A stretch of DNA of 64,000 nt from Psychrobacillus sp. FSL K6-2836 (GTDB lineage: Bacteria > Bacillota > Bacilli > Bacillales_A > Planococcaceae): NCBI RefSeq assembly GCF_038003085.1, contig NZ_JBBOOM010000001.1, positions 2,666,001-2,730,000 of the forward strand, given 5' to 3'. Under the pieces are notes generated by a model that did not search any database, was not told the DNA's origin, and saw only the letters and a list, made by a program, of their open reading frames with translations. A program made the position numbers and the translations under genes. This document shows, in pieces, positions 1-64,000 of the stretch; positions within the stretch are counted from its first letter, which is position 1; every line of letters starts with the position of its first letter.

Positions 1-107
1 ATAATTGTCTTGTTAGTTTAAGGTATTAGGTAACTCTTTATATGCTCTGACTATATTAAGTGGAGTTTATTCCTAATATTCTCAAAATTAGAAAAGAGGT
101 AAAAAGA

Positions 108-1595
108 ATGGCATCAAGAGAAGAGATTGTTAAATCTGTCCCTCAAAAAGGGTTTTTTGGTCATCCGAAAGGATTACTATCATTGTTTTTCACGGAATTT
201 TGGGAGCGCTTTTCCTACTATGGAATGCGTGCCATATTAATTTACTACATGTATTACGAAGTGACGCAGGGTGGACTAGGTTTAGAGCGTTCAACTGCTA
301 ACTCAATTATGTCTGTCTATGGTTCACTGGTATACATGTCCGGGATTATTGGTGGTTGGATAGCCGACCGCCTATTCGGTACAACCAAAACCGTTTTCTA
401 CGGTGGAGTCCTAATCATGTTTGGTCATATTGTCTTGGCATTTCCTGGAGGAGTGACTACTCTATTTGTGTCAATGGCACTGATTATCATTGGGACAGGC
501 TTGCTGAAACCAAACATTTCAAGCATTATCGGGGATCTATACTCGAAAGAAGATACTCGCCGTGATTCAGGATTTAGTATTTTCTACATGGGTATTAACA
601 TGGGGGCATTTATCGCACCTTTAATCGTTGGGACTATTGGTCTTGAATATAACTTCCATTTAGGATTCGGAATTGCCGCAATAGGTATGGCATTAGGATT
701 AATCGTATTTTTGATCACGAAAAAGAAATATCTGGGATTAGCAGGTACATATGTGCCAAACCCAATGTCTAAAGAAGAACGTAAAAAAGTATTAACGAGA
801 ATTGGTATTGCTATAGTTATTATTCTGGTCGTTGGGTTTATATTGATCCAACAAGGTATTTTAACGATTGCTGGATTCATCATGACAGTCTCTATTCTAG
901 GTATCGTTATTCCTACATTGTACTTTATCGTTATGTATAGAAGCAGTAAAACAACTGAGGATGAAAAGTCTCGATTACTTGCATACATTCCATTATTTGT
1001 TGCAGCTATGATGTTCTGGGCTATTCAAGAGCAAGGATCGAACATTTTAGCTCAATACGCAGATGAACGAGTAGATTTAATGATTGGATCATTTGAGATT
1101 TCACCTGCCTGGTTCCAATCACTAAATCCATTATTTATAATTACGCTTGCACCAGTGTTTGCTTGGATGTGGGTAAAATTAGGGGACAGACAACCATCTA
1201 CACCTAAGAAATTCTCATTTGGTTTGTTCTTTGCGGGGATGTCCTTTATCGTCATGATCATTCCAGCCTACTTCAATGGAACAGACTCTCTAGTTAGTCC
1301 TTTCTGGCTTGTACTGAGCTTTTTCCTTGTAGTATTAGGTGAATTATTATTGTCACCAGTTGGATTATCTGCTACTACAAAGCTTGCACCAGGAGCATTT
1401 GCTGCTCAAACAATGAGTTTATGGTTCATGACGAACGCATCGGCGCAAGCTATCAATGCTCAAGTAGTTAAATTTTATACACCGGAAAACGAAATTATCT
1501 ACTTCGGTGTTATTGGAGCAGTAGCTCTAATTATCGGTTTCTTACTCTACTTTATGACTCCATTGATCCAAAAATATATGCGTGGCGTTAAGTAG
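108..1595 (+). CDS. dtpT: POT-family proton-coupled di/tripeptide transporter
   Basis: Imports di- and tripeptides with protons across the cytoplasmic membrane. The 495-residue protein has the POT signature near the N-terminus (FFTEFWERFSYYGMRAIL), a GxxxGG(W)IADRLFG loop after the second helix, a central FYMGINMGAF motif, and about 14 hydrophobic segments. It resembles Lactococcus DtpT and B. subtilis YclF. A GTG at 60 is in frame, but ATG 108 has GAGGT about 8 bases upstream and gives the usual family N-terminus, so I use 108. It appears monocistronic. Family assignment is secure; exact substrate range is inferred. Confidence 0.93.
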   Translation: MASREEIVKSVPQKGFFGHPKGLLSLFFTEFWERFSYYGMRAILIYYMYYEVTQGGLGLERSTANSIMSVYGSLVYMSGIIGGWIADRLFGTTKTVFYGGVLIMFGHIVLAFPGGVTTLFVSMALIIIGTGLLKPNISSIIGDLYSKEDTRRDSGFSIFYMGINMGAFIAPLIVGTIGLEYNFHLGFGIAAIGMALGLIVFLITKKKYLGLAGTYVPNPMSKEERKKVLTRIGIAIVIILVVGFILIQQGILTIAGFIMTVSILGIVIPTLYFIVMYRSSKTTEDEKSRLLAYIPLFVAAMMFWAIQEQGSNILAQYADERVDLMIGSFEISPAWFQSLNPLFIITLAPVFAWMWVKLGDRQPSTPKKFSFGLFFAGMSFIVMIIPAYFNGTDSLVSPFWLVLSFFLVVLGELLLSPVGLSATTKLAPGAFAAQTMSLWFMTNASAQAINAQVVKFYTPENEIIYFGVIGAVALIIGFLLYFMTPLIQKYMRGVK

Positions 1596-1673
1596 AATAA
1601 AATACCTATTAAAGGGAGTCTTTCTTCCTGTTATTACCTGTTATTATTATAAAAGTGAAACTATTTAAATAAC

Positions 1674-1721
1674 CATCCCGTAAAGTAAGTATCTTACTGA
1701 GAAGGGATGATTATTTTTATG
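1674..1721 (+). promoter_or_regulatory. Hairpin enclosing the lipoprotein ribosome binding site
   Basis: CATCCC (1674-1679) can pair with GGGATG (1704-1709), with an inner GTAAG/CTTAC stem. The 3' arm contains the Shine-Dalgarno of the next gene (GAAGGG, 1701-1706) and is followed by a T-rich run. It could be the terminator of the upstream transporter gene, a translational control hairpin, or both. Confidence 0.4.
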
Positions 1722-2564
1722 AAAAAATGGACAGCACTATTATCGGTAGTAACCTTATCATTAGGTTTGGCTGCTTGTAACGAAACCGCAACTCCGGTGC
1801 AAGAAAAAGAGGTAACGGAAACTAGTAAACTCACTTTACAAGAAGTATATGACAAGTCAATGAAAGCCTCAAAAGAGCTAAAAAGCGTAAAAGGTTCGAT
1901 AGATATGAAACAGACAATGACTATTCCAAGTGAAGAAATGACTTTGGATATTCAATCAGTGATGGATATGGAATATATAATAGAACCTATGCAAATGCAC
2001 CAAAAGGGTACAACTACTATGTTGGGCGTTGGTGAAGGTGGAGAATCTCAGGAGACTGAGATGGAGACTTATATTACAGAAGATGCCATGTATATGTATG
2101 AAGGCACCACTGCACAATGGATGAAGTTTCCTCAGGAAATGGTAGACCAAATGTTAAGTACTACAAAACAAACTGATCCTGCAACTCAACTGCAGCCTTT
2201 ACAAGAGTATTTAGAACAAGTGGAATTTGAACAAGACGATGAAAATTATATTTTAACACTTGAGGGTAGTGGGGAAGAGTTTACGAGTCTTGTGCAAGAT
2301 CAGGTAGATGAAGCACTTCAAAGTCTAACTACAGAAGAAAATGTTAACTTAGACTTTGCTATTCATTCGATTGAATACTTAGTTCATATTGATAAAAAAT
2401 CATTCCAAACGAACAAATTAGATATGATTATAGATATGGACATGACAATAGAAGGCGAAACGGTGAACATGCAATTGAATGCTAAAACCAACTTCTCTAA
2501 TTTCAATGAAATAGATGAGATTGTCGTTCCTCAAGAAATTATTGATGGTGCAACTGAACTTTAA
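1719..2564 (+). CDS. DUF6612-like lipoprotein
   Basis: Predicted membrane-anchored lipoprotein of 281 residues. It starts with MKKW, a hydrophobic stretch and a lipobox (GLAAC, Cys about residue 20), followed by an acidic soluble domain with alternating strands, typical of DUF6612/LppX-like proteins. An upstream in-frame ATG at 1707 overlaps the Shine-Dalgarno, so ATG 1719 is preferred. It lies alone between the peptide transporter and the iron uptake operon. Function is unknown; family members are thought to bind hydrophobic ligands, but nothing here proves that. Confidence 0.75.
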   Translation: MKKWTALLSVVTLSLGLAACNETATPVQEKEVTETSKLTLQEVYDKSMKASKELKSVKGSIDMKQTMTIPSEEMTLDIQSVMDMEYIIEPMQMHQKGTTTMLGVGEGGESQETEMETYITEDAMYMYEGTTAQWMKFPQEMVDQMLSTTKQTDPATQLQPLQEYLEQVEFEQDDENYILTLEGSGEEFTSLVQDQVDEALQSLTTEENVNLDFAIHSIEYLVHIDKKSFQTNKLDMIIDMDMTIEGETVNMQLNAKTNFSNFNEIDEIVVPQEIIDGATEL

Positions 2565-2580
2565 ATGAATAGTTTACATT

Positions 2581-2633
2581 TAAAAGGCTATTGTAATTGT
2601 TGCGAAAAATCAACAATTGCAGTAGTCTTTTTG
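2581..2633 (+). terminator. Intrinsic terminator of the DUF6612 lipoprotein gene
   Basis: Long stem (AAAAGGCTATTG / CAGTAGTCTTTTT with an inner AATTGTTG/CAACAATT) followed by T residues, just after the stop codon. Confidence 0.8.
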
Positions 2634-2706
2634 AATTAGGGGCAGAATGTAGTAAAATAGAATAGGACTAAAATAGATTGAAACGGCATATACGTGTATG
2701 GTCAAT

Positions 2707-2721
2707 TGAAAATCATTTTCA
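2707..2721 (+). promoter_or_regulatory. Fur box 1 (7-1-7)
   Basis: TGAAAATCATTTTCA is a perfect 7-1-7 inverted repeat matching the Bacillus Fur pattern TGATAATNATTATCA at most positions. It lies upstream of the permease remnant, not of an intact gene. Confidence 0.7.
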
Positions 2722-2772
2722 TCTAATCGTTGACTTAAATGGTCGAGATGCTATAATTAAACTGTCACTAAT

Positions 2773-2787
2773 TGATAATGATTTTCA
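2773..2787 (+). promoter_or_regulatory. Fur box 2 (7-1-7)
   Basis: TGATAATGATTTTCA closely fits the Bacillus 7-1-7 Fur box. It sits 54 bp before the decayed permease fragment. Confidence 0.72.
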
Positions 2788-2824
2788 ATACCGTCTATAT
2801 ACAAAAAGAATGACAAGGATAGTT

Positions 2825-3000
2825 TTGAAGGTCTCTAATTATGCAAAGTCTTAGTAGAAAAAGTTTGTATCACCAACTACTGCTGGGACGTTTGATGCAA
2901 CTAGATTAGGAATATCGATAATAGTATTTGCTAATACATAGTACTTATATTTGTTCCGCTAGTTGGGCTAGTGTAGGGAAGATTTTATCTTCAATATATA
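2825..3000 (+). pseudogene. Decayed fragment of a FecCD-type siderophore permease (yclN-like)
   Basis: Translating from ATG 2841 gives MQSLSR, then after a one-base shift KFVSPTTAGTFDATRLGIS. This parallels MQSLSRNKFVSPTTAGTLDAAKLG of the intact permease just downstream. A second block, IFVPLVGLV, a stop, then G (about 2948-2978) parallels VFVPLIGIMYG. About 40 codons between the blocks are missing. Frameshift, deletion and stop show it is dead. It is the remnant of a second Fur-controlled uptake gene or of a tandem duplication. Confidence 0.8.
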
Positions 3001-3020
3001 ATAAAATATTTACTCAGTGT

Positions 3021-3035
3021 TGAGAATAATTTTCA
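3021..3035 (+). promoter_or_regulatory. Fur box 3, upstream of yclNOPQ
   Basis: TGAGAATAATTTTCA, a 7-1-7 Fur-type box 36 bp before the start of the first permease gene. Implies iron-repressed expression of the operon. Confidence 0.75.
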
Positions 3036-3071
3036 ATAGCATCTGAGAATAAAAGAAATATGGGGTTTAAA

Positions 3072-4028
3072 ATGAGACTGTGGATGCTGATTGTTACAGT
3101 AATCATCCTGTCAGTAATTTCGCTATTTATTGGTGCGATTGACATAAAGCCAAGTGATTTGCTTAATTGGGAATCATTAGAAACACAAATTTTCTTAATG
3201 AGTCGTTTACCAAGATTATTAGCTATAATTTTAGCTGGCGCAGGGATGGGTATTGCAGGTTTGATAATGCAAAGTTTAAGTAGAAACAAATTTGTATCGC
3301 CAACAACGGCTGGTACGTTAGATGCAGCAAAACTAGGGATTATCATATCAATGATGTTCTTTACAGGTATGTCATATATTGGACAAATTGCTTTTAGTTT
3401 TGCATTTGCTTTAATAGGTACATTTATTTTTATGCAGTTGCTTGAACGAATTAAGTTCAAAGATGCTGTGTTTGTACCACTTATTGGTATTATGTACGGA
3501 AATGTTATAGGAGCACTATCTACTTTCCTAGCGTATGAAGGGAACATGCTACAAAATGTTGATGCATTTTTTCAGGGGAGCTTCACGCTAGTTGTTTCTG
3601 GACGCTATGAGCTTCTTTATGTAGCTGTACCAGCAATTATTATTGCTTATATTTACGCCAATAAATTTACCGTAGCGGGTATGGGTGAGGATTTTGCTAA
3701 AAATCTCGGCTTAAGCTATCGTACGGTATTGAATATCGGGTTAATTATTGTTGCTGTTATTTCGACGACAGTCATTTTAACTGTGGGTGTTATCCCGTTT
3801 TTAGGATTAATAGTACCAAATCTTGTTTCCCTTTATTTAGGGGATAATTTACGTAAAACAATACCACACACCATTTTTATGGGTGCAGCATTTTTATTGT
3901 TCTGTGATATTATTAGCCGCTTAATCGTACATCCATTTGAAATTCCGGTAAATACAACTGTTGCAGTAATCGGTAGTGCGATCTTCTTAATTATGTTGTT
4001 TAGGGGGAAAGCATATGCGAAAAAATAG
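3072..4028 (+). CDS. yclN: Petrobactin-type ABC transporter permease YclN
   Basis: First membrane subunit of a ferric-siderophore importer; with YclO it forms the channel. The 318-residue protein is a FecCD/BtuC-fold permease with about nine helices. Motifs include SRLPRLLAIILAGAGM, LIMQSLSRNKFVSPTTAGTLD and GVIPFLGLIVPN; the last is near the ATPase contact loop. It matches B. subtilis YclN throughout. ATG 3060 is in frame, but GGGG at 3062-3065 positions ATG 3072 well and that start matches the B. subtilis N-terminus. The 3' end overlaps yclO by 14 bp, so translation is likely coupled. Confidence 0.93.
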   Translation: MRLWMLIVTVIILSVISLFIGAIDIKPSDLLNWESLETQIFLMSRLPRLLAIILAGAGMGIAGLIMQSLSRNKFVSPTTAGTLDAAKLGIIISMMFFTGMSYIGQIAFSFAFALIGTFIFMQLLERIKFKDAVFVPLIGIMYGNVIGALSTFLAYEGNMLQNVDAFFQGSFTLVVSGRYELLYVAVPAIIIAYIYANKFTVAGMGEDFAKNLGLSYRTVLNIGLIIVAVISTTVILTVGVIPFLGLIVPNLVSLYLGDNLRKTIPHTIFMGAAFLLFCDIISRLIVHPFEIPVNTTVAVIGSAIFLIMLFRGKAYAKK

Positions 4029-4971
4029 TACGAAGTTAATTTTATTATCGGTTATTGCGCTCATTTTTATGATGTTATTTGCCTTTTACGATATTCAAGG
4101 TGGTTTTAGTTATGCATTTCCAAAACGTTTAGAACGAATGTTTGCGATGATTATTACAGGTACTGCAATCGCTTATGCAACAGTTGCGTTCCAAACCGTA
4201 ACCCACAATAGGCTATTAACACCATCGGTTATGGGTATTGACTCCATGTACAATATAGTTCAAACGATTATTTATTTTGCCTTAGGATCATCTTCTATTT
4301 TTGTTGTAAGCCGTTATTTAAACTTTGGAGTATCAATTATTGCTATGGTTTTGTTCGCTTTAATTTTATATCGCTTCTTATTTCGTGCAGATAAGTATCC
4401 GATTTTCTTATTGCTATTGGCAGGTATGATCATCGGTACATTGCTTGGAAGCTTAGTTACCTTTATGCAAGTAATTATTGATCCAGTAGAGTATGAAAGC
4501 TTACAAGCTAGATTGTTTGCTAGCTTTATGAATGTAAAAACAGAATTGTTATTTTTATCAGCAGGTATTTTAGTATTAGCATTTCTTTATGGCACACGCA
4601 TATTACATAAATTAGATGTTATGGCTTTAGGGCGTGATAATGCCATGAACTTAGGTATTGACTATGACAAGATGGTTTTACGAATTCTAATTTTGTCATC
4701 GATTTTAATAGCAGTATCGACAGCGTTAGTAGGACCAATTACGTTTTTAGGGTTAATCGTTTCCAACTTAGCGTATCAATATTTTGCTACATACAAACAC
4801 TCGGTTTTAATTATAGGAGCAAGTTTAATTAGTATCATTGCATTAGTCGGCGGTCAATTTTTAGTGCTACACGTATTTAATTTAACGACAACGATTAGTG
4901 TAATTATTAACTTTATCGGCGGTCTTTACTTTATTTACTTATTACTAAAGGAAAGTAGGAAAGCAGCATGA
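4015..4971 (+). CDS. yclO: Petrobactin-type ABC transporter permease YclO
   Basis: Second FecCD-type permease (318 residues) of the siderophore importer. It has an N-terminal positively charged segment, GTAIAYATVAFQTVTHNRLLTPSVMGIDS in the second-helix region, and GPITFLGLIVSNLAYQ near the C-terminus. These are the family's characteristic substrate-channel and ATPase-coupling regions. It overlaps yclN by 14 bp and yclP by 4 bp (ATGA), making one operon. Strong resemblance to B. subtilis YclO; petrobactin specificity is inferred from that. Confidence 0.93.
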   Translation: MRKNSTKLILLSVIALIFMMLFAFYDIQGGFSYAFPKRLERMFAMIITGTAIAYATVAFQTVTHNRLLTPSVMGIDSMYNIVQTIIYFALGSSSIFVVSRYLNFGVSIIAMVLFALILYRFLFRADKYPIFLLLLAGMIIGTLLGSLVTFMQVIIDPVEYESLQARLFASFMNVKTELLFLSAGILVLAFLYGTRILHKLDVMALGRDNAMNLGIDYDKMVLRILILSSILIAVSTALVGPITFLGLIVSNLAYQYFATYKHSVLIIGASLISIIALVGGQFLVLHVFNLTTTISVIINFIGGLYFIYLLLKESRKAA

Positions 4972-5735
4972 TAGAAATTAAAGGGCTCTCTAAAAGCTTT
5001 GGGAAAAAAATTGTAGTTGAAGATGTTACTTTAAAAATTCAATCAAAAGCCATTACGTCCTTTATTGGACCTAATGGTGCGGGGAAATCAACGTTATTGT
5101 CAATGGTAAGTCGTTTGTTAGATGCGGATACAGGTGAAGTATTGTTAGACCAATCAGATGTAAAGAAAATGAAATCAGATAAATTTGCGAAGCGTGTTGC
5201 AATTTTAAAGCAATCAAATCATTTAAATATTCGTTTAACTGTTCGAGAGCTTGTAGCCTTTGGTCGGTATCCTTACTCAAAAGGGCGTTTGAACGAAGAA
5301 GATAATAAGTTTGTGGATCAAGCGTTGGAGTATATGAATTTAACTGATATGCAAGATAAGTTTTTAGATGAGCTTTCAGGTGGACAAAAGCAGCGCGCAT
5401 TTATATCTATGGTTATTGCGCAAGATACTGAATACATTTTACTGGATGAACCATTAAACAATCTAGACATGAAGCATTCTGTTCAGATCATGAAAATTCT
5501 ACGTAAATTAGTAGATGATTTAGGGAAAACAGTAGTTATCGTATTGCATGATATTAACTTTGCCTCTGTTTATTCAGATCGTATCGTTGCGTTAAAGGAT
5601 GGTCGTTTAGTAAAAGATGGTCCAACAGATGAGATTATCAACTCAGATTCTTTACGCGAAGTGTATGATATGCATATTCCTGTTCAAGTGCAAGATGGCT
5701 GTAGAATCTGTGTCTATTTTAATTCGCATAATTAA
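4968..5735 (+). CDS. yclP: Petrobactin-type ABC transporter ATPase YclP
   Basis: Cytoplasmic ATPase of the siderophore importer, 255 residues. Walker A is GPNGAGKST (about 33-41), the Q-loop region is ILKQSNHLNIRLTV, the signature is LSGGQKQRA (about 137), and Walker B is YILLDEPLNNLD, followed by the switch His in VVIVLHD. It is nearly collinear with B. subtilis YclP. It starts within the end of yclO (4-bp overlap). Confidence 0.95.
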   Translation: MIEIKGLSKSFGKKIVVEDVTLKIQSKAITSFIGPNGAGKSTLLSMVSRLLDADTGEVLLDQSDVKKMKSDKFAKRVAILKQSNHLNIRLTVRELVAFGRYPYSKGRLNEEDNKFVDQALEYMNLTDMQDKFLDELSGGQKQRAFISMVIAQDTEYILLDEPLNNLDMKHSVQIMKILRKLVDDLGKTVVIVLHDINFASVYSDRIVALKDGRLVKDGPTDEIINSDSLREVYDMHIPVQVQDGCRICVYFNSHN

Positions 5736-5792
5736 TTTTAAGAAAGTAATTGACAATTGAAGCAAACTAAACTAGAATTTGGTTTAGTTGAT

Positions 5793-5807
5793 TGAGAATG
5801 ATTTTCA
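5793..5807 (+). promoter_or_regulatory. Fur box 4, upstream of yclQ
   Basis: TGAGAATGATTTTCA (7-1-7). Further Fur-like half sites (TTATCATTTTCA) follow immediately, so two dimers could bind. The gap of about 120 bp after yclP and this box suggest yclQ has its own iron-regulated promoter. Confidence 0.75.
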
Positions 5808-5854
5808 TTATCATTTTCAAAATGAAAGAGTTTTATTAGGAGGAGAAATTTAGT

Positions 5855-6892
5855 ATGAAGAAGTGGAATATTATAACTGCTGCAGCATTAGCATTAATGT
5901 TAGCTGCTTGTGGATCAGAAGAAACAGAGACACCAAAAGCAGGTGACACCAACGAAGCAAGTGAAACAGAAAAAGAAGTAGTGGAAGAGTCAGCGTTTCC
6001 AATGACAGTATCTTCGTTAACTACTGCTCGCGAAACAGAAGAAGGTGCTTCAGTTACTTTTGAAGACATTACGTTAGAAGAAGAGCCAAAGCGCATCATC
6101 TCTTTGGACTATGGTTTCTTAGATACACTTGACGCACTAGGAGTTGAAGGTATCGTAGGTGTAGCAGCTGGTGGTGGTAAAGGGAATATTCCAGAACACT
6201 TAAAAGAAAAATATGCACCAAGCGATGAAATTGCTGATGTTGGTACATTAAAAGCAATCGACTTCGAAGCAGTTGCAGCTGCAAACCCAGATATCATTTT
6301 TATGTCAGGGCGCCAAACTCCATTCTATGAAGAGTTAAAAGAAATTACACCAAATGTGGTATTTATCGGTTCCGATAATTCGAACTATATTGATGCAGTT
6401 TATGAAACAGTTGACTTAGCCGCAAACATGTTTGGTAAAGTTGAAAAAGGTGAAGAGTTAAAAGCTGAATTACAAGAAAAAGTTGATGCTGTAAAAGAAA
6501 AAGCAGCTGGCTATGAAAATGCATTAGTTGCAATGTATAACGACAAAAAAATCTCTGGCTTCGATAATAGTGCAGAATCTCGTTTCGCATATGTGTACAA
6601 TGATTTTGGTTTCAAACCAGCAACAACTGATATTAAAGCATCTTCCCACGGGTCTGACTTTTCTTATGAGTCATTACTTTCTGTAGATCCAGAAGTATTA
6701 TTAATCGTTGACCGTACAGTTTCGGATGTAGAAACGATTAAAGCAGATATCGAAAATGATATTATTAAACAAACACGTGCTTATAAAGAAGGTAAAATCG
6801 TATACTTAGACGGTACGAACTGGTACTTCTCAAGCAACGGTGTAACAACTGAGGCAGCTAAACTACAAGAAATCTTAGATGAATTAAAATAA
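5855..6892 (+). CDS. yclQ: Petrobactin-type substrate-binding lipoprotein YclQ
   Basis: Extracellular receptor that captures the ferric siderophore and delivers it to YclNO. The 345-residue precursor has a signal sequence with lipobox LAAC (Cys about 20), an acidic linker, and a class III periplasmic-binding fold. This includes a PKRIISLDYGFLDTLDALG segment and a later GVTTEAAKLQEILDEL C-terminal helix. A strong AGGAGG ribosome site precedes ATG 5855. It has its own Fur box, letting the receptor be made in excess over the membrane parts. Matches B. subtilis YclQ (FpuA-like). Confidence 0.92.
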   Translation: MKKWNIITAAALALMLAACGSEETETPKAGDTNEASETEKEVVEESAFPMTVSSLTTARETEEGASVTFEDITLEEEPKRIISLDYGFLDTLDALGVEGIVGVAAGGGKGNIPEHLKEKYAPSDEIADVGTLKAIDFEAVAAANPDIIFMSGRQTPFYEELKEITPNVVFIGSDNSNYIDAVYETVDLAANMFGKVEKGEELKAELQEKVDAVKEKAAGYENALVAMYNDKKISGFDNSAESRFAYVYNDFGFKPATTDIKASSHGSDFSYESLLSVDPEVLLIVDRTVSDVETIKADIENDIIKQTRAYKEGKIVYLDGTNWYFSSNGVTTEAAKLQEILDELK

Positions 6893-6904
6893 TCCATTCT
6901 AAAG

Positions 6905-6949
6905 AAGAGCTATCCTATTCGTGTATACGAGTAAGGTAGCTCTTTTCTT
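6905..6949 (+). terminator. Intrinsic terminator of the yclNOPQ operon
   Basis: AAGAGCTA (6905-6912) pairs with TAGCTCTT (6937-6944) and is followed by TTCTT. Confidence 0.8.
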
Positions 6950-7033
6950 GACTATAATAGAAATCAAATTAATCTATTTTACCAATCAGATGGAAAAGTA
7001 GTTTTTTCTTAGGTGAGTTTTTAGCTGTATTCA

Positions 7034-7063
7034 TTGTACAACCTAAAATTTTTAACATATAAT
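7034..7063 (+). promoter_or_regulatory. Sigma-A-type promoter of the PAP2 gene
   Basis: TTGTAC (7034-7039), 18-bp spacer, TATAAT (7058-7063), ending 28 bp before the gene's start. Confidence 0.65.
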
Positions 7064-7091
7064 TTGGTTAATGGATAGGAGGGTTTTTGTT

Positions 7092-7703
7092 ATGAGGAAA
7101 TGGTTTTATCCACTTAGCCTAGTAACATTATTAGGATTTGCTGTCCTGTTATTATATTTCAGTTCGAAAGAAATAGCGCAGCTCGACTATCAGATGTCCC
7201 AGTTGTTTGGTGATAATAAAGTGATTGGATTATTCCATTACTTAGGGGAAACTAAATTTATTGTATTTATAACGCTTATATTAATTATTTATCTATGGTT
7301 TCGGTCAAGAAACTATCGGGGAATGCTGTTTGTTGTACTTTCCATAGGATTTGGAAATGTTCTAAATCAAATGCTCAAAAAATGGGTTGAAAGAGAACGT
7401 CCGGATGTTCCACAACAGATAGAAACCTTTAGTTTTCCGTCCGGGCATGCGATGGTTGGACTTTTATGTTTGTTTACGATTGCTTACTTTTTAACAGAGC
7501 ATCAATCGAGTAGACTAAAACAGGTTCTAATCTGGACAATCACCATATCTATCACCATGATGGTAGGGCTATCTCGTATTGCGGAACATCGACATTATGC
7601 TTCAGATGTAATAGCTGGATGGATGATTGGATATTCTTGGTTTGTAATCGTAGCATTGTGGTATGAATATAGAAACAGAGTTTTTAAAAAGTATACACAG
7701 TAA
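7092..7703 (+). CDS. PAP2-family membrane phosphatase
   Basis: Membrane phosphatase of 203 residues, probably acting on undecaprenyl pyrophosphate or another lipid phosphate at the outer face of the membrane. All three catalytic motifs are present: KKWVERERP (Kx6RP), FPSGHA (PSGH) and SRIAEHRHYASD (SRx5Hx3D). There are about five to six helices. An ATG at 7071 is in frame but the TAGGAGGG site (7076-7083) fits ATG 7092. It sits alone with its own promoter and terminator. A role in bacitracin resistance or carrier recycling is plausible but unproven. Confidence 0.85.
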   Translation: MRKWFYPLSLVTLLGFAVLLLYFSSKEIAQLDYQMSQLFGDNKVIGLFHYLGETKFIVFITLILIIYLWFRSRNYRGMLFVVLSIGFGNVLNQMLKKWVERERPDVPQQIETFSFPSGHAMVGLLCLFTIAYFLTEHQSSRLKQVLIWTITISITMMVGLSRIAEHRHYASDVIAGWMIGYSWFVIVALWYEYRNRVFKKYTQ

Positions 7704-7733
7704 AAACCTTTCCTTGTTGGAAAGGTTTTTTTA
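7703..7733 (+). terminator. Intrinsic terminator of the PAP2 gene
   Basis: AAAACCTTTCC / GGAAAGGTTTT stem with a TTGTT-type loop and a T run, immediately after the stop codon. Confidence 0.88.
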
Positions 7734-7748
7734 AGAGGAGTGAGATAC

Positions 7749-8399
7749 ATGTTTGAAATACCAGAGGAGCTTGTTAAACTTGGGGTCGAACGTATAGCAG
7801 GATTTCCTGTTGAAGGATTTGTTAAAGGGAAGGGACCAAAAAAACCAAGTATTTTACTAATAGGTGAAGCTCCTGGAGAGAATGAAGCGATAAAAGGAGT
7901 GCCATTTATCGGTAGAGCTGGTGACGAGTTAAATAAGTCATTAGAAAGTATTGGATTGACCCGAGAAGACGTATACATGACAAGCGCAGTTCGCAGCCGT
8001 CCATATGTGTGGAGAGAAAAGAAGACACGAAATGGCGAGTTAATACAAAAAAAGTATAATCGCCCACCTACTCAATTAGAAGTAGTGGCACATGCACCAA
8101 TATTAGATTATGAAATAAAAAATATTGTGCCTCATATTATTGTTACGTTAGGAAATGTTGGTTTACAACGTTTATTGGGAAAAGATGCAAAGGTATCTAT
8201 ATTGCATGGTGAATTGCTTCATAGACCAATACGGCATTTGAAATCCCTGGATTCTGCTGAATTTATATGGTCTGCTGAAAGTTATATGATAATTCCTACC
8301 TACCATCCAGCCTCTGTGTTTTATAGACCGTCCAATCGAGACTTTCTCAAGCAGGATTGGGATAGTATTGGAAATTATTTATCGAATAGGAGTTTTTGA
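7749..8399 (+). CDS. Uracil-DNA glycosylase superfamily protein lacking Fe-S cysteines
   Basis: DNA-repair-like protein of 216 residues. It carries the family 4/5 UDG motif 1 (GEAPGENEAIKGVPFIGRAGD, about 38-58), a LGNVGLQRLLG segment and the C-terminal motif PTYHPASV. Family 4 and 5 enzymes normally bind a 4Fe-4S cluster through four cysteines; I see no cysteine in this protein. Family 4's TN.VKxRPP is replaced by TSAVRSRPY. It may be a cluster-free glycosylase or a divergent relative. ATG 7749 is chosen because GAGGAG (7735-7740) is correctly spaced. Confidence 0.75.
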   Translation: MFEIPEELVKLGVERIAGFPVEGFVKGKGPKKPSILLIGEAPGENEAIKGVPFIGRAGDELNKSLESIGLTREDVYMTSAVRSRPYVWREKKTRNGELIQKKYNRPPTQLEVVAHAPILDYEIKNIVPHIIVTLGNVGLQRLLGKDAKVSILHGELLHRPIRHLKSLDSAEFIWSAESYMIIPTYHPASVFYRPSNRDFLKQDWDSIGNYLSNRSF

Positions 8400-8430
8400 T
8401 TTTATCTTAGACGAATTAAAGGACTCTTAA

Positions 8431-8484
8431 TTGACTAATTGTATACCTTTGTATACAATATTGATATAGTATACAAACGTATAC
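8431..8484 (+). promoter_or_regulatory. Promoter overlapped by paired GTATAC operators
   Basis: TTGACT (8431-8436), 17-bp spacer, TACAAT (8454-8459) make a good sigma-A promoter. Four GTATAC palindromes start at 8441, 8451, 8469 and 8479, forming two units of GTATAC-N4-GTATAC. The first lies in the spacer and -10, the second in the early transcript. This is the layout expected for a repressor binding two sites cooperatively. Confidence 0.75.
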
Positions 8485-8499
8485 AAAGGAGGCGTTGAT

Positions 8500-8853
8500 A
8501 TGAGAAGTGAATCACATCCTAGAGGTAGACATGGTCACCATGACGAACATCATCGTGAAGGACGACGCAGAGGAAGACCAGAACAAGTAGATATAGAGAA
8601 AAAACACGGTGCTAAAACGTTCCGACGAGGTAGAGCATTAGCATTTTATGATCTGATGAATATGAAGTCCAATGCATTAAAGAAACAACTAGAAACTCCT
8701 GAATTACAATCAATTAATCCAATTATAGTTGGTGAATTGAAGGCAGTAGAAACACTAATGGAAGAGTTTGCACAGCTATTTGAACTATATGAAGTAGAAG
8801 AAACAACTCAAGAGATTGTTAATGAAGAGAAGTCAATTGATACACATAGCTAA
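8500..8853 (+). CDS. Histidine- and arginine-rich small protein of unknown function
   Basis: I do not recognise a named family. The 117-residue protein has an N-terminal third rich in His and Arg (HPRGRHGHHDEHHREGRRRG), suggesting metal, haem or nucleic-acid binding. Next come a conserved-looking block (GAKTFRRGRALAFYDLMNMK) and an amphipathic helical C-terminal half (LKAVETLMEEFAQLFELYEVEE) that could dimerise. An AAAGGAGG site precedes ATG 8500. It is the first gene after the GTATAC operators and is followed 42 bp later by the monooxygenase gene, so the pair is probably one operon. It could be the autoregulator of that operator or a metal/haem sensor; both are guesses. Confidence 0.6.
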   Translation: MRSESHPRGRHGHHDEHHREGRRRGRPEQVDIEKKHGAKTFRRGRALAFYDLMNMKSNALKKQLETPELQSINPIIVGELKAVETLMEEFAQLFELYEVEETTQEIVNEEKSIDTHS

Positions 8854-8895
8854 AGAGACAGAATATACAGAGATATTTTAAATGGAGGAATGGAA

Positions 8896-9228
8896 ATGTT
8901 AGTACAAATTCGTAAATGGACAGTGACAGAAGGAAATGCTGATAAAATTCTAGAACGCTTTAATAAAAAACCAGATCAAGGTCCATCGTTAATTGAGCAA
9001 CGTGAAGGTTTCATCGGGCGTGAGTTATTAGTGAAAAATGTTCGTCGCGGTGAAGAAGAAGTATTAATGATTGTTCGTTGGGAATCAGAAGAGGCTTGGA
9101 AAGCATGGGAAAAAAGTCCAGAGCATATTGCGGGGCATAAAAAGAAAATTAAAGAACATGGTGGAAAACCACCGCAGCCTGAATATGTAATTGCTATGGA
9201 GCACGGTAGTTACACTGTTGTGGAATAG
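8896..9228 (+). CDS. Antibiotic-biosynthesis-monooxygenase (ABM) domain protein, HmoA-like
   Basis: Small dimeric ferredoxin-like-fold protein of 110 residues, resembling the haem-degrading monooxygenase HmoA of Bacillus. It has the pattern FxxKPxxGPSLIEQREGFIGRELL, then EVLMIVRWESEEAWKAWEKSPEHIAGHKK, where the W-x-S/D...H segment is the ABM signature. GGAGG at 8884-8888 fits ATG 8896 better than the ATG at 8890. Its partner gene encodes a His-rich protein, which makes haem or iron handling an attractive context, but substrate is not established. Confidence 0.72.
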   Translation: MLVQIRKWTVTEGNADKILERFNKKPDQGPSLIEQREGFIGRELLVKNVRRGEEEVLMIVRWESEEAWKAWEKSPEHIAGHKKKIKEHGGKPPQPEYVIAMEHGSYTVVE

Positions 9229-9334
9229 AATAATAGCGGTTTTCACGTAATAAAAATACTTATATTAAAATCTAGCATTGGATTAAGTGTCTCAAACACT
9301 TTTTCTGATGCTTTTTTAAAAGATAAGAAAGGAT

Positions 9335-10335
9335 AAAAAAATGTAGCGTGAACACCGGGTTCATGGGACTTGAAATAATGAATAATACAGCTGATTTCCG
9401 TTTCAGGTGGAGTACAAAGGCTAAGTGCGCCACGTCGCGATCGCAACGCCTTCGTGACCAACATCCTGTTGGCCTCCGCAGGGTGAGCGATAAGCCATCA
9501 CCGCCGCTCCGCGTTCGCCTGAGATGTCTTATCTGTCTCACTGATCCTGCCGGAGTCGCCACCTTCCCCTACAATCAAGCAGTGTGTACTACTCCACTAG
9601 AAGATTTAGTCAACCTTATCGCTTAGATAATAAGATTGTTCAAATTTTAAAGAGTGATCAAATTATTTGTAATCGCTTTTGAATTAGAAATGCTATTATT
9701 TGATAAGAGATGAAGGAAGTAGAATTTCTATTATATAAGTGGAAGTATAGAGAAATAGTAAGTGTTTACCTTATAAAGAAGCGAAATAGCGAACGAAATT
9801 GCATCTTCGGGGCCCACACGATGTGGGTCAGGCAGTCGTTGCGAAATGTTTTTTTATTTTGCGACGAGCTTTGCGCAGGAGCGCCACGATGTCGCGTACT
9901 TAGACTGTCATCTTCTCTATGAATGGGGAAGTATCTTTTCTCTAGTTATCCAAAAATGCACTTACCTGTTTTTAAGAGTTATAAAAGGACGCCGGACAGA
10001 AAAAGTAAAACTTCATTCCGTGGGGGCTTCATCCCCACGGAATGTTAGTTGAACCATTCGGGCTTTTTACGGGCAGTTATCTCCCACTTATGCTTTTTGT
10101 CGCTTAGGTCAAACATTTAAATGGGAGTGTACTGCCCGTTAAAACGGGACTAACGCTATAAGATTACCGGAAAAATGGATGCTAGTTGGTTGTGACGGAG
10201 GTCACAACCAACTAGCATCTCTAAAAATTCACTCGGTAATCATATAGCAAACATGTCTGTCCAAAGCCCTTCGAGAAGGATAGAAATAGGTTTTGAACTT
10301 AAAGGACCGGGCGTCTTTTTGCTCGGTTTTTCTTA
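9335..10335 (+). repeat. Structured dispersed repeat, copy 1 (longest)
   Basis: About 1 kb without a credible gene. It has a GC-rich left block starting GATTTCCGTTTCAGG (9393) and ends ...GGTTTTTCTTA (10335). Inside are several perfect or near-perfect hairpins: GGCCCACA/TGTGGGTC (about 9810-9830), CATTCCGTGGGG/CCCCACGGAATG (10014-10044), ACGGGCAGT/ACTGCCCGT (about 10058-10139), and a 19-bp perfect stem at 10178-10196/10201-10219. These are enclosed by GGACAG (9994) with CTGTCC (10257). The right end has an ACCGGGC/GCTCGGT hairpin and T run. Copies 2-4 share these parts. Small open frames here are artefacts of GC-rich repeats. Confidence 0.85.
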
Positions 10336-10505
10336 TTTAGAAGAAGTAGATAGGAGGAAGTTAAAACTTTAAAACGACTTGTTATAGGTTAAATCTAGCT
10401 CAGTTAGGCAACAAATTGAGGAGCAGGATGTTTCTTTTAAAGGTTTCAAGAAATTTTCCAATTGATCATAGGTAAAAAAATAATGTTTTCGTTAGTTGAA
10501 AAGAG

Positions 10506-10534
10506 TTGCACGAAGGAAACATTTTGCGTATAAT
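10506..10534 (+). promoter_or_regulatory. Sigma-A promoter of the ZIP transporter gene
   Basis: TTGCAC (10506-10511), exactly 17 bp, TATAAT (10529-10534). Confidence 0.8.
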
Positions 10535-10570
10535 AAATGAAAATCGATTAAATAGAAAGAAGTTGGGTCA

Positions 10571-11380
10571 ATGGATGGAAATGTAGCTTTTGCTTTGTTA
10601 CTTACATTATTTGCTGGTCTTGCAACAGGGATTGGTAGTCTGCTATCTTTATTGACATCTCGCACGAATACAAAATTTTTATCAGTTGCATTAGGTTTCT
10701 CAGCGGGTGTCATGATTTATGTATCCTTAGTAGAGATTTTCGTGAAGGCTAAGGATTCTCTCGTAGCAGAACTTGGAGCGACTAATGGGTATTGGATGAC
10801 ATTAGTTGGTTTCTTCGGTGGGATGGTAGTAATTGCGGTAATAGATCGATTAATACCTACTCTTGGTAATCCCCATGAGGTTAAAAGTGTAGAAGATATG
10901 GATGTAAAGTTAAGCAACCCAGAGCATACCAAATTGATGAAAATGGGTGTTTTCACAGCTCTTGCCATAGGAATTCATAATTTTCCTGAAGGAATTGCAA
11001 CCTTCGCATCTGCTTTGCAAGATCCCAATTTAGGTATTGCAATTGCTATTGCGGTAGCAATTCATAATATTCCAGAAGGGATTGCGGTAGCAGTACCAAT
11101 ATACTTTGCAACAGGAAGTCGAAAAAAAGCCTTTAAATTATCCTTCTTATCTGGTTTAGCTGAACCAGTTGGAGCATTCGTCGCTTATTTAATACTGATG
11201 CCTTATTTAAATGGAGTAGTATTTGGAGTAGTATTTGCAGCAGTAGCAGGAATTATGGTCTTTATTTCATTGGATGAATTACTACCAGCAGCGAAAAAAT
11301 ATGATGAAACTCATTTATCTATTTACGGAGTCGTTGCAGGAATGCTCGTAATGGCCCTAAGTCTTGTATTATTAGCTTAA
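10571..11380 (+). CDS. zupT: ZIP-family divalent metal importer, ZupT type
   Basis: Imports zinc and probably other divalent cations. The 269-residue protein has about eight helices and the two metal-binding helices of the family: GIHNFPEGIATF (HNFPEG 136-141) and AIHNIPEGIAVAVP (HNIPEG 165-170). The loop between helices 3 and 4 is short, as in ZupT. It has its own consensus promoter 37 bp upstream and a terminator shared with the convergent thrB. I see no clear Zur box, so metal regulation is not supported by the sequence. Confidence 0.9.
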   Translation: MDGNVAFALLLTLFAGLATGIGSLLSLLTSRTNTKFLSVALGFSAGVMIYVSLVEIFVKAKDSLVAELGATNGYWMTLVGFFGGMVVIAVIDRLIPTLGNPHEVKSVEDMDVKLSNPEHTKLMKMGVFTALAIGIHNFPEGIATFASALQDPNLGIAIAIAVAIHNIPEGIAVAVPIYFATGSRKKAFKLSFLSGLAEPVGAFVAYLILMPYLNGVVFGVVFAAVAGIMVFISLDELLPAAKKYDETHLSIYGVVAGMLVMALSLVLLA

Positions 11381-11384
11381 CAAT

Positions 11385-11434
11385 AAAAAAAGGCAGTGTA
11401 GCTTCTCTTAGGAGAGAGTAGCTAGCACTGCCTT
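11385..11434. terminator. Bidirectional terminator between zupT and thrB
   Basis: AAAGGCAGTG / CACTGCCTTT stem with inner CTCTC/GAGAG, flanked by A and T runs; serves both convergent genes. Confidence 0.8.
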
Positions 11435-11506
11435 TAATAATTGATCGGAAACGTATAAAAACTTCAACCTGTAGAAAACTTTCTGTAAGTATACTTACTT
11501 CACCGC

Positions 11507-12418
11507 TTAACGAGTAGGTTCAGCGTTTTTTACCGAAACAATTGTTCCTGTACGATTCATAGGTACTGCGACGAGGTTGAAATCTGGGAACTGTCCTTTT
11601 AACTTAGAGATGAATTCTACTTCTGTTCCTTTTTCAACAAGCGACAGGAGGGTAGGTCCTGCACCACTTATACAAGTTCCATATGCACCTGCATTTTTAG
11701 CAGCGATTTTTATATCCTTACTCTGTGGGATTAAATCGAGTCGGTATGGCTCGTGAAATAAATCCTGTTCCATATAAGTTCCAGCTTGTTCAAATGCTTG
11801 TGATAGAAAGGCTGCAGTTAACAAATTTGCGGTTGCACTTGCCTGTGCTGCCTCTAGACGAGTATAAGTATCTGGCAATGCTTGTCTTGCCTTAGCAGTT
11901 TTTAACTCGAAATTTGGGATAAAAAGAACAAATGATGCATCGATATGATTGGCATGAAATACATTTATCTCCCCATTCTCTGCATTAGAGGAAATGGTAA
12001 AGCCCCCATAAATGGAAGCAGCTGCGTTATCAGGATGTCCCTCCATTATAGTCGCAACTTTTAATTTGTCTTGGGTAGTTAGGTGTAATTCCATGACTTG
12101 GTTGGCTAATTCAACCCCAGCGACAATGGCAGAAGCACTGCTCCCCATACCACGTGCTAGCGGAATTTCACTCTTCACTCTCACTGTGCATGGAGGAAGT
12201 GAAAAACCGTGTAGCTCAGCAGTTTTTTCAGCAGCTTGGACAATTAAGTGATCCTGTGGGTTTGGAACATCGGGAAGATTATCCGTTAAATTAATGATTT
12301 TCCAATCAGATCCTAATTCGACTTCAAGCTCTAAATATTTATCTAGGGCGATACCGATGGAGTCAAATCCTGGTCCAAGGTTCGCTGTACTTGCCGGTAT
12401 TGATATACACCAAACCAT
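11507..12418 (-). CDS. thrB: Homoserine kinase
   Basis: Phosphorylates L-homoserine to O-phosphohomoserine in threonine synthesis. The 303-residue GHMP-family kinase has the N-terminal PASTANLGPGFDSIGIAL motif, the ATP-binding PLARGMGSSASAIVAG loop and the C-terminal GAYGTCISGAGPTLLSL motif. Its start overlaps the stop of thrC by one base (TAATG), showing translational coupling. Confidence 0.96.
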   Translation of the reverse strand: MVWCISIPASTANLGPGFDSIGIALDKYLELEVELGSDWKIINLTDNLPDVPNPQDHLIVQAAEKTAELHGFSLPPCTVRVKSEIPLARGMGSSASAIVAGVELANQVMELHLTTQDKLKVATIMEGHPDNAAASIYGGFTISSNAENGEINVFHANHIDASFVLFIPNFELKTAKARQALPDTYTRLEAAQASATANLLTAAFLSQAFEQAGTYMEQDLFHEPYRLDLIPQSKDIKIAAKNAGAYGTCISGAGPTLLSLVEKGTEVEFISKLKGQFPDFNLVAVPMNRTGTIVSVKNAEPTR

Positions 12419-13476
12419 TATGCCAGCACCTCCTCGATAAATGCACGTAGAGCTGGTGCATTACTTTCTAGTTTATGTGGCTCAGCAACTTTTACGTCAA
12501 TTGCAGTTTGTGGATCTTTTAAACCGTTGCCAGTTAATACTGCAACTACTTTGCTTCCTGCTTTAATTTTTCCGTTTTTTACTGAACGTAATAGACCTGC
12601 GATAGAAGCACATGAGCCAGGTTCTGCGAAGACACCCTCTCTACTTGCAATTAGTTTATACGCTTCGATAATTTCATCATCCGTTACAGCTTCGATGACA
12701 CCATCAGATTCATCACGTGCTGCTTCTGCGCCTTTCCAGCTAGCTGGATTACCGATACGAATTGCAGTAGCGATTGTTTCAGGGAATTCGATAGGTTTTC
12801 CTTGTACGATGGCAGCAGAGCCCTCAGCTTCAAAGCCAAAGATTTGAGGTAGACCTGTTTGTTTTTTCTCGTTATATTCTTTAAACCCTTTCCAGTAAGC
12901 AGTAATATTACCTGCGTTTCCTACTGGTATTGCTAGATAGTCAGGTGCAGTACCTAACACATCGCAAATTTCAAAAGCTGCTGTTTTTTGCCCTTCAATA
13001 CGATAGGGGTTAACAGAATTCACTAGTGTAATTGGAGATGTTTCGCTTATTGCACGGACCATATCAAGCGCCACATCAAAGTTTCCTTCTATTTGAATAA
13101 CTTCTGCTCCGTACATATATGCTTGAGCTAACTTCCCGGCTGCTACTTTCCCTTCTGGAATAACAATAACTGCTCGCATTCCAGCACGAGCTGCATAAGC
13201 AGCTGCCGCAGCTGAAGTGTTACCTGTAGAAGCACAAATAACTGCTTTACTTCCTTCTTCTTTTGCCTTTGCAACAGCAAACACCATGCCTCTATCTTTA
13301 AAAGAACCAGTGGGATTTGCTCCTTCTACCTTTACGTATAATTCGATGCCTAATTCTTTTGATAAATTCTCCAGCTTAATAAGAGGCGTATTACCCTCCA
13401 GTAAAGTCAATTTAGGGGTATTTTCTGTTACTGGTAGAAACTCTTTATACTCTTCTATTAATCCTTGCCAAGCCAT
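12418..13476 (-). CDS. thrC: Threonine synthase
   Basis: PLP enzyme converting O-phosphohomoserine to L-threonine. 352 residues, short bacilli-type threonine synthase. The PLP lysine is Lys60 in [10 protein letters not shown], followed by [19 protein letters not shown] and the phosphate-binding GNAGN segment. GAGGCGG upstream of the ATG is the ribosome site. It is first in a two-gene operon with thrB. The homoserine dehydrogenase gene that usually leads this operon in bacilli is not here; niaP occupies the upstream side in the opposite direction. Confidence 0.96.
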
Positions 13477-13574
13477 GATGTATTCCGCCTCTCTGTTCTT
13501 CTTGAAGAAACATATGTATTTGTATAAAGGACATTTTACTCTAATAAAGTGTAAAAAACAAGATAAAATTTATA

Positions 13575-13637
13575 TTGTAACTTTGTTGTACCTTGCGTAT
13601 ACTAAACAAGTAAACTAAAAACTTTACAGGTGTAAAG
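13575..13637 (+). promoter_or_regulatory. niaP promoter with NiaR-type operator
   Basis: TTGTAA (13575-13580), 17-bp spacer, TATACT (13598-13603). About 18 bp further is the perfect palindrome half CTTTACA, GG, TGTAAAG (13622-13637), like operators of the niacin-responsive repressor NiaR (YrxA). Its place just after the likely start site fits repression when nicotinate is plentiful. Confidence 0.72.
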
Positions 13638-13658
13638 ACAGGGGTTGGATATACAGCT

Positions 13659-14861
13659 ATGAAAGAACAAAAAAAGATATCTAAAAATAAACTATTGGGG
13701 ATTGCAGGGCTTGCATGGATGTTCGATGCAATGGATGTTGGAATACTATCATTTGTAATAGCAGCCTTAGCAGTAGACTGGAATTTATCTCCAGAACAGA
13801 TGGGGTGGATCGGGAGTGTCAACTCTATTGGGATGGCAGTAGGAGCTCTCGTATTTGGAGTTTTTGCAGATAAAGTAGGCCGAAAAAAAATATTTATGAT
13901 TACACTACTGATGTTCTCTATCGCAAGTGGACTGTCCGCTCTAACGACAACATTAGCTGCATTTCTACTTTTACGATTTTTTGTAGGAATGGGACTCGGA
14001 GGAGAACTTCCCGTAGCATCAACATTAGTATCTGAAAGTGTGGAAGCTAAAGAACGTGGAAAAGTAGTGGTTTTATTAGAAAGTTTTTGGGCGGCAGGAT
14101 GGATTATTTCCGCAATAATTGCCTATTTTATAATTCCTGATTACGGCTGGAGGGTTGCTTTAATAATCACAGCATTACCAGCATTTTATGCAATTTATTT
14201 GAGGATAAAATTACCCGATTCCCCAAAATATACGGAGAAAAAATCGGAATCTAGAAGTATTATGCAAAACATGAGTGAAGTTTGGTCAAAGAAATACGCG
14301 AAGCGAACATTAATGTTATGGATTGTTTGGTTTACAGTTGTGTTTTCCTATTATGGAATGTTCTTATGGCTACCAAGTGTTATGGTCATTAAAGGATTCA
14401 CCCTCATTAAAAGTTTTGAATATGTATTAATCATGACCATAGCTCAATTACCAGGTTATTTCTCAGCAGCATGGTTAATCGAGAAGGCGGGAAGGAAATT
14501 TGTGTTAGTCACCTATTTATTGGGAACTGCGGCAAGTGCATTCGTCTTTGGCTCTGCAGAGACAACAACATTATTGATGGTTTCAGGAATTCTTTTATCA
14601 TTCTTTAACCTTGGGGCATGGGGAGCGTTATATGCTTATTCCCCAGAGCAATATCCAACAGTCATTCGAGCAACCGGTTCTGGTATGGCTGCCTCTGTTG
14701 GGCGTATAGGAGGGATTTTGGGACCATTGTTGGTTGGAACTCTCGTAATGCGAGGCTATGAAATCGGTTATATCTTCACCATTTTCTGTATTGCAATCGT
14801 TATTGGAGTATTAGCAGTATTGTTCCTAGGTACGGAAACAAAACAAGTAGAATTAGAATAG
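13659..14861 (+). CDS. niaP: Niacin permease NiaP (MFS)
   Basis: MFS importer for nicotinic acid, feeding NAD salvage. 400 residues, 12 helices. It aligns over its whole length with B. subtilis YceI/NiaP: FDAMDVGILSF in helix 1, WIGSVNSIGMAVGALVFG, GRKKIF loop, RFFVGMGLGGELPVASTLVSE, VVFSYYGMFLWLPSVM and the C-terminal GTETKQVELE. The NiaR-type palindrome upstream supports the substrate. The ribosome site is weak (GGGGTTGG). Confidence 0.92.
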   Translation: MKEQKKISKNKLLGIAGLAWMFDAMDVGILSFVIAALAVDWNLSPEQMGWIGSVNSIGMAVGALVFGVFADKVGRKKIFMITLLMFSIASGLSALTTTLAAFLLLRFFVGMGLGGELPVASTLVSESVEAKERGKVVVLLESFWAAGWIISAIIAYFIIPDYGWRVALIITALPAFYAIYLRIKLPDSPKYTEKKSESRSIMQNMSEVWSKKYAKRTLMLWIVWFTVVFSYYGMFLWLPSVMVIKGFTLIKSFEYVLIMTIAQLPGYFSAAWLIEKAGRKFVLVTYLLGTAASAFVFGSAETTTLLMVSGILLSFFNLGAWGALYAYSPEQYPTVIRATGSGMAASVGRIGGILGPLLVGTLVMRGYEIGYIFTIFCIAIVIGVLAVLFLGTETKQVELE

Positions 14862-14965
14862 ATGCAGGAGGCTGGGACATAATTAGTTTCAGTTTACGCA
14901 AAAAGAGAAATTGCACAGTGCGATTTCTCTTTTTACATTTTATTTTGAAAATATCCTACGAGACG

Positions 14966-15397
14966 TTATCCTCGTACCGCGTATTTTCTTAAATTTGTGG
15001 CCATGAATGCGACCCCAATTTCATTTTCAATCCACGACTTTCCACGAAATTGTACAAAACATTGGCGAAACAGTTCTTTCATATCTGGATGTACACGGAA
15101 ACGGTTAATAGTGCGCCTCGTATGATGCTAAAACTGATTTTATGTGGGTACACACAATCCACTTTTTCAGGTCGTAAAATGGAGGATCTGATGAAAGATA
15201 GTATTCGCATGATGTGGCTAGCCCAAGGGTATGAGATGATACGATAGGCAACCTGTATGATGAATGAAAGGAGCGAAAGCTTCATTTGGAATACTTTCGA
15301 CTAAATGGTGGATGGAAAAGGCAATATCATTTTTTTGTAATTTCACTTCTAAATCTAGCGGTAAAATGAGTTGATTCATGTTATAATTTTTAAACAT
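14966..15397 (-). pseudogene. IS1182-family transposase remnant, deleted and internally inverted
   Basis: On the minus strand the N-terminus reads MFKNYNMNQLILPLDLEV... to FIHHTGC (15397 to about 15248). Downstream on the same strand are TINRFRVHPDMKELFRQCF (about 15112-15043) and the C-terminus IENEIGVAFMATNLRKYA ending at 14966. The piece that should join the first two, APRMMLKLILCGYTQ...RMMWLAQGYE, is instead on the plus strand (about 15112-15245). Most of the catalytic region is missing. Family assignment rests on these typical segments. Confidence 0.8.
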
Positions 15398-15514
15398 AAG
15401 GACACTTCTTTCGTTTAGAATTTGGTAGTAGGATACTAAAATTTTAACAGAAGATGTCCTTTTTTGTTGCCTGAAATTATGTAGAGATTAACTGAATATA
15501 GAAGAAATATTAGT

Positions 15515-15618
15515 TGTGCGGAGTGAAGGCGGCGACTCCCAGGGGACAAGCGCGTGGGAGAGACTACAGGCTCGACCCGTGCCCCCAGGAAAGCGTCCGC
15601 CGTAACGGAGAACAACGG
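15515..15618 (-). repeat. GC-rich dispersed repeat
   Basis: GC-rich block against an AT-rich background. Read on the minus strand it begins near CCGTTACGGCGGACGCTTTCC and ends GGAGTCGCCGCCTTC, the form of a repeat common in intergenic regions of Planococcaceae and Bacillaceae. Related blocks are at 9393-9580, 33949-34090, 58878-58968 and 59115-59194. Confidence 0.75.
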
Positions 15619-15833
15619 CTACGAAGTAGACATAAAAATAAAGCAGTTCAAATTTTACTCATCGTAAAATTTGAACTGCTTTTAATTTTGAGGTGGGTTT
15701 TGTCCGAGCCTCTTTTGTTTTGCCTGCAGGTGAAAACATAGTAAAATGGAATAATGGCTAAACTAATGGGGAACAAGAATTTCTAATGACCGCACCGATT
15801 AAAAAATACCGAACAACATAGGAGTATACCAAC

Positions 15834-17105
15834 ATGAATAACAAACAGCTGACCGCACAGCAAGTAATAGACTTAATTCCTACTAATGCAGATATTATTC
15901 TTCCACTTACAAATGGAGAACCACATAAACTGTTGGATATTTTAGAGGATCATGCTCATCAATTGAATAATGTAAGAGTCCATCAATTGCTTGCATTACA
16001 ATCTAGGGAGTATATGAATGGCGCCTTTCCAGGACAGCTACATCATGTCTCTTATTTTTTAAGTGGGGCGACAAGAAAACAGTTTCATCAAGGATTGGTG
16101 GACTTAGTTCCAAATCATTTTCATGAAATGCCACGTATATTAAAAAGCTCTACAAATCTGTCGGTGATTATGGCTGTAGCTTCGCCAATGGACGAGTTTG
16201 GTTACTTTTCCTTGGGGACACAGGCAGATATAGTGAGTGAATTTATCGGTACAGTCCCGTTTATATTAGAGGTGAACCAACATATGCCTCGTACATTTGG
16301 TCAAAATCAAATCCATATTAGTCAAATTGCCGGATTTGTTGAAAATAATCGTCCTTTATTCGAGGATGTTGCAGTTCCTATTGGCGAGAAGGATATTAAA
16401 ATAGCTGAGTATGTAACGGATACGATTAGAAATGGGGACTCTCTGCAAATTGGTATTGGCTCTATTCCAAATGCCGTAGTGAGCTTATTAAAAAGTCATC
16501 GTCATTTAGGCATTCATACTGAAATGTTCGTCGATGGAATTGTGGATTTAGTACAAGCAGGAGCTATTGATGGAACACAAAAGTTTACGAATAAAGGGAA
16601 AATCATTGCTACATTTGCCCATGGATCAAAGAAAATGTATGACTTCCTTGATAATAATCCCGCTGTGGAGTTTTTACCTGTAAGTATTGTGAATGATCCT
16701 CGAGAAATTGCCAAGGAAGAGCGTATTGTTTCGATTAATGCGACTACAGAGGTCGACTTATTTGGGCAATGTGCATCCGAAACGGTTGCCGGAAATTACT
16801 ATTCTTCTACAGGAGGACAGGCAGACTTCGCTCGTGGTGTACGTTTTGCTAAAGAAGGGAAAGGGTTTGTATGTATGACTTCTACAGCTAAAAATGATGA
16901 AATATCTCGTATAAAGCTTAGTCTAAGTCCAGGATCAGTAGTAACGACATCTAAAAATGATGTGGATATGATTGTTACGGAGTACGGTGTAGCTAAAATG
17001 TTCGGAAAGCCAATTTCAGAACGTGCGAAACAACTTATATCGATTGCTCATCCTAAGTTTAGAGAAGAGTTAACATTCGAAGCGAAAAAAATGGGGTTTA
17101 TTTAA
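15834..17105 (+). CDS. Acetyl-CoA hydrolase/4-hydroxybutyrate CoA-transferase family protein
   Basis: Cytoplasmic CoA-transferase or acyl-CoA hydrolase, 423 residues, the usual length for the Cat1/AbfT group. The probable catalytic Glu is in HTEMFVDGIVDL; other family marks are LQIGIGSIPNAV, FATEVDLFGQ-like NATTEVDLFGQ, GGQADFARG and VTEYGVAKMFGK. It probably moves CoA between acetyl-CoA and another carboxylic acid; the partner acid cannot be told. The glycosylase gene starts 1 base after its stop, so the two are co-transcribed although the functions are unrelated. Confidence 0.88.
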   Translation: MNNKQLTAQQVIDLIPTNADIILPLTNGEPHKLLDILEDHAHQLNNVRVHQLLALQSREYMNGAFPGQLHHVSYFLSGATRKQFHQGLVDLVPNHFHEMPRILKSSTNLSVIMAVASPMDEFGYFSLGTQADIVSEFIGTVPFILEVNQHMPRTFGQNQIHISQIAGFVENNRPLFEDVAVPIGEKDIKIAEYVTDTIRNGDSLQIGIGSIPNAVVSLLKSHRHLGIHTEMFVDGIVDLVQAGAIDGTQKFTNKGKIIATFAHGSKKMYDFLDNNPAVEFLPVSIVNDPREIAKEERIVSINATTEVDLFGQCASETVAGNYYSSTGGQADFARGVRFAKEGKGFVCMTSTAKNDEISRIKLSLSPGSVVTTSKNDVDMIVTEYGVAKMFGKPISERAKQLISIAHPKFREELTFEAKKMGFI

Positions 17106-17106
17106 A

Positions 17107-17691
17107 ATGAAGCCAATTAACGCTAGTTTTTTTCAACAGCCAACTTTAGAACTTGCTCGCCAATTATTAGGAAATTATATTGTCCATGAGCATCCAAGTG
17201 GGCTACTTATTGGGAAAATCGTTGAAACTGAAGCGTATATGGGACCTGACGACCAAGCAGCACATAGTTTTGGGAATAGAAGGACAAAGCGGACTGAGGT
17301 TATGTTTGGAGAGCCAGGATTAATATACTCGTATCAAATGCATACCCATACGCTCATCAACGTCGTTGCGGCACCTTTGGACATTCCCAATGCGATATTA
17401 ATACGTGCTGTGGAACCAATAGAGGGCTTAGAACTGATGAAGCAATTCCGTAACGACCTTCCGATGAAACAATGGACAAATGGCCCAGGAAAGCTAACAA
17501 AAGCTATGGCTATATCCATGGAACACTATGGATCACATTGGACAGATAAGCCCTTATATATGGCAGAAGGGGAGCGGGTAACCTCTGTATCCACTGGTCC
17601 AAGAATAGGTATTCAAAACAGTGGAGAGGCCGTCCATTACCCGTATAGATTCTGGGAAACAGATAATCCATTCGTATCGAAAATGAGATAA
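17107..17691 (+). CDS. DNA-3-methyladenine glycosylase (AAG/MPG type)
   Basis: Base-excision repair enzyme that removes alkylated purines. 194 residues, matching bacterial AAG proteins such as B. subtilis YxlJ. Visible features: ARQLLGNYIVHE, GKIVETEAYMGPDDQAAHSFGNRRTKRTEVMFGEPG with the active-site Glu and Tyr, AVEPIEGLELM, and NGPGKLTKAM. It follows the CoA-transferase gene directly and is closed by a terminator at its stop codon. Confidence 0.94.
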   Translation: MKPINASFFQQPTLELARQLLGNYIVHEHPSGLLIGKIVETEAYMGPDDQAAHSFGNRRTKRTEVMFGEPGLIYSYQMHTHTLINVVAAPLDIPNAILIRAVEPIEGLELMKQFRNDLPMKQWTNGPGKLTKAMAISMEHYGSHWTDKPLYMAEGERVTSVSTGPRIGIQNSGEAVHYPYRFWETDNPFVSKMR

Positions 17692-17727
17692 CCAGAGATG
17701 ACCTGGAAATAGGTCCTCTCTGGTTTT
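17690..17727 (+). terminator. Intrinsic terminator after the glycosylase gene
   Basis: AACCAGAG / CTCTGGTT with inner GACCT/AGGTC, then TTT; overlaps the stop codon. Confidence 0.85.
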
Positions 17728-17817
17728 ATTATGTAGCATAAGACTAGTTATTAAAAGTAAGGAGTTAACTTTCGAAAACTTAGATCAGTATTAAGTGATT
17801 GTTTTAAAACTCGTTTC

Positions 17818-18035
17818 CAAATTGTTTCTAAGAGTTGTAGAAGGACGACGGATAGACAAATGCCATAAGATTACCGAAAAAAAGCGATATTGGTTGTGAA
17901 GGAAGTCACAACCAATATCACTAAAAATTCGCTCGGTAATAATATAGCAAAATATCTGTCCAAAGCCCTTCGAAAACTATAGAAACAGGTTTAGAACTTA
18001 TAGAACCAAGCATGTCTTTTGCCCGATTTTTCTTA
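17818..18035 (+). repeat. Structured dispersed repeat, copy 2
   Basis: Shares with copies 1 and 3 the outer arm TTTCTAAGAGTTGTAGAAGG, the ATAAGATTACCG / CGGTAATAATAT pair, a central perfect 14-bp stem (17886-17899/17906-17919), the CTGTCCAAAGCCCTTCGA segment and the ending ATTTTTCTTA. The left GC-rich block is absent. Its last TTA (18033-18035) is also the stop codon of the downstream minus-strand DnaN paralogue. Confidence 0.82.
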
Positions 18036-19166
18036 GTATGTACGTACTTGTGAGATAAGCTGGATATAAGAAGGATTATTGATGGGTTCGATTAAAATCG
18101 GACCCATTGAACCGCTATAACTCAATCTTATTTCTTCTTCTTTAATCACTTTTAAAGCGTCCATTAAGAAACTTGCATCAAGTGAAATTTTTAAATCTGA
18201 CTCGCCGGTGATTTCTTTAATAGGTTGTGTTTCTTCTATTATTCCTATCTCAGAGAAGAAAGAGGTAATTTTAAGGTCGTTTTTACTTTCCACTTCTATG
18301 TGTACGTTATTATTTCGCCACTCACTAGCAAAGAGGCAGGCTCGATCAATACCTCGTAAAAACTGTTTGGTGTTTAAAGTAATAATCGTTTTAGCCTCTT
18401 TTGGAAATAATCCCGATGTGTTAGGATAACTACCTTCAATAAGGCTTGAATACAGTGTTAGATTATCGGATTTAAATAATATATATTTATCCGAAAAATA
18501 AATAGTAATCATGTGAACTTCATTTTTAATTAACTTAGAAAGCTCACGTAAACTTGTTTCCGAGATAATAAACGATCCTTCAAAGTCGGATACTAATGAA
18601 TACTTTCTTAATGCTAGACGTTGTGAATTTGTAGCAACAAATGAAAGCTCATTTTCTGATAAGGTTATATTTACTCCTGTTAGAACAGGTCTAGACATGT
18701 TGTTAGAAACAGCAAACATAGTTTGCTCCATGATTTCTAACAGCTTATTGCTTGGAATACTTATATGTTTTGATAAATCGATGTCCGGGAGAGTAGGATA
18801 TTCTTCCGAACTAAAGCCATTTAAACGGATAATGATTTCTTCCGATTGTATAGTCACCAGTTGTTTCTCTTGCATTTTAATATGAATGTCACTGGGTAAC
18901 TTTTTTATGATTTCACTTAAATGCTTTGCCGATAAAACAACGCTACCTGTTTCAATGACCTCCAAAACGCTATTGTCATTCAATGTTAGTGGAATAACCC
19001 TCTCAATAGCTATTACTGAGTTACTTCCACTTAGGATTAAATGATCGATATTAACTACTAACTTTATCCCAGATAAGACTGGTAAAAGAGTCTTCGTTGA
19101 TACTCCTTTACTAACATCTAAAATTGCTTTGTTAAAACAATCCTTATTGATTTTAAACTCCAACAT
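18033..19166 (-). CDS. DNA polymerase III beta-subunit paralogue (second sliding clamp)
   Basis: Sliding-clamp-like protein of 377 residues with the three-domain DnaN length. Recognisable segments: MLEFKINKDCFNKAILDVSKGVSTKTLLPVLSGI at the N-terminus, RLNGFSSEEYPTLPDI, FAVSNNMSRPVLTGVN, ATNSQRLALRK, and LIEGSYPNTSGLFP. The C-terminus lacks the canonical clamp ending (P.M/R.P.R) and stops SYIQLISQVRTY. It is remote from dnaA/recF, so it is probably an accessory paralogue like those in B. cereus. GGGGTGA fits ATG 19166, not the longer frame to 19199. Possible roles: a specialised polymerase, repair, or relic of a mobile replicon. Confidence 0.85.
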   Translation of the reverse strand: MLEFKINKDCFNKAILDVSKGVSTKTLLPVLSGIKLVVNIDHLILSGSNSVIAIERVIPLTLNDNSVLEVIETGSVVLSAKHLSEIIKKLPSDIHIKMQEKQLVTIQSEEIIIRLNGFSSEEYPTLPDIDLSKHISIPSNKLLEIMEQTMFAVSNNMSRPVLTGVNITLSENELSFVATNSQRLALRKYSLVSDFEGSFIISETSLRELSKLIKNEVHMITIYFSDKYILFKSDNLTLYSSLIEGSYPNTSGLFPKEAKTIITLNTKQFLRGIDRACLFASEWRNNNVHIEVESKNDLKITSFFSEIGIIEETQPIKEITGESDLKISLDASFLMDALKVIKEEEIRLSYSGSMGPILIEPINNPSYIQLISQVRTY

Positions 19167-19228
19167 ATTATTCACCCCATCAAAGTAACAATTCGACACT
19201 ATAATACAAATTCCTTTTTACAAATAAA

Positions 19229-19259
19229 GAGACTTCCAAAAGTTGATATTTGGAAGTCT
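19229..19259 (-). terminator. Terminator of the DUF7662-GNAT gene
   Basis: AGACTTCCAAA / TTTGGAAGTCT perfect stem between the two minus-strand genes; separates the transcript from the DnaN paralogue. Confidence 0.7.
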
Positions 19260-19282
19260 GTCTTGGAACATGTTAAACAGAT

Positions 19283-20083
19283 TTAAATCTGTTTCCCCAT
19301 ATAGTATTCATCTACGAATTGGTCATGAATAATTAAAGCGTTTTTTCGTGTACCCTCTAACTCAAACCCAAGCTTCTTATAGAGTTTTTGTGCATTAATA
19401 TTTTCTTTAATAACAGTAAGTTCAAGCTTAGAAATGCCAGATCCTTTTGCCCACTTTTCTCCTTGAAGCATTAGAGAAGATGCAATTCCCTTCTTAGAAA
19501 AATCTTGCTTGACCCCAATAACTACAGATGCCCTATGTACAGCACGTGGAGCTGGGCCTCCAATAAACTGTACATAGCCTGCATATTGGCCGTTCATAAT
19601 AGCTAAAAGCAAAATAGAGTTAGGTGAAGTTTTCCATGTATTCATGCTTTTGCGGATACTTTGAACTGTTAATTGTCTATCAGATTTTCCGAATAACATA
19701 AAATCTGTTTCTGCAAAAATAGTTTCCTGTAAGTTTATAAAAGGACGAGCATCCTCTAAATCCGCTTCCCGAATAATAAGAATGTCTTGATTGTTATTAT
19801 CATCAGATTTACGTTCATCGGTCTCATGTAAAACACTGTGAAAATGAATTGCTTTTCCAAGATCAACCCTTTTTACGGAATAACCTGAATCTGTCCATGC
19901 AAAATAATGAAGTGCAGGTGGCTTCGTTTTTTTCCACCAACTACTACTTAAATAAGCGGCATTAGGAAGAACATGCCCAATAATTGCTTCGATTTCAACG
20001 TATGTTAATATAATTTCTTTATTAGTCGATTGTTTAAAAAAGTCAGCCAGTGGGATGTATTTGCTCTCGGAATTTTTGGGCAT
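19283..20083 (-). CDS. DUF7662 + GNAT acetyltransferase fusion
   Basis: Two-domain protein of 266 residues. Residues about 8-90 fit DUF7662: YIPLADFFK, LTYVEIEAIIGHVLPNAAYLSSSWW, YFAWTDSGYSVKRVDLGKAIHFHSV. This domain is often found alone in mobile and defence-rich regions. Residues about 105-266 are a GNAT domain with the acetyl-CoA loop VKQDFSKKGIASSLMLQGEKWA and the NINAQKLYKKLGFELEGTRKNALI motif. The product probably acetylates a small molecule or protein amine; the first domain may recognise the substrate. Substrate unknown. Confidence 0.78.
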   Translation of the reverse strand: MPKNSESKYIPLADFFKQSTNKEIILTYVEIEAIIGHVLPNAAYLSSSWWKKTKPPALHYFAWTDSGYSVKRVDLGKAIHFHSVLHETDERKSDDNNNQDILIIREADLEDARPFINLQETIFAETDFMLFGKSDRQLTVQSIRKSMNTWKTSPNSILLLAIMNGQYAGYVQFIGGPAPRAVHRASVVIGVKQDFSKKGIASSLMLQGEKWAKGSGISKLELTVIKENINAQKLYKKLGFELEGTRKNALIIHDQFVDEYYMGKQI

Positions 20084-20241
20084 TAGACATATTCACTCAT
20101 TTCTTCTCAAGGTATGAAATATATCCTAATTATAACATTATTGTTGATAAATAAACATAACTTAAAATCTATCCAACAGTAAAATTATTCCAAAACAAAA
20201 AGCATTACCTCATATAGAAGTAACACTTTTCATAAAAATGA

Positions 20242-21429
20242 TTAAGCTTTTACTAATTCTAATTGCATTGCCGGTCCGAAGAATTCGAAATGAATATTTT
20301 CATTTGGAACTCCTAGCTCTAATAAGTGATTGATCATTGCTTCCATAAATCCTGCTGGACCACATACATAAACATCGCCGTTTACAATAGCATGTTCTTT
20401 TAGAACATCTTTCGTGATAAAGCCATCGCCACTTTCAGAGTATAGCGATACATATTTTGCATCATCCATGTTTTCCATCAAAGAGCGAATATCTTTATCA
20501 AATGGATGTAAGCTTTCGTTACGGGCACTATAGATAAAGGATACTGAACGACTCGGATTGTTTTTCGCAATCGTCTCGAACATACTCATCATCGGTGTGA
20601 TTCCAACACCACCACTTACGAAAGTGACTGGTGTAGCTTTTGATGGATCTAATATGAAATCTCCAGCTGGTGCAGTAAGCTCTACTTTGTCCCCAACATT
20701 CACATTATTGTGAAGATGAACCGATACTTTACCTTCCGGGTTATTTTCGTCTTCTTTTTTCACAGAAATACGGAATGATTCACTATCTGTCGCTTTGGAT
20801 AAGCTATATTGTCTATTCATCAAATACTTTTCTCCTGGAAGACTTACACGAATAGTGATAAATTGACCAGGCTCATAAGATGGTAATACAGAGCCATCAG
20901 CAGGTTTCAAATAGAATGAAGTGATATTATCGCTTTCTTTTACTTTGTCAGCAATAACAAAATCCTTGAAGAATCTCCAACCTCCTTGTTTAGATTCAGT
21001 TGCAGTATACATTTCTTCCTCAATGCCGATAAATGCAGCTGCAATAACTCCATAAGCCTCTGCCCAAGCATTGATAATATCATCCGTTGCTGCATCCCCT
21101 AGTACCTCTTTAATAGCACCAAGTAAAAATTCTCCAACAATTGGATAATGTTCAGGTTTAATACCTAAACTCACATGTTTTTGACCAATCTGTTTTACTA
21201 CAGGAATGATTGCTGCAAGATTATCAATATGAACAGCAGCAGCGTACACTGTGTTCGCTAAAGCAGTTTGTTGACGGCCTTTTGCTTGGTTGGCATGATT
21301 GAATATATTTAATAGTTCTGGATGAGCTTCAAACATATTTTTGTAAAAAGCAGTAGTAATAGCTACACCGTGTACTTCTAAAACTGGTGCTGTAGATTTG
21401 ACGATATCAATTGTTTGTTGAGATAACAT
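20242..21429 (-). CDS. hmp: Flavohaemoglobin (nitric oxide dioxygenase)
   Basis: Detoxifies nitric oxide to nitrate with O2 and NAD(P)H. 395 residues. The globin domain (1-140) has Tyr29, Gln53 and the proximal haem His85. The FAD domain has RQYSL and GQFITIRV; the NAD domain has FVSGGVGITPMMSM and DVYVCGPAGFMEAM. It is divergent from nsrR, with an NsrR-type site between them. Confidence 0.97.
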   Translation of the reverse strand: MLSQQTIDIVKSTAPVLEVHGVAITTAFYKNMFEAHPELLNIFNHANQAKGRQQTALANTVYAAAVHIDNLAAIIPVVKQIGQKHVSLGIKPEHYPIVGEFLLGAIKEVLGDAATDDIINAWAEAYGVIAAAFIGIEEEMYTATESKQGGWRFFKDFVIADKVKESDNITSFYLKPADGSVLPSYEPGQFITIRVSLPGEKYLMNRQYSLSKATDSESFRISVKKEDENNPEGKVSVHLHNNVNVGDKVELTAPAGDFILDPSKATPVTFVSGGVGITPMMSMFETIAKNNPSRSVSFIYSARNESLHPFDKDIRSLMENMDDAKYVSLYSESGDGFITKDVLKEHAIVNGDVYVCGPAGFMEAMINHLLELGVPNENIHFEFFGPAMQLELVKA

Positions 21430-21487
21430 TTATAAACACGTCCTTTTCTTTTGATTACAAACACAATATACTCCTGATAAATTTTAA

Positions 21488-21510
21488 AAGCAATATATAA
21501 AATACATCTT
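21488..21510 (-). promoter_or_regulatory. NsrR-type operator in the hmp-nsrR intergenic region
   Basis: A 23-bp site whose right half AAATACATCTT matches the NsrR half-site exactly; the left half is poorer (about 16 of 22 positions overall against the palindromic consensus). It is 59 bp before hmp and 75 bp before nsrR. Confidence 0.6.
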
Positions 21511-21584
21511 TAATAAATCAGACACATTTATACCACAATGTTGTCAAAATAGTTATAATGATATGGAAGAATGGCGGTGGCAAT

Positions 21585-22034
21585 ATGAGAATGACTATGT
21601 ATACAGATTTCTCACTTCGCGTGTTAATATACCTTGGAGCACAAGAAAAAGAAAAACTTTCTACGATTCAGGCTATATCAGATGCTTATGGAATATCCAA
21701 AAACCATCTGATGAAAGTAACCCATGAGCTTGGGAAACTAGGTTATATAGATACGGTTAGAGGAAGAGGCGGCGGTATCCGTTTAGCAATGGAGCCAGAA
21801 GCTATAAATATAGGACAGGTTGTAAGACATACCGAAGACGACTTTCATCTTGTTGAATGCTTTGATTGTCAGACGAATAGTTGTGCTATTACATCAGTTT
21901 GTGGATTACGAGCAGCATTACGCTTAGCACTGAATGCCTATCTACAGGTGTTAGATGGATATACACTGTCAGATTTCTTACATCAAAAGCATAAATTAGC
22001 GGATTTACTTTTCAATGACACTCAAGATGTATGA
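21585..22034 (+). CDS. nsrR: Rrf2-family nitric-oxide-sensing repressor NsrR
   Basis: Iron-sulfur repressor of hmp. 149 residues from ATG 21585 (GGCGGTGG site). It has an N-terminal winged helix (MTMYTDFSLRVLIYLGA, ISKNHLMKVTHELGKLGYI, RGRGGGIRLA). Cys92, Cys100 and Cys106 fall at the positions that hold the cluster in B. subtilis NsrR; Cys95 is extra. NO attack on the cluster should release DNA and open hmp transcription. Confidence 0.93.
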   Translation: MRMTMYTDFSLRVLIYLGAQEKEKLSTIQAISDAYGISKNHLMKVTHELGKLGYIDTVRGRGGGIRLAMEPEAINIGQVVRHTEDDFHLVECFDCQTNSCAITSVCGLRAALRLALNAYLQVLDGYTLSDFLHQKHKLADLLFNDTQDV

Positions 22035-22072
22035 TAGAATATAGTCGGAAATAGATTTTAGGAGGATTATTC

Positions 22073-23002
22073 ATGGAAAAAGTACTCGTTTTTGGTCACA
22101 AAAACCCTGATACAGACACAATTACATCTGCTATCGTTTATGCACACTTAAAAAATCAGATCGGTGTGGAAGCAGAAGCAGTTCGTTTAGGCGATTTAAA
22201 TAATGAAACAAAGTTCGCATTAGAGAAATTCGGTTTCGGCACGCCAAGACTTATAGAAAACGTATCAACAGAAGCGAGAAAGGTGATTTTAGTTGATCAC
22301 AATGAAAAACAACAAAGTGCAGATGGTATCGAAGAGGTTCTAGTAACAGAGGTAATCGATCACCACCGTATTGCAAATTTTGAAACAGCTGATCCACTAT
22401 ACTACCGCGCAGAGCCAGTAGGTTGTACAGCTACTATTATAAATAAAATCTATAAAGAAAAAGGCGTAGAAGTACCTGCAAATATTGCAGGATTAATGCT
22501 ATCTGCAATTGTTTCAGACACATTATTATTTAAATCACCTACTTGCACAGAGGAAGATATAGCTGCTGCAAGAGAGTTAGAGGAAATTGCTGGAGTGGGT
22601 GTTGAAGAGTACGGTCTTGCAATGCTAAAAGCAGGAGCAGATTTGAGTGATAAGAGCTTAGAGGACCTACTTACGCTAGATGCGAAAGAGTTTGGTATGG
22701 GTGAGTCTAAGGTAATCATTGCACAAGTAAACGCAGTAGACGTCAATGATGTGATGAATCGTCAAGCGGAACTAGAAGAGTTAATAACTCGTGAAATCCA
22801 AGAAAAAGAATTAGATCTATTTTTCTTTGTCGTAACAGATATCCTTAATAACGACTCCGTAGCATTAGCTCTTGGAAAACTAGCATTAAAAGCAGAAGCT
22901 GCATTCAGCGTAAAATTTGAAAACAATACAGCTCTTCTAAAAGGTGTAGTATCTCGTAAAAAACAAGTAGTACCAGCCTTAACAGAAGCTTTAACAGAAT
23001 AA
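22073..23002 (+). CDS. ppaC: Manganese-dependent inorganic pyrophosphatase (family II)
   Basis: Hydrolyses pyrophosphate to two phosphates. 309 residues, DHH-family. Metal ligands are visible in [18 protein letters not shown] and VIDHHR; the C-terminal DHHA2 domain has [10 protein letters not shown] with substrate-binding Arg and Lys. AGGAGG precedes ATG 22073. It follows nsrR by 38 bp, so read-through is possible, but it has no obvious link to NO stress. Confidence 0.96.
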
Positions 23003-23009
23003 GAAAAAC

Positions 23010-23041
23010 TAAAAAACGATGCAATTTGCATCGTTTTTTCT
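23010..23041 (+). terminator. Intrinsic terminator of ppaC
   Basis: AAAAAACGATGCAA / TTGCATCGTTTTTT, perfect stem and T run. Confidence 0.9.
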
Positions 23042-23410
23042 ATATCATAGAGTATTTCATCTATTTATTGTATTGATGCTGGCAATATCCGCATACGTAC
23101 TACATGGCAACCACACATCAATATAGAAAGTCACACTTTAGACTGGTTTTTAATGTCGGGTAGCATTTTACTTGCTTTGATATGTCGTTTATTTGCGCTC
23201 AGGGAGAAATTACTTGCTTTACTCCCACGTTACTTGAGCTGGATGGCTATATACTTGCTGAAGAAGGGGTTTTACTTGTGAAACGGAATATTTATCCAAT
23301 ATGAATGTACCTCTGTCAATCAATAGAATGTGTTATTTTCACATATAAAGACGGACCATCTAAGCCGACAAGCAGTAATTTTGAATTCAAGATTTAATCC
23401 TATTACAATG
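23042..23410. other. Gene-free intergenic stretch with TTACTTG motifs
   Basis: About 370 bp with no supportable gene. It contains several loosely spaced copies of TTACTTG (for example TTTTACTTGCTTTG, AATTACTTGCTTTAC, TTTTACTTGTG between about 23165 and 23280), the look of a degenerate tandem repeat. Confidence 0.5.
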
Positions 23411-23430
23411 TAGAAGAGGTGATGATGAAA

Positions 23431-24072
23431 ATGAAAATTGAAGTTTGGTCCGATTTCGTATGTCCTTTTTGTTATATCGGTAAAAGAAGATTAGAAGAAG
23501 CTTTAGAAAAAACCGGTTTTAATTCACAAGCACAAGTAGAGTTTAAAAGCTTTGAATTAGATCCAAATACACCAAAACAATCTGATAGAACTATGTATGA
23601 AGTGCTTGCAGAAAAATATGGTTCTACTGTGGAAGCTGCTAAAACGATGACGGCTGGAGTAGTAGAACAAGCAAAAACTGTAGGGCTAGATTATAATTTT
23701 GAAGCAATGAAGCCTGCCAATACTTTAGATGCACATCGATTAGTAAAATGGGCATCTGCACAAGGTAAAGCAAAAGAAGCAAATGAGTTATTGCTACATG
23801 CATACTTTATCGAGGGTAAAGAGATTGGAAATAATGATGTACTTCTTGATCTGATCGAATCACTTGATCTATCTAGAGAAGAAGCAGAAAAAGTCTTGAA
23901 CTCCAAAGAGTATTTAGCAGATGTACGTATAGACATTGCTAAAGCAGGGCAAATCGGTGTCCGGGGAGTACCTTTCTTTGTTATAAACGACAAATATGCT
24001 ATTTCAGGAGCTCAACCAACAGAAACATTCGTAGGAGCGCTACAAAAAGTGGCGGAAGAAGAAGGATTGTAG
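23431..24072 (+). CDS. DsbA-family oxidoreductase, FrnE-like
   Basis: Thioredoxin-fold protein of 213 residues with the active site VCPFC near residue 12 (SDFVCPFCYIGKRRLEEAL) and the cis-Pro loop GVRGVPFFVINDKYAISGAQP. No signal peptide, so it acts in the cytoplasm, like B. subtilis YwbO. FrnE relatives are disulfide isomerases in stress responses. Several ATGs are possible (23422, 23425, 23431); AGAGGT (23415-23420) favours 23431. Confidence 0.88.
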   Translation: MKIEVWSDFVCPFCYIGKRRLEEALEKTGFNSQAQVEFKSFELDPNTPKQSDRTMYEVLAEKYGSTVEAAKTMTAGVVEQAKTVGLDYNFEAMKPANTLDAHRLVKWASAQGKAKEANELLLHAYFIEGKEIGNNDVLLDLIESLDLSREEAEKVLNSKEYLADVRIDIAKAGQIGVRGVPFFVINDKYAISGAQPTETFVGALQKVAEEEGL

Positions 24073-24096
24073 GCTAAAATAAAATGATGCCCAATT

Positions 24097-24132
24097 CAAC
24101 CAATAGGGGAATCCACTATTGGTTTTTCTTAT
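24097..24132 (+). terminator. Intrinsic terminator after the DsbA-like gene
   Basis: AACCAATAG / CTATTGGTT stem followed by TTTCTT. Confidence 0.82.
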
Positions 24133-24181
24133 GGAAAAAAGGGTATAGAAAAAAAGTTAACAAAAAATTGGAGGAGAAACT

Positions 24182-25579
24182 ATGGACTGGATTGAAAGTA
24201 TGGTTGACTCAGTAAATAATGTTCTATGGAGTAATATACTGATCGCCTTGTTAATCATAGCGGGACTTTACTTTACCATTGGTACGAAATTTGTACAATT
24301 TCGTTTGTTTGGAGAGATGTTTCGATTGATTGTCGAAAAGAAAGAAGAGAAGGGTGGAGTTTCACCTTTTCAAGCTTTTACAATTAGTACAGCTTCACGT
24401 GTTGGGACTGGGAATATTACTGGTGTAGCACTCGCAATTGGTGTTGGTGGCCCAGGGGCTGTTTTTTGGATGTGGGTAATTGCTGTAATTGGTATGGCAA
24501 CTGCTTTTATCGAAAGTACACTTGCACAAGTTTATAAGGTGAAGGACGGAGATACGTTTAGAGGTGGACCGGCGTATTATATGGAGAAAGCATTAGGTAC
24601 TCGTAAATTAGCTATTATATTTAGTATTTTATTAACGCTGTGCTTTGGTTTTATATTTAATGCGGTTCAGTCTAATACGATATCGGCTTCCGTAGGAGAA
24701 GTATTTAGTATTCCTCCGTATGTAATAGGGATTTTGTTAGTGTTGCTAACGGCAACAATTATTTTTGGTGGTGTACATAGAATTGTTAAGGTGACTCAAA
24801 TCATCGTGCCAGTAATGGCTATATTTTACTTAATAGTTGCCATATACGTTGTGGTGACTAATTTCTCAGAAATACCTACAGTACTTAGTTTGATCCTTAC
24901 GGAGGCGTTTGGTCTTCGAGAAGCAGTAGGAGGCACTTTGGGTGCGGCAATCATGCAAGGTGTACGTCGTGGGTTATTCTCCAATGAGGCTGGGATGGGT
25001 AGTGTGCCAAATGCGGCAGCTACTGCAAGTATATCTCATCCAGCAAAACAGGGCTTAGTACAAAGTCTTGGAGTATTTTTTGATACGATTATCATATGTT
25101 CGGCAACTGCATTCATTATTATTTTGGCAGGTCTCTATAAGACAGGAGAAAGTGATGGAATTGTGTTAACGCAAAATTCGTTGGCAGAACATGTTGGAAG
25201 TTGGGCACCATATTTCGTAGCGATAGCTATTATCTTCTTTGCTTTCAGTTCTATAATAGGAAATTATTATTACGGTGAGACGAATATTGAATTTATCAAT
25301 ACACATAAGGGGTGGATGACTGGTTACCGCGTGCTAGTGTTAGCGATGGTCATGTTCGGATCTCTTGCACATGTACAACTAGTTTGGAACTTAGCAGATC
25401 TATTCATGGGACTAATGGCGATGCTGAATATTGCTGTGATACTGCTCCTTGGCAAAACAGCATTCCGTGTGCTCAATGATTACACGAAGCAACGAAAAAA
25501 AGGAGAAAATCCGGTATTTTATGCAAAAACAATTCCTGGTCTAAAGAACACGGAGTGCTGGGGGAAAGAGGATCGGTGA
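24182..25579 (+). CDS. AGCS-family alanine/glycine:sodium symporter
   Basis: Sodium-driven importer for alanine or glycine, 465 residues, about 11 helices. Family marks are TISTASRVGTGNITGVALAIGVGGPGAVFWMW, GTFRGGPAYYMEKALG-like DTFRGGPAYYMEKALG, and RRGLFSNEAGMGSVPNAAATA. Related to B. subtilis AlsT/YrbD/GlnT group, whose members differ in amino acid preference. GGAGGAG precedes ATG 24182. Appears monocistronic. Confidence 0.92.
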   Translation: MDWIESMVDSVNNVLWSNILIALLIIAGLYFTIGTKFVQFRLFGEMFRLIVEKKEEKGGVSPFQAFTISTASRVGTGNITGVALAIGVGGPGAVFWMWVIAVIGMATAFIESTLAQVYKVKDGDTFRGGPAYYMEKALGTRKLAIIFSILLTLCFGFIFNAVQSNTISASVGEVFSIPPYVIGILLVLLTATIIFGGVHRIVKVTQIIVPVMAIFYLIVAIYVVVTNFSEIPTVLSLILTEAFGLREAVGGTLGAAIMQGVRRGLFSNEAGMGSVPNAAATASISHPAKQGLVQSLGVFFDTIIICSATAFIIILAGLYKTGESDGIVLTQNSLAEHVGSWAPYFVAIAIIFFAFSSIIGNYYYGETNIEFINTHKGWMTGYRVLVLAMVMFGSLAHVQLVWNLADLFMGLMAMLNIAVILLLGKTAFRVLNDYTKQRKKGENPVFYAKTIPGLKNTECWGKEDR

Positions 25580-25615
25580 TTTGAAAAGCGCAATTACAAA
25601 TACAAGTCATTCACA

Positions 25616-25653
25616 AAAAACGTGCAGCCCAAATTGAGCCTGCACGTTTTTAT
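25616..25653. terminator. Bidirectional terminator between the AGCS gene and the DUF2500 gene
   Basis: AAAACGTGCAG / CTGCACGTTTT stem with A and T runs on both sides. Confidence 0.83.
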
Positions 25654-26003
25654 TTTCTTTCAAATGAGTGATATCTTGTACCTTGGAAAGTCAGTATACC
25701 TAAGTCATCCTCTGCAAGCATCCCATAATCTGTGCCGTTAAGACGCAATTCCAAACGATCGCCACTATCAAATTGAAAAGTAACATAGTAGGAAGTCGAT
25801 GCTGAACTATCGCCCGAACCACCACTCGTTTTAGAGCGTTTAGTCACTACTTGAGCGGGTACAGATAACTTAGGAGAGTTATTATTTTTACTCCACTGCG
25901 TTAAACCCTGAATAATCGCAAAAATAATAAGCCCCAAAATTAATAAAAATACTATCACAAAAAATATAGGCATCCCAGCAACAAAGAACCCAAAACTATC
26001 CAT
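25650..26003 (-). CDS. DUF2500 membrane protein
   Basis: 117-residue protein with one N-terminal transmembrane helix (FFVIVFLLILGLIIFAII) and a small beta domain carrying the DUF2500 pattern: VVTKRSKTSGGSGDSSASTSYYVTF, GDRLELRLNGTDYGMLAEDDLGILTFQGTRY. Function unknown. Start chosen at 26003; an ATG two codons earlier (26009) sits too close to GGGG. Confidence 0.85.
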   Translation of the reverse strand: MDSFGFFVAGMPIFFVIVFLLILGLIIFAIIQGLTQWSKNNNSPKLSVPAQVVTKRSKTSGGSGDSSASTSYYVTFQFDSGDRLELRLNGTDYGMLAEDDLGILTFQGTRYHSFERK

Positions 26004-26101
26004 CTTCATACCCCTAACTTATAACTGTTTTTCTTTTATACGCAAAATATTGAATAAAGTTTCATCAATAGATAGACACTGTAGAAAAAGGAGGAAATAT
26101 A

Positions 26102-27634
26102 TTGTCAGATCAAATTTTACCTAAGGAATCTAAATCCTACTGGAGAGTAAATAATGACCTTCAGCTATATCCTAAAATAAATAATAATATCGAAACGGAT
26201 ATTGTCATTGTCGGCGCTGGCCTCACAGGTATTACCGCAGCATATTTGCTTAGTGGTAGCGGACGAAAGGTGATAGTAGTGGAGGGTAGTCGGATATTGG
26301 AAGGAACTACGGGATTCACAACTGCCAAGGTGACCGCGCAGCATGGTCCCATCTATCAGCAACTGATTACTACCTTTGGAGAAGAAAAGGCACGGCTATA
26401 CTATGACGCAAATACAGAAGCCAAAGAGTTTATAAAACAGACGATTGAACAATTGGGCATACACTGCGAATACGAAACGTTGCCTGCCTATATTTATGCA
26501 GATACCGAGGTTGGTATAGAAAAAGTGGAAAAGGAAATGGAGGCTTACAGCACTCTTGGCATAGAAGGAGCAACCTTAACGAAGGATACCGGACTACCTT
26601 ATACAGTGAAGCAAGCACTTAAGTTAGAAGACCAAGGCCAGTTCCATCCGATAAAATACGCAAAGGCATTAATGGATAAAGCAATAGAGAATGGAGTACA
26701 GTTTTTTGAAGAGTCTCGTGCAAAGACCGTTAAGTCTAACACAGTAGAACTAATGGAAGGTCAGCTAATTCGTGCAAACAAAATATTAGTTTGCAGTCAT
26801 TTCCCATTTAATGATGGAGATGGATTATACTTTGCTCGGATGCATTCAGAACGTTCCTACGCACTAGCTTCTATTGCACCGACTAATTATCCAAAAGGTA
26901 TGTATATAAATGTAGAGAAACCTACAAGATCTGTACGGACAGCATTAGGTAATGATGGAAAAAGGTATTTGATAATTGGAGGAGAAGGTCATGTAACTGG
27001 TCGATTCGAAGGCGATACAAATGAGAATACCGAAACTCTCGCAGCTTTTGGTCGAGAACAGTTTAAGGTGAAAAATTATGATTATCGCTGGTCTGCTCAA
27101 GATTTAGTTACTTTAGATCAGCTACCATATGTCGGTGCGATGACAGCAGGAAAGTCAGATGTATTAGTGGCAACCGGATATGCAAAATGGGGAATGACCA
27201 ACAGTACGGTTGCCGCAAGAATCATGGCTGATCTTGTATTGGAAAGGGAAAACCGCTATATAGAACTTTATAACCCATCCCGCTCTAAACTGAAAAAAGA
27301 AGATATAACAAGCTTCGCAAAGACCAATGCAAGTGTTGCAAAAGAACTAGTTAAAGGGAAAACAGAACTGGTAGATTTGAAGCTTGAGGATTTAAAAAAT
27401 GGTAGTGGTGATCTAATAATGCTAGATGGTAAAAAGGTCGGCGCTTACAAGGATGACCAAGGAAAAGTTTATTTAGTAAAACCGGCATGCACTCATATGG
27501 GGTGTAATGTTTCCTTTAATAATGCGGAAAGCTCATGGGATTGTCCATGTCATGGATCCAGGTTTAGTTATAAGGGAGACGTATTAGAGGGTCCTGCATT
27601 TGAACCATTAGAAAAAGTGGAATATGTCGACTGA
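26102..27634 (+). CDS. FAD-dependent oxidoreductase with C-terminal Rieske domain
   Basis: Redox enzyme of 510 residues. The N-terminal DAO-type FAD domain has the dinucleotide fold DIVIVGAGLTGITAAYLL (about 33-50). The C-terminal Rieske domain binds a 2Fe-2S cluster through CTHMGC and CPCHGSRF. Architecture matches B. subtilis YhfW. Substrate not known; glycine/sarcosine-type amine oxidation is a family possibility. Start is TTG 26102, supported by AAAGGAGG seven bases upstream. Confidence 0.88.
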   Translation: MSDQILPKESKSYWRVNNDLQLYPKINNNIETDIVIVGAGLTGITAAYLLSGSGRKVIVVEGSRILEGTTGFTTAKVTAQHGPIYQQLITTFGEEKARLYYDANTEAKEFIKQTIEQLGIHCEYETLPAYIYADTEVGIEKVEKEMEAYSTLGIEGATLTKDTGLPYTVKQALKLEDQGQFHPIKYAKALMDKAIENGVQFFEESRAKTVKSNTVELMEGQLIRANKILVCSHFPFNDGDGLYFARMHSERSYALASIAPTNYPKGMYINVEKPTRSVRTALGNDGKRYLIIGGEGHVTGRFEGDTNENTETLAAFGREQFKVKNYDYRWSAQDLVTLDQLPYVGAMTAGKSDVLVATGYAKWGMTNSTVAARIMADLVLERENRYIELYNPSRSKLKKEDITSFAKTNASVAKELVKGKTELVDLKLEDLKNGSGDLIMLDGKKVGAYKDDQGKVYLVKPACTHMGCNVSFNNAESSWDCPCHGSRFSYKGDVLEGPAFEPLEKVEYVD

Positions 27635-27671
27635 TAGTAATTAGAATATACGATTCCATAATAGCTGATAA

Positions 27672-27708
27672 CAAGGAGTTACCTAAATTATATTGGGTAA
27701 CTCCTTTT
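27672..27708 (+). terminator. Intrinsic terminator of the Rieske oxidoreductase gene
   Basis: AAGGAGTTACC / GGGTAACTCCTT with T run. Confidence 0.85.
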
Positions 27709-27712
27709 ACTA

Positions 27713-27741
27713 TTGTTTTTAATCGATATATCGATTAAAAT
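27713..27741 (+). promoter_or_regulatory. Promoter with 24-bp palindromic operator for the PadR/ABC operon
   Basis: TTGTTT (27713-27718), 17-bp spacer, TAAAAT (27736-27741). The spacer and both boxes lie in a perfect 24-bp palindrome (27717-27740; half site TTTTAATCGATA). Such a site over the promoter suits autorepression by the PadR protein encoded next. Confidence 0.75.
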
Positions 27742-27770
27742 TACCGATATATATAAAGGAGTTGGTTTAC

Positions 27771-28232
27771 ATGAAAAGACGTAGAGGATTTGTTCAGATG
27801 GCAATCCTGCATCTATTGGAGGAAGCATCGATGCATGGCTACCAAATAATGAAGGAATTAGAAGTTAGGTCGGGAGGACATTATTCAGCCAGTGCGGGAA
27901 CGGTATACCCTGCACTTCAAGAATTACTAGAGCAGGAAATGATAGAACTCGAACCTTCATCCGATAAAAAGACTTATTGCATTCAAGAAAAGGGGAAAAG
28001 TCGATTGCTGGAGTTTGCAAATCGCAAAGAGGGGTCATTTTGGAGCAACTGGGAGGCTCGGTGGATTTGGCAAAACTCTGAAGAAGCTATTCATCTAAAA
28101 GAGATAATTGATTTGTGGGAGGCTGAGCTTAGAAAGGCGATAAAGCAAACCCGGAGCACTCCCGAGAATTCACCAAAACTTATTGCGTTTATGAAAGAAA
28201 TAACAGAACGATTACAGACAGAGGACTATTAG
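27771..28232 (+). CDS. PadR-family transcriptional regulator
   Basis: 153-residue repressor with the PadR winged helix: GFVQMAILHLLEEASMHGYQIMKEL, then GTVYPALQELLEQEMIELE and YCIQEKGKSRL, followed by a C-terminal dimerisation helix. AAGGAG fits ATG 27771 rather than TTG 27762. It leads an operon with two ABC exporter half-transporters (13 bp to the next gene) and very likely senses a drug that the exporter removes, as with LmrR or B. subtilis YfiR-type systems. Confidence 0.9.
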   Translation: MKRRRGFVQMAILHLLEEASMHGYQIMKELEVRSGGHYSASAGTVYPALQELLEQEMIELEPSSDKKTYCIQEKGKSRLLEFANRKEGSFWSNWEARWIWQNSEEAIHLKEIIDLWEAELRKAIKQTRSTPENSPKLIAFMKEITERLQTEDY

Positions 28233-28245
28233 GGAGTGAGATTTT

Positions 28246-29988
28246 ATGAAATCCTTTAGGAAACTACTTCCTTATGTTAAACCATATATGCTTTTTGCTA
28301 TTTTAGCGCCAATTTTTATGTGTATTGAAGTGGCGATGGATTTATTATCACCGACAATCATGCAGCATATTATTGATGATGGTATTGCTAATGATGATAC
28401 AGCTTATGTCGTGAAACTTGGTGTTCTAATGCTTGTTACTGCAGTCATTGGGCTGGTAGGTGGAGCAGGGTGTACGATATATAGCACTAGAGCAGCAGTA
28501 AATTTTGCGGCTGATATTCGAAGAGATGTATTCAAAATGACTGAGAAGTTTTCAAGTAAAAATATGGACAATATTGGTGTAGGGAAATTAATAACGATTG
28601 TGACAAATGACATAACTGCTGTCCAACAAGCACTTATGATGACACTTCGTGTTTTTGTAAGAGGACCGCTATTATTTATAGGAGCAGTTGCGATTGTTTG
28701 GTTTACCGCTAGAGAGCTATTCCCTGTGCTATTGGTTGTTATTCCAATACTAATTGTTTTAATCTACTTTTTCTCTTATAAAACAGGAAAATTATTTGAA
28801 AGAGTACAAAAAGCTATGGACAAAGTGAATACGAAGCTTCAAGAAACGTTTGCGGGGATACGTGTGATTAAATCATTCAATCGACAAGATTATGAGATAA
28901 AAGCATTTAAAGGTGTAAATGAAGAGTTAACGAAACGTAATATGTCGGCAGAACAGGTGATTCTCACACTAATGCCCGTTATGCTATTTATCGTTAATAT
29001 TGGTGTAGTAATTGGGATGTGGATGGGTGCTATAAAAGTAAATGAGGGAACGCTAGAGGTCGGAGTTATTTTAGCGTTCACCAACTATTTAACGATTATT
29101 ATGAACGGGTTGGTATCTAGTAGTCATGTATTAATGCAGATTACGAGATCATTCACATCTGCTGGTCGAATTCAACAAGTTTTGGAAACAAAAATTGATG
29201 TAACTGACCCTATTAAACCTGTATCGGACAACGACATCAAGGGAGAGATAGAGTTTAAATCAGTCAATTTTAGTTATAGCAAAAATGGGGAATATGTATT
29301 AAAGGATATTTCGTTTCATGTGAATAGTGGAGAAACGATTGGAATTATAGGACCTACAGGAAGTGGGAAGTCAACACTTATCAAACTTCTTCCTAGATTG
29401 TATGATCCAGATTTAGGGGAGATATTGATAGATGGAATAAACATAAAAGAGTATTCTATTGAGAGTTTAAGAAGTTTGATCGGGTTTGTACCTCAAAAGG
29501 CAACGTTATTTGCAGGATCAATAGAAGAAAATATACGCTTCGGTAAAGAAGAGGCAACTTTAGCGGACATGGAAAAAGCAGCTAACTCAGCAGCTGCCAG
29601 TGAATTTATAGAAAAAGTAGATGGGCAGTTTTCCCATGAGCTTATGCAAGGGGCTACAAATCTGTCTGGTGGCCAAAAACAGCGTTTATCGATGGCCCGC
29701 TCGTTTATCCGTCAACCGAAAATACTAGTATTAGATGACTCGACTTCTGCCATAGATGCAATATCTGAAGTTCAGGTACAACAAGCACTTGGGCAGTATC
29801 TATCGGATACAACTGTATTCATCGTATCATCCAAAGTCTCTTCCATTATAAACACCGATCGAATTCTTGTAATGGAGGATGGAATGGTTGTAGCAAGTGG
29901 TACACATGATGAACTGATTGAAACTAGCGAGATTTACCTCAGTATTTATGCAACCCAAAGTGGAAAGGAGGTCCTTTCCTATGAGTAA
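28246..29988 (+). CDS. Heterodimeric multidrug ABC exporter, subunit 1 (YfiB-like)
   Basis: Half-transporter of 580 residues: six-helix membrane domain (1-320) plus ATPase. Walker A is GPTGSGKST and the signature is NLSGGQKQR. After Walker B the sequence is VLDDSTSAID, with Asp in place of the catalytic Glu. This marks the degenerate ATP site usual in one subunit of heterodimeric exporters. The switch position is VSSK rather than the usual His, consistent with that. The partner overlaps its 3' end. Confidence 0.9.
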   Translation: MKSFRKLLPYVKPYMLFAILAPIFMCIEVAMDLLSPTIMQHIIDDGIANDDTAYVVKLGVLMLVTAVIGLVGGAGCTIYSTRAAVNFAADIRRDVFKMTEKFSSKNMDNIGVGKLITIVTNDITAVQQALMMTLRVFVRGPLLFIGAVAIVWFTARELFPVLLVVIPILIVLIYFFSYKTGKLFERVQKAMDKVNTKLQETFAGIRVIKSFNRQDYEIKAFKGVNEELTKRNMSAEQVILTLMPVMLFIVNIGVVIGMWMGAIKVNEGTLEVGVILAFTNYLTIIMNGLVSSSHVLMQITRSFTSAGRIQQVLETKIDVTDPIKPVSDNDIKGEIEFKSVNFSYSKNGEYVLKDISFHVNSGETIGIIGPTGSGKSTLIKLLPRLYDPDLGEILIDGINIKEYSIESLRSLIGFVPQKATLFAGSIEENIRFGKEEATLADMEKAANSAAASEFIEKVDGQFSHELMQGATNLSGGQKQRLSMARSFIRQPKILVLDDSTSAIDAISEVQVQQALGQYLSDTTVFIVSSKVSSIINTDRILVMEDGMVVASGTHDELIETSEIYLSIYATQSGKEVLSYE

Positions 29989-31798
29989 AGCTTCTGCTCA
30001 ACCAGCCTCTAATGCAATTGGTCGTGCAAGAGGTCCAAGAGGATTTGGTGGACCGGTAGAAAAAGCAAAAGATAAAAAAGGTACGTTAAAACGAATCTGG
30101 CGATATATGGAGAAACAAAAAATTGCTATTGTTGTTTCAATTATATTGGTTGTAATATCTACTCTATTAAACTTGTTGGTTCCTTATATGATTGGTGTCA
30201 CCATTGATGAGTATATAATTCCAAAGGATATGGACGGAACACTACGTTTCTTAGTAATATTAGCAATTGTGTACACAGCAGCTGCTATGTTTACTTGGCT
30301 ACAGAACTTTTTAATGGTTCGAGTGTCTTTGAAAACAATTAGGTCACTACGCCAAGATTTATATGAAAAGTTTCAAACTCTGTCATTGCGGTTTTTCGAT
30401 AAACGTACGCATGGAGACCTTATGAGTCGCGTTACGAATGATATTGAAAGTTTGAATAACGCATTAAGTCAAAGTGTAATTCAAATTATTTCTACTATAA
30501 TGATGGTGACAGGTGTAACGATAGCGATGTTTATGCTTAACTGGGTGTTGGCTATAGTGTCACTGTTAGTGGTTCCATTAGTTATTTTTACAACGAAAAA
30601 GATAATCACCTATAGTAGTAGCAACTTCATCAAAAGACAACGTGATTTAGGTGAGCTAAATGGTTTTATAGAAGAAGCCATTTCAGGAAATGAAGTAATT
30701 ACCCTTTTTGGGCAAGAAGAAAAGAATTTCAACAAGTTCTCGATAGTTAATGAACGACTTCGTCACTCAGCAACTGCTGCTGATACTGTATCGGGATTTC
30801 TAGGACCTATCAACAACTTTATCAACAATTTAGGTCTTGCTTTAATTATTGGAATTGGGGCTGTGATGACAGTACAAGAATTGGCAACAGTTGGTATCAT
30901 TGCAGCATTTGTTAATTATTCAAGACAATTCTTTAGACCAATTAATCAGCTTTCAACTTTATTGAATACCTTTCAGTCTGCTATAGCAGGAGCTGAACGA
31001 GTATTTGAAATAATGGATGAAGCTCCGGATCTTCAAAACCAGGAAAACGCACTTACAATAGATACTTTAAAAGGAGACATTACATTTTCCAATGTTGACT
31101 TTTCTTATGAGACTGGAAAACCGATTTTGAAGAATATTAGCTTTGACGCTAGAGCAGGAGAAAAGATTGCTTTAGTAGGTCCAACAGGATCAGGAAAAAC
31201 TACAATCATTAATTTGCTCATGCGTTTTTATGAGATAGACTCTGGAGATATTAAAATCGATGGGGTATCTATCAGTGAATATGAAATAAGTAAGCTTCGT
31301 GAAAAAATTGGTATTGTTTTACAAGATACTTTTCTATTTTCAAGCTCCATTTTAGAAAATATACGCTACGGTAGACTAGAAGCAACCGATGAGGAAGTAA
31401 TAGAGGCTGCTAAACTGGCATCTGCTCATCGATTTATCAAGCATTTACCCGATAAGTATGACACACAGATTACTGGGAATGGGTCCAATTTAAGTCAAGG
31501 ACAGCGCCAATTATTAGCGATTGCTCGTGCCATTTTAGCAGATTCAGATATACTAATTCTAGATGAAGCAACTTCCAGTATCGATACGAAAACAGAAATA
31601 GATATCCAGCAAGGCCTAAATCGTCTATCGGAAGGGCGTACCAGTTTTGTCATAGCCCATCGGTTAAAAACGATTGAAAACGCTGATAAAATCTTAGTCA
31701 TTCACCAAGGTAATTTAATCGAGGTGGGGACACATAAAGAGCTATTGGAACAACGAGGTTTTTACTCCGAGCTATATGAAAGCCAGTTTAATATTTGA
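29981..31798 (+). CDS. Heterodimeric multidrug ABC exporter, subunit 2 (YfiC-like)
   Basis: Half-transporter of 605 residues with the catalytic site features: Walker A GPTGSGKTT, Walker B ILILDEATSSID with Glu, and switch His in VIAHRLKT. The signature loop is NLSQGQRQ rather than LSGGQ. An N-terminal extension of about 45 residues precedes the first helix. AAGGAGG fits ATG 29981, overlapping the stop of subunit 1 by 8 bp. The pair resembles B. subtilis YfiBC. Confidence 0.9.
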   Translation: MSKASAQPASNAIGRARGPRGFGGPVEKAKDKKGTLKRIWRYMEKQKIAIVVSIILVVISTLLNLLVPYMIGVTIDEYIIPKDMDGTLRFLVILAIVYTAAAMFTWLQNFLMVRVSLKTIRSLRQDLYEKFQTLSLRFFDKRTHGDLMSRVTNDIESLNNALSQSVIQIISTIMMVTGVTIAMFMLNWVLAIVSLLVVPLVIFTTKKIITYSSSNFIKRQRDLGELNGFIEEAISGNEVITLFGQEEKNFNKFSIVNERLRHSATAADTVSGFLGPINNFINNLGLALIIGIGAVMTVQELATVGIIAAFVNYSRQFFRPINQLSTLLNTFQSAIAGAERVFEIMDEAPDLQNQENALTIDTLKGDITFSNVDFSYETGKPILKNISFDARAGEKIALVGPTGSGKTTIINLLMRFYEIDSGDIKIDGVSISEYEISKLREKIGIVLQDTFLFSSSILENIRYGRLEATDEEVIEAAKLASAHRFIKHLPDKYDTQITGNGSNLSQGQRQLLAIARAILADSDILILDEATSSIDTKTEIDIQQGLNRLSEGRTSFVIAHRLKTIENADKILVIHQGNLIEVGTHKELLEQRGFYSELYESQFNI

Positions 31799-31846
31799 AC
31801 TAACATAAGGATGAAAGTGAGAACAAAAAATGTGATTTAAGTGCAT

Positions 31847-31867
31847 CTTTTCTACGATACTTTCACA
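31847..31867 (+). promoter_or_regulatory. Shared upstream motif (site A) before the DUF4288 gene
   Basis: CTTTTCTACGATACTTTCACA, of which TAC-GATACTTTCACA recurs at 33874-33891 upstream of the peptide-type regulator. It is about 60-80 bp before the DUF4288 start. Possible regulator binding site; function is an inference. Confidence 0.35.
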
Positions 31868-31928
31868 CATGAAATATATAGCATTACATGTGCTCACATA
31901 ATAGAGTTATAAGTAAGAGGTGAGCGCA

Positions 31929-32234
31929 ATGTATAAAATTTTTTCTGTCAAACTATTATTCGAACACATTTCGTTATCTAGTACTATGTCAAACAAAATA
32001 TATGAAGAGACCATTAATATCATACGGGCTGTAAAATTAGAGGATGTTGATCGTCTAGTTAAGGCACATTATAAAGATGTCACCTATAAAAACATTTTTG
32101 GGGAAGAAACGACGATAAAGCTCGTAATGATTCTCGACGTCTTTGAACTTGTAGACAATATTGAGGAAACCTTGGAATTTGTAGAGGTATACAGCCAGCA
32201 TATTATTGTGGATGAAGAAGTGACGGTTGAATAA
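31929..32234 (+). CDS. DUF4288 domain protein
   Basis: 101-residue protein matching DUF4288: YKIFSVKLLFEH at the start, YEETINIIRAVKLEDVDRLVKAHY, an FGEETTIKLVMILDVFELVD core, and EVYSQHIIV near the end. DUF4288 proteins are small, soluble and uncharacterised, and often lie near toxin-immunity or signalling genes. ATG 31929 follows GAGGTGA. It is convergent with the signalling-peptide gene, sharing a terminator. Confidence 0.78.
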   Translation: MYKIFSVKLLFEHISLSSTMSNKIYEETINIIRAVKLEDVDRLVKAHYKDVTYKNIFGEETTIKLVMILDVFELVDNIEETLEFVEVYSQHIIVDEEVTVE

Positions 32235-32264
32235 GACTTCCTAAAGCTAATAGTATTTAACAGA

Positions 32265-32303
32265 TAAAAACGAGTCCATCTTTAGAAGAGGGCTCGTTTT
32301 TAT
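32265..32303. terminator. Bidirectional terminator between the DUF4288 and peptide genes
   Basis: AAAAACGAGTCC / GGGCTCGTTTTT stem with A and T runs on opposite sides. Confidence 0.82.
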
Positions 32304-32327
32304 GTTTCACTAAATCTGATTCTGTGT

Positions 32328-32450
32328 TTAGATAAACTCGTCAACAGAAGTAATTTTTGGTTTGTCATCTTCTCCCAGATGGTTTGAACTTAAAACTGGA
32401 AGCGTGAATAGAACGCAACAAAATAGAACTCCAAATACAATTTTCTTCAT
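32328..32450 (-). CDS. Putative secreted signalling pre-peptide (NprX/Phr-like)
   Basis: A 40-codon gene too short for normal calling. N-terminus is MKKIVFGVLFCCVLFTLPVL, a textbook Sec signal (basic, then hydrophobic), followed by the polar tail SSNHLGEDDKPKITSVDEFI. Its ATG overlaps the TGA of the upstream HTH-TPR regulator gene by 4 bp (ATGA), the tight coupling typical of RRNPPA receptor/pro-peptide pairs, and a terminator follows. In NprX of the B. cereus group the imported signal is a short internal piece (SKPDIVG); here DKPKITS is a possible counterpart. Function and mature form are inferred. Confidence 0.75.
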   Translation of the reverse strand: MKKIVFGVLFCCVLFTLPVLSSNHLGEDDKPKITSVDEFI

Positions 32451-33733
32451 GACAATTCCTCCCAACTAGTTACTTTTGATTGCTTCAAATGAAAATGAAA
32501 CCCTAATTCGTAGTAAATTGATGCTTGCTTATATTGTTTAGTTTCAGCTAATCGCTTAGCTAATACGTAGCAATAAATCATACAGTTTTTATAATCCTGC
32601 TTACCTCCGAAATAGTCCAAAGCTTTCTTGAAAATGGGGATAAGTTCTTGTTTCTCCAGTAATATCGCTCCATATACGGAGAAGTGGTTTGAATAGAGAT
32701 CCTTTTTGCTATTGGACAAATGCTCGATAGTCTCTATCCCTTTTTGCAGCCATACTAATGCATTCTGCAAATCATCAATTTTATGATATTCTTTCAAAAT
32801 AGATAGAATAGTCACAATTTTATCATCAGGACTATGCTTCGCATCCAAACTATAAAAAAAGTGCAGCAATGCTTGTTCAGACTCTTTTTGCAGCGAGTAG
32901 CAAGAGCCTAAATTATGCTCAATCATTCCATTGAACTCAGAGGATTCTATTTTTGAATTGATATCTCTAGCCTTTTCAAAAGTAGTGAGTGCTTCCTTTA
33001 AGAGGCCAGTATGTTTTTGTGCAATACCAAGGATTATTAAACACTCCATCGATCGTTCGATTAAAATTTCTTGATTGAAATAGGAAATGGCTTCCTTTAC
33101 ATAATCGATTGCTAGAATGTAGCGAGATTCGGATAAAAGTGATAACCCAGATATGTAATATAATTCTGCCATCTCCCAGTCTTCCATTCGAAAGCCTTTT
33201 ATCAATTGAAAAACTTCTTTAAAAATCTGAGAGGCATGGCTAAACTGATTATCTTGATAGGCGGTAATACCTTGAATCGTGTAGAGATAAAATAACTGTT
33301 CAATAGTCATTTCTTTTTTGAATTCTTCTAAAATGTAGACATTACTTTTCATATCCACTGCTTCAGGTAACATGAGCATCAAGCGAGCTTCTAACAAAAG
33401 GAGGGTTAGTCGTTCTTCTTCTAGCGGATGTTCTACAATATAAAGATGAATTTCGGAAAGAAGCGTTTTAGCCAACTTTTTATCTCGAGAGTTTAGTACT
33501 TGCTTGAACTTTAGTTTAAACTGAACAATCTTTTTTTCATTTTGATCGCCATTCGATGAGTCTAAAGAAATATTCAATCTCATCAGAATATGATTTTTTA
33601 TGTCTTCACTTGGAATGACTAATCCGTTTTCAATTCTGCTCAAGTAAGAGGGGACACAAATACCGGTAGCTAATGCTTCTTGCTTTATATTCTGTCTCTG
33701 CCGCTCTAACTTGATCAATTGTCCTAGGTTCAT
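32447..33733 (-). CDS. RRNPPA-family peptide-sensing transcriptional regulator, NprR-like
   Basis: 428-residue regulator. Residues 1-60 are an HTH_3/Xre DNA-binding domain (LGQLIKLERQRQNIKQEALATGICVPSYLSRIENG). The rest is a series of TPR-like helical pairs, for example LYYISGLSLLSESRYILAIDYVKEAISYF, CLIILGIAQKHTGLLKEALTTFEKARD and HNLGSCYSLQKESEQALLHFFYSL. The length fits NprR (about 420) rather than PlcR (about 285). The next gene, overlapping by 4 bp, encodes a secreted pre-peptide, so it is probably a cytoplasmic receptor for the re-imported peptide. Targets are unknown. Confidence 0.87.
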   Translation of the reverse strand: MNLGQLIKLERQRQNIKQEALATGICVPSYLSRIENGLVIPSEDIKNHILMRLNISLDSSNGDQNEKKIVQFKLKFKQVLNSRDKKLAKTLLSEIHLYIVEHPLEEERLTLLLLEARLMLMLPEAVDMKSNVYILEEFKKEMTIEQLFYLYTIQGITAYQDNQFSHASQIFKEVFQLIKGFRMEDWEMAELYYISGLSLLSESRYILAIDYVKEAISYFNQEILIERSMECLIILGIAQKHTGLLKEALTTFEKARDINSKIESSEFNGMIEHNLGSCYSLQKESEQALLHFFYSLDAKHSPDDKIVTILSILKEYHKIDDLQNALVWLQKGIETIEHLSNSKKDLYSNHFSVYGAILLEKQELIPIFKKALDYFGGKQDYKNCMIYCYVLAKRLAETKQYKQASIYYELGFHFHLKQSKVTSWEELS

Positions 33734-33868
33734 CTAATCTACACCCTTTTTTAAGCCAATAAATAGGAAAACAAATCCAATTATATAAATAAGATACCAT
33801 ATTCTAGTTAGAAAAACATAGAAAGCTTTCATTAAGAAAGTAACGATGAAAAAGCGCAGAAAATCGAT

Positions 33869-33907
33869 GTTTTTTACAAGATACTTTCACAGGTGGAGAT
33901 TATAATA
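33869..33907 (+). promoter_or_regulatory. Shared motif (site B) with TATAAT, upstream of the regulator
   Basis: TTTTTTACAAGATACTTTCACA (33870-33891) resembles site A before the DUF4288 gene and is followed by TTATAAT (33899-33905), a possible -10 box on the plus strand reading toward repeat copy 3. It lies about 140 bp upstream of the regulator, on the opposite strand. Confidence 0.35.
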
Positions 33908-33948
33908 TTGAAAATTACAGTGTCTTCACAGAATTAACTCAGACTACA

Positions 33949-34550
33949 GATTTCCGTTTCAGGTGGAAGTACAAAGGCTAAGTGCGCCACATCGCGATCG
34001 CAACGTCTTCGTGACCAACATCCTGTTGGCCTCCGCAAGGGTGAGCGTATAAGCTGTCACCGCCTTACGCGTTCGTTGTGATGTCTTATCGCGTAGTACT
34101 ACTTTAGAAGATTTGGCAAAGCGTATCGCTTAGATAATAAGATTAGCTCAAGTTAATGTAGGGATATAAAGATTTGTAATTGCTGATGAAGTAGAGATAC
34201 TGTTATTCAATGATAGATGGAGGCAGGCAGTTTTCTTTTTACTGGTGGAGATAAAGAGGAATAGTAAGTGTTTACTAAATAAAGAAGCGAAATAGCTCAC
34301 GAAATTGTATCTTCGTGAGCTTCCTTTAAAAATAGGAAAGTGGCTTCTCTCTAGTTATCCAAAAACGCACAAACCTGTTTCTAATAGTTGTAGAAGGGCA
34401 CGGACAGACAGGCAACTGCCATAAGATTACCAGCCTTTTTAAAAATCAAACGGTAATCTTATAGCAAAACGTCTGTCCAAAGCACTTCGAAAACGATAGA
34501 AACAGGTTTTGACCTTAAAGGGCTGGGCATGTTTTTTCCTGGTTTTCTTA
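33949..34550 (+). repeat. Structured dispersed repeat, copy 3
   Basis: GC-rich left block begins GATTTCCGTTTCAGG (33949). Mid part shares CGCTTAGATAATAAGATT and AAAGAAGCGAAATAGC with copy 1. The right part has GGACAGAC (34402-34409) pairing GTCTGTCC (34471-34478) and, inside, ATAAGATTACC (34421) pairing GGTAATCTTAT (34452), both perfect. Outer CCTGTTTCTA/TAGAAACAGG arms enclose these. The long central hairpin of copies 1 and 2 is absent. Ends ...GGTTTTCTTA, 40 bp from the pnkp stop. No gene inside. Confidence 0.85.
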
Positions 34551-34589
34551 ATGTCCATAAATAATTTCAAACAGTTTTGTACCGAAATA

Positions 34590-37175
34590 TTATAATCTTG
34601 GATCGACTGGATCTGATTCCATTGCTAAAGTAGCTAAAACGCATTCATGCACACGTTCAATCGAGTCACCATTGACGAAACGTTTTATACCATCTATACC
34701 TAACGCAAATTCTTTTAGTGCAAGTTTTTGCTTTTTACCTGTATTTCGTTTCTTCAATCGTTCTAAGTTTGCAGGACTTAAATAATCCATCCCGTAAATG
34801 ATATGCAAATATTTACGACCTCTTACTTTAATAGCTGGCTGTATTAGTCTTCCTCTAGATGTTGGGATATAAAATTCAGGCTTAATAACGATTCCCTCAT
34901 GTCCTTCTTTTGTCATTTCTTCCCACCAAGTGATTACTTCTAATTCACTCGCTGCATCAGAAATGGTTTTATATTCAGTTGTCACAAAAAGAGATGAATC
35001 CTTAGCGAATTCCTTATTCATTTCCATATGCCATGTATGGGGCTTATGAAAAAATGATACATTACTGTGAGCAAGCACATGAAACGGTGCAATTTGAATA
35101 GTATTTGTCCCTTCAATATCCCAGCAATACTTTTGGAACACTTCTTTAAATGTCTCTGCATTCGCAAGTTTTTCCTTGTATTCTACTAGCCAGTTCTTCA
35201 CATCCACATGTTTGGAACTATTTAGCTTTTCTAATAGTTTCTTTCGATCTAAAATTGCATTTTCCGAAACATGAGCATATTGACTGCTAATTAGTTCTTT
35301 AGCTTTTAAATTCCAAGGCATAATTTCTGTATCTAATAATACATAGTCCGTTTCATACTTTTCAAAATACCCTTTTCGAGTCAACTCTTCGTTTAACTCT
35401 CGTAAAACTTTTTGTTCTGTTATCTTATCAAAAAATCTTCTTCCAGTTCTCGAGTAGATTACACCTTCTATTTCCCAACCGATGAACTTTTTCGCTGATT
35501 CTTTATCTTTAAATAAAAGTAGTACTGCACGACTGCCCATATGCTTCTTCTCAGCGATCAACGTTTCAATCCCATGACTCCGATAATATTCAATAGCTTC
35601 TTTTGGATGCTCTAAGAAATCGGGAAGCTTTGAAGTTTCCGGAGTAGGACTCATTGTTGGTGGAATATAAAGCAGTTGTTCGATTGGAACCGTATAATGA
35701 GAGACGGTGTCTATAGCAGATTTAACGATATCCTGATGAACCTTAATATCTCCTAAAAGTTCAGTCTGTACGGAATATCCGTCAATAAACTTCCCTATAT
35801 TTGGTGCATCAAAACGTTTCTTTTCCCATTCCTGCAATGGATTATCTAATGGACCAGAATAATCATTCGCGGCTTTTACAGAAACGAATTCCTCTTCGGG
35901 ATATCGAAACGCTGTTAGCTTACCACCAAAAACAACGCCTTGATCGATATTAATCGTATTATTTATCACAAGTGGCTGTAGTTTTGGGTCATGTCCCCAA
36001 ATGATAACTATGCTCCCTTTATGATGGACAAACCAATCGTCCCGGATTGGCTTTCCTTTTTCATTCAAACCACTTGTATCTCCATATCGACAAAAATCTT
36101 GAATATCAGGTGATTGTTTACCAATAAACTCATCTTTAATTCCGGCATGGGTACATACTGCGGTAGGAGTACCATTTTTCATTAATACATAATGAGAAGG
36201 AGAACGAAGTAGGAAATTTTTCAACATTTCCTTTGTTTCCGTTGTCTTCTCTATCCCATGAGCCTTCTCATATTCTTTAAATTCTTCTTCTACTTTCTCG
36301 TCCCCATAATTTAATGTTACATTTCGTCCATCAAGCCAACGGGCAATTTTCCAACCATGGTTGCTGTCCGTCATATATGCCAATCCTTGTTCGACATGTC
36401 GTTGGAAAAACAGCATCGTTTTTAGTGATTCTGGTCCTCTGCTCATAACATCACCAACAGACATAAACTTTCTACCCTTTGGATGGATATATAATGCATC
36501 ATCGCTTTCCTTGTAACCAAGTTTTTTCAAAAGGGCAATAAATTCATCATAGCAGCCATGTATATCTCCAATTAAATCAATACCATACTCCACATCGACC
36601 AGTAGAGGATGATCCATCCGCACAAGCCCAATTTCTTCTTCCGCATTGATGGAATAGATTGATTTGAACCCTTCTTTTTTTATGGAACGTTTTTCCCGCT
36701 TTAAATTTTGATACTGCTGTTTTACTTTTTTCTTTCCACGAGGTTGTTCTCGTTGTTCATCACGTTCAAGTAGTGTTTCTTGTGGAATATCTAATACAAC
36801 TGCAACAATTGGTACATGATGTTTTCGAGCTAACGCTATATATTTTTTTCGATCATCTGAGAAAATATGTGTTGCATCTATAAATGTTAATTTATTTAAT
36901 CGACATCTAGCTTCGATTACATTATCCATCATATGGAAGGCTTCTTTTGATATAGTATAGTATTGGTCGTAGAGACTATCTGCCTCATCTTTTGGTCTGC
37001 CTGTCCATTCAATAAAATTCGTATCGCCCACAACTAAACGATAATCATCAGAACTTATCACTTCCGATGGTAAAATAGTTTCTTCACGGATCCAGTTGTT
37101 TAGCAATGTTGTTTTTCCACTATTGGACGCGCCGATTAGAAGGACAATCCCTGAACTTGGTATTGTTATTTTCAT
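34590..37175 (-). CDS. pnkp: Polynucleotide kinase-phosphatase-ligase (bacterial Pnkp)
   Basis: End-healing and sealing enzyme of bacterial RNA repair, 861 residues. Domains: 5' polynucleotide kinase with P-loop GASNSGKTT (about 15-23); metallophosphoesterase with GDIHGCYDEF (203) and SNHGWK (271); C-terminal adenylyltransferase with AEKKHMGSRAV (Lys about 544) and EGIVIKPEF. It mends RNAs cut by ribotoxins together with Hen1. The canonical phosphatase motif GDxxDRG reads GDVMSRGP here, losing one acidic residue. GGAAGGAG fits ATG 37175, which overlaps the hen1 stop by 4 bp. Confidence 0.95.
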   Translation of the reverse strand: MKITIPSSGIVLLIGASNSGKTTLLNNWIREETILPSEVISSDDYRLVVGDTNFIEWTGRPKDEADSLYDQYYTISKEAFHMMDNVIEARCRLNKLTFIDATHIFSDDRKKYIALARKHHVPIVAVVLDIPQETLLERDEQREQPRGKKKVKQQYQNLKREKRSIKKEGFKSIYSINAEEEIGLVRMDHPLLVDVEYGIDLIGDIHGCYDEFIALLKKLGYKESDDALYIHPKGRKFMSVGDVMSRGPESLKTMLFFQRHVEQGLAYMTDSNHGWKIARWLDGRNVTLNYGDEKVEEEFKEYEKAHGIEKTTETKEMLKNFLLRSPSHYVLMKNGTPTAVCTHAGIKDEFIGKQSPDIQDFCRYGDTSGLNEKGKPIRDDWFVHHKGSIVIIWGHDPKLQPLVINNTINIDQGVVFGGKLTAFRYPEEEFVSVKAANDYSGPLDNPLQEWEKKRFDAPNIGKFIDGYSVQTELLGDIKVHQDIVKSAIDTVSHYTVPIEQLLYIPPTMSPTPETSKLPDFLEHPKEAIEYYRSHGIETLIAEKKHMGSRAVLLLFKDKESAKKFIGWEIEGVIYSRTGRRFFDKITEQKVLRELNEELTRKGYFEKYETDYVLLDTEIMPWNLKAKELISSQYAHVSENAILDRKKLLEKLNSSKHVDVKNWLVEYKEKLANAETFKEVFQKYCWDIEGTNTIQIAPFHVLAHSNVSFFHKPHTWHMEMNKEFAKDSSLFVTTEYKTISDAASELEVITWWEEMTKEGHEGIVIKPEFYIPTSRGRLIQPAIKVRGRKYLHIIYGMDYLSPANLERLKKRNTGKKQKLALKEFALGIDGIKRFVNGDSIERVHECVLATLAMESDPVDPRL

Positions 37176-38518
37176 GAATGCTTCTCCTTCCTGATAAACG
37201 TGCACATTTGAGTAGGAAAACCATGGGTTTCATCCTCATCCCCAATACCTTCAAACGACAGCTCGTAGCGTTCAGAGTGATTCATACGAAGACACCATTT
37301 CTTAAATTCTTCTCTTGTCCATTCAAAACGATGATCATTATGTCGCATAGAATCAACCATTTGATAAACATGATTATATTCCTTGTTTGGTGTAGTAATG
37401 ATTAAAGAAGCTGGGTAATAATGTTCTAAAATTAGATCCATTGCTTTTGGTAATCTTTCTTCATCGATGTGCTCAATCACTTCACAAAGGATGATGACAT
37501 CTTTGTTTTTTAAGCGTTCATCAAAGTAAAAAAGAGAGCCCCAAATCATTTTTGGTTCGACAAAGCCTTTTTGATCCTTTATCTTTTCAAATCGTTTCAA
37601 TGCTTTTAATCTTGCAATTTCACTTGGTTCCACGGCAAAAATCTCCCGAACCTCTTCAACAAAACCTAGTCGAGCAGATAATTTACCTTCACCAGATCCA
37701 AAATCGACAATCTTATTTTTTACGGGTAGTTTTCTAACTGAATCCACAATTCTTTCGTAACGAAGCTCATTCAGCGGTATAGGATGAATTTGCTTTTCAG
37801 AATTATCCTGTTCTTCAAGTTGACTATAGATTTCCTTAAAACGTAAAGCTTTACGGACGATAAACTCTTTCTGGGGATGATCCTCAAGCCAGCCCTCACC
37901 GTACCGTTTTAGCTTTTCAATTTCTGATTCATCAATAAAATAATGTTTATAGTTGTCCAACACCGGAATGAGTATAAATAGCTGTTGGAGCCCTTTTTGA
38001 AGGGAAGTTTGACTAGACAAAGTGATAAAACATGCAGAACTTCTTTCTTTTAAACGAAAGGAATAATCCGTTTCTGCATACTCAACTCTGACATCATAAC
38101 CCAATGGTTCAAATAGATTCCGAATTTCATGTTCACTTAACTCAGTTGCAACCGGTCCAAAACTAAAGACAAAAGGAAAACGGTAATCCACCCATTTTGT
38201 ATATTCTTCTTTTGGCTTCCCGTTTAAAGCAGTACCAAGTGCATTTCGGATGAGTGACATAAAGATGCTGCTTACTACAAATTCACGATCGTTAATATAA
38301 TGGGTTATGTCATATGCATTCGAAGAATGATTTACAAGGGCTAGTGGATCTGGCGACACGAAAATAGTCAGCTCAAGTTCTGTATCAGTTACTACATTAT
38401 AAAACATTCTAATGTGATGACCTTTATGGTTCCGTTCATATATATTATTAGGGTTTTTAGCAAGAAGATAAGTAATAGCTTCTACATTTTCACCTGTTGC
38501 TCTAATTGTTAGCTGCAT
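37172..38518 (-). CDS. hen1: Hen1 RNA 3'-terminal ribose 2'-O-methyltransferase
   Basis: Methylates the 2'-OH at the 3' end of cleaved RNA before sealing, so a ribotoxin cannot recut at the repaired site. 448 residues: N-terminal half is the bacterial Hen1 domain that activates the Pnkp ligase; C-terminal half is the methyltransferase with VDFGSGEGKLSARLGF (SAM site, about 270), and CEVIEHIDEERL, the EVIEH metal-binding motif. It leads the hen1-pnkp operon. Confidence 0.95.
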   Translation of the reverse strand: MQLTIRATGENVEAITYLLAKNPNNIYERNHKGHHIRMFYNVVTDTELELTIFVSPDPLALVNHSSNAYDITHYINDREFVVSSIFMSLIRNALGTALNGKPKEEYTKWVDYRFPFVFSFGPVATELSEHEIRNLFEPLGYDVRVEYAETDYSFRLKERSSACFITLSSQTSLQKGLQQLFILIPVLDNYKHYFIDESEIEKLKRYGEGWLEDHPQKEFIVRKALRFKEIYSQLEEQDNSEKQIHPIPLNELRYERIVDSVRKLPVKNKIVDFGSGEGKLSARLGFVEEVREIFAVEPSEIARLKALKRFEKIKDQKGFVEPKMIWGSLFYFDERLKNKDVIILCEVIEHIDEERLPKAMDLILEHYYPASLIITTPNKEYNHVYQMVDSMRHNDHRFEWTREEFKKWCLRMNHSERYELSFEGIGDEDETHGFPTQMCTFIRKEKHS

Positions 38519-38629
38519 AATGAACCTCCATCTTAGTTAATCAAACTTTTCACTCTTAGTTGTTAGTTATGATAACACAGAATTGTCGAGGAATTCGAGA
38601 AGTAGAGGCTTATACGTTTTTAACTTATA

Positions 38630-38678
38630 AAACTCCAATGAGCCAAGTCTAAAGACTGTGCTCATTGGAGTTTCTATT
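38630..38678 (-). terminator. Terminator of the BmrA-like ABC gene
   Basis: AACTCCAATGAGC / GCTCATTGGAGTT perfect arms just after the stop codon of the minus-strand gene. Confidence 0.83.
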
Positions 38679-40400
38679 TCACGACAATCCTTGCCCATGT
38701 GTAAATTCTTTGTATAGTTTGTGGTGTGCAAGAAGCTCTTCATGTGTGCCTTTTCCTGTGATTTTCCCTTGCTCTAAGAATAAGATTTGGTCGGCATGAA
38801 TAATTGTTGCGAGTCTATGAGCAATGATCAGGGTGGTTCGACCTTCCATTAATCGTTCGAGCGCTTCTTGTACGGATGCTTCTGAACCACTATCTAGGTT
38901 AGAGGTTGCCTCGTCTAATAATAATATTTTAGGATCATGTAAGAGTGCACGTGCAATAGCGATCCGTTGGCGTTGTCCACCTGATAGCTTGATGCCCCGT
39001 TCTCCAACGAGTGTGTCGTATTTGTCTGACAGTTCCTCTATAAAATCTATAGCATTTGCTGCCTCAGCTGCTTGGATTATTTTCTCCATTGGAGGATTTT
39101 CCGTCATTCCATACGTCATATTCGATAAAATAGTGCCGCTCATTAAGGGACTTTCCTGAGAGACGTAGCCAATTTTAGAGCGCCAGGCATGTAAAGATAA
39201 CCTGGTAATTGGTGATCCATCGAATAAAATGGTTCCAGAATCAGGTTCATAAAATCGTTCAAGCAAGGAGAAAATAGTAGTTTTTCCTCCACCACTAGGT
39301 CCAACAAAAGCAGTAACGGTTCCTGGCTGTGCTGTTAAGGAAATACCATCTATTACTTTCTTCTCAGGGCCATAAGAAAAATGGACATCTTCAAATGTTA
39401 TAACTCCATCTTTTAAAGGTTTTGGTGCTTCTAGTTCTGCTGTTTCAGCATCCATATAGAATATTTCTTGGATACGCTCCGTTGCTCCAACTGCTTTTTG
39501 GAAAGAGGTAAAGAATGTTGCCATCTGTGCAAAAGGAACAATAATGTTTACTAAGTAAAAGATGATTGCAACGAGATCTCCGGCAGATAAGATTCCTTTA
39601 GATACCTGTAAACCGCCATAACCTAAAATGACGACTAAAATTGCCATCATGATGAGCGTCATAAAAGGGGAGATGAATGCTTGTATCTTCGCTTCTTTCA
39701 AGCCAAATCGATATAAGTTTTGAATGGCCTCATTTCCTCTAACAGTTTCCGTTTTCTCTGCCTGGTAAGATTTTACTAACCGGATTTCAGATAGCACTCG
39801 CCCTAAAAGTCCTGAAAACGAAGCCATTTCTTTTTGGGTAGACTTTGATACTTTGTGCATCATCGTGCCAAGTGGCATCATGATTGCTATACTTAGCGGA
39901 ACACTAATAAGCATGATCAACGTCATTTTCCAATCAATAAAAAATAAGATAATAACGGACCCTATAATTGTAATAATTCCAGACACGAAATTTACTAAAT
40001 GATCCGTAATAAGTGATTTCAACGTCGTCGTATCTTGAGTAATACGACTCATCGTTTCGCCACTTTCATTTTGATCGTAGTAGGGAACAGGAAGATGGAG
40101 TACTTTGCTCCATAGTTTTTTACGAAGATCCGCGACGATAAATTCACCGATATAAGATAATAAGTAAAATGAAAATCCGCCTGAAATCGCCTGCAAAAGG
40201 AATACGACGAGTAAAACGCCAATCATTTTCCAATTGAAAGCAGTAGTTGTTAGCGTATCAACTAAATCTTTTGTAACAAGAGGTACGATTAATCCAATAA
40301 CAGTACTTAAGAGGGATAGAACAATTGCTATAATTGTTATCTTTACTGGCCACTTAAGACTTTTGAGTAACTGGAAAAATCCTTTGGTAGATGTTTTCAT
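38679..40400 (-). CDS. Multidrug ABC exporter half-transporter (BmrA/LmrA-like)
   Basis: 573 residues: six-helix exporter domain (1-320) and ATPase. Walker A GPSGGGKTT, signature IKLSGGQRQRIAIARA, Walker B ILLLDEATSNLD and switch His in IIAHRLAT are all canonical, so it probably works as a homodimer, unlike the YfiBC pair at 28-32 kb. It resembles B. subtilis BmrA (YvcC). Substrate unknown. Confidence 0.9.
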   Translation of the reverse strand: MKTSTKGFFQLLKSLKWPVKITIIAIVLSLLSTVIGLIVPLVTKDLVDTLTTTAFNWKMIGVLLVVFLLQAISGGFSFYLLSYIGEFIVADLRKKLWSKVLHLPVPYYDQNESGETMSRITQDTTTLKSLITDHLVNFVSGIITIIGSVIILFFIDWKMTLIMLISVPLSIAIMMPLGTMMHKVSKSTQKEMASFSGLLGRVLSEIRLVKSYQAEKTETVRGNEAIQNLYRFGLKEAKIQAFISPFMTLIMMAILVVILGYGGLQVSKGILSAGDLVAIIFYLVNIIVPFAQMATFFTSFQKAVGATERIQEIFYMDAETAELEAPKPLKDGVITFEDVHFSYGPEKKVIDGISLTAQPGTVTAFVGPSGGGKTTIFSLLERFYEPDSGTILFDGSPITRLSLHAWRSKIGYVSQESPLMSGTILSNMTYGMTENPPMEKIIQAAEAANAIDFIEELSDKYDTLVGERGIKLSGGQRQRIAIARALLHDPKILLLDEATSNLDSGSEASVQEALERLMEGRTTLIIAHRLATIIHADQILFLEQGKITGKGTHEELLAHHKLYKEFTHGQGLS

Positions 40401-40459
40401 AGTAAACTCCTATTTTTTTGCATAAAAAAACAATCGTCTTGAAATTTGGCAAGATAATT

Positions 40460-40753
40460 CTATCTAGATATAGTTTGTGCTTCATATATCGACTGCTTCT
40501 GTAAATCTAAAATAACTGGATCCGCTGTTTCTAGTAAACTTGCCTGTTTGGATTGAAGGTCTAGACGCATTTTCTCTGTTTCCACTAAAAAATTATTGTA
40601 TCGAAGTTTTTCTAGTTCAATTTCGTCCTTAACGATTTGTGCTCGTACTTTTTGTGATTTTCGTAAATGATTTGTCCAAATTGCGGATAGTGGTATTGAA
40701 AAAGTCAATATGATTGCTACGAAACCGAGACCTATTCCTAATAAATCTTCCAT
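40460..40753 (-). CDS. Small membrane protein with coiled-coil tail
   Basis: 97 residues: one N-terminal helix (LGIGLGFVAIILTFSIPLSAIW) and a charged helical tail rich in Glu, Lys and Leu (about 35-90), likely coiled-coil and cytoplasmic. I do not recognise a named family; phage-shock or Lia-associated small proteins have a similar shape. It is 60 bp upstream of the ABC exporter gene on the same strand and may be co-transcribed. Confidence 0.6.
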   Translation of the reverse strand: MEDLLGIGLGFVAIILTFSIPLSAIWTNHLRKSQKVRAQIVKDEIELEKLRYNNFLVETEKMRLDLQSKQASLLETADPVILDLQKQSIYEAQTISR

Positions 40754-40845
40754 TAATATCTCTCCAATTCTATATTTTATAATCTATATTATATACGATT
40801 CTCTATAAAAATAGTTCCAAAAGTCAGACGATAATTTCCGCACAA

Positions 40846-40885
40846 AAAAAGGCAGAGAAAACTATGAATCTGTTTTCTCTACCAG
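40846..40885 (-). terminator. Terminator of the M20 amidohydrolase gene
   Basis: GGCAGAGAAAAC / GTTTTCTCTACC stem; on the minus strand it is followed by a T run. Confidence 0.8.
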
Positions 40886-40900
40886 AATGCATTTTTGACT

Positions 40901-42076
40901 TTATTTATTCAAATATGCCCAAGCATACTGCGCATACAGTTCAGCACCAGTAGAAAGTGCATCCTCATCTATATTAAAGTTGCCATGATGATGAGCCCAC
41001 TCCGTATCCTTTTCAGAGTTTCCACTACCGACAAATGCAAAGCTACCAGGAGCTTTTGTTAAAAATGCAGAGAAATCCTCTCCACCCATTGTCGGCTTCT
41101 CATTGAAAACTACTTCTGATCCAAATGCTGCTGAAGCTACCTGTTGGACAAGTTTAGCACTTTCCTCATCATTATCTACAGCATCTGTGCCTCTTATATA
41201 TTCAACTTTAGCGGTTGCTCCGTAAATAGCTGCCACGCTTTCCGCATATTGGGTAATAGATTTTTCAATATGATCCCGAGTAGCTGGCTGGAACGTACGG
41301 ACAGTTCCTTCTATCTCTGCATTCTCCGCAATAACATTAAATCGTGTACCAACGACCATTTTACCAACTGTTAGAACAGCGGGGCTTTGTGGGTCAATCG
41401 TTCTGGAAATGACTGTTTGAATGTTCATAACGAAAGACGAAGCAACAAGAGCTGCATCGATACAAGCCTCTGGAATGGCACCGTGACCACCGCGACCCTT
41501 GAATGTCACTTTGAAGATATCAGCTGCAGCGAAAGAAGGACCTGGTGTACAGGAAACCTTATTTGTCGGCATTTGAGACCAAATATGAATGCCGAAAACA
41601 TTATCAACATTCTCCATAGCGCCTTGGTTGACCATAGCCTGTGCACCTTGTGCTATTTCCTCTGCTGGCTGGAATAAGAAGCGTACATTACCGGGAAGCT
41701 GATCTTTTACCTCTGAAAGTGCCTTTGCTGCTATTAATAGCATAGAGGTATGTGCATCATGACCACATGCATGCATATTACCTTCTATTTTAGAGGCGTA
41801 AGGGACATGCTTGTTAAGCTGCTGAACAGCAAGGGCATCCATATCTCCTCGAAGAGCAACTGTTTTTCCTCCTGCTGCCCCTTTAATTTCTGCGATAACT
41901 CCGGTAGGTTCAGTTTTTCGATAAGAGATTCCTAGATTATCTAAATACTCGCATACAAACTGAGTTGTTTTGAATTCCTCAAATGATAGCTCAGGCTCGC
42001 TGTGCAATTTTCTACGTAATTGAGTTAGTTCTTCTCTATTATTTTTGATTGATTCTTTTATTTTATTGTTAATCAT
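40901..42076 (-). CDS. M20-family amidohydrolase (N-acyl amino acid type)
   Basis: Dizinc hydrolase of 391 residues that cleaves an amide from an N-acyl or N-carbamoyl amino acid. Visible features: LRRKLHSEPELSFEEF, LRGDMDALAVQ, NMHACGHDAHTSMLL with metal His/Cys, LFQPAEEIAQGAQAM with the catalytic Glu pair, GGHGAIPE in the lid domain, and MGGEDFSAF. GGAGGG fits ATG 42076 rather than the start at 42097. Probably in an operon with the transporter-like gene upstream, which may import its substrate. Confidence 0.9.
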   Translation of the reverse strand: MINNKIKESIKNNREELTQLRRKLHSEPELSFEEFKTTQFVCEYLDNLGISYRKTEPTGVIAEIKGAAGGKTVALRGDMDALAVQQLNKHVPYASKIEGNMHACGHDAHTSMLLIAAKALSEVKDQLPGNVRFLFQPAEEIAQGAQAMVNQGAMENVDNVFGIHIWSQMPTNKVSCTPGPSFAAADIFKVTFKGRGGHGAIPEACIDAALVASSFVMNIQTVISRTIDPQSPAVLTVGKMVVGTRFNVIAENAEIEGTVRTFQPATRDHIEKSITQYAESVAAIYGATAKVEYIRGTDAVDNDEESAKLVQQVASAAFGSEVVFNEKPTMGGEDFSAFLTKAPGSFAFVGSGNSEKDTEWAHHHGNFNIDEDALSTGAELYAQYAWAYLNK

Positions 42077-42156
42077 GCTGTTCCCTCCGTTAATCATAAT
42101 GCCGTTTCATCTATAATCATTGTTCAATATGTTTTTTTACTTTCTTCAAACACTAC

Positions 42157-43344
42157 TTATAAGAATCCTACGAAAATACCTGCTAGAATAACAGATACGA
42201 TGGTCACACTAATGAATCCACCTACAAGCATTGGAGGAAGCATGTAACTAGTTAAAACTTCTCTTTCTTTTTCATCCTCTGTTAAAGATTTAATAACTTC
42301 ATTTGTAATGATGTAATCAGCAGGAAATCCGTAAAGTGCTGTTAAAGAAACTGCAAAAGCCATGTTTTTGCTAACTTTCAGGATTTTTCCAATGATGAAG
42401 GAGAAGATGTACATTCCGATTACTCCTATAACAATTGTTCCTACAAGTGGATAAAGTAGTTCCATAATCATTGAAGGGGTAGCATTTTTCAAAGCATCGA
42501 AAACAAAGAGCATTAATACTAAAATACAAATACCGAAGCTGTTTGCTTTTTGTAGGACATTGCTTTCTAAGAAACCAAAACTTCCCGCGATAATACCAAA
42601 TAACAAGCAAACTACAAAAGGACTAATTTCTATAATAGGATTTAAAAGAGTAGATACCCCATAAGCAAGGAAACCGACGAAAGCTAGACGGAACAGCTTA
42701 AAATAATCCGTATTATATTTGGCTGGTAACTTACTAAACATTTTGAGTTCTTCTTTTGGTTTTTCAGCTTCACCGTTATTTTGTCCTGCAATAGTAATCT
42801 CACCGAAACGGAACTTTTGAAGAAGGTCTTTTCCTTCTTTTTTTAGAACGATTGAAGTAAGTGGATATCCGGCGAATCCTTGCATAACGTAAATGACAAT
42901 TGCGAAAACCGACAAAGTGGTAAGACCCGCATTTGCAGCACCTTCTGACATGATGAGAGCAGAAACGACACCTCCTACTAATGGGGGGATTGCAACAATG
43001 ATAGTTTCAACTCCAAACAATACAGTTCCAATTGTGAATAATGCGACAATTATACCTAAAATTCCAGCTAGTGAAATTAGTATAGTTTTCCATTGTTCCT
43101 TTAGTTGTTTAAGAGAAAGTAATGTACCCATATTTGTGATTAGAAGATAAATCATCATAGTTGCAACTACTGGTGGTACACCAGCTATCGAAACGATTTC
43201 CTTTGGGAAGAAAGTCCAATAACCAATAATGAAAAGAACAGCAGCTACGAAAACAGAAGGAATCCAAGCCTTAGTCCGTATGGAAACAAAGTCTCCAATA
43301 AATAAAATAGCAACGACAATAACTAAAGCAAGCATTTGGGACAT
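42157..43344 (-). CDS. Polytopic membrane carrier, possibly a Na+-coupled (GltS-like) transporter
   Basis: 395 residues, about 10-11 hydrophobic helices, arranged as two similar halves around a charged central loop (about 210-235). Suggestive segments are GGVVSALIMSEGAANAGLTTL in the first half and SLTALYGFPADYIITNEV in the second, reminiscent of re-entrant loops of GltS-type ion-coupled carriers. I cannot assign a family with certainty. It is 80 bp upstream of an M20 amidohydrolase gene, so it may import that enzyme's substrate. GGGCGG fits ATG 43344. Confidence 0.6.
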   Translation of the reverse strand: MSQMLALVIVVAILFIGDFVSIRTKAWIPSVFVAAVLFIIGYWTFFPKEIVSIAGVPPVVATMMIYLLITNMGTLLSLKQLKEQWKTILISLAGILGIIVALFTIGTVLFGVETIIVAIPPLVGGVVSALIMSEGAANAGLTTLSVFAIVIYVMQGFAGYPLTSIVLKKEGKDLLQKFRFGEITIAGQNNGEAEKPKEELKMFSKLPAKYNTDYFKLFRLAFVGFLAYGVSTLLNPIIEISPFVVCLLFGIIAGSFGFLESNVLQKANSFGICILVLMLFVFDALKNATPSMIMELLYPLVGTIVIGVIGMYIFSFIIGKILKVSKNMAFAVSLTALYGFPADYIITNEVIKSLTEDEKEREVLTSYMLPPMLVGGFISVTIVSVILAGIFVGFL

Positions 43345-43486
43345 AATATTCCGCCCTTTCAGAAAATAAGATAATTCATACAATAACACATTTTTTTAAC
43401 ATTATAAAGTATGCAATATATTTCGTAATATTCAGTTAATTTTAGTTGGTATTAAACTTGTGAACCGGTGATTTTATAGTACAAAC

Positions 43487-43516
43487 AAAAAAGCTATCCA
43501 AAAGGATAGCTTTTTC
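43487..43516 (-). terminator. Terminator of the YceI-family gene
   Basis: AAAAAGCTATCC / GGATAGCTTTTT, a perfect stem with AAAA loop. Confidence 0.88.
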
Positions 43517-43528
43517 CATTTACAACAA

Positions 43529-44056
43529 TTATTGAGCTGGGTTTAACTCAAGTTCAACAGTGATTTTAATGTCTTCGCCAACTAGAACGCCGCCAGTTTC
43601 TAAAGCTTGGTTCCAAGTTAAACCAAATTCTTTACGATTTACTTTTGTATCTGCAGAGAAAGCTACTACTTCTTGACCCCATGGATTAGTACCTTTACCG
43701 CCGTATTCAACGTCAAATGTTACTGGTTTTGTAACGTCTTTAATCGTAAGGTCACCAGTTACGTCATATTCACCATCGTCTGTTTTCTTAATATCAGTTG
43801 CCACAAATTTGATGCTTGGGTAGGTTTCTGCATCAAAGAAATCTCCAGAGCGTAAGTGGTTATCGCGATCTTCGTTGTTTGAGTTGATTGATTTTACTTC
43901 AATATCAAAGCTAATTGTAGCACCGGTTAAATCTTCGGCATTACCATCTAAGTCTGCTGTGAAATTTGTGAATGATCCTTTTACTTTTGAAACCATCATG
44001 TGTTTTACTGAAAAGTCGATTGTAGAATGTGCAGCGTCGAGATTAAATTTTGTCAT
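43529..44056 (-). CDS. YceI-family polyisoprenoid-binding-like protein
   Basis: 175-residue lipocalin-like beta barrel of the YceI family: FNLDAAHSTIDFSVKHMMVSKVKGSF at the N-terminus, RDNHLRSGDFFDAETYPSIKF, and DLTIKDVTKPV. Members bind long-chain isoprenoids or other amphiphiles. No signal peptide, so cytoplasmic, as in other bacilli. AGGAGG fits ATG 44056. It is divergent from a YodB-like redox regulator with palindromes between them, so it is a good candidate target. Confidence 0.9.
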   Translation of the reverse strand: MTKFNLDAAHSTIDFSVKHMMVSKVKGSFTNFTADLDGNAEDLTGATISFDIEVKSINSNNEDRDNHLRSGDFFDAETYPSIKFVATDIKKTDDGEYDVTGDLTIKDVTKPVTFDVEYGGKGTNPWGQEVVAFSADTKVNRKEFGLTWNQALETGGVLVGEDIKITVELELNPAQ

Positions 44057-44184
44057 TGTTAATTTCCTCCTAAGGATTGTTTTTTTTAGTATAAAACAAT
44101 ATTGTTTTGAAATCAAGAGTTTTTATTTCGAAACAATATAATAAAACCATAATTTACTGTACCTTTTTCTCTAAAGGGTAAACT

Positions 44185-44249
44185 TTTAGTTACTTTATGT
44201 AACTAAATGTAGATTAATATCTTGGTTACGTCAAGTAATTAAATTACTT
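44185..44249. promoter_or_regulatory. Palindromic operators between the YceI gene and the HxlR regulator
   Basis: TTTAGTTAC-N5-GTAACTAAA (44185-44207, perfect) and AAGTAAT-N3-ATTACTT (44233-44249, perfect). Both share the AGTWA core. They resemble HxlR/DUF24 operators and could regulate both divergent genes. Confidence 0.65.
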
Positions 44250-44304
44250 AATTTTACAAAGTGAGAAAAAAAGAATATAATAGGAAGTAATAGAGGTGAA
44301 TCAG

Positions 44305-44610
44305 ATGAAAGAAACGTTATTATGTCCACGTTTATCAAAGGCAATGGAGTTGCTAGGAAAAAGATGGACGGCGCTAATCGTGCACCAACTAATGGATGGA
44401 GCAAAAAGATTTAATGAAATTGAGTCGTCACTTCCTATTAGTGGGCGTTTGTTATCAGAGCGTTTAAAGGAACTTGAAAAAGAGGGAATAGTTGAAAGAA
44501 CTGTCTTTTCCGAGGTACCTATACGGGTAGAATATAACTTGACGGAGAAAGGTCTTGCGCTAAAAGAAGTAGTTGGCGGAATCGAGACTTGGTCTAAAGA
44601 ATGGTTATAG
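44305..44610 (+). CDS. HxlR/DUF24-family redox-sensing regulator, YodB-like
   Basis: 101-residue winged-helix repressor closely resembling B. subtilis YodB: LCPRLSKAMELLGKRWTALIVHQLMDGAKRFNEI. Cys7 corresponds to the single N-terminal Cys (Cys6) that senses quinones and diamide in YodB. The C-terminal cysteines of YodB are absent here (ends WSKEWL), so only a one-Cys mechanism is possible. GAGGTGA fits ATG 44305 better than GTG 44296. Confidence 0.88.
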   Translation: MKETLLCPRLSKAMELLGKRWTALIVHQLMDGAKRFNEIESSLPISGRLLSERLKELEKEGIVERTVFSEVPIRVEYNLTEKGLALKEVVGGIETWSKEWL

Positions 44611-44689
44611 CAGTTTCGCTTGATATATTATGAGTGAAAATGCATACTATGTAAGGGTAACAGGTTAAAGTAGAAAGGATTGTCTCTCT

Positions 44690-45607
44690 TTGAATAAACA
44701 AAAATGGTTTCAAAGCTTAAACGAAAAGTTAAATCCGGAAAATATTAAAATAGATGAAGCATTGAATTTGCATACAGTAACTAAAATGGGTGGTAAGGCA
44801 GACTTATTTGTTACACCTTCAACTCAAGATGAGGCAGCCTTTGTCGTTCAATATGCATATGAACATAATATACCGTTATTACTACTTGGAAACGGCTCAA
44901 ATATGGTCGTTCGTGATGGTGGAGTACGAGGAATTGTACTACGGCTAGAAAATTTAAATAAAATCATAATTGATGGTAACCGTGTGATTGCCGAGAGTGG
45001 TGCTGATATAATTGATGTATCAAAGGCGGCAGCGCAGGAATCCCTAACAGGCTTAGAATTTGCTTGTGGTATTCCCGGCTCTATTGGTGGGGCAATGGCG
45101 ATGAATGCAGGAGCATACGGCGGAGAAATCCAAGATATAATTGTGCAATGTACAGTGCTGACTCCGGCTGGAGAAAAGCTTGTTCTTTCAAAAGAGCAAT
45201 TAGAGCTAGGGTATCGAAAGAGTATTATTACGAAGCAAGGCTATTATGTATTATCAACGGAGTTTTTATTGGAAAAAGGAAATCAAGAACAGATTGATGC
45301 TAAAATTGCGGATCTTACTTTTCAACGAGAATCGAAGCAACCATTAGAATATCCTTCTGCTGGTAGTGTATTCAAACGACCACCAGGATATTTTGCAGGA
45401 AAGCTCATTCAAGACAGTGGCTTACAGGGTAAAGGCTTTGGTGGAGCAGAGGTATCCACGAAGCATGCCGGCTTTATCGTCAATAAAAATAATGCTACTG
45501 CAACCGATTATATTAGCACGATTGAAATGGTGAAAAAAACAGTAAAAGAAAACTTTGGTGTCGAGCTAGAGCTAGAAGTAAAAATTGTTGGAGAAAATAT
45601 AGACTAA
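44690..45607 (+). CDS. murB: UDP-N-acetylenolpyruvoylglucosamine reductase
   Basis: FAD enzyme of peptidoglycan synthesis that reduces UDP-GlcNAc-enolpyruvate to UDP-MurNAc. 305 residues, type II MurB: VTKMGGKADLFVTPS, LLLGNGSNMVVRDGGVRGIVLRL, EFACGIPGSIGGAMAMNAGAYGGEI, YPSAGSVFKRPPGYFAGKLI and GFIVNKNNAT. Start is TTG 44690 with an AAAGGA site. Confidence 0.96.
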   Translation: MNKQKWFQSLNEKLNPENIKIDEALNLHTVTKMGGKADLFVTPSTQDEAAFVVQYAYEHNIPLLLLGNGSNMVVRDGGVRGIVLRLENLNKIIIDGNRVIAESGADIIDVSKAAAQESLTGLEFACGIPGSIGGAMAMNAGAYGGEIQDIIVQCTVLTPAGEKLVLSKEQLELGYRKSIITKQGYYVLSTEFLLEKGNQEQIDAKIADLTFQRESKQPLEYPSAGSVFKRPPGYFAGKLIQDSGLQGKGFGGAEVSTKHAGFIVNKNNATATDYISTIEMVKKTVKENFGVELELEVKIVGENID

Positions 45608-45615
45608 TACAAGCC

Positions 45616-45654
45616 TAGACCTATGAATATAATTATTCATGGGTCTTTTTTTAT
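45616..45654 (+). terminator. Intrinsic terminator of murB
   Basis: GACCTATGAAT / ATTCATGGGTC stem and T7 run. Confidence 0.87.
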
Positions 45655-45671
45655 ATGGATCCAACATATCG

Positions 45672-45835
45672 GATTTATACGAGAGTGATGCATGTGTTAA
45701 CGAGAGAGATATAAAGCTATACGAGAGCAACTCAATGCTATACAAGAGAGCTTTACTCAAACGAGAGAGATATAATGCTATACGAGAATGATTCATGTGC
45801 AAACGAGAGAGTTCTAGTTCTATACGAGATAGATA
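45672..45835 (+). repeat. Degenerate ACGAGAG repeat tract
   Basis: About 160 bp made of loosely repeated units such as ATACGAGAG, AACGAGAGAGATATA and GCTATACGAGA (at least seven ACGAGA or near matches). No gene. Similar CTCTCGCATAG pieces occur near 55530. Confidence 0.65.
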
Positions 45836-45955
45836 GGATGCTTGTGCTTCAAGAATGCAACCAGTTGTATTAATATCCTACAAGTTTGTTCAGTAAAGGG
45901 AAGGGAAATTTTAAAAAAAGTCGAATACTGTAAAAGAACAAAGGGGGTAGGGCAT

Positions 45956-48313
45956 ATGAGAAAAGGGTGGAAAATAACTGCCTGGATTATAGGTATTATT
46001 GTTGTATTAGCAATTATTATCGTTATTGGGTTGAACAAGTATTTATCTAGCACGAAAGCAATTATTGAAGGGGAACTTACGATGGAAGTACTGGACTCGG
46101 ATGTAAAAGTTGTACGTGACGCAGAAGGGGTTCCGCATATTACTGCACAATCAGATGCTGATCTTTATCGATCGCAAGGATTCGTGCAAGCGCAGGATAG
46201 GCTTTTTCAAATGGACTTGGCTAGAAGGCAAGCTAGCGGGCGTTTGGCAGAAGTTGTAGGGGGAGCTGCTGTTGATACCGACAAGTTTTTTTTAACCTTC
46301 AGCTTACGTGATGCTGCCGAGAAATCTTATGATGGATATAGTGAGGAAGCGAAGGAAGTATTAAAGTGGTATGCAGAAGGAGTCAATGATTTTATCGAAT
46401 TTGCAAAAAAAGAAAATAAACTAAGCTATGAATTTAAGTTACTAGGGTACGAGCCAGAAGAATGGACTCCAACTGACTCACTAACGATTGGGAAATATAT
46501 GGCATATGATTTAGGAGGAAACTGGTCAACACTTGCAATCAGACATTGGGCTCTAACCGAGTTAGATGAAGAAAAGGCGAAGGAGCTTTTTATAACTTAT
46601 CCTGAAAATGCCCAATCAATTATTGAGGCGAATATTAGCAAACCAGTAAATGTGAGTGGTTACTTTAACTCGTCGGTTCTACAGAATGAATTTAATGGTA
46701 GTAATAACTGGGTAGTAAGTGGAGAAAAGACAGCTAGTGGGCTTCCTTTACTTGCAGATGATCCACATTTAGGGTTGAGTACGCCTTCCATTTGGTATCA
46801 AATGCATTTAGAGTCCCCAGAACAAAATGTGAGTGGGGTTATATTTGCTGGTGTTCCTGGTATCATTCTTGGTCATAACGAAGAGGTTGCTTGGGGAGTA
46901 ACGAATGTTGGGCCAGATGTACAGGATCTTTATATTGAAACACCAAATCCAGATGATCGTACACAATTTTTATACGAAGGGGAATGGGAGCAAGCGGAAG
47001 TTCGTCACTCACCTATTAAAGTAAAAGGACAGGATGACGTTCCATTTGAAGTAGTGGTGACTAGACATGGCCCTATAATTTCGGATGTCTTATTCAAAGA
47101 TGAGGAAGCATCTGCATTATTTTCCATGCAATGGACCGCGTTAGAACCTACGCTAGAATTACAAGCAATTTTAAAAATGAATAAATCATCGAGCTGGGAA
47201 GAGTTTGAAATAGCTTTGGAGGACTTCCATGCACCTGCGCAAAACTTTGTGTTTGCAGCCAAAGATGGGACGATTGCATATAAAGCGAATGGTAAGGTAC
47301 CTCTAAGGAAGACGGGGAATGGTCAATTGCCTGTACCTGGAGACTCTGCAGACTACGGTTGGGAAGGCTTTGTTCCTTATGACGAACTTCCAATAGTTGT
47401 GAACCCTGAGGAAGGCTTTATAGCAACTGCAAACAATGAGGTCGTGGATGATTCCTATCCATATCATATTACTAATTTTTGGGCTCAATCGTATCGATAT
47501 GAGCGAATAGCAGAAGTACTTGAAAGTAAATCAGACCTCACTAAAGAAGATATGATGAAACTACAAATGGATCAAACAAATTTATACGCTAAAGAGTTTT
47601 TGACACAAATGCTTGGATCGGTTGAAAACCTAGATGCTAAGGGTAAATATAAAGAAATTCTTGCTTTGCTGAAGCAGTGGGATCAAGTCGATGATAAGGA
47701 CCAAGCAGCGCCACTCGTGTTTCATAAATGGATGAAGGAGCTACCACAAACTTTGCTAGAGGAAGAAATGCCTGAAGATGTATATTCGATGCTACCTGGT
47801 AAAGGTAATATTTCGGATCAATTATTACGAAAAGGCTACAATAGCGAGCAAAGTGCTTGGCTAGAAACGTACGGTGGTGTAGACAAATGGGTATATGATT
47901 CATTTGTAGAAGCTACAGAAGAAATATCTGAAGAGTTTGGTTCGAACGAAAAGAAATGGAAATGGGGAGATTACCACCAGCTAACGTTTGATCATCCGCT
48001 AGGAGGGGCTTCTCCCATTTTAGCTTATCTACTAAATCCAGACCCGGTACCAATTGGAGGTTCCAATATTACAGTTCAAGCAGCTGGTTACGGAGAGGAT
48101 GGAAAAGTGGATCACGGAGCGTCTTGGCGATTTGTGGCAGATTTGGCTAATCTAAATGAGGCCTATCATATTGTGGGACCGGGACAAAGTGGTCACATGA
48201 AATCCGAATGGTATCATAGCCAAGTGGATGATTGGGCAGAAGGAAACTATCATGCGACTGTGATAGATGGGAATATTCAAGAAGGATATGAATTGATACT
48301 GAAAGCTAATTAA
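45956..48313 (+). CDS. Penicillin acylase family Ntn-hydrolase
   Basis: 785-residue self-processing amidase. An N-terminal helix (ITAWIIGIIVVLAIIIVIGL) anchors or exports it. The alpha part has VVRDAEGVPHITAQSDADLYRSQGFVQAQDRLFQMDL. Autocleavage should occur before Ser249 in NGSNNWVVSG, which becomes the nucleophile, followed by ANDPHL-like ADDPHLGLSTPSIWY and the GLVGVPGI-like GVIFAGVPGIILGHNE. Substrates could be acyl-homoserine lactones, beta-lactams or other N-acyl compounds; a quorum-quenching role is a family possibility only. AAGGGGG precedes ATG 45956, favoured over the longer frame from 45842. Confidence 0.9.
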   Translation: MRKGWKITAWIIGIIVVLAIIIVIGLNKYLSSTKAIIEGELTMEVLDSDVKVVRDAEGVPHITAQSDADLYRSQGFVQAQDRLFQMDLARRQASGRLAEVVGGAAVDTDKFFLTFSLRDAAEKSYDGYSEEAKEVLKWYAEGVNDFIEFAKKENKLSYEFKLLGYEPEEWTPTDSLTIGKYMAYDLGGNWSTLAIRHWALTELDEEKAKELFITYPENAQSIIEANISKPVNVSGYFNSSVLQNEFNGSNNWVVSGEKTASGLPLLADDPHLGLSTPSIWYQMHLESPEQNVSGVIFAGVPGIILGHNEEVAWGVTNVGPDVQDLYIETPNPDDRTQFLYEGEWEQAEVRHSPIKVKGQDDVPFEVVVTRHGPIISDVLFKDEEASALFSMQWTALEPTLELQAILKMNKSSSWEEFEIALEDFHAPAQNFVFAAKDGTIAYKANGKVPLRKTGNGQLPVPGDSADYGWEGFVPYDELPIVVNPEEGFIATANNEVVDDSYPYHITNFWAQSYRYERIAEVLESKSDLTKEDMMKLQMDQTNLYAKEFLTQMLGSVENLDAKGKYKEILALLKQWDQVDDKDQAAPLVFHKWMKELPQTLLEEEMPEDVYSMLPGKGNISDQLLRKGYNSEQSAWLETYGGVDKWVYDSFVEATEEISEEFGSNEKKWKWGDYHQLTFDHPLGGASPILAYLLNPDPVPIGGSNITVQAAGYGEDGKVDHGASWRFVADLANLNEAYHIVGPGQSGHMKSEWYHSQVDDWAEGNYHATVIDGNIQEGYELILKAN

Positions 48314-48316
48314 ATG

Positions 48317-48351
48317 AAGCAGTCGAAGATTAACTATCTTCGGCTGCTTTA
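48317..48351 (+). terminator. Intrinsic terminator of the penicillin acylase gene
   Basis: AGCAGTCGAAGAT / ATCTTCGGCTGCTT stem. Confidence 0.83.
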
Positions 48352-48478
48352 TTTATATTCCAATAAATTATCACTTCCCTTCACTTTTTAGACAAATTTA
48401 TATTTAATTAGTTGAATTTAAGAATTTTGTATTTGATTTTAAAAGTAAAATAGATTATTGTATCAATATAGTTTAATT

Positions 48479-48502
48479 AAAGTACTTTTATTAGAGTACT
48501 TT
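48479..48502 (+). promoter_or_regulatory. Inverted repeat upstream of the ABC-2-like/PadR operon
   Basis: AAAGTACT (48479-48486) and AGTACTTT (48495-48502), 8-bp arms with 8-bp spacing, about 50 bp before the start codon. A likely operator for the PadR protein of this operon. Confidence 0.55.
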
Positions 48503-48552
48503 TTGTGAAGGTGTTATACTAAATTTGTTTAATATGAGGAAGGAAGCAAAGA

Positions 48553-49746
48553 ATGAAATTTGTAGAGTTTTTAAAAACTAAAGGTGCAATTGCATCGATC
48601 TTTATGGCAATATTTTATGCAGTAGCCATGTTAGGTATTTTCTTGCCAGGTTATACAGCTATACCAGGGAATATTGATCAATTACCGATAGCCATTGTTA
48701 ATGATGATGAAGGCGAATATGGTAAAATGATCGCAAAAAATCTAGGAGAGCAACTACCATTTGAAGAAATCCAAACTGATATAACAAATAAAGTAGCATT
48801 AAAAGAATTAGAAAAAAATGATATAGCTTTAGTTGTACATATCCCTAAAACATTCTCAGCGGACATGGAAAACGGAGAAATATCCTCGAGTATTGACTTC
48901 ACGGTAAACGAAGCGGGAGCAACAGTTGTTTCTTCAACAATGACTTCGATTGTAACAGAAATTAATAACCAACTAAGTACACAGTTTTCACAACAAACAG
49001 CACAAGGTGTGTTAATGAATTTTAACGTTCCAGAGGAACAAGCTGTTGAAATGGCGGATATGATTGAGAACTCCTATGTAGGAAATTTCATAACAATTAA
49101 TGAGATTCCAGATGGTATGCATAATAATATGCTGCCAATGTTCTTAACGATGGCTGGTTATACAGGTGCAATGATCGGTGCAATGCAGTTAGTTGGATCA
49201 TTTAAAGCGAGCCGTGGGAAAGCTAGTAAAACTAGGTTATTCATATATGTCCAATTAACAGCAATATTAATTGGAGTTGTCTCTTCACTTGCTGCTGCTG
49301 GTGTTACATATTTAGTAAATGAGCCAAGTGGCGACATATTACTAAGTCTTCTAGCTCACCAAGTATTGAATTACATGGTAGCGTTTAATTTCACTGCAAT
49401 TTTCATATTCCTAATAGGCGAAGGCGGTATGATTTTAAACCTACCGATTTTATTAATACAAACATTAGCGAATGGGGCTACTATCTCGCGTGACATGATG
49501 TACGCACCATATGAATGGATGAGCTACATTTCACCAATGTATTATTCCGTACAAGCGTACTTTGCCAGTATGTATGGTAGCATAAGCCCAGCACCCTACA
49601 TTTGGGGAATGATAGCTGTAGGTTTAGGAGCAATGTTGATTAATATATTCATCGTGTGGATTTTCCACAAACCTTTACCAGTAACGGAATTAGAGGAGAA
49701 AGTCAAAGTAGAAAATGAGAAGGTTAGTACTGAAGTAATAGCCTAG
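48553..49746 (+). CDS. ABC-2/DUF3533-like membrane protein (YhgE/Pip group)
   Basis: 397 residues: an N-terminal helix, an extracellular domain of about 150 residues (LPIAIVNDDEGEYGKMIAKNLGEQLPF and ALKELEKNDIALVVHIPKTFSADM), then five or six C-terminal helices. The VNDDEG and A..VIP..FS patterns are typical of YhgE/Pip and related ABC-2 permeases that have no partner ATPase. No ATPase gene is adjacent. The PadR regulator is 44 bp downstream, suggesting an inducible export or toxin-tolerance function. Confidence 0.78.
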   Translation: MKFVEFLKTKGAIASIFMAIFYAVAMLGIFLPGYTAIPGNIDQLPIAIVNDDEGEYGKMIAKNLGEQLPFEEIQTDITNKVALKELEKNDIALVVHIPKTFSADMENGEISSSIDFTVNEAGATVVSSTMTSIVTEINNQLSTQFSQQTAQGVLMNFNVPEEQAVEMADMIENSYVGNFITINEIPDGMHNNMLPMFLTMAGYTGAMIGAMQLVGSFKASRGKASKTRLFIYVQLTAILIGVVSSLAAAGVTYLVNEPSGDILLSLLAHQVLNYMVAFNFTAIFIFLIGEGGMILNLPILLIQTLANGATISRDMMYAPYEWMSYISPMYYSVQAYFASMYGSISPAPYIWGMIAVGLGAMLINIFIVWIFHKPLPVTELEEKVKVENEKVSTEVIA

Positions 49747-49790
49747 TTTTGTTACAATTGAAGTAAATCTCGCCAAAAGGGGCGTAATCA

Positions 49791-50330
49791 ATGGCAATCC
49801 AAATTTATATTTTGAGTAAACTGATGAAGGATAACAGTTATCCATATAAACTAAAAAAAGAGCTTTCAGAACCTATTCCATTGGATAAACTTGGTGGGTT
49901 AACAGAAAGCAAACTGTATTATCATTTCGAAACATTAGCTAAAAAAGGTTTAATTGAAGCATTTGAAACTATTAAAGAAGAACATAGACCAGATAAGCAA
50001 GTATTTGCTATTACTGCAAAAGGTCGTGAAGAATTACCCAAAAAAATTTATAAGTTGTTTGAAACTGCAGATACGATTAGTGAGATGCTCGTTGGCATCG
50101 CAAGTATTGAATATGTAGAACGTGATAAAGTAGTAGAAATACTAGAAAAGAAATTGGATAATTATATTGTACGTTGGGAACAGATTACAAATTATGATAC
50201 GCACGTGCAAGTAGGTAGCGGTAAAGAAAAACTTTTGGAACTTATTGGTGGATACATGGAGACTAAAGTAGAGCACGCTACTTTTTGGCTTAAAGAATTA
50301 ATTAAACGTATTGAACAGAATGAAATTTAA
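49791..50330 (+). CDS. PadR-family transcriptional regulator
   Basis: 179-residue regulator with an N-terminal winged helix (IYILSKLMKDNSYPYKLKKEL, SKLYYHFETLAKKGLIE, DKQVFAITAKGREELPKKIY) and a long helical C-terminal domain (Vir_C-like), the PadR subfamily 1 layout. It lies in one transcript with the ABC-2-like gene. AAAAGGGG precedes ATG 49791. Confidence 0.85.
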   Translation: MAIQIYILSKLMKDNSYPYKLKKELSEPIPLDKLGGLTESKLYYHFETLAKKGLIEAFETIKEEHRPDKQVFAITAKGREELPKKIYKLFETADTISEMLVGIASIEYVERDKVVEILEKKLDNYIVRWEQITNYDTHVQVGSGKEKLLELIGGYMETKVEHATFWLKELIKRIEQNEI

Positions 50331-50351
50331 TTGCTCTAAACCTAATAAAGA

Positions 50352-50384
50352 GAAACGCTTATCGAATCGATAAGTGTTTTTTTG
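50352..50384 (+). terminator. Intrinsic terminator after the second PadR gene
   Basis: AAACGCTTATCG / CGATAAGTGTTT plus T run. Confidence 0.87.
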
Positions 50385-50564
50385 TACATGTAAATATATA
50401 ATTTTCTATTTCATAAATGGTTTAGACAGGTAAAGGGACAGAGGGGGGAATTGACGGAACAAAATGATCAGTCGGAAGTGTTAGGTGGATATCTTCTATG
50501 AGCACTGTTTCAATTGAAGTCATTGCTAGATTTGAGCAACGTCAAGGGGAAGAAGATACAGTCA

Positions 50565-50855
50565 TGCTTGCATCAGCAGCAACTGTTAGTATTGCAATGG
50601 GCGGAGCAGGAACAACCGACGCAGCACTTAAAAACAGCGGACGTGGCATTAATGGATGGTGATTGAAAAAAATTGCCTTATATAATCCGATTGAGTCGAA
50701 AAGCATTGCATATTATTAAAGAAAATATTATGTTTGCATTAGGATTAAAAGTAATTGCACTGCTCCTCATTATTCCAGGATGGTTAACTTTATGGATTGC
50801 CATCTTTACAGATATGGGCGGGTACTGACCGTTAATGCGGGATGAAGGTAAATAA
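50565..50855 (+). pseudogene. C-terminal remnant of a heavy-metal P-type ATPase
   Basis: One frame reads AATVSIAMGGAGTTDAAL (about 50578-50630), matching the TVGIAMG(G)AGTDAALE region of CadA/ZosA-type ATPases. Another then reads ALMDGD, a stop, [20 protein letters not shown] and [32 protein letters not shown]. These are the last two membrane helices of the family. Stops and frame changes show it is dead, and the catalytic domain is missing. The 210 bp before it (50385-50560) hold no clear gene. Confidence 0.8.
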
Positions 50856-50878
50856 ATAGCACGTACGGAGGCGGTAAA

Positions 50879-51994
50879 ATGAAGCTTACGGAATGGACGA
50901 TGGAAGAACAAGAGCAGCTGATCCACTTTATGACGACAAATAGTTGGCCGTATCATGGAAACTCGCACCCAGCAAGGGAGCTAATAGAGAAAACGATTGA
51001 AGAGGGTGGATATCAATCGGATGAAGTGAAAACCTTTTGGATTGAAAACGAAGCAAATGAAAAAGTCGGATTCGTTAAAATTTATGATTTACAAGATGAA
51101 ATTCCCCTTTTTGATTTGCGCATTGCTGATCATGCTCGGGGGAGCGGCTATGGACCAAATGCATTAAAGCTTGTTGCAGAGTATGTATTCCAACTGCCAG
51201 AAGCAAAAATTCGTTTAGAAGGACATACGCGACAGGATAATTTTGCAATGCGAAAAACGTTTGAGCGAGCTGGATTTGTAAAAGAAGCTCAGCTGCGTCA
51301 AGCATGGTTCTCTCCTAAAGAGGATTCCTACTATGATGCAGTGACCTATGGTCTGACGAGAGAGGATTTCTTAAAAGGGACTGCCACTCCAGTGAAATGG
51401 GATGAAGATTTTCATAAACCTTTACCTGTTAAAGAAGAGCTTTCTTTTCCTGAGGAATTTTACACAGAGCATTTGTTGATACGTGCACCTAAAGTGGAAG
51501 ACGCCGAAGAAATTTGGAAGGCGGTAATCAATTCGGATACAGCATTAAAAGAATGGATGCCGTGGGCGCAAAAAAAGCAGACATTGGAACAAATCACTAC
51601 TAACTTACGCCAAGCGGTTGCAGATTTTATTACTCGAAAGGATTTACGGCTTCAGCTGTATTTAAGAGAAACGGGTGAATTTGTAGGTGCTTCAGGATTA
51701 CATCGAATAGATTGGGATGTTCGTAAATTTGAAATTGGCTATTGGATTGATAGTAAGTTTGAAGGGAAAGGTTTAATGACGGAAGCCTGTGAACGTATAA
51801 CTCAATTTGCATTTGAGGAATTACATGCCAATCGAGTAGAAATACGTTGTGATAGTGAAAATGTCCGGAGTCGCTCTGTTGCAATTAGAGCTGGATATAC
51901 ATTGGAAGGCATACTACAAAACGATTCTTTATCTGCGGATGGGAAAAAGTTGAGAGATACATGTATATACGCTAAAGTTAGGCAATGGCAATAG
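50879..51994 (+). CDS. Tandem GNAT acetyltransferase (two-domain, RimJ/RimL-like second half)
   Basis: 371 residues with two GNAT folds. Domain 1 (about 1-165) has DLRIADHARGSGYGPNALKLVAEYVF and ARQDNFAMRKTFERAGF-like TRQDNFAMRKTFERAGF. Domain 2 (about 185-371) is RimJ/RimL-like: TEHLLIRAPKVEDAEEIWKAV, FEIGYWIDSKFEGKGLMTEACERI and SENVRSRSVAIRAGYTLEGIL. Both retain acetyl-CoA loops, so both may be active. Substrate is unknown; RimJ-type domains act on protein N-termini or aminoacyl compounds. Confidence 0.86.
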   Translation: MKLTEWTMEEQEQLIHFMTTNSWPYHGNSHPARELIEKTIEEGGYQSDEVKTFWIENEANEKVGFVKIYDLQDEIPLFDLRIADHARGSGYGPNALKLVAEYVFQLPEAKIRLEGHTRQDNFAMRKTFERAGFVKEAQLRQAWFSPKEDSYYDAVTYGLTREDFLKGTATPVKWDEDFHKPLPVKEELSFPEEFYTEHLLIRAPKVEDAEEIWKAVINSDTALKEWMPWAQKKQTLEQITTNLRQAVADFITRKDLRLQLYLRETGEFVGASGLHRIDWDVRKFEIGYWIDSKFEGKGLMTEACERITQFAFEELHANRVEIRCDSENVRSRSVAIRAGYTLEGILQNDSLSADGKKLRDTCIYAKVRQWQ

Positions 51995-52090
51995 TCCAAT
52001 TTAACAATATTGACAATATAAGAGTAGATAATTTAAAGTTTAACCAATCTTCTACTCTTTTGGATGCTAGCTATAAGTAAATGAAAGATA

Positions 52091-52124
52091 GAAAAAGGTG
52101 TTGCCAGTTCGGCAACACCTTTCT
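52091..52124 (-). terminator. Terminator of the DUF5670 peptide gene
   Basis: AAGGTGTTGCC / GGCAACACCTT perfect stem, next to the minus-strand stop codon. Confidence 0.85.
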
Positions 52125-52280
52125 TTACACTGATCTTTTTCCAGTGATTAATTGAACAACAAAAATAATACCTGCAATAATTAATAGTGCGTGAATAAGT
52201 CCTCCGCCAATCTTCAATACTAAACCAAGTAACCAAAGTACGATTAATACGACGATAATTCCCCATAAAAGTTTACCCAT
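52125..52280 (-). CDS. Lmo0937-family (DUF5670) small membrane protein
   Basis: 51-residue hydrophobic protein beginning MGKLLWGIIVVLIVLWLLGL, then a GGGLIHALLIIAGIIFVVQL helix and ITGKRSV end. This is the two-helix Lmo0937 family found across Bacillales and usually general-stress induced. An AAAGGATG site precedes the ATG, and a sigma-B-type promoter is 54 bp upstream. Too short for usual gene calling. Confidence 0.85.
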   Translation of the reverse strand: MGKLLWGIIVVLIVLWLLGLVLKIGGGLIHALLIIAGIIFVVQLITGKRSV

Positions 52281-52333
52281 TGTATATTCATCCTTTCTAT
52301 ATTTTATTTAGCAGTCATGTTGATATTAAAATT

Positions 52334-52359
52334 TTACCCTTTTGGGTATAGTATTAAAC
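52334..52359 (-). promoter_or_regulatory. Sigma-B-type promoter for the Lmo0937-family gene
   Basis: On the minus strand GTTTAA (52359-52354), 14-bp spacer, GGGTAA (52339-52334), matching the sigma-B consensus GTTTaa-N12-15-GGGWAW. Expected transcript start is about 45 bp before the ATG. Confidence 0.7.
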
Positions 52360-52396
52360 ATGCTTCCATTATTTATGCATGAAAGGAGTGGAGTCA

Positions 52397-52666
52397 TTGC
52401 TAACGAATGTGATGCAAGAAATAGTTCATAGTTTGGTCAGATTATTGATGAGAGGTTCTGAATACCAAACCTTCTGCAAATGTGAACAATGCGAACGAGA
52501 TATTATCGCATTGAGTTTAAATACATTACCAGCTCATTATGTTACAACAGAAAAAGGAAGAAGCGCCGTTTTCGAACGCTTAAACACACCAGAAAACTTA
52601 GAATGGATCAACAAAAGAATTATCCACTCCATTTACGTTGTGGGAAAGTACCCACATCGCAACTAG
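52397..52666 (+). CDS. comFB: Late competence protein ComFB family
   Basis: 89 residues from TTG 52397, which is correctly spaced from AAGGAG; an ATG at 52379 is also in frame but overlaps the ribosome site. Matches ComFB: a helical N-terminus (VMQEIVHSLVRLLM), then CKCEQCERDIIALSLNTLPAHYVT with Cys residues for metal binding. ComFB domains bind cyclic dinucleotides in some lineages. It is not next to comFA/comFC here, so a competence role is not supported by context. Confidence 0.82.
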   Translation: MLTNVMQEIVHSLVRLLMRGSEYQTFCKCEQCERDIIALSLNTLPAHYVTTEKGRSAVFERLNTPENLEWINKRIIHSIYVVGKYPHRN

Positions 52667-52737
52667 AACCTTGTCTGTATTTGATAAGGTTTTTCATATG
52701 TCCCGATATCAATAAGTAATTGCTTTTTACTCAGACT

Positions 52738-52802
52738 CTGTCTAGTTCCAGCGCCTAGCCCCTCGAGTCGTTTCAGACTTGCGGGGCTGACATAGGCGCC
52801 TG
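52738..52802 (+). repeat. Bacillus-type GC-rich hairpin repeat (CTAGTTCCAGCGCC...)
   Basis: CTAGTTCCAGCGCCTAGCCC, then CTCGAGTCG and GGGGCTGACATAGGCGCCTG: GGCGCCTA-type arms make a hairpin of about 60 bp. This is a widespread intergenic repeat type in Bacillaceae. A decayed relative (TGTCCAGACTTCGG and GTGCTTACGCTTTTCTTA) is at 62638-62681. Confidence 0.65.
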
Positions 52803-52894
52803 CACATTTAGAAATATAGGAAAAAATATCTATAATTGTGATAGGGTCTTTATTGTAGTAAAATATATAGAGCAATGATGAGAGGAAGATAAAT

Positions 52895-53314
52895 ATGCCA
52901 ACACCAAGCATGGAAGACCATATTGAACAAATTTATTTGTTGATAGAGCAAAAAGGATATGCTCGTGTGTCTGATATTGCAGAAGCATTGTCTGTATTAC
53001 CATCTTCCGTAACCAAAATGGTACAAAAATTAGATAAAGACGGCTTCTTAATATATGAAAAGTATCGTGGACTAACTCTTACCGCAAAAGGGATGAAACT
53101 TGGTAAAAAACTAGTGAAAAGGCATGAACTTTTAGAAGATTTCTTACGCATTATCGGTGTAAAAGAAGAGAATATTTACAATGATGTAGAAGGAATAGAA
53201 CACCATTTAAGTTGGAACTCCATCGACCGTATTGCAGATTTAGTATTATTTTTAGAAGAGAATCCAGCATTACAGTCAAAGCTCTTGGAATTAGAAGACA
53301 CGGATAGAGAGTAA
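52895..53314 (+). CDS. mntR: Manganese-dependent transcriptional regulator MntR
   Basis: DtxR-family repressor of manganese uptake, 139 residues. The Mn ligands known in B. subtilis MntR are all in place: Asp8, Glu11, His77, Glu99, Glu102 and His103. The winged helix ([30 protein letters not shown]) binds DNA. No manganese transporter gene is adjacent. Confidence 0.96.
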
Positions 53315-53566
53315 TTTTCATTTGAGTTTTTGAAATGACAAATGCAGCATACATACAACCTCCTGAGAAGGATATGGGGTCCGGTTTTGAAAGTAAAGGA
53401 TTCATTGCGCTTTTGTGTTCATGAATTTATAACTATGGTTTATGATTCAGATGATTCGGTTATAGGGAAGTAGCACAAACTGTGACGTAGTCTGATAACG
53501 TTTTATATATTCAAAAATAGCAGGTAAAGATCAGTACCATATATGGTCAGAAGGAGAGCGGTAATT

Positions 53567-54427
53567 TTGATAGGAACAGCATCAGGAGAAATAGTAAAAT
53601 TACAAGTGAAAGAACAAGATGGATCGAAATGGATTTTAAATTATGATGGAATTGATATTCCGTTAAATGCATCTGAAGCACCGGAAGACTTAGAGCTTGG
53701 TTCCACAATTGAAGCATTCTTGTTTGTGGACAGACGTGGGAATCTCTCTGCCACAACGCAACTTCCATCTATCCAAAAGGGCACATACGGTTGGGCGCGT
53801 GTCATTAAAGTAGCAGATAGGGAAGGTGTATTTGTCGATATAGGTACGGCCAAGGAAGTTCAGGTAAAAGAAGACGATTTACCAAAGATAAAAGAATTAT
53901 GGCCAGCTGTTGGTGATCATTTATATATGACGCTCCGTACAGATAAAGATGGTGAGTTATTCGGTCGTTTAGCTACCGAGGATAGAGTAGAGGAGTTATA
54001 TATAGATGCTCCAACGACATTATTCAATCAGAATCTTCAAGCACGTGCGTATCGTTTGCTACCAGTAGGTACTTTTTTGCTAAGTGTTCCAGAAAACTAT
54101 CGTATTTTTGTGCATGAGTCAGAACGACTAAATGAACCAAGACTAGGGGAAGATTTGACTGTTCGAATTATTGATGTGAAAGAGGATGGATCATTGAATG
54201 GTTCACTGCTACCACGTAGACATGAACGTTTAGAGGACGATGCAGAATCTATATTCCGTTATTTAAATGATGTCGGCGGTAAAATGCCATTTACAGATAA
54301 GTCATCTCCAGATGAAATTCAAGAAATGTTCAGCATGAGTAAAGCGGCGTTCAAACGTGCCCTTGGTAAACTGATGAAAGATAAAAAAATTGTTCAAGAA
54401 GATGGTTGGACACAATTGAAAATGTAA
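53567..54427 (+). CDS. cvfB: CvfB-like S1 RNA-binding protein (YitL)
   Basis: 286 residues with repeated S1-like OB domains and a C-terminal winged helix, as in S. aureus CvfB and B. subtilis YitL. Visible: GEIVKLQVKEQDGSKWIL, YGWARVIKVADREGVFVDIGTAKEVQV, LTVRIIDVKEDGSLNGSLLP, and SPDEIQEMFSMSKAAFKRALGKLMKDKKI. It binds RNA and affects virulence or growth genes in relatives. Start TTG 53567 follows AAGGAGAG; the longer frame from 53543 runs through that site. Confidence 0.9.
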   Translation: MIGTASGEIVKLQVKEQDGSKWILNYDGIDIPLNASEAPEDLELGSTIEAFLFVDRRGNLSATTQLPSIQKGTYGWARVIKVADREGVFVDIGTAKEVQVKEDDLPKIKELWPAVGDHLYMTLRTDKDGELFGRLATEDRVEELYIDAPTTLFNQNLQARAYRLLPVGTFLLSVPENYRIFVHESERLNEPRLGEDLTVRIIDVKEDGSLNGSLLPRRHERLEDDAESIFRYLNDVGGKMPFTDKSSPDEIQEMFSMSKAAFKRALGKLMKDKKIVQEDGWTQLKM

Positions 54428-54432
54428 TTCAT

Positions 54433-54476
54433 ATGGAGTAAAAGGAATCGATTAGTCGGAACTTTTTACTCCTATT
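54433..54476 (+). terminator. Intrinsic terminator of cvfB
   Basis: GGAGTAAAA / TTTTTACTCC arms after the stop codon. Confidence 0.75.
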
Positions 54477-54516
54477 TTCGTATTATTGAAGGAATAGAAG
54501 GGAAAGGGGTAATAGA

Positions 54517-55431
54517 ATGAAGAAATTGTTATTGCCATTCATTACAGCGATGTTATTAATTGGTATGGTTATCGCACCTACTTCTTCAATGGCAGATTCA
54601 GATGGCTCCACTGAAGAAGTTGTAAACGAAAAATTTGGTGCACCTATTGTGGTATATGGTGGAAACCTAACTGCTGAACAAAAAGATAGCGTAAAGAAAA
54701 GCTTGAGATTAACAGATAAATCAGATGTTCAAGAAATAGAAGTAACTGGTCAGGATCTAGCAACTTATTTGCAAGATGGAGACGCATCTGCAAGAATGTT
54801 CTCTTCTGCTAAGATTACAAGAAAAGATGCAGGAAAAGGTCTAGTGATAAGCATTGTGACGCCAGATGATATTACAGAAGTAACAACTGAAATGTATGCA
54901 AATGCAATGCTTACGGCTGGAATTCAGGATGCAGTAGTAGAAATTGCTGCACCTAAACCTGTGACTGGTCATTCAGCCTTAGTAGGAATATACAAAGCTT
55001 ATGAGGTTACAGGTGAAAAACTAGATCCAGAGCGTACAGATGTAGCAAATGACGAACTATCCATTGCTACTAATTTAGCAAAAGAAGCGGGTATTGATGA
55101 AGCGAAGGTAAGTGAGTTACTAACGGAAATTAAAAAGCAGATTGCTGAACAAAATCCAGTTTCCCGTGAAGAAGTGGAGAAAATTGTTTCCGAACAATTA
55201 GCCAATCTAAAAATTGAGCTTTCAGAGAAAGATCGCCAACTATTAATCGATTTAATGGACCGGATTCGTCAATTAGATATCGATTTCAGTCAGTGGTCAG
55301 AGGAACTGAATGATTTAAGTAAAACCATAGAAGATAAAATAGCTGAAATTGTCGACAATGAAGGATTTTGGGAAGGTGTCAAAAACTTCTTTAAAGATCT
55401 AATTGATTCGATTCGCTCTATCTTCAACTGA
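54517..55431 (+). CDS. Secreted DUF1002 protein, YpuA-like
   Basis: 304-residue exported protein. Signal peptide MKKLLLPFITAMLLIGMVIA ends near ADSDG. The DUF1002 core includes GAPIVVYGGNLTAEQKDSVKKSL, VEIAAPKPVTGHSALVGIYKAYE and ATNLAKEAGIDEAKVSELL. The last 100 residues are charged and helical. B. subtilis YpuA is a cell-surface protein; function unknown. AAAGGGG precedes the ATG. Confidence 0.88.
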   Translation: MKKLLLPFITAMLLIGMVIAPTSSMADSDGSTEEVVNEKFGAPIVVYGGNLTAEQKDSVKKSLRLTDKSDVQEIEVTGQDLATYLQDGDASARMFSSAKITRKDAGKGLVISIVTPDDITEVTTEMYANAMLTAGIQDAVVEIAAPKPVTGHSALVGIYKAYEVTGEKLDPERTDVANDELSIATNLAKEAGIDEAKVSELLTEIKKQIAEQNPVSREEVEKIVSEQLANLKIELSEKDRQLLIDLMDRIRQLDIDFSQWSEELNDLSKTIEDKIAEIVDNEGFWEGVKNFFKDLIDSIRSIFN

Positions 55432-55435
55432 TATG

Positions 55436-55471
55436 TGAGCCCTCCGTCTATTTTTAGACAGGAGGGTTTTG
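55436..55471 (+). terminator. Intrinsic terminator of the DUF1002 gene
   Basis: AGCCCTCCGTCTA / TAGACAGGAGGGTTT stem and T run. Confidence 0.85.
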
Positions 55472-55560
55472 TTTGATGTAGTAAAGTAATGGATAGATAC
55501 TCACTCTCATAGGTATTGTTTCTCTCGCATAGCAGGAGGGCTCTCTTATATTCACTTTAT

Positions 55561-55618
55561 TTGCAAAAGGTTCAATCCTTTGTTAATATAACAAATAATA
55601 TATCTTGAATTCGAAATA
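55561..55618 (+). promoter_or_regulatory. Promoter with MhqR-type operator
   Basis: TTGCAA (55561-55566), 17-bp spacer, TAATAT (55584-55589), then TATCTTGAATTCGAAATA (55601-55618), very close to the MhqR operator TATCTCGAAWTCRAGATA of B. subtilis. Predicts repression relieved by quinones. Confidence 0.75.
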
Positions 55619-55640
55619 ATTATTAAAAGGAGGAAAACAA

Positions 55641-56609
55641 ATGAAATTAGCAGGAATCCACCACGTCTCAGCAATTACTGCTGATGCTGATAAAAACCAT
55701 GACTTCTATACAAGAATATTAGGAATGCGATTAGTAAAAAAAAGCGTAAATCAGGATAATCCTTCGTCCTATCATTTATTTTACGCAGATGCGGTAGGCT
55801 CACCAGGAACAGATATGACATACTTTGACATACCACAAGCAGGAAGAACATATCCTGGGGTATCCAGTATTAGTAATACAGGCTTTCGTGTAAAAAGTGA
55901 GGAAGCCCTGCAATTTTGGAAAAATAGATTTGTGAAACTGGGTGTATCACATGATTCCATAACAGAACGATTTGGTCGTAGTACGCTTTATTTTGAAGAT
56001 TTTGAAGGGGCAAGGCATATGCTAGTTGTCGACGATGGGACTGGAATTCCCTATGGTGAAGCTTGGGTTAAAGAGGAAATTTCAGCTGACAATGCAATTG
56101 TTGGCCTAGGTCCAATCAAACTAACTGTCCGAAAACCAGCGTCTACAAAAAAAGTATTAACAGAAATACTTGGCTTTGAGTTAGCGGGGTCTTATCCATC
56201 CGACATCAGGGAAATGCCATGTATCGAGGTTTATACGACAGGAAAAGGCGGCCCAGCTGGCGAAGTACATGTGGAGACACGTACAGATTTACCAATGGAG
56301 CGACCTGGACGCGGAAGTGTACATCATGTAGCGTTTCGAATTCCCACAATGGAGGATTATCCTAAATGGGAGGAGCGTTTACGCGAAAATGGTTTTACAA
56401 CGTCTGGGTTAGTGGACCGATACTATTTCAAGGCAATCTATTTCAGAGAACCGAATGGTATTTTGTTTGAGCTGTCTACGGATGAGCCAGGATTCGATAC
56501 AGATGAACCAATGGAAACTTTAGGAGAAAGATTAGCACTACCACCTTTTCTAGAAACAAGAAGAACGGAAATTGAAGCAAAGTTGCGTCCGTTGTCAATC
56601 AATAAATAA
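55641..56609 (+). CDS. mhqO: Ring-cleaving dioxygenase, VOC family (MhqO/MhqE-like)
   Basis: Fe-dependent extradiol dioxygenase-like enzyme of 322 residues with two glyoxalase-fold modules. Metal-ligand regions are IHHVSAITAD (start), VHHVAFRIPTMEDY, and GILFELSTDEPGF. Members open hydroquinone rings during quinone detoxification. The MhqR-type operator upstream supports this role; no MhqR gene is in the window. AAAAGGAGG precedes the ATG. Confidence 0.88.
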   Translation: MKLAGIHHVSAITADADKNHDFYTRILGMRLVKKSVNQDNPSSYHLFYADAVGSPGTDMTYFDIPQAGRTYPGVSSISNTGFRVKSEEALQFWKNRFVKLGVSHDSITERFGRSTLYFEDFEGARHMLVVDDGTGIPYGEAWVKEEISADNAIVGLGPIKLTVRKPASTKKVLTEILGFELAGSYPSDIREMPCIEVYTTGKGGPAGEVHVETRTDLPMERPGRGSVHHVAFRIPTMEDYPKWEERLRENGFTTSGLVDRYYFKAIYFREPNGILFELSTDEPGFDTDEPMETLGERLALPPFLETRRTEIEAKLRPLSINK

Positions 56610-56642
56610 ATATGCTAAAATTCAGAAAAGGAGTGGTTGAAG

Positions 56643-56924
56643 ATGGAATTTCAATTCAAAGAATTAGGAAACGAAGTATATGCCTATCAATATATACAGG
56701 ATGGAGAAAGACTTGGGGAAATTACCTGGACGTTACTTGGGGATGTAATGGTGATGGATCACACTTATGTTTCTGATAAACTAAGAGGTCAGGGAGTTGC
56801 TAAGAAATTATTAGATAGCGCTGCTTCTTATGCGAGAGAGCAGGAGCTAAAGATGGAGCCGGTTTGCTCATATGTAGTAGCAGCCTTCTCAAAATCTGCC
56901 GAATATGATGATGTAAAAGCATAA
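56643..56924 (+). CDS. Small GNAT-like N-acetyltransferase (YjdJ family)
   Basis: 93-residue minimal GNAT domain: GERLGEITWTLLGDVMVMDHTYVSDKLRGQGVAKKLLDSAASYARE, followed by CSYVVAAF. These short proteins (COG2388) bind acetyl-CoA through RGQGVAKKL. AAGGAG favours ATG 56643 over TTG 56637. It follows the dioxygenase gene by about 30 bp and is probably co-transcribed with it. Confidence 0.88.
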   Translation: MEFQFKELGNEVYAYQYIQDGERLGEITWTLLGDVMVMDHTYVSDKLRGQGVAKKLLDSAASYAREQELKMEPVCSYVVAAFSKSAEYDDVKA

Positions 56925-56927
56925 AAC

Positions 56928-56970
56928 AAAAAGGCAATCCGCTTCTTTATAGAAAAGGATTGCCTTTTTA
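56928..56970 (+). terminator. Intrinsic terminator after the YjdJ-like gene
   Basis: AAAAAGGCAATCC / GGATTGCCTTTTT perfect arms. Confidence 0.88.
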
Positions 56971-56981
56971 CAATAATCTTA

Positions 56982-57080
56982 TTAAATTTGTGTAAAAAAT
57001 ACTAAAATTCCTGTTAATGCAGATGCACCTGCCAACGTATAAAGGAAATCTGATTGGCTAAAAATTAATTTTTTTTCCAT
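56982..57080 (-). CDS. Putative 32-residue membrane peptide
   Basis: Short frame reading MEKKLIFSQSDFLYTLAGAS and ALTGILVFFTQI: a charged start and one hydrophobic segment. GAGAGG lies about nine bases before the ATG at 57080 (an ATG three codons earlier at 57089 is also in frame). It is convergent with the YjdJ-like gene, close to its terminator. Not a family I know; could be a small membrane protein. Support is the ribosome site, frame and composition only. Confidence 0.5.
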   Translation of the reverse strand: MEKKLIFSQSDFLYTLAGASALTGILVFFTQI

Positions 57081-57248
57081 GAAACTCATCCTCTCTATTC
57101 TCGTTAATAGTTTATTAATACCCTTGTCCTTGAATTTTTAAACAGGTTTAAACTATATTATGAAGGGGACTTTAAAATTATACGAAACTTTTTCAAGTAT
57201 TTATCGTAGAATTAAAAGGAACATATAAAAAGGAGGGGACTGAATTCT

Positions 57249-57716
57249 ATGTCGCGTACGGGAGAAATAGTATTAGGTGTTATTAGTGCACTTATGACAT
57301 TACTTAGCATTGTTTTAGTAACAATTTTGGTGATAAGTGGAAGCAATGTATTGAAAGATGAGGCTTTCACAACTGAATTCCAGAACGTCATTGCCGAGGA
57401 ACCAACTATGACGGAATCTGATTTGCAAATGATAGACGATAATATGCACTTAGTTATTGATGCGTTTAACATATTTGGCTGGGTGTTTATCATCATTCTT
57501 GTGATTAGCTTAATCTTGAATATTATCGGAATAGTTTCTATTTCAAAAAACAAAAACCCGAAGTTAGCAGGAATTATGTTCATCATAGCAGGTCTATTTG
57601 CTGGTATACTATCACCAACATCTCTTCTATTGTATATCGCGGCAATCATGTGCTTTGTCCGCAAACCACCAGTTCAACTCCAAGAGGAATTCTATACGAC
57701 AGAGAAGACACTTTAA
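57249..57716 (+). CDS. DUF4064 membrane protein
   Basis: 155 residues, four hydrophobic helices: EIVLGVISALMTLLSIVLVTILVIS at the start, then an extracellular loop of about 40 residues, GWVFIIILVISLILNIIGIVS, and two more. The N-terminal RTGEIVLG..S..M and KNKNPKLAGIMFIIAGLF patterns fit DUF4064. Function unknown. AAGGAGGGG precedes the ATG. Confidence 0.82.
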   Translation: MSRTGEIVLGVISALMTLLSIVLVTILVISGSNVLKDEAFTTEFQNVIAEEPTMTESDLQMIDDNMHLVIDAFNIFGWVFIIILVISLILNIIGIVSISKNKNPKLAGIMFIIAGLFAGILSPTSLLLYIAAIMCFVRKPPVQLQEEFYTTEKTL

Positions 57717-57719
57717 TTC

Positions 57720-57753
57720 ACAAAAACACCGACCTAATAGGCCGGTGTTTTCA
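57720..57753. terminator. Bidirectional terminator containing a stop codon
   Basis: AAAACACCG / CGGTGTTTT with inner CC/GG. The stop codon of the minus-strand GNAT gene (57734-57736) lies in the loop. Confidence 0.85.
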
Positions 57754-58225
57754 ATAGATATACATATTTAGCTGTAGTTAAAGGATGTCCTTCAAAATAT
57801 TCATCGAATTCTTCTAAACACTCGAAGCCGAAACTTTCATAAAAATGACGAGCGCTATCATTTTCGCTTTCAACATAAACAAATAGTTGTCGACCAGCTG
57901 GCATCTCATTTAGCCCAGCTAATAATAGTTTTTTCCCATATCCAATGTGTTTGTACTCAGGTAATACATAAATTGCGGTTAGTTCTGCATCTCCATCTTC
58001 GTCCACATATGTAAAATTGGCAAAACCAATAGGCTTACCTTCATATTCAGCGACTAAGAAAATAGTTTTTTCTATTCTTTTGACTAGCATCATAGGGGAA
58101 TAAGCTTTTTCTAAAAAAAGCGTTTGTATGTCAATAGGTATAATATTTTTATATGTATCGTTCCAACTGACCTTTGCGATCTGTTGAATCATCGAAATAT
58201 CATCTAACGTAGTCGCCCTAATCAT
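57734..58225 (-). CDS. GNAT N-acetyltransferase, PaiA-like
   Basis: 163-residue single-domain GNAT: IRATTLDDISMIQQIAKVSW at the start, AELTAIYVLPEYKHIGYGKKLLLAGL with the acetyl-CoA loop, and ENDSARHFYESFGFECLEEFDEYFEGHPLTTAKYV. The last motif resembles polyamine acetyltransferases such as PaiA. Its 3' end runs into the shared terminator. Confidence 0.87.
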   Translation of the reverse strand: MIRATTLDDISMIQQIAKVSWNDTYKNIIPIDIQTLFLEKAYSPMMLVKRIEKTIFLVAEYEGKPIGFANFTYVDEDGDAELTAIYVLPEYKHIGYGKKLLLAGLNEMPAGRQLFVYVESENDSARHFYESFGFECLEEFDEYFEGHPLTTAKYVYLLKTPAY

Positions 58226-58444
58226 TTGAAATCACCTCTGAATTCTTTTTGTAATCATAACAAAAATAACTATAATCTTCTACAAATATATAGAATTAAA
58301 ATCAATTAGAAATCAAAATGTAATATAAAATGGGAAAACTATTAATTTGGTACTTAACTCTCCCCAAAAATTAGTTTGTTTAATAGGTGTGAACTTATTT
58401 AAAGTAGGGTATATAAACTATATATAAACTTGGAGGTAATTATG

Positions 58445-58783
58445 ATGGCAAAAAACAAATCACTTTTATTGGCAGGATTAGCAGCAGGAGCTTATGCGTA
58501 TTTTAGTAAAAAAGAGAATCGTGATAAAGCAATGGTAGCATTTAATAATACAAAATCTAAAGTGAATGCTTACATAGACTCGCAGAAACATCAAAAGTCT
58601 GATTTAACGGTAGCGGGGCATCCAGATCCTCATGATATACCAGATAACAAAATGGTGGATGAAGGGGCTATGACAAGTGTTCAGTACTATAATGAAGAGG
58701 TGCAGGACAAGTCTAAGAAGTCTTCTAAGGATACTGCAGATGCAGAAAAGAAACCTAATCTTAATGATCAAATAACATTATAA
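58445..58783 (+). CDS. Small basic protein of unknown function
   Basis: 112 residues. A weakly hydrophobic start (LLLAGLAAGAYAYFSKKENR) resembles YtxH-type stress proteins, followed by a polar tail with AGHPDPHDIPDNKMVDEGAM and many Lys/Asp/Ser. The tail is probably disordered. GGAGG fits ATG 58445 (58442 also possible). No assigned function. Confidence 0.6.
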   Translation: MAKNKSLLLAGLAAGAYAYFSKKENRDKAMVAFNNTKSKVNAYIDSQKHQKSDLTVAGHPDPHDIPDNKMVDEGAMTSVQYYNEEVQDKSKKSSKDTADAEKKPNLNDQITL

Positions 58784-58791
58784 TGCATAAT

Positions 58792-59044
58792 AAAAGAGGC
58801 AGGGACAGAAGTAGAAATTTTATTGGATAAGGAGAAACCTTTACTAAATAATGGATATTTAATAAAATTGATTGAAATGGAGGGGCGACTCCTACGGGAA
58901 TAGCGTGACGCCTGAGACTACAGGCTCAGGCCACGCCCGTGGAAAGCGTCCCTGAAATGGAAATCAATTTTGTACACAGCAAAAAAAACAGCATTTTTCT
59001 CACAGAGAAAAATGCTGTTTTGGGGTTCTGTCCCAGCCTCTTTT
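58792..59044. mobile_element. MITE-like element with 19-bp terminal inverted repeats
   Basis: Ends AAAAGAGGCAGGGACAGAA (58792-58810) and its inverted copy at 59026-59044, identical at 18 of 19 positions. The 253 bp between hold a GC-rich block (58878-58968; minus-strand GATTTCCATTTCAGG) and a perfect 17-bp stem-loop (58985-59001/59005-59021). No coding capacity. Same plan as the larger element at 14868-15712. Confidence 0.75.
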
Positions 59045-59058
59045 TAAAAACATTATAT

Positions 59059-59253
59059 AAAAATGTCCCGTGAACACTGGCTTTTTGGGACTTTAATGAA
59101 GGAATAGTAATGTTGATTTCCGTTTCAGGTGGAGTACAAAGGCTAAGTGCGCCACGTCGCGATCGTAACGCCTTCGTGACCAACATTCTGTTGGCGCATA
59201 TCTATATTTCTGTTCTTAAAGGACCAGGCATCTTTTCTGCCCGGTTTTTCTTA
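59059..59253 (+). repeat. Structured dispersed repeat, copy 4 (internally deleted)
   Basis: Left part matches copy 1 from GTCCCGTGAACAC (59063) through GATTTCCGTTTCAGG (59115) to CCAACATTCTGTTGGC. It then jumps directly to the right end CTTAAAGGACCAGGCATC (59217) and ends GGTTTTTCTTA, adjacent to the stop codon of the MFS gene. It thus joins both ends of the element with about 750 bp missing. Confidence 0.82.
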
Positions 59254-60381
59254 TTATTTCCTCCAGGCAAGTGCCAAGATAGACACAAAGATCAATATAA
59301 CTCCTGTCATCGTAAATCCGCCCGTGGCATCTAGTTCCAGAAAACCAGTAATACTTGATCCCACAACGACACCAATAGAGAAGAATGCATAGAAATAGCC
59401 GTATGCCTTACCACGGTATGACTGTTCGCTGGAATCGATTAAAAGTGAGTTAATAGAAGGAAATAGAAACGCAAACCCAATTCCATATAACCCCATGCAG
59501 ATGTAAAGTAAGTTCAGTGAGTCAGTATATCCAAGTAATAACATACTGATTCCCATGATGCCCATCCCAAAAGCAAGCGTATAGACGGGCTTTACACGAT
59601 CAAATATTCGATTGATTGGTAGAATAAACACTAAAATTGCCACCAAACCAAACGTACTTAATAGTAACCCACTTGTTTTAGTGTCAAATCCAAGATGTAA
59701 TACCTTTAAAGGTAGCATATATGCTAAAACCCCTTGTGAAAACATTAAGAAAAAGGCACCTGCAAATGATTTAACTATTCCATTCTGTTGAAATATAAAG
59801 CGAACTGAATGAGAAGAGGAAGCCTCCTTTTCCTTTCTTTCAATAGCAATTTTTTTTAACAAAACTAAAGATAATATACTTAATACAAGCATAATGAAAC
59901 CTGTTATCCCTAAAACAAATAGCTCACCTTTTTTACTAGCGAGAATTCCGCTAGTTGCTGGACCTGCGATTGCAGCAAGTCCAACAAAGGCTCCAGATAG
60001 TGCAACTCCTTTACCACGGTTATTCTTTGAAGTTTTATTGGCCGAATAGGTAAACGCTGCAGGTACAATTAGTCCTGCAACTAAACCGTGTAAAAAACGT
60101 ATAACTAATAGACCAATAGGATCGCTGGCAAATTGGTAAAGGAATAAAGCAAAGCTCGTCGCAAACAGACCGATGATTAATATATAAAAGGGTCCTTTTC
60201 TATCGGTTAAAAACCCAGAAACAATATTGCCGATTGTATTCGAAAGAGAGTACATTCCTACGACTAAACCGGTTATAAATGGCGTAGCACCAAGTGATTC
60301 TGCATACGGACTCATAATTGGAAGTTGGGAAAATAAATCGAAAAACGAGAAAAAAATAATAATATATACGAAAAAGTGCAT
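59254..60381 (-). CDS. MFS transporter (drug efflux type)
   Basis: 375 residues, 12 helices. The MFS loop between helices 2 and 3 reads GFLTDRKGPFYILI, and helix 4-5 has RFLHGLVAGLIVPAAFTYSANKTSKNNRGKGVALSG, typical of drug-H+ antiporter families. Substrate unknown. Its stop codon directly follows repeat copy 4. Confidence 0.88.
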   Translation of the reverse strand: MHFFVYIIIFFSFFDLFSQLPIMSPYAESLGATPFITGLVVGMYSLSNTIGNIVSGFLTDRKGPFYILIIGLFATSFALFLYQFASDPIGLLVIRFLHGLVAGLIVPAAFTYSANKTSKNNRGKGVALSGAFVGLAAIAGPATSGILASKKGELFVLGITGFIMLVLSILSLVLLKKIAIERKEKEASSSHSVRFIFQQNGIVKSFAGAFFLMFSQGVLAYMLPLKVLHLGFDTKTSGLLLSTFGLVAILVFILPINRIFDRVKPVYTLAFGMGIMGISMLLLGYTDSLNLLYICMGLYGIGFAFLFPSINSLLIDSSEQSYRGKAYGYFYAFFSIGVVVGSSITGFLELDATGGFTMTGVILIFVSILALAWRK

Positions 60382-60959
60382 CGTTGCTCCTCATTTCTAT
60401 AATGAACATTACTTATAGTTTAGCATTTATTTGTAGTAAAACGGTATAGTCTTGTAGAACAACTACATCATATATCTATTGAATAAATGGAGATGCTTTA
60501 TTTAGGTATTTGGAAGGGTGCACTCTTGCTTTCACTAGTTGTCTTAACGAATTCAGTGGAAGGATTTAAAAAAATGGTAAATTTGTAGGGATAAATGATG
60601 GAAAGTTATATATTTATATTATAAAACAGGCAGGATTAGCTTCTATAGATAGAATGGTTGATAAAATATTATTTGGAGCAATATAAGATGATAATGTAGC
60701 TGAAGTGATCGCATCGATCCATTTATTTATCGAATCAGAAAAACCTTTATATTGTAATGTAGATGGGGGTGTAGGAGATTGTACACTATTGAAAATAAAA
60801 GTATTGCACAAACATATAAAAATGCTAATTTCCCAAAAAAATTGAAACTTAACAGTTGAAAAAACTCTTAATTTCCAGGATAATGATATAGAATAATTCA
60901 ACATACCTAATAGGTCGAAGTAATCAATAAGACCTAATTGGAGAGAAAAAGAGGGACAT
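60382..60959. other. Intergenic region with a readable but broken frame
   Basis: No intact gene. One plus-strand frame (about 60627-60842) reads KQAGLASIDRMVDKILFGAI, a stop, then DNVAEVIASIHLFIESEKPL and YCNVDGGVGDCTLLKIKVLH, which looks like real protein sequence. It may be a decayed gene; I do not recognise the family. Confidence 0.4.
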
Positions 60960-61751
60960 ATGAGGACTGTAGAAAAGCAATTTTTAGAGAACTTCTCCAA
61001 AGTATATAATAATGAAATTGGCTCGATAATAAAAGTGGAGGGTTTTGATTCTTTCTTAGAATTAGAAGAACAGCTATTTCAAAAAATGTTTTCCTTTGAA
61101 ATAACTGAAGCGAAACAAATTTTAAGAAGCATGATCGATATATTAATAGCTAGAACACGTAAGAATATGATTCTAAACGTAAAGTATTATTACATACAAT
61201 TATCAGCTGTTATGGCAAGAAAGTTAAATGAAAGTCAGGTACCAGCTGATAAAGTGATGGCATTCAATATTGCGTGTGTAGAAACGATTGAAACGAAAAT
61301 GAGTGACGCACAATTCTTACTATGCGCGGATGAACTTGTAGAATTTTTTGTGATGGTAATAACCGAAAGGAAAAAACCATCATTTGGGCATCAAACTGTT
61401 AACAAAGTAATCCTCTACATTAATGATGAAATAGAGTCAAATCTTACGGTAGAGGATATTGCCATACATTTTAATATAAGTACTAGTCATCTTTCTCGTA
61501 TCTTTAGAGAACATACGGGTGTGACGCTTGTGGAATATTTAAATGTTCGTAAAGTGGAAGAATGTCAATACTTTCTAAGGAATACAAATAAAGCTATATC
61601 CGACATTTCGAATAGTTTTCATTTTTGCAATCAAAGCTATTTCACCCGCATATTCAAAAAGTATACAGGATTAACTCCGAAGCAATATCGAGATAACCAA
61701 GAATATCCAAGTTTTAAATATAATTTTCCTAATGAACAAAAATCTGTTTAA
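60960..61751 (+). CDS. AraC-family transcriptional regulator
   Basis: 263 residues. The C-terminal 100 residues form the double HTH of AraC: VNKVILYINDEIESNLTVEDIAIHFNISTSHLSRIFREHTGVTLVEYLNVRKVEE and ISDISNSFHFCNQSYFTRIFKKYTGLTPKQYR. The N-terminal 160 residues are helical and resemble YesS/two-component AraC linkers rather than a cupin sensor. Targets unknown; the neighbouring MFS gene is 580 bp away, divergent. Confidence 0.9.
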   Translation: MRTVEKQFLENFSKVYNNEIGSIIKVEGFDSFLELEEQLFQKMFSFEITEAKQILRSMIDILIARTRKNMILNVKYYYIQLSAVMARKLNESQVPADKVMAFNIACVETIETKMSDAQFLLCADELVEFFVMVITERKKPSFGHQTVNKVILYINDEIESNLTVEDIAIHFNISTSHLSRIFREHTGVTLVEYLNVRKVEECQYFLRNTNKAISDISNSFHFCNQSYFTRIFKKYTGLTPKQYRDNQEYPSFKYNFPNEQKSV

Positions 61752-61830
61752 ATATTTTGGATTAAATTTGATAAATAGCTTCATAGTAAGGTATACTTCT
61801 TTATAGTTTGATGAGTGAAGGTGAATAGAT

Positions 61831-62598
61831 TTGAAAAAGAAGATTAGTTTATTTTCTATTCTTGTATTTGCGGCATTAGTGCTTAGTGGATGTTCTGGAG
61901 TAGAAAACAAAGAAGGTACCTTTTATAATATTTTTGTTCGACCTTTTGAATTTCTTATACATTTCTTTGGAGAAATGTTCAATGGTAGTTACGGATTAGC
62001 GATTATAGCTATTACCGTGCTGATTCGACTTGCTCTTATGCCTTTAATGCTTAAAAATTATAAAAATCAACAAGGCATGAAACAAAAAATGGACAAGCTG
62101 AAACCAGAAATGGACGATATCCAAAAGAGACTAAAAGAGACAAAAGATAAAGAACAGCAAATGGCTCTACAACAAGAAATGATGGGATTATATCGTAAGC
62201 ATGGAGTAAACCCACTAAACATGGGTTGTCTGCCAATGATTATTCAGATGCCTATAGTTATGGGATTGTATTTTGCGATTCTATATTCTGCCGAAATTAA
62301 AGCGCATCCATTTTTATGGTTTAACTTAGGTACTCCTGATATTGCGATGACACTTATTGCTGGGGCAGTTTATTTCATACAAGCAAAAGTTTCATTATGG
62401 ACAGTCCCTGAACAGCAACAGAAACAAATGAAGATGATGATTTATATTTCGCCTATTATGATTATGTTTATTTCCTTCAGTTCTATGGCTGCATTGCCAG
62501 TATATTGGGCTGTTGGAGGACTATTACTAATATTCCAAACATATTTGGGGCGTAAATTCTACTCAAATCATCCAGAAAAAGCAGAAGAATCTGTATAA
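61831..62598 (+). CDS. yidC: Membrane protein insertase YidC/OxaA (SpoIIIJ/YqjG type)
   Basis: Inserts and folds membrane proteins. 255-residue lipoprotein: lipobox LSGCSG (Cys about 21), then helices with MFNGSYGLAIIAITVLIRLALMPLMLKNYK, where the Arg in VLIRL is the conserved groove residue. This is followed by NPLNMGCLPMIIQMPIVMGLYFAI and LPVYWAVGGLLLIFQTYL. Start is TTG 61831 with AAGGTGA. A second YidC gene beside rnpA is expected elsewhere; this isolated copy is likely the YqjG/MisCB-type paralogue. No MifM-like leader was seen upstream. Confidence 0.92.
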   Translation: MKKKISLFSILVFAALVLSGCSGVENKEGTFYNIFVRPFEFLIHFFGEMFNGSYGLAIIAITVLIRLALMPLMLKNYKNQQGMKQKMDKLKPEMDDIQKRLKETKDKEQQMALQQEMMGLYRKHGVNPLNMGCLPMIIQMPIVMGLYFAILYSAEIKAHPFLWFNLGTPDIAMTLIAGAVYFIQAKVSLWTVPEQQQKQMKMMIYISPIMIMFISFSSMAALPVYWAVGGLLLIFQTYLGRKFYSNHPEKAEESV

Positions 62599-62605
62599 CA
62601 TGAAA

Positions 62606-62636
62606 ACGAAGCGCTTGCTGCTTCGTTTTTTTCTTG
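62606..62636 (+). terminator. Intrinsic terminator of the YidC gene
   Basis: AACGAAGC / GCTTCGTTTTTTT stem and T run. Confidence 0.85.
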
Positions 62637-62694
62637 AGTGTCCAGACTTCGGTACCTTTCTAGGTGCTTACGCTTTTCTTAGGAGGTGTAATAG

Positions 62695-62940
62695 ATGAAA
62701 AGAAATTGGATTTTTGGTCTACTGATCGCTGCAGTGAGTATTTCTGCATTAGTTTTTATCATTAAAGGAAATATTAATATGGCTGTTTTGTTTATGACAG
62801 CAATCTTTGCATTAAGTAACGGCTTTCGAGCGATAAGCTTTAAGGAAAAAGGGTTCGTCAAAGAGGCGAAATGGATGAAGGGTATGTCCATTTTGTTTGC
62901 AGTCCTATTTTTTGTCGTATTATTTTTATTATTTTTTTGA
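62695..62940 (+). CDS. Small two- to three-helix membrane protein
   Basis: 81 residues: WIFGLLIAAVSISALVFIIKG, MAVLFMTAIFALSNGFRAISF and a C-terminal ILFAVLFFVVLFLLFF, with a basic loop between. No family recognised. AGGAGG fits ATG 62695; a hairpin terminator follows. Confidence 0.65.
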   Translation: MKRNWIFGLLIAAVSISALVFIIKGNINMAVLFMTAIFALSNGFRAISFKEKGFVKEAKWMKGMSILFAVLFFVVLFLLFF

Positions 62941-62942
62941 TA

Positions 62943-62985
62943 AGAGCGTATTTACCTATAGCAGGTAGATGCGCTTTTCCTTATT
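62943..62985 (+). terminator. Terminator after the small membrane protein gene
   Basis: AGAGCGTATTTACCT / AGGTAGATGCGCTTTT stem and T run. Confidence 0.75.
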
Positions 62986-63114
62986 TAGGAGGATTCTTTT
63001 ATCGGAAACGATGGTTATAATTATTTTGTGAAAGTTCGATTAGGATATGAGTATAGTTATCGGAAAAATGTTAAACTAGAAATAACGTAATAAGAAAGAA
63101 GGAAGTCCGAAAAT

Positions 63115-63960
63115 ATGCAATCTAGATATAATTTGTTACAAGAAAAAAAGAAGAGAAAATGGCCGTATATTGTTTCCGGAACTGTTGCAGGACTACTGAT
63201 TGGAATAACGGTAGTGTGGGTGGCGATGAATGATTGGAATATAGATAAAAGTATAGAGGAACTTCGTAATCTAACCGAGGTAAAACAGACGGTTGAAGAG
63301 GACGGAACGGGAGAATCTATTATAGAGGAGCCTATCGCAGAAGAACCAGTACAGGAAATCCCTGTTAAGGAGGAGCCTGTTGTGGAAGAAGTAGATATGT
63401 CTGGGGCAAAAGGCTACGTTGGTCATGAAATACTGCCTGAGGAACCGACAGTAAAAGAAGGTATAGTAATTGCTAGTAAAAAGTATCCTCTTCCTTCAAC
63501 TTATGCACCTGGTGAAAGCAAAGAAGCAAGAGCAGCATTTCAAGAAATGGCAGCGGAGGCTACTTTGTCTGGATACGAACTTATAGCATTCAGTACGTAT
63601 CGATCTTTTGACTATCAAACTCAGTTGTATGATCGCTACGTAACGAATGATGGGCAAGAGGCGGCGGATCGTTATAGTGCGCGTCCTGGATATTCTGAAC
63701 ATCAAACTGGACTTGCTTTTGATATCGGAGAACAACATTTTGAGCAACATTTTGCAAGGGAAAGCTTCGGTGAAACAGAAGCCGGCAAATGGGTGGCTGC
63801 CAATGCTCATAAGTATGGATTTATCATGCGTTATCCTAATGGTGCAGAAAAAATTACAGGCTATATGTATGAGCCGTGGCACTTCCGTTATATTGGTGAA
63901 GAACTAGCGCTTAAAGTATATGAAGCTAACGTAACATTAGAAGAGTTCCTGGATCTCTAA
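63115..63960 (+). CDS. VanY-family D-alanyl-D-alanine carboxypeptidase
   Basis: Zn peptidase acting on peptidoglycan stem peptides outside the membrane. 281 residues: basic N-terminus, one transmembrane helix (PYIVSGTVAGLLIGITVVWVA), a Glu/Pro-rich spacer (EEPIAEEPVQEIPVKEEPVV), then the VanY domain. Zn ligands lie in SEHQTGLAFDIG and EPWHFRYIG, with the family's FSTYRSFDYQTQLYD. Resembles B. subtilis YodJ/LdcB. Trims D-Ala from muropeptides or tetrapeptides. Followed by the end of the window. Confidence 0.93.
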   Translation: MQSRYNLLQEKKKRKWPYIVSGTVAGLLIGITVVWVAMNDWNIDKSIEELRNLTEVKQTVEEDGTGESIIEEPIAEEPVQEIPVKEEPVVEEVDMSGAKGYVGHEILPEEPTVKEGIVIASKKYPLPSTYAPGESKEARAAFQEMAAEATLSGYELIAFSTYRSFDYQTQLYDRYVTNDGQEAADRYSARPGYSEHQTGLAFDIGEQHFEQHFARESFGETEAGKWVAANAHKYGFIMRYPNGAEKITGYMYEPWHFRYIGEELALKVYEANVTLEEFLDL

Positions 63961-64000
63961 TTGCCCCAAGAATTAGAATATAGAAAAGAGTTTTCCATCT

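What the first reader, a model, noticed from the sequence alone, without database searches (positions are those of the whole stretch)
32328..33733. Overlooked quorum-sensing pair: NprR-like receptor and a 40-codon secreted pre-peptide
The sequence shows an HTH-TPR regulator of NprR length whose stop codon overlaps (ATGA) a 40-codon gene. That gene has a Sec-type signal and a polar tail (NHLGEDDKPKITSVDEFI), followed by a terminator. RRNPPA systems (Rap-Phr, NprR-NprX, PlcR-PapR, AimR-AimP) use exactly this arrangement: exported pro-peptide, protease trimming, Opp re-import and receptor binding. The tail differs from the known signals I remember; DKPKITS is only loosely like the NprX heptapeptide SKPDIVG. 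It may be a new signal specificity. The pair is inferred; the peptide's expression is not shown.
Basis: partly seen in the sequence, partly recalled or inferred. Interest (0 to 1): 0.88.

Follow-up and report, generated by a model that had tools for sequence, protein, structure and literature searches.

The report
Three-gene bacterial peptide-signalling cassette
A soil-type bacterium appears to carry a compact cell-to-cell signalling unit, made of a sensor gene, a tiny secreted-signal gene that starts inside the sensor gene's tail, and one likely target gene; it resembles known Bacillus quorum-sensing systems but seems to have its own signal, switch site and target.

Summary
At 32447-33733(-) lies a 428-aa HTH-TPR regulator; its stop overlaps (ATGA) a 40-codon signal-peptide gene (32328-32450), followed by a terminator. 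Relatives place the window in Psychrobacillus. Orthologous receptors occur in 12 of 19 genomes of the genus; 11 keep the small gene at the identical overlap, and the twelfth has a stop at codon 7. The small gene is under purifying selection. Its tail keeps KPxIT, and one orthologue repeats the core five times (IQDKP[DE]ITS[IT]N). The predicted fold, HTH plus nine TPRs, matches Rap and NprR; but identity to NprR is 17%, and NprR's Spo0F-binding and most mapped peptide-contact residues are not kept.

New here: a convergent DUF4288 gene (31929-32234) sits at this locus in exactly those 12 genomes. Receptor and DUF4288 promoters both carry GAAAGT-N39-41-ACTTTC (11 of 12 each within one mismatch), not reached in shuffles, nor in 18 paralogous upstreams. 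Two genomes show an empty site. I read it as a self-contained NprR-like quorum-sensing cassette with one candidate output. Export, import, binding and direction of regulation are inferred.

The parts
32447..33733 (-). HTH + nine-TPR regulator, 428 aa, RRNPPA (NprR-like) receptor
   Evidence: AlphaFold2 pLDDT 91.8, 4 HTH helices + 18 TPR helices; Foldseek ranks 1-24 are Rap and NprR
32328..32450 (-). 40-codon propeptide gene: signal sequence + tail SNHLGEDDKPKITSVDEFI; probable signal core around DKPKITS
   Evidence: at the same 4-base overlap in 11 of 12 orthologous loci; KPxIT conserved; 5 tandem copies of the core in L013
32454..32463 (-). Shine-Dalgarno GGGAGGAATT of the propeptide gene, inside the receptor's last codons (W-E-E-L)
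   Evidence: First Glu codon is GAG in 35 of 35 scored loci with a peptide gene (one of them broken) and GAA in the 2 scored WE[ED]L loci without one; GAG is 29% of Glu codons in 39 window ORFs
33836..33888 (.). operator-like inverted pair GAAAGT-N41-ACTTTC upstream of the receptor
   Evidence: 11 of 12 orthologues within 1 mismatch
31813..31864 (.). operator-like inverted pair GAAAGT-N40-ACTTTC upstream of DUF4288
   Evidence: 11 of 12 orthologues within 1 mismatch
31929..32234 (+). DUF4288 protein, 101 aa, convergent with the pair; candidate output gene
   Evidence: PF14119 28.1 bits, cut-off 27; at this locus in 12 of 19 genomes, the same 12 that carry the receptor
32264..32303 (.). bidirectional terminator-like hairpin between the convergent genes
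   Evidence: z -6.55 (+) and -5.17 (-); the plain terminator scan did not list it, its loop limit being 3-8

Best explanation
This is a self-contained RRNPPA quorum-sensing cassette of the HTH-plus-nine-TPR (NprR-like) type. Receptor and propeptide are co-transcribed, and the propeptide is translated from a Shine-Dalgarno sequence inside the receptor's last codons. The 40-aa propeptide is exported by Sec, trimmed outside to a short peptide around DKPKITS, re-imported by an oligopeptide permease and bound in the TPR groove. Binding changes how the HTH dimer (or tetramer) occupies inverted GAAAGT boxes 39-41 bp apart upstream of its own gene and of the convergent DUF4288 gene, which is the dedicated output. 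I favour activation at high density, as in NprR-NprX (about 65:35 over AimR-like release). Shown by sequence: gene order, coding conservation, predicted fold, repeated signal core, paired sites, joint presence and absence. Inferred: co-transcription, export, trimming, import, binding, DNA occupancy, direction of regulation, and what DUF4288 does.
For: Fold: HTH + 18 TPR helices; Foldseek ranks 1-24 are all Rap or NprR, and among the 50 listed the highest TM-score by query length is apo NprR 5dbk_B (0.69; 0.82 by target length; rmsd 3.3). A profile of 40 relatives finds NprR 4gpk at 4e-45 and Rap proteins from 1e-37, below one engineered TPR protein. Propeptide: same 4-base overlap in 11 of 12 loci, purifying selection, KPxIT conserved, five tandem copies in L013. 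Shine-Dalgarno codon GAG in 35 of 35 scored loci. Paired sites within 1 mismatch in 11 of 12 receptor and 11 of 12 DUF4288 upstreams; at most 1 of 12 in 300 dinucleotide shuffles and at most 3 of 12 in 500 column permutations; 0 of 18 in upstreams of the paralogous B receptors. DUF4288 at the locus in exactly the 12 receptor-bearing genomes of 19. Empty sites in L152 and L154: flanking ABC genes 67 and 75 bp apart with none of the three genes. Seven SBP_bac_5 (oligopeptide-binding type) matches in the genome.
Against: No expression, binding or response data. Receptor is 17% identical to NprR, and NprR's Spo0F-binding, Lys-stacking and tetramer residues are not conserved (alignment uncertain at this identity). 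The single sequence finds only Rap3T (0.0075) and PlcR (0.024) weakly and NprR not at all in the PDB; a profile of the 12 orthologues alone does not separate Rap, NprR and PlcR. The propeptide misses the NprX family cut-off (14.0 bits against 33). Genome-wide the operator pattern is no commoner than its reversed control (4 against 3 in the own genome), so no regulon beyond the cassette is shown; the pattern was read off the receptor upstreams, so only the DUF4288 side is an independent test. DUF4288 elsewhere in Bacilli is not next to such receptors (0 clear in 20 loci). Only 6 of the 12 DUF4288 proteins pass Pfam's cut-off. One orthologue has the propeptide broken while receptor, DUF4288 and sites remain. 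L023, without a peptide gene found, also ends in W-E with GAG. The box-to-box distance, 45-47 bp, is not a whole number of helical turns.
Confidence: 0.72

Rival explanations
1. The receptor-propeptide pair is real, but DUF4288 is a neighbour by accident and the paired sites belong to another regulator or to promoter architecture.
For: DUF4288 elsewhere is unlinked to such receptors; the three genes may have been gained or lost together simply because they are adjacent; the sites are not enriched genome-wide.
Against: The same 6-bp boxes at nearly the same spacing occur in two unrelated promoters of the cassette across 12 genomes; upstreams of the second NprR-like system of the genus lack them (0 of 18 within 1 mismatch).
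Confidence: 0.2
2. The receptor works like Rap: in the apo state it binds a response regulator such as Spo0F, and the HTH is secondary.
For: Fold as close to Rap as to NprR; NprR itself binds Spo0F (PMC4970707, passages).
Against: NprR D107, Y118, E188 and Y223 map to L, E, M and I here; HTH strongly conserved among orthologues; paired DNA sites conserved.
Confidence: 0.1
3. The small gene encodes a small membrane or secreted effector (for example a toxin-like peptide), not a signal for the receptor.
For: Hydrophobic 40-aa product, as in other small secreted or membrane peptides (general knowledge).
Against: The tail carries the conserved KPxIT and is tandemly repeated in L013; comparable peptide genes sit at the 3' end of 18 of 18 paralogous B receptors.
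Confidence: 0.06
4. The small ORF is a chance open frame.
For: Short ORFs are common.
Against: dN/dS 0.09-0.27, conserved start, Shine-Dalgarno and overlap; 1 of 39 window ORFs passes the same filter.
Confidence: 0.02

Closest known systems
NprR-NprX (Bacillus cereus group)
   Same: HTH + nine TPR receptor (NprR 423 aa in strain S51107), propeptide gene directly downstream (43 aa), signal with K-P-x-I (SKPDIVG) (PMC5641580 passages; PMC4970707 passages)
   Different: 17% identity; Spo0F-binding and most mapped peptide-contact residues absent; signal continues as IT(S), not IVG; propeptide below the NprX family cut-off; DUF4288 partner
AimR-AimP-aimX (arbitrium, SPbeta-like phages)
   Same: HTH-TPR receptor, own propeptide, long-spaced inverted 6-bp operator boxes (25-bp spacer, PMC6458997 passages), output gene near the pair
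   Different: Spacer here 39-41 bp; syntenic between ABC genes in a chromosome contig of 4.2 Mb; output is a DUF4288 protein; two sites, one upstream of the receptor; no match to the receptor in the phage collection
Rap-Phr
   Same: Nine-TPR fold; best Foldseek E-values are to Rap proteins; propeptide gene beside the receptor
   Different: Rap proteins lack the HTH domain (PMC9765709 passages); here HTH and paired DNA sites are conserved
Priestia koreensis FS-1 plasmid receptor, NZ_CP061869.1 (RRNPP_detector reports two NprR-NprX systems on plasmids of this strain, PMC10075063 passage; that this locus is one of them is my inference)
   Same: 23.8% identity over 96% of the receptor, downstream 42-aa propeptide with tail EEEFPEPTVAQVLI
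   Different: Plasmid-borne, different tail, no DUF4288 named among the five annotated features shown
Second NprR-like pair of the same genus (family B, 18 of 19 genomes)
   Same: Same size and HTH-TPR make-up, propeptide gene at the receptor's 3' end in 18 of 18, PRPTS in 14 of 18 tails, Shine-Dalgarno in the last codons
   Different: 27-32% identity to this receptor; no GAAAGT/ACTTTC pair within 1 mismatch in 18 upstreams

Membership tests
RRNPPA superfamily | TPR superhelical receptor domain with N-terminal effector domain | tested here: met
   AlphaFold2 model and Foldseek
RRNPPA superfamily | Adjacent gene for a secreted propeptide | tested here: met
   Intact in 11 of 12 orthologous loci; no SignalP available, a hydrophobicity and charge filter was used
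RRNPPA superfamily | Imported peptide binds the TPR groove and changes receptor activity | not testable with these tools
   The Asn aligned with NprR N275 is kept in 12 of 12 (N274); its equivalence to the RapF anchor N227 (PMC3601957 passages) is my inference from numbering
NprR subfamily | HTH + nine TPR, about 424 aa | tested here: met
   428 aa, 4 + 18 helices
NprR subfamily | Sequence similarity placing it with NprR | tested here: inconclusive
   40-row profile: NprR the best natural match; profile of the 12 orthologues alone: consensus TPR proteins first, then Rap105 2.7e-07, NprR 2.1e-06, PlcR 2.4e-06; single sequence: NprR not found; NprR's place in the tree unresolved; 17% identity
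NprR subfamily | Spo0F-binding residues D107, Y118, E188, Y223 | tested here: not met
   L, E, M, I in the window protein; none of the four kept in any of 12 orthologues
NprR subfamily | NprX-contact and closure residues R126, Y165, W167, H201, R343 | tested here: not met
   P, N, F, S, N; W167 is aromatic in 12 of 12 (F 11, Y 1)
NprX signal family (NF033801) | Curated score cut-off 33 bits | tested here: not met
   14.0 bits, signal part only; none of 7 further propeptides passed. A 398-genome scan with this model rang nowhere, controls included, so it is uninformative
AimR | Inverted 6-bp boxes with a 25-bp spacer | tested here: not met
   Boxes yes, spacer 39-41 bp

The most novel reading that the evidence does not exclude
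A minimal quorum-controlled cassette (receptor, pheromone, one output) that is gained and lost as a unit, in which an NprR-architecture receptor lacks the Spo0F role and is a dedicated switch for a single DUF4288 gene, using inverted operator boxes 39-41 bp apart, longer than AimR's 25 bp. DUF4288 would then be a density-controlled effector, and the strain with the broken propeptide (P. antarcticus by contig match) a natural signal-null listener.
Probability: 0.4. Interest if true: 0.72.

Novelty: new variant of a known kind. Interest (0 to 1): 0.55.

Why it matters
It turns an inferred receptor-peptide pair into a testable circuit: a candidate signal core, two candidate operators and one candidate target, all within 2.1 kb. 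If right, it separates the two reported NprR activities (Spo0F binding and DNA binding), extends long-spaced operators beyond phage AimR, and gives DUF4288, for which the paper library returned nothing, a first biological setting. The tandem-repeat orthologue and the broken-propeptide orthologue are natural variants for studying signal dosage and receptor-only strains.

Tried and rejected
NprX family scan of 398 Bacilli genomes: nothing rang, controls included, so uninformative. Genome-wide regulon from the operator pattern: counts near the reversed control, not claimed. Phage origin: no match to the receptor in the phage collection; PHROG 5208 (unknown function) matches the TPR part at 5e-22. 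Function of DUF4288 by fold: model pLDDT 74.8, no PDB match at E <= 0.001; neighbours of seven DUF4288 loci elsewhere showed no common gene by eye. PADLOC: only weak HTH and TPR matches for the receptor, none for DUF4288. Sigma-70 scan: fewer hits than shuffles (4 against a mean of 10.3), so promoter remarks rest on conservation only. Filibacter (L040): propeptide present, but the receptor frame has a stop after codon 57, the GAAAGT to CTTTC distances are 60 and 69 and no DUF4288 was found in the 7.3 kb held; it is outside the 12.

Rows dropped or left out: same-genome duplicate loci (L033-L039, L041) were not counted twice; L013 (repeats) and L007 (broken) were left out of the propeptide alignment and the dN/dS used 5 ungapped orthologues of 11; the codon test was given 39 loci chosen for their C-terminus, with presence of a peptide gene set by me, so six more distant receptors with peptide genes (L025, L029, L030, L056, L057, L058) and others were not scored, and L023 gave no value; the tree had 44 rows; the DUF4288 neighbourhoods fetched were 20 of the 22 found outside the genus (G099 and G250 left out).

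Papers: PMC9765709 and PMC10075063, passages and section 7 of each; PMC12700828, PMC4970707, PMC5641580, PMC5199041, PMC11343458, PMC6458997, PMC3601957, passages; PMC3325205, term counts only (all zero); other papers seen only in search listings. Supplements were not available, so I do not know whether the published RRNPPA surveys list Psychrobacillus; the genus name has no occurrence in the main texts of PMC9765709, PMC10075063, PMC12700828, PMC5199041 and PMC11343458. That the system is not in print rests only.

Full report
The - strand carries a 428-aa HTH-TPR regulator (32447-33733) whose TGA stop overlaps the ATG of a 40-codon gene (32328-32450) as ATGA. A strong hairpin follows and folds well on both strands.

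Conservation of the pair. Of 61 genomes searched (own genome included), 41 hold some relative of the receptor; of the 19 of the same genus, 12 hold an orthologue at 66-100% identity and 18 hold a paralogue (family B) at 27-32%. In 11 of the 12 orthologous loci a signal-peptide gene starts at exactly the same 4-base overlap; the start codon is ATG in 9, GTG in one and TTG in one. Among five orthologues without gaps, dN/dS of the small gene is 0.09-0.27 over ten pairs, against 0.06-0.14 for the receptor. By the same kind of filter, 1 of 39 window ORFs of at least 200 aa has such a small gene, namely this one.

Signal. In an alignment of 10 single-copy propeptides of the group and that of Filibacter, P31, I33 and T34 are invariant and K30 is in 10 of 11. 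L013 carries five tandem copies of IQDKP[DE]ITS[IT]N in one 96-aa propeptide, which points to the unit that is used. Tandem copies are known for NprR-type propeptides (PMC9765709 section 7). The K-P-x-I core is shared with NprX, SKPDIVG (PMC5641580 passages); family B tails have PRPTS in 14 of 18. So the signal looks like a variant of the NprX type, not an unrelated one. The propeptide nevertheless misses the curated NprX cut-off (14.0 bits against 33), and so do seven other propeptides tested.

Translation. The small gene's Shine-Dalgarno, GGGAGGAATT (32454-32463), lies in the codons for the receptor's last residues W-E-E-L. Of 39 related receptors scored for this, the first Glu codon is GAG in 35 of 35 with a peptide gene (counting L007, whose gene is broken), while the two that have WE[ED]L but no peptide gene use GAA; GAG is 29% of Glu codons in 39 window ORFs. 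Against this, L023, where I found no peptide gene, ends in W-E with GAG just before its stop and was not scored, and L027 (no peptide gene) has CAA there. The loci are related, so these are not independent events.

Receptor. AlphaFold2 (40-row alignment) gives pLDDT 91.8, four HTH helices and 18 further helices, that is nine TPRs. Foldseek ranks 1-24 are all Rap or NprR; apo NprR 5dbk_B has the highest TM-score by query length among the 50 listed (0.69; 0.82 by target length). A profile of 40 relatives prefers NprR (4e-45) to Rap (1e-37 and weaker), below one engineered TPR protein; the single sequence finds only Rap3T and PlcR weakly, and a profile of the 12 orthologues alone does not discriminate. 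In a tree of 44 rows the 12 form one clade with a long stem, beside the B group and a Priestia koreensis plasmid receptor; the place of NprR is not resolved. Residues reported for NprR in PMC4970707 (passages) were mapped: the four Spo0F-binding residues are kept in none of the 12; R126, Y165, H201, F225 and R343 are not kept; W167 is aromatic in 12; N275 and Y410 are kept in 12 of 12 as N274 and Y408. At 17% identity single columns may be shifted. I therefore file it as an NprR-architecture RRNPPA receptor, not as NprR.

Operators and partner. The upstream alignment of the 12 receptors shows GAAAG and CTTTC blocks in poorly conserved sequence, forming GAAAGT...ACTTTC with start-to-start distance 47 in nine, 46 in one and 45 in two. 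Searching 19 genomes of the genus for this pattern brought up a second copy beside the same locus in eight: in the window at 31813-31864, upstream of a convergent gene. That gene is DUF4288 (28.1 bits, cut-off 27). DUF4288 is found at this locus in 12 of 19 genomes, exactly those with the receptor; 6 of the 12 pass Pfam's cut-off, the others being 60-93% identical to the window protein or its orthologues; three further weak hits, in other and longer frames (264-1082 aa), I regard as chance. Within one mismatch, 11 of 12 receptor upstreams and 11 of 12 DUF4288 upstreams carry the pair; the maximum was 1 of 12 in 300 dinucleotide shuffles, and 3 of 12 in 500 column permutations that keep relatedness. 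The motif was read off the receptor upstreams, so the DUF4288 side is the independent test. As a negative control, 0 of 18 upstreams of the B receptors have the pair within one mismatch, and 1 of 18 within two. Genome-wide the pattern is not in excess of its reversed control, so I claim only these two sites.

Cassette. In all 12 loci DUF4288 faces the pair, and in 10 of 12 the ABC1-ABC2 genes lie behind it (window). In two genomes without the cassette (L152, L154) ABC3 and ABC2 are 67 and 75 bp apart with none of the three genes between them: an empty site, in keeping with gain or loss as a unit. In the other five genomes without it, ABC2 is present but ABC3 was not found in the 8 kb held. In G014 and G006 a further gene, by its look a LytR-CpsA-Psr protein (my reading, no profile run), lies between propeptide and DUF4288 in the propeptide's direction. 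DUF4288 occurs in 24 of 398 Bacilli genomes; in 20 of the 22 loci outside the genus, with about 5 kb on each side (less at one contig end), only one weak match to the receptor profile appeared (9e-4), so the pairing with a receptor seems special to this genus.

Mechanism. Most likely: Sec export, trimming, Opp import, TPR binding, altered occupancy of the long-spaced boxes, DUF4288 switched. AimR is documented to bind inverted 6-bp boxes with a 25-bp spacer and tolerates some length change (PMC6458997 passages); 39-41 bp is longer. NprR-NprX is a tetramer thought to bind two sites at once (PMC4970707 passages). The direction of regulation is a guess (65:35 for activation), leaning on the NprR parallel and on the lack of a good -35 hexamer that I could see before DUF4288; a plain promoter scan lists nothing there. 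The genome has seven SBP_bac_5 matches, one of them partial.

Verdict. The stronger result is the cassette around it. It is a new variant of a known kind; expression and binding are untested.

Noticed in passing
34590-38518 (-): Pnkp (kinase, phosphatase and ligase domains) and Hen1 genes, a bacterial RNA-repair pair, lie between the receptor and ABC3 in this genome; no match in the 14-kb stretches of the 11 other orthologous loci.
   Followed up: partly
L007, 3' of the receptor (G006): Propeptide frame has a stop at codon 7 while receptor, DUF4288 and the paired sites (within 1 mismatch) are kept: a possible signal-null listener, or a sequencing error.
   Followed up: partly
L030, 3' of its receptor (G024): A 114-aa propeptide with six near-identical copies of ADRVPEPWA beside a distant receptor relative in another genus of the family.
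   Followed up: no
G000:C1:2261360-2262655 (L002): Second NprR-like pair in the same genome, tail EEETPRPTSIGNSFI; family B has a peptide gene in 18 of 18 loci checked.
   Followed up: partly
L080:5046-6137 and L081:7727-8755: LytR-CpsA-Psr-like gene (my reading) downstream of the propeptide in the same direction in two species, a possible extra operon member.
   Followed up: no
L040 (Filibacter tadaridae): Receptor at 48% identity with a stop after codon 57 in the frame I read, but an intact propeptide with tail DDLPPITMPISTGDFI.
   Followed up: no
33975-34111: Intergenic stretch with a 78% palindrome at 34084-34111; origin not traced.
   Followed up: no
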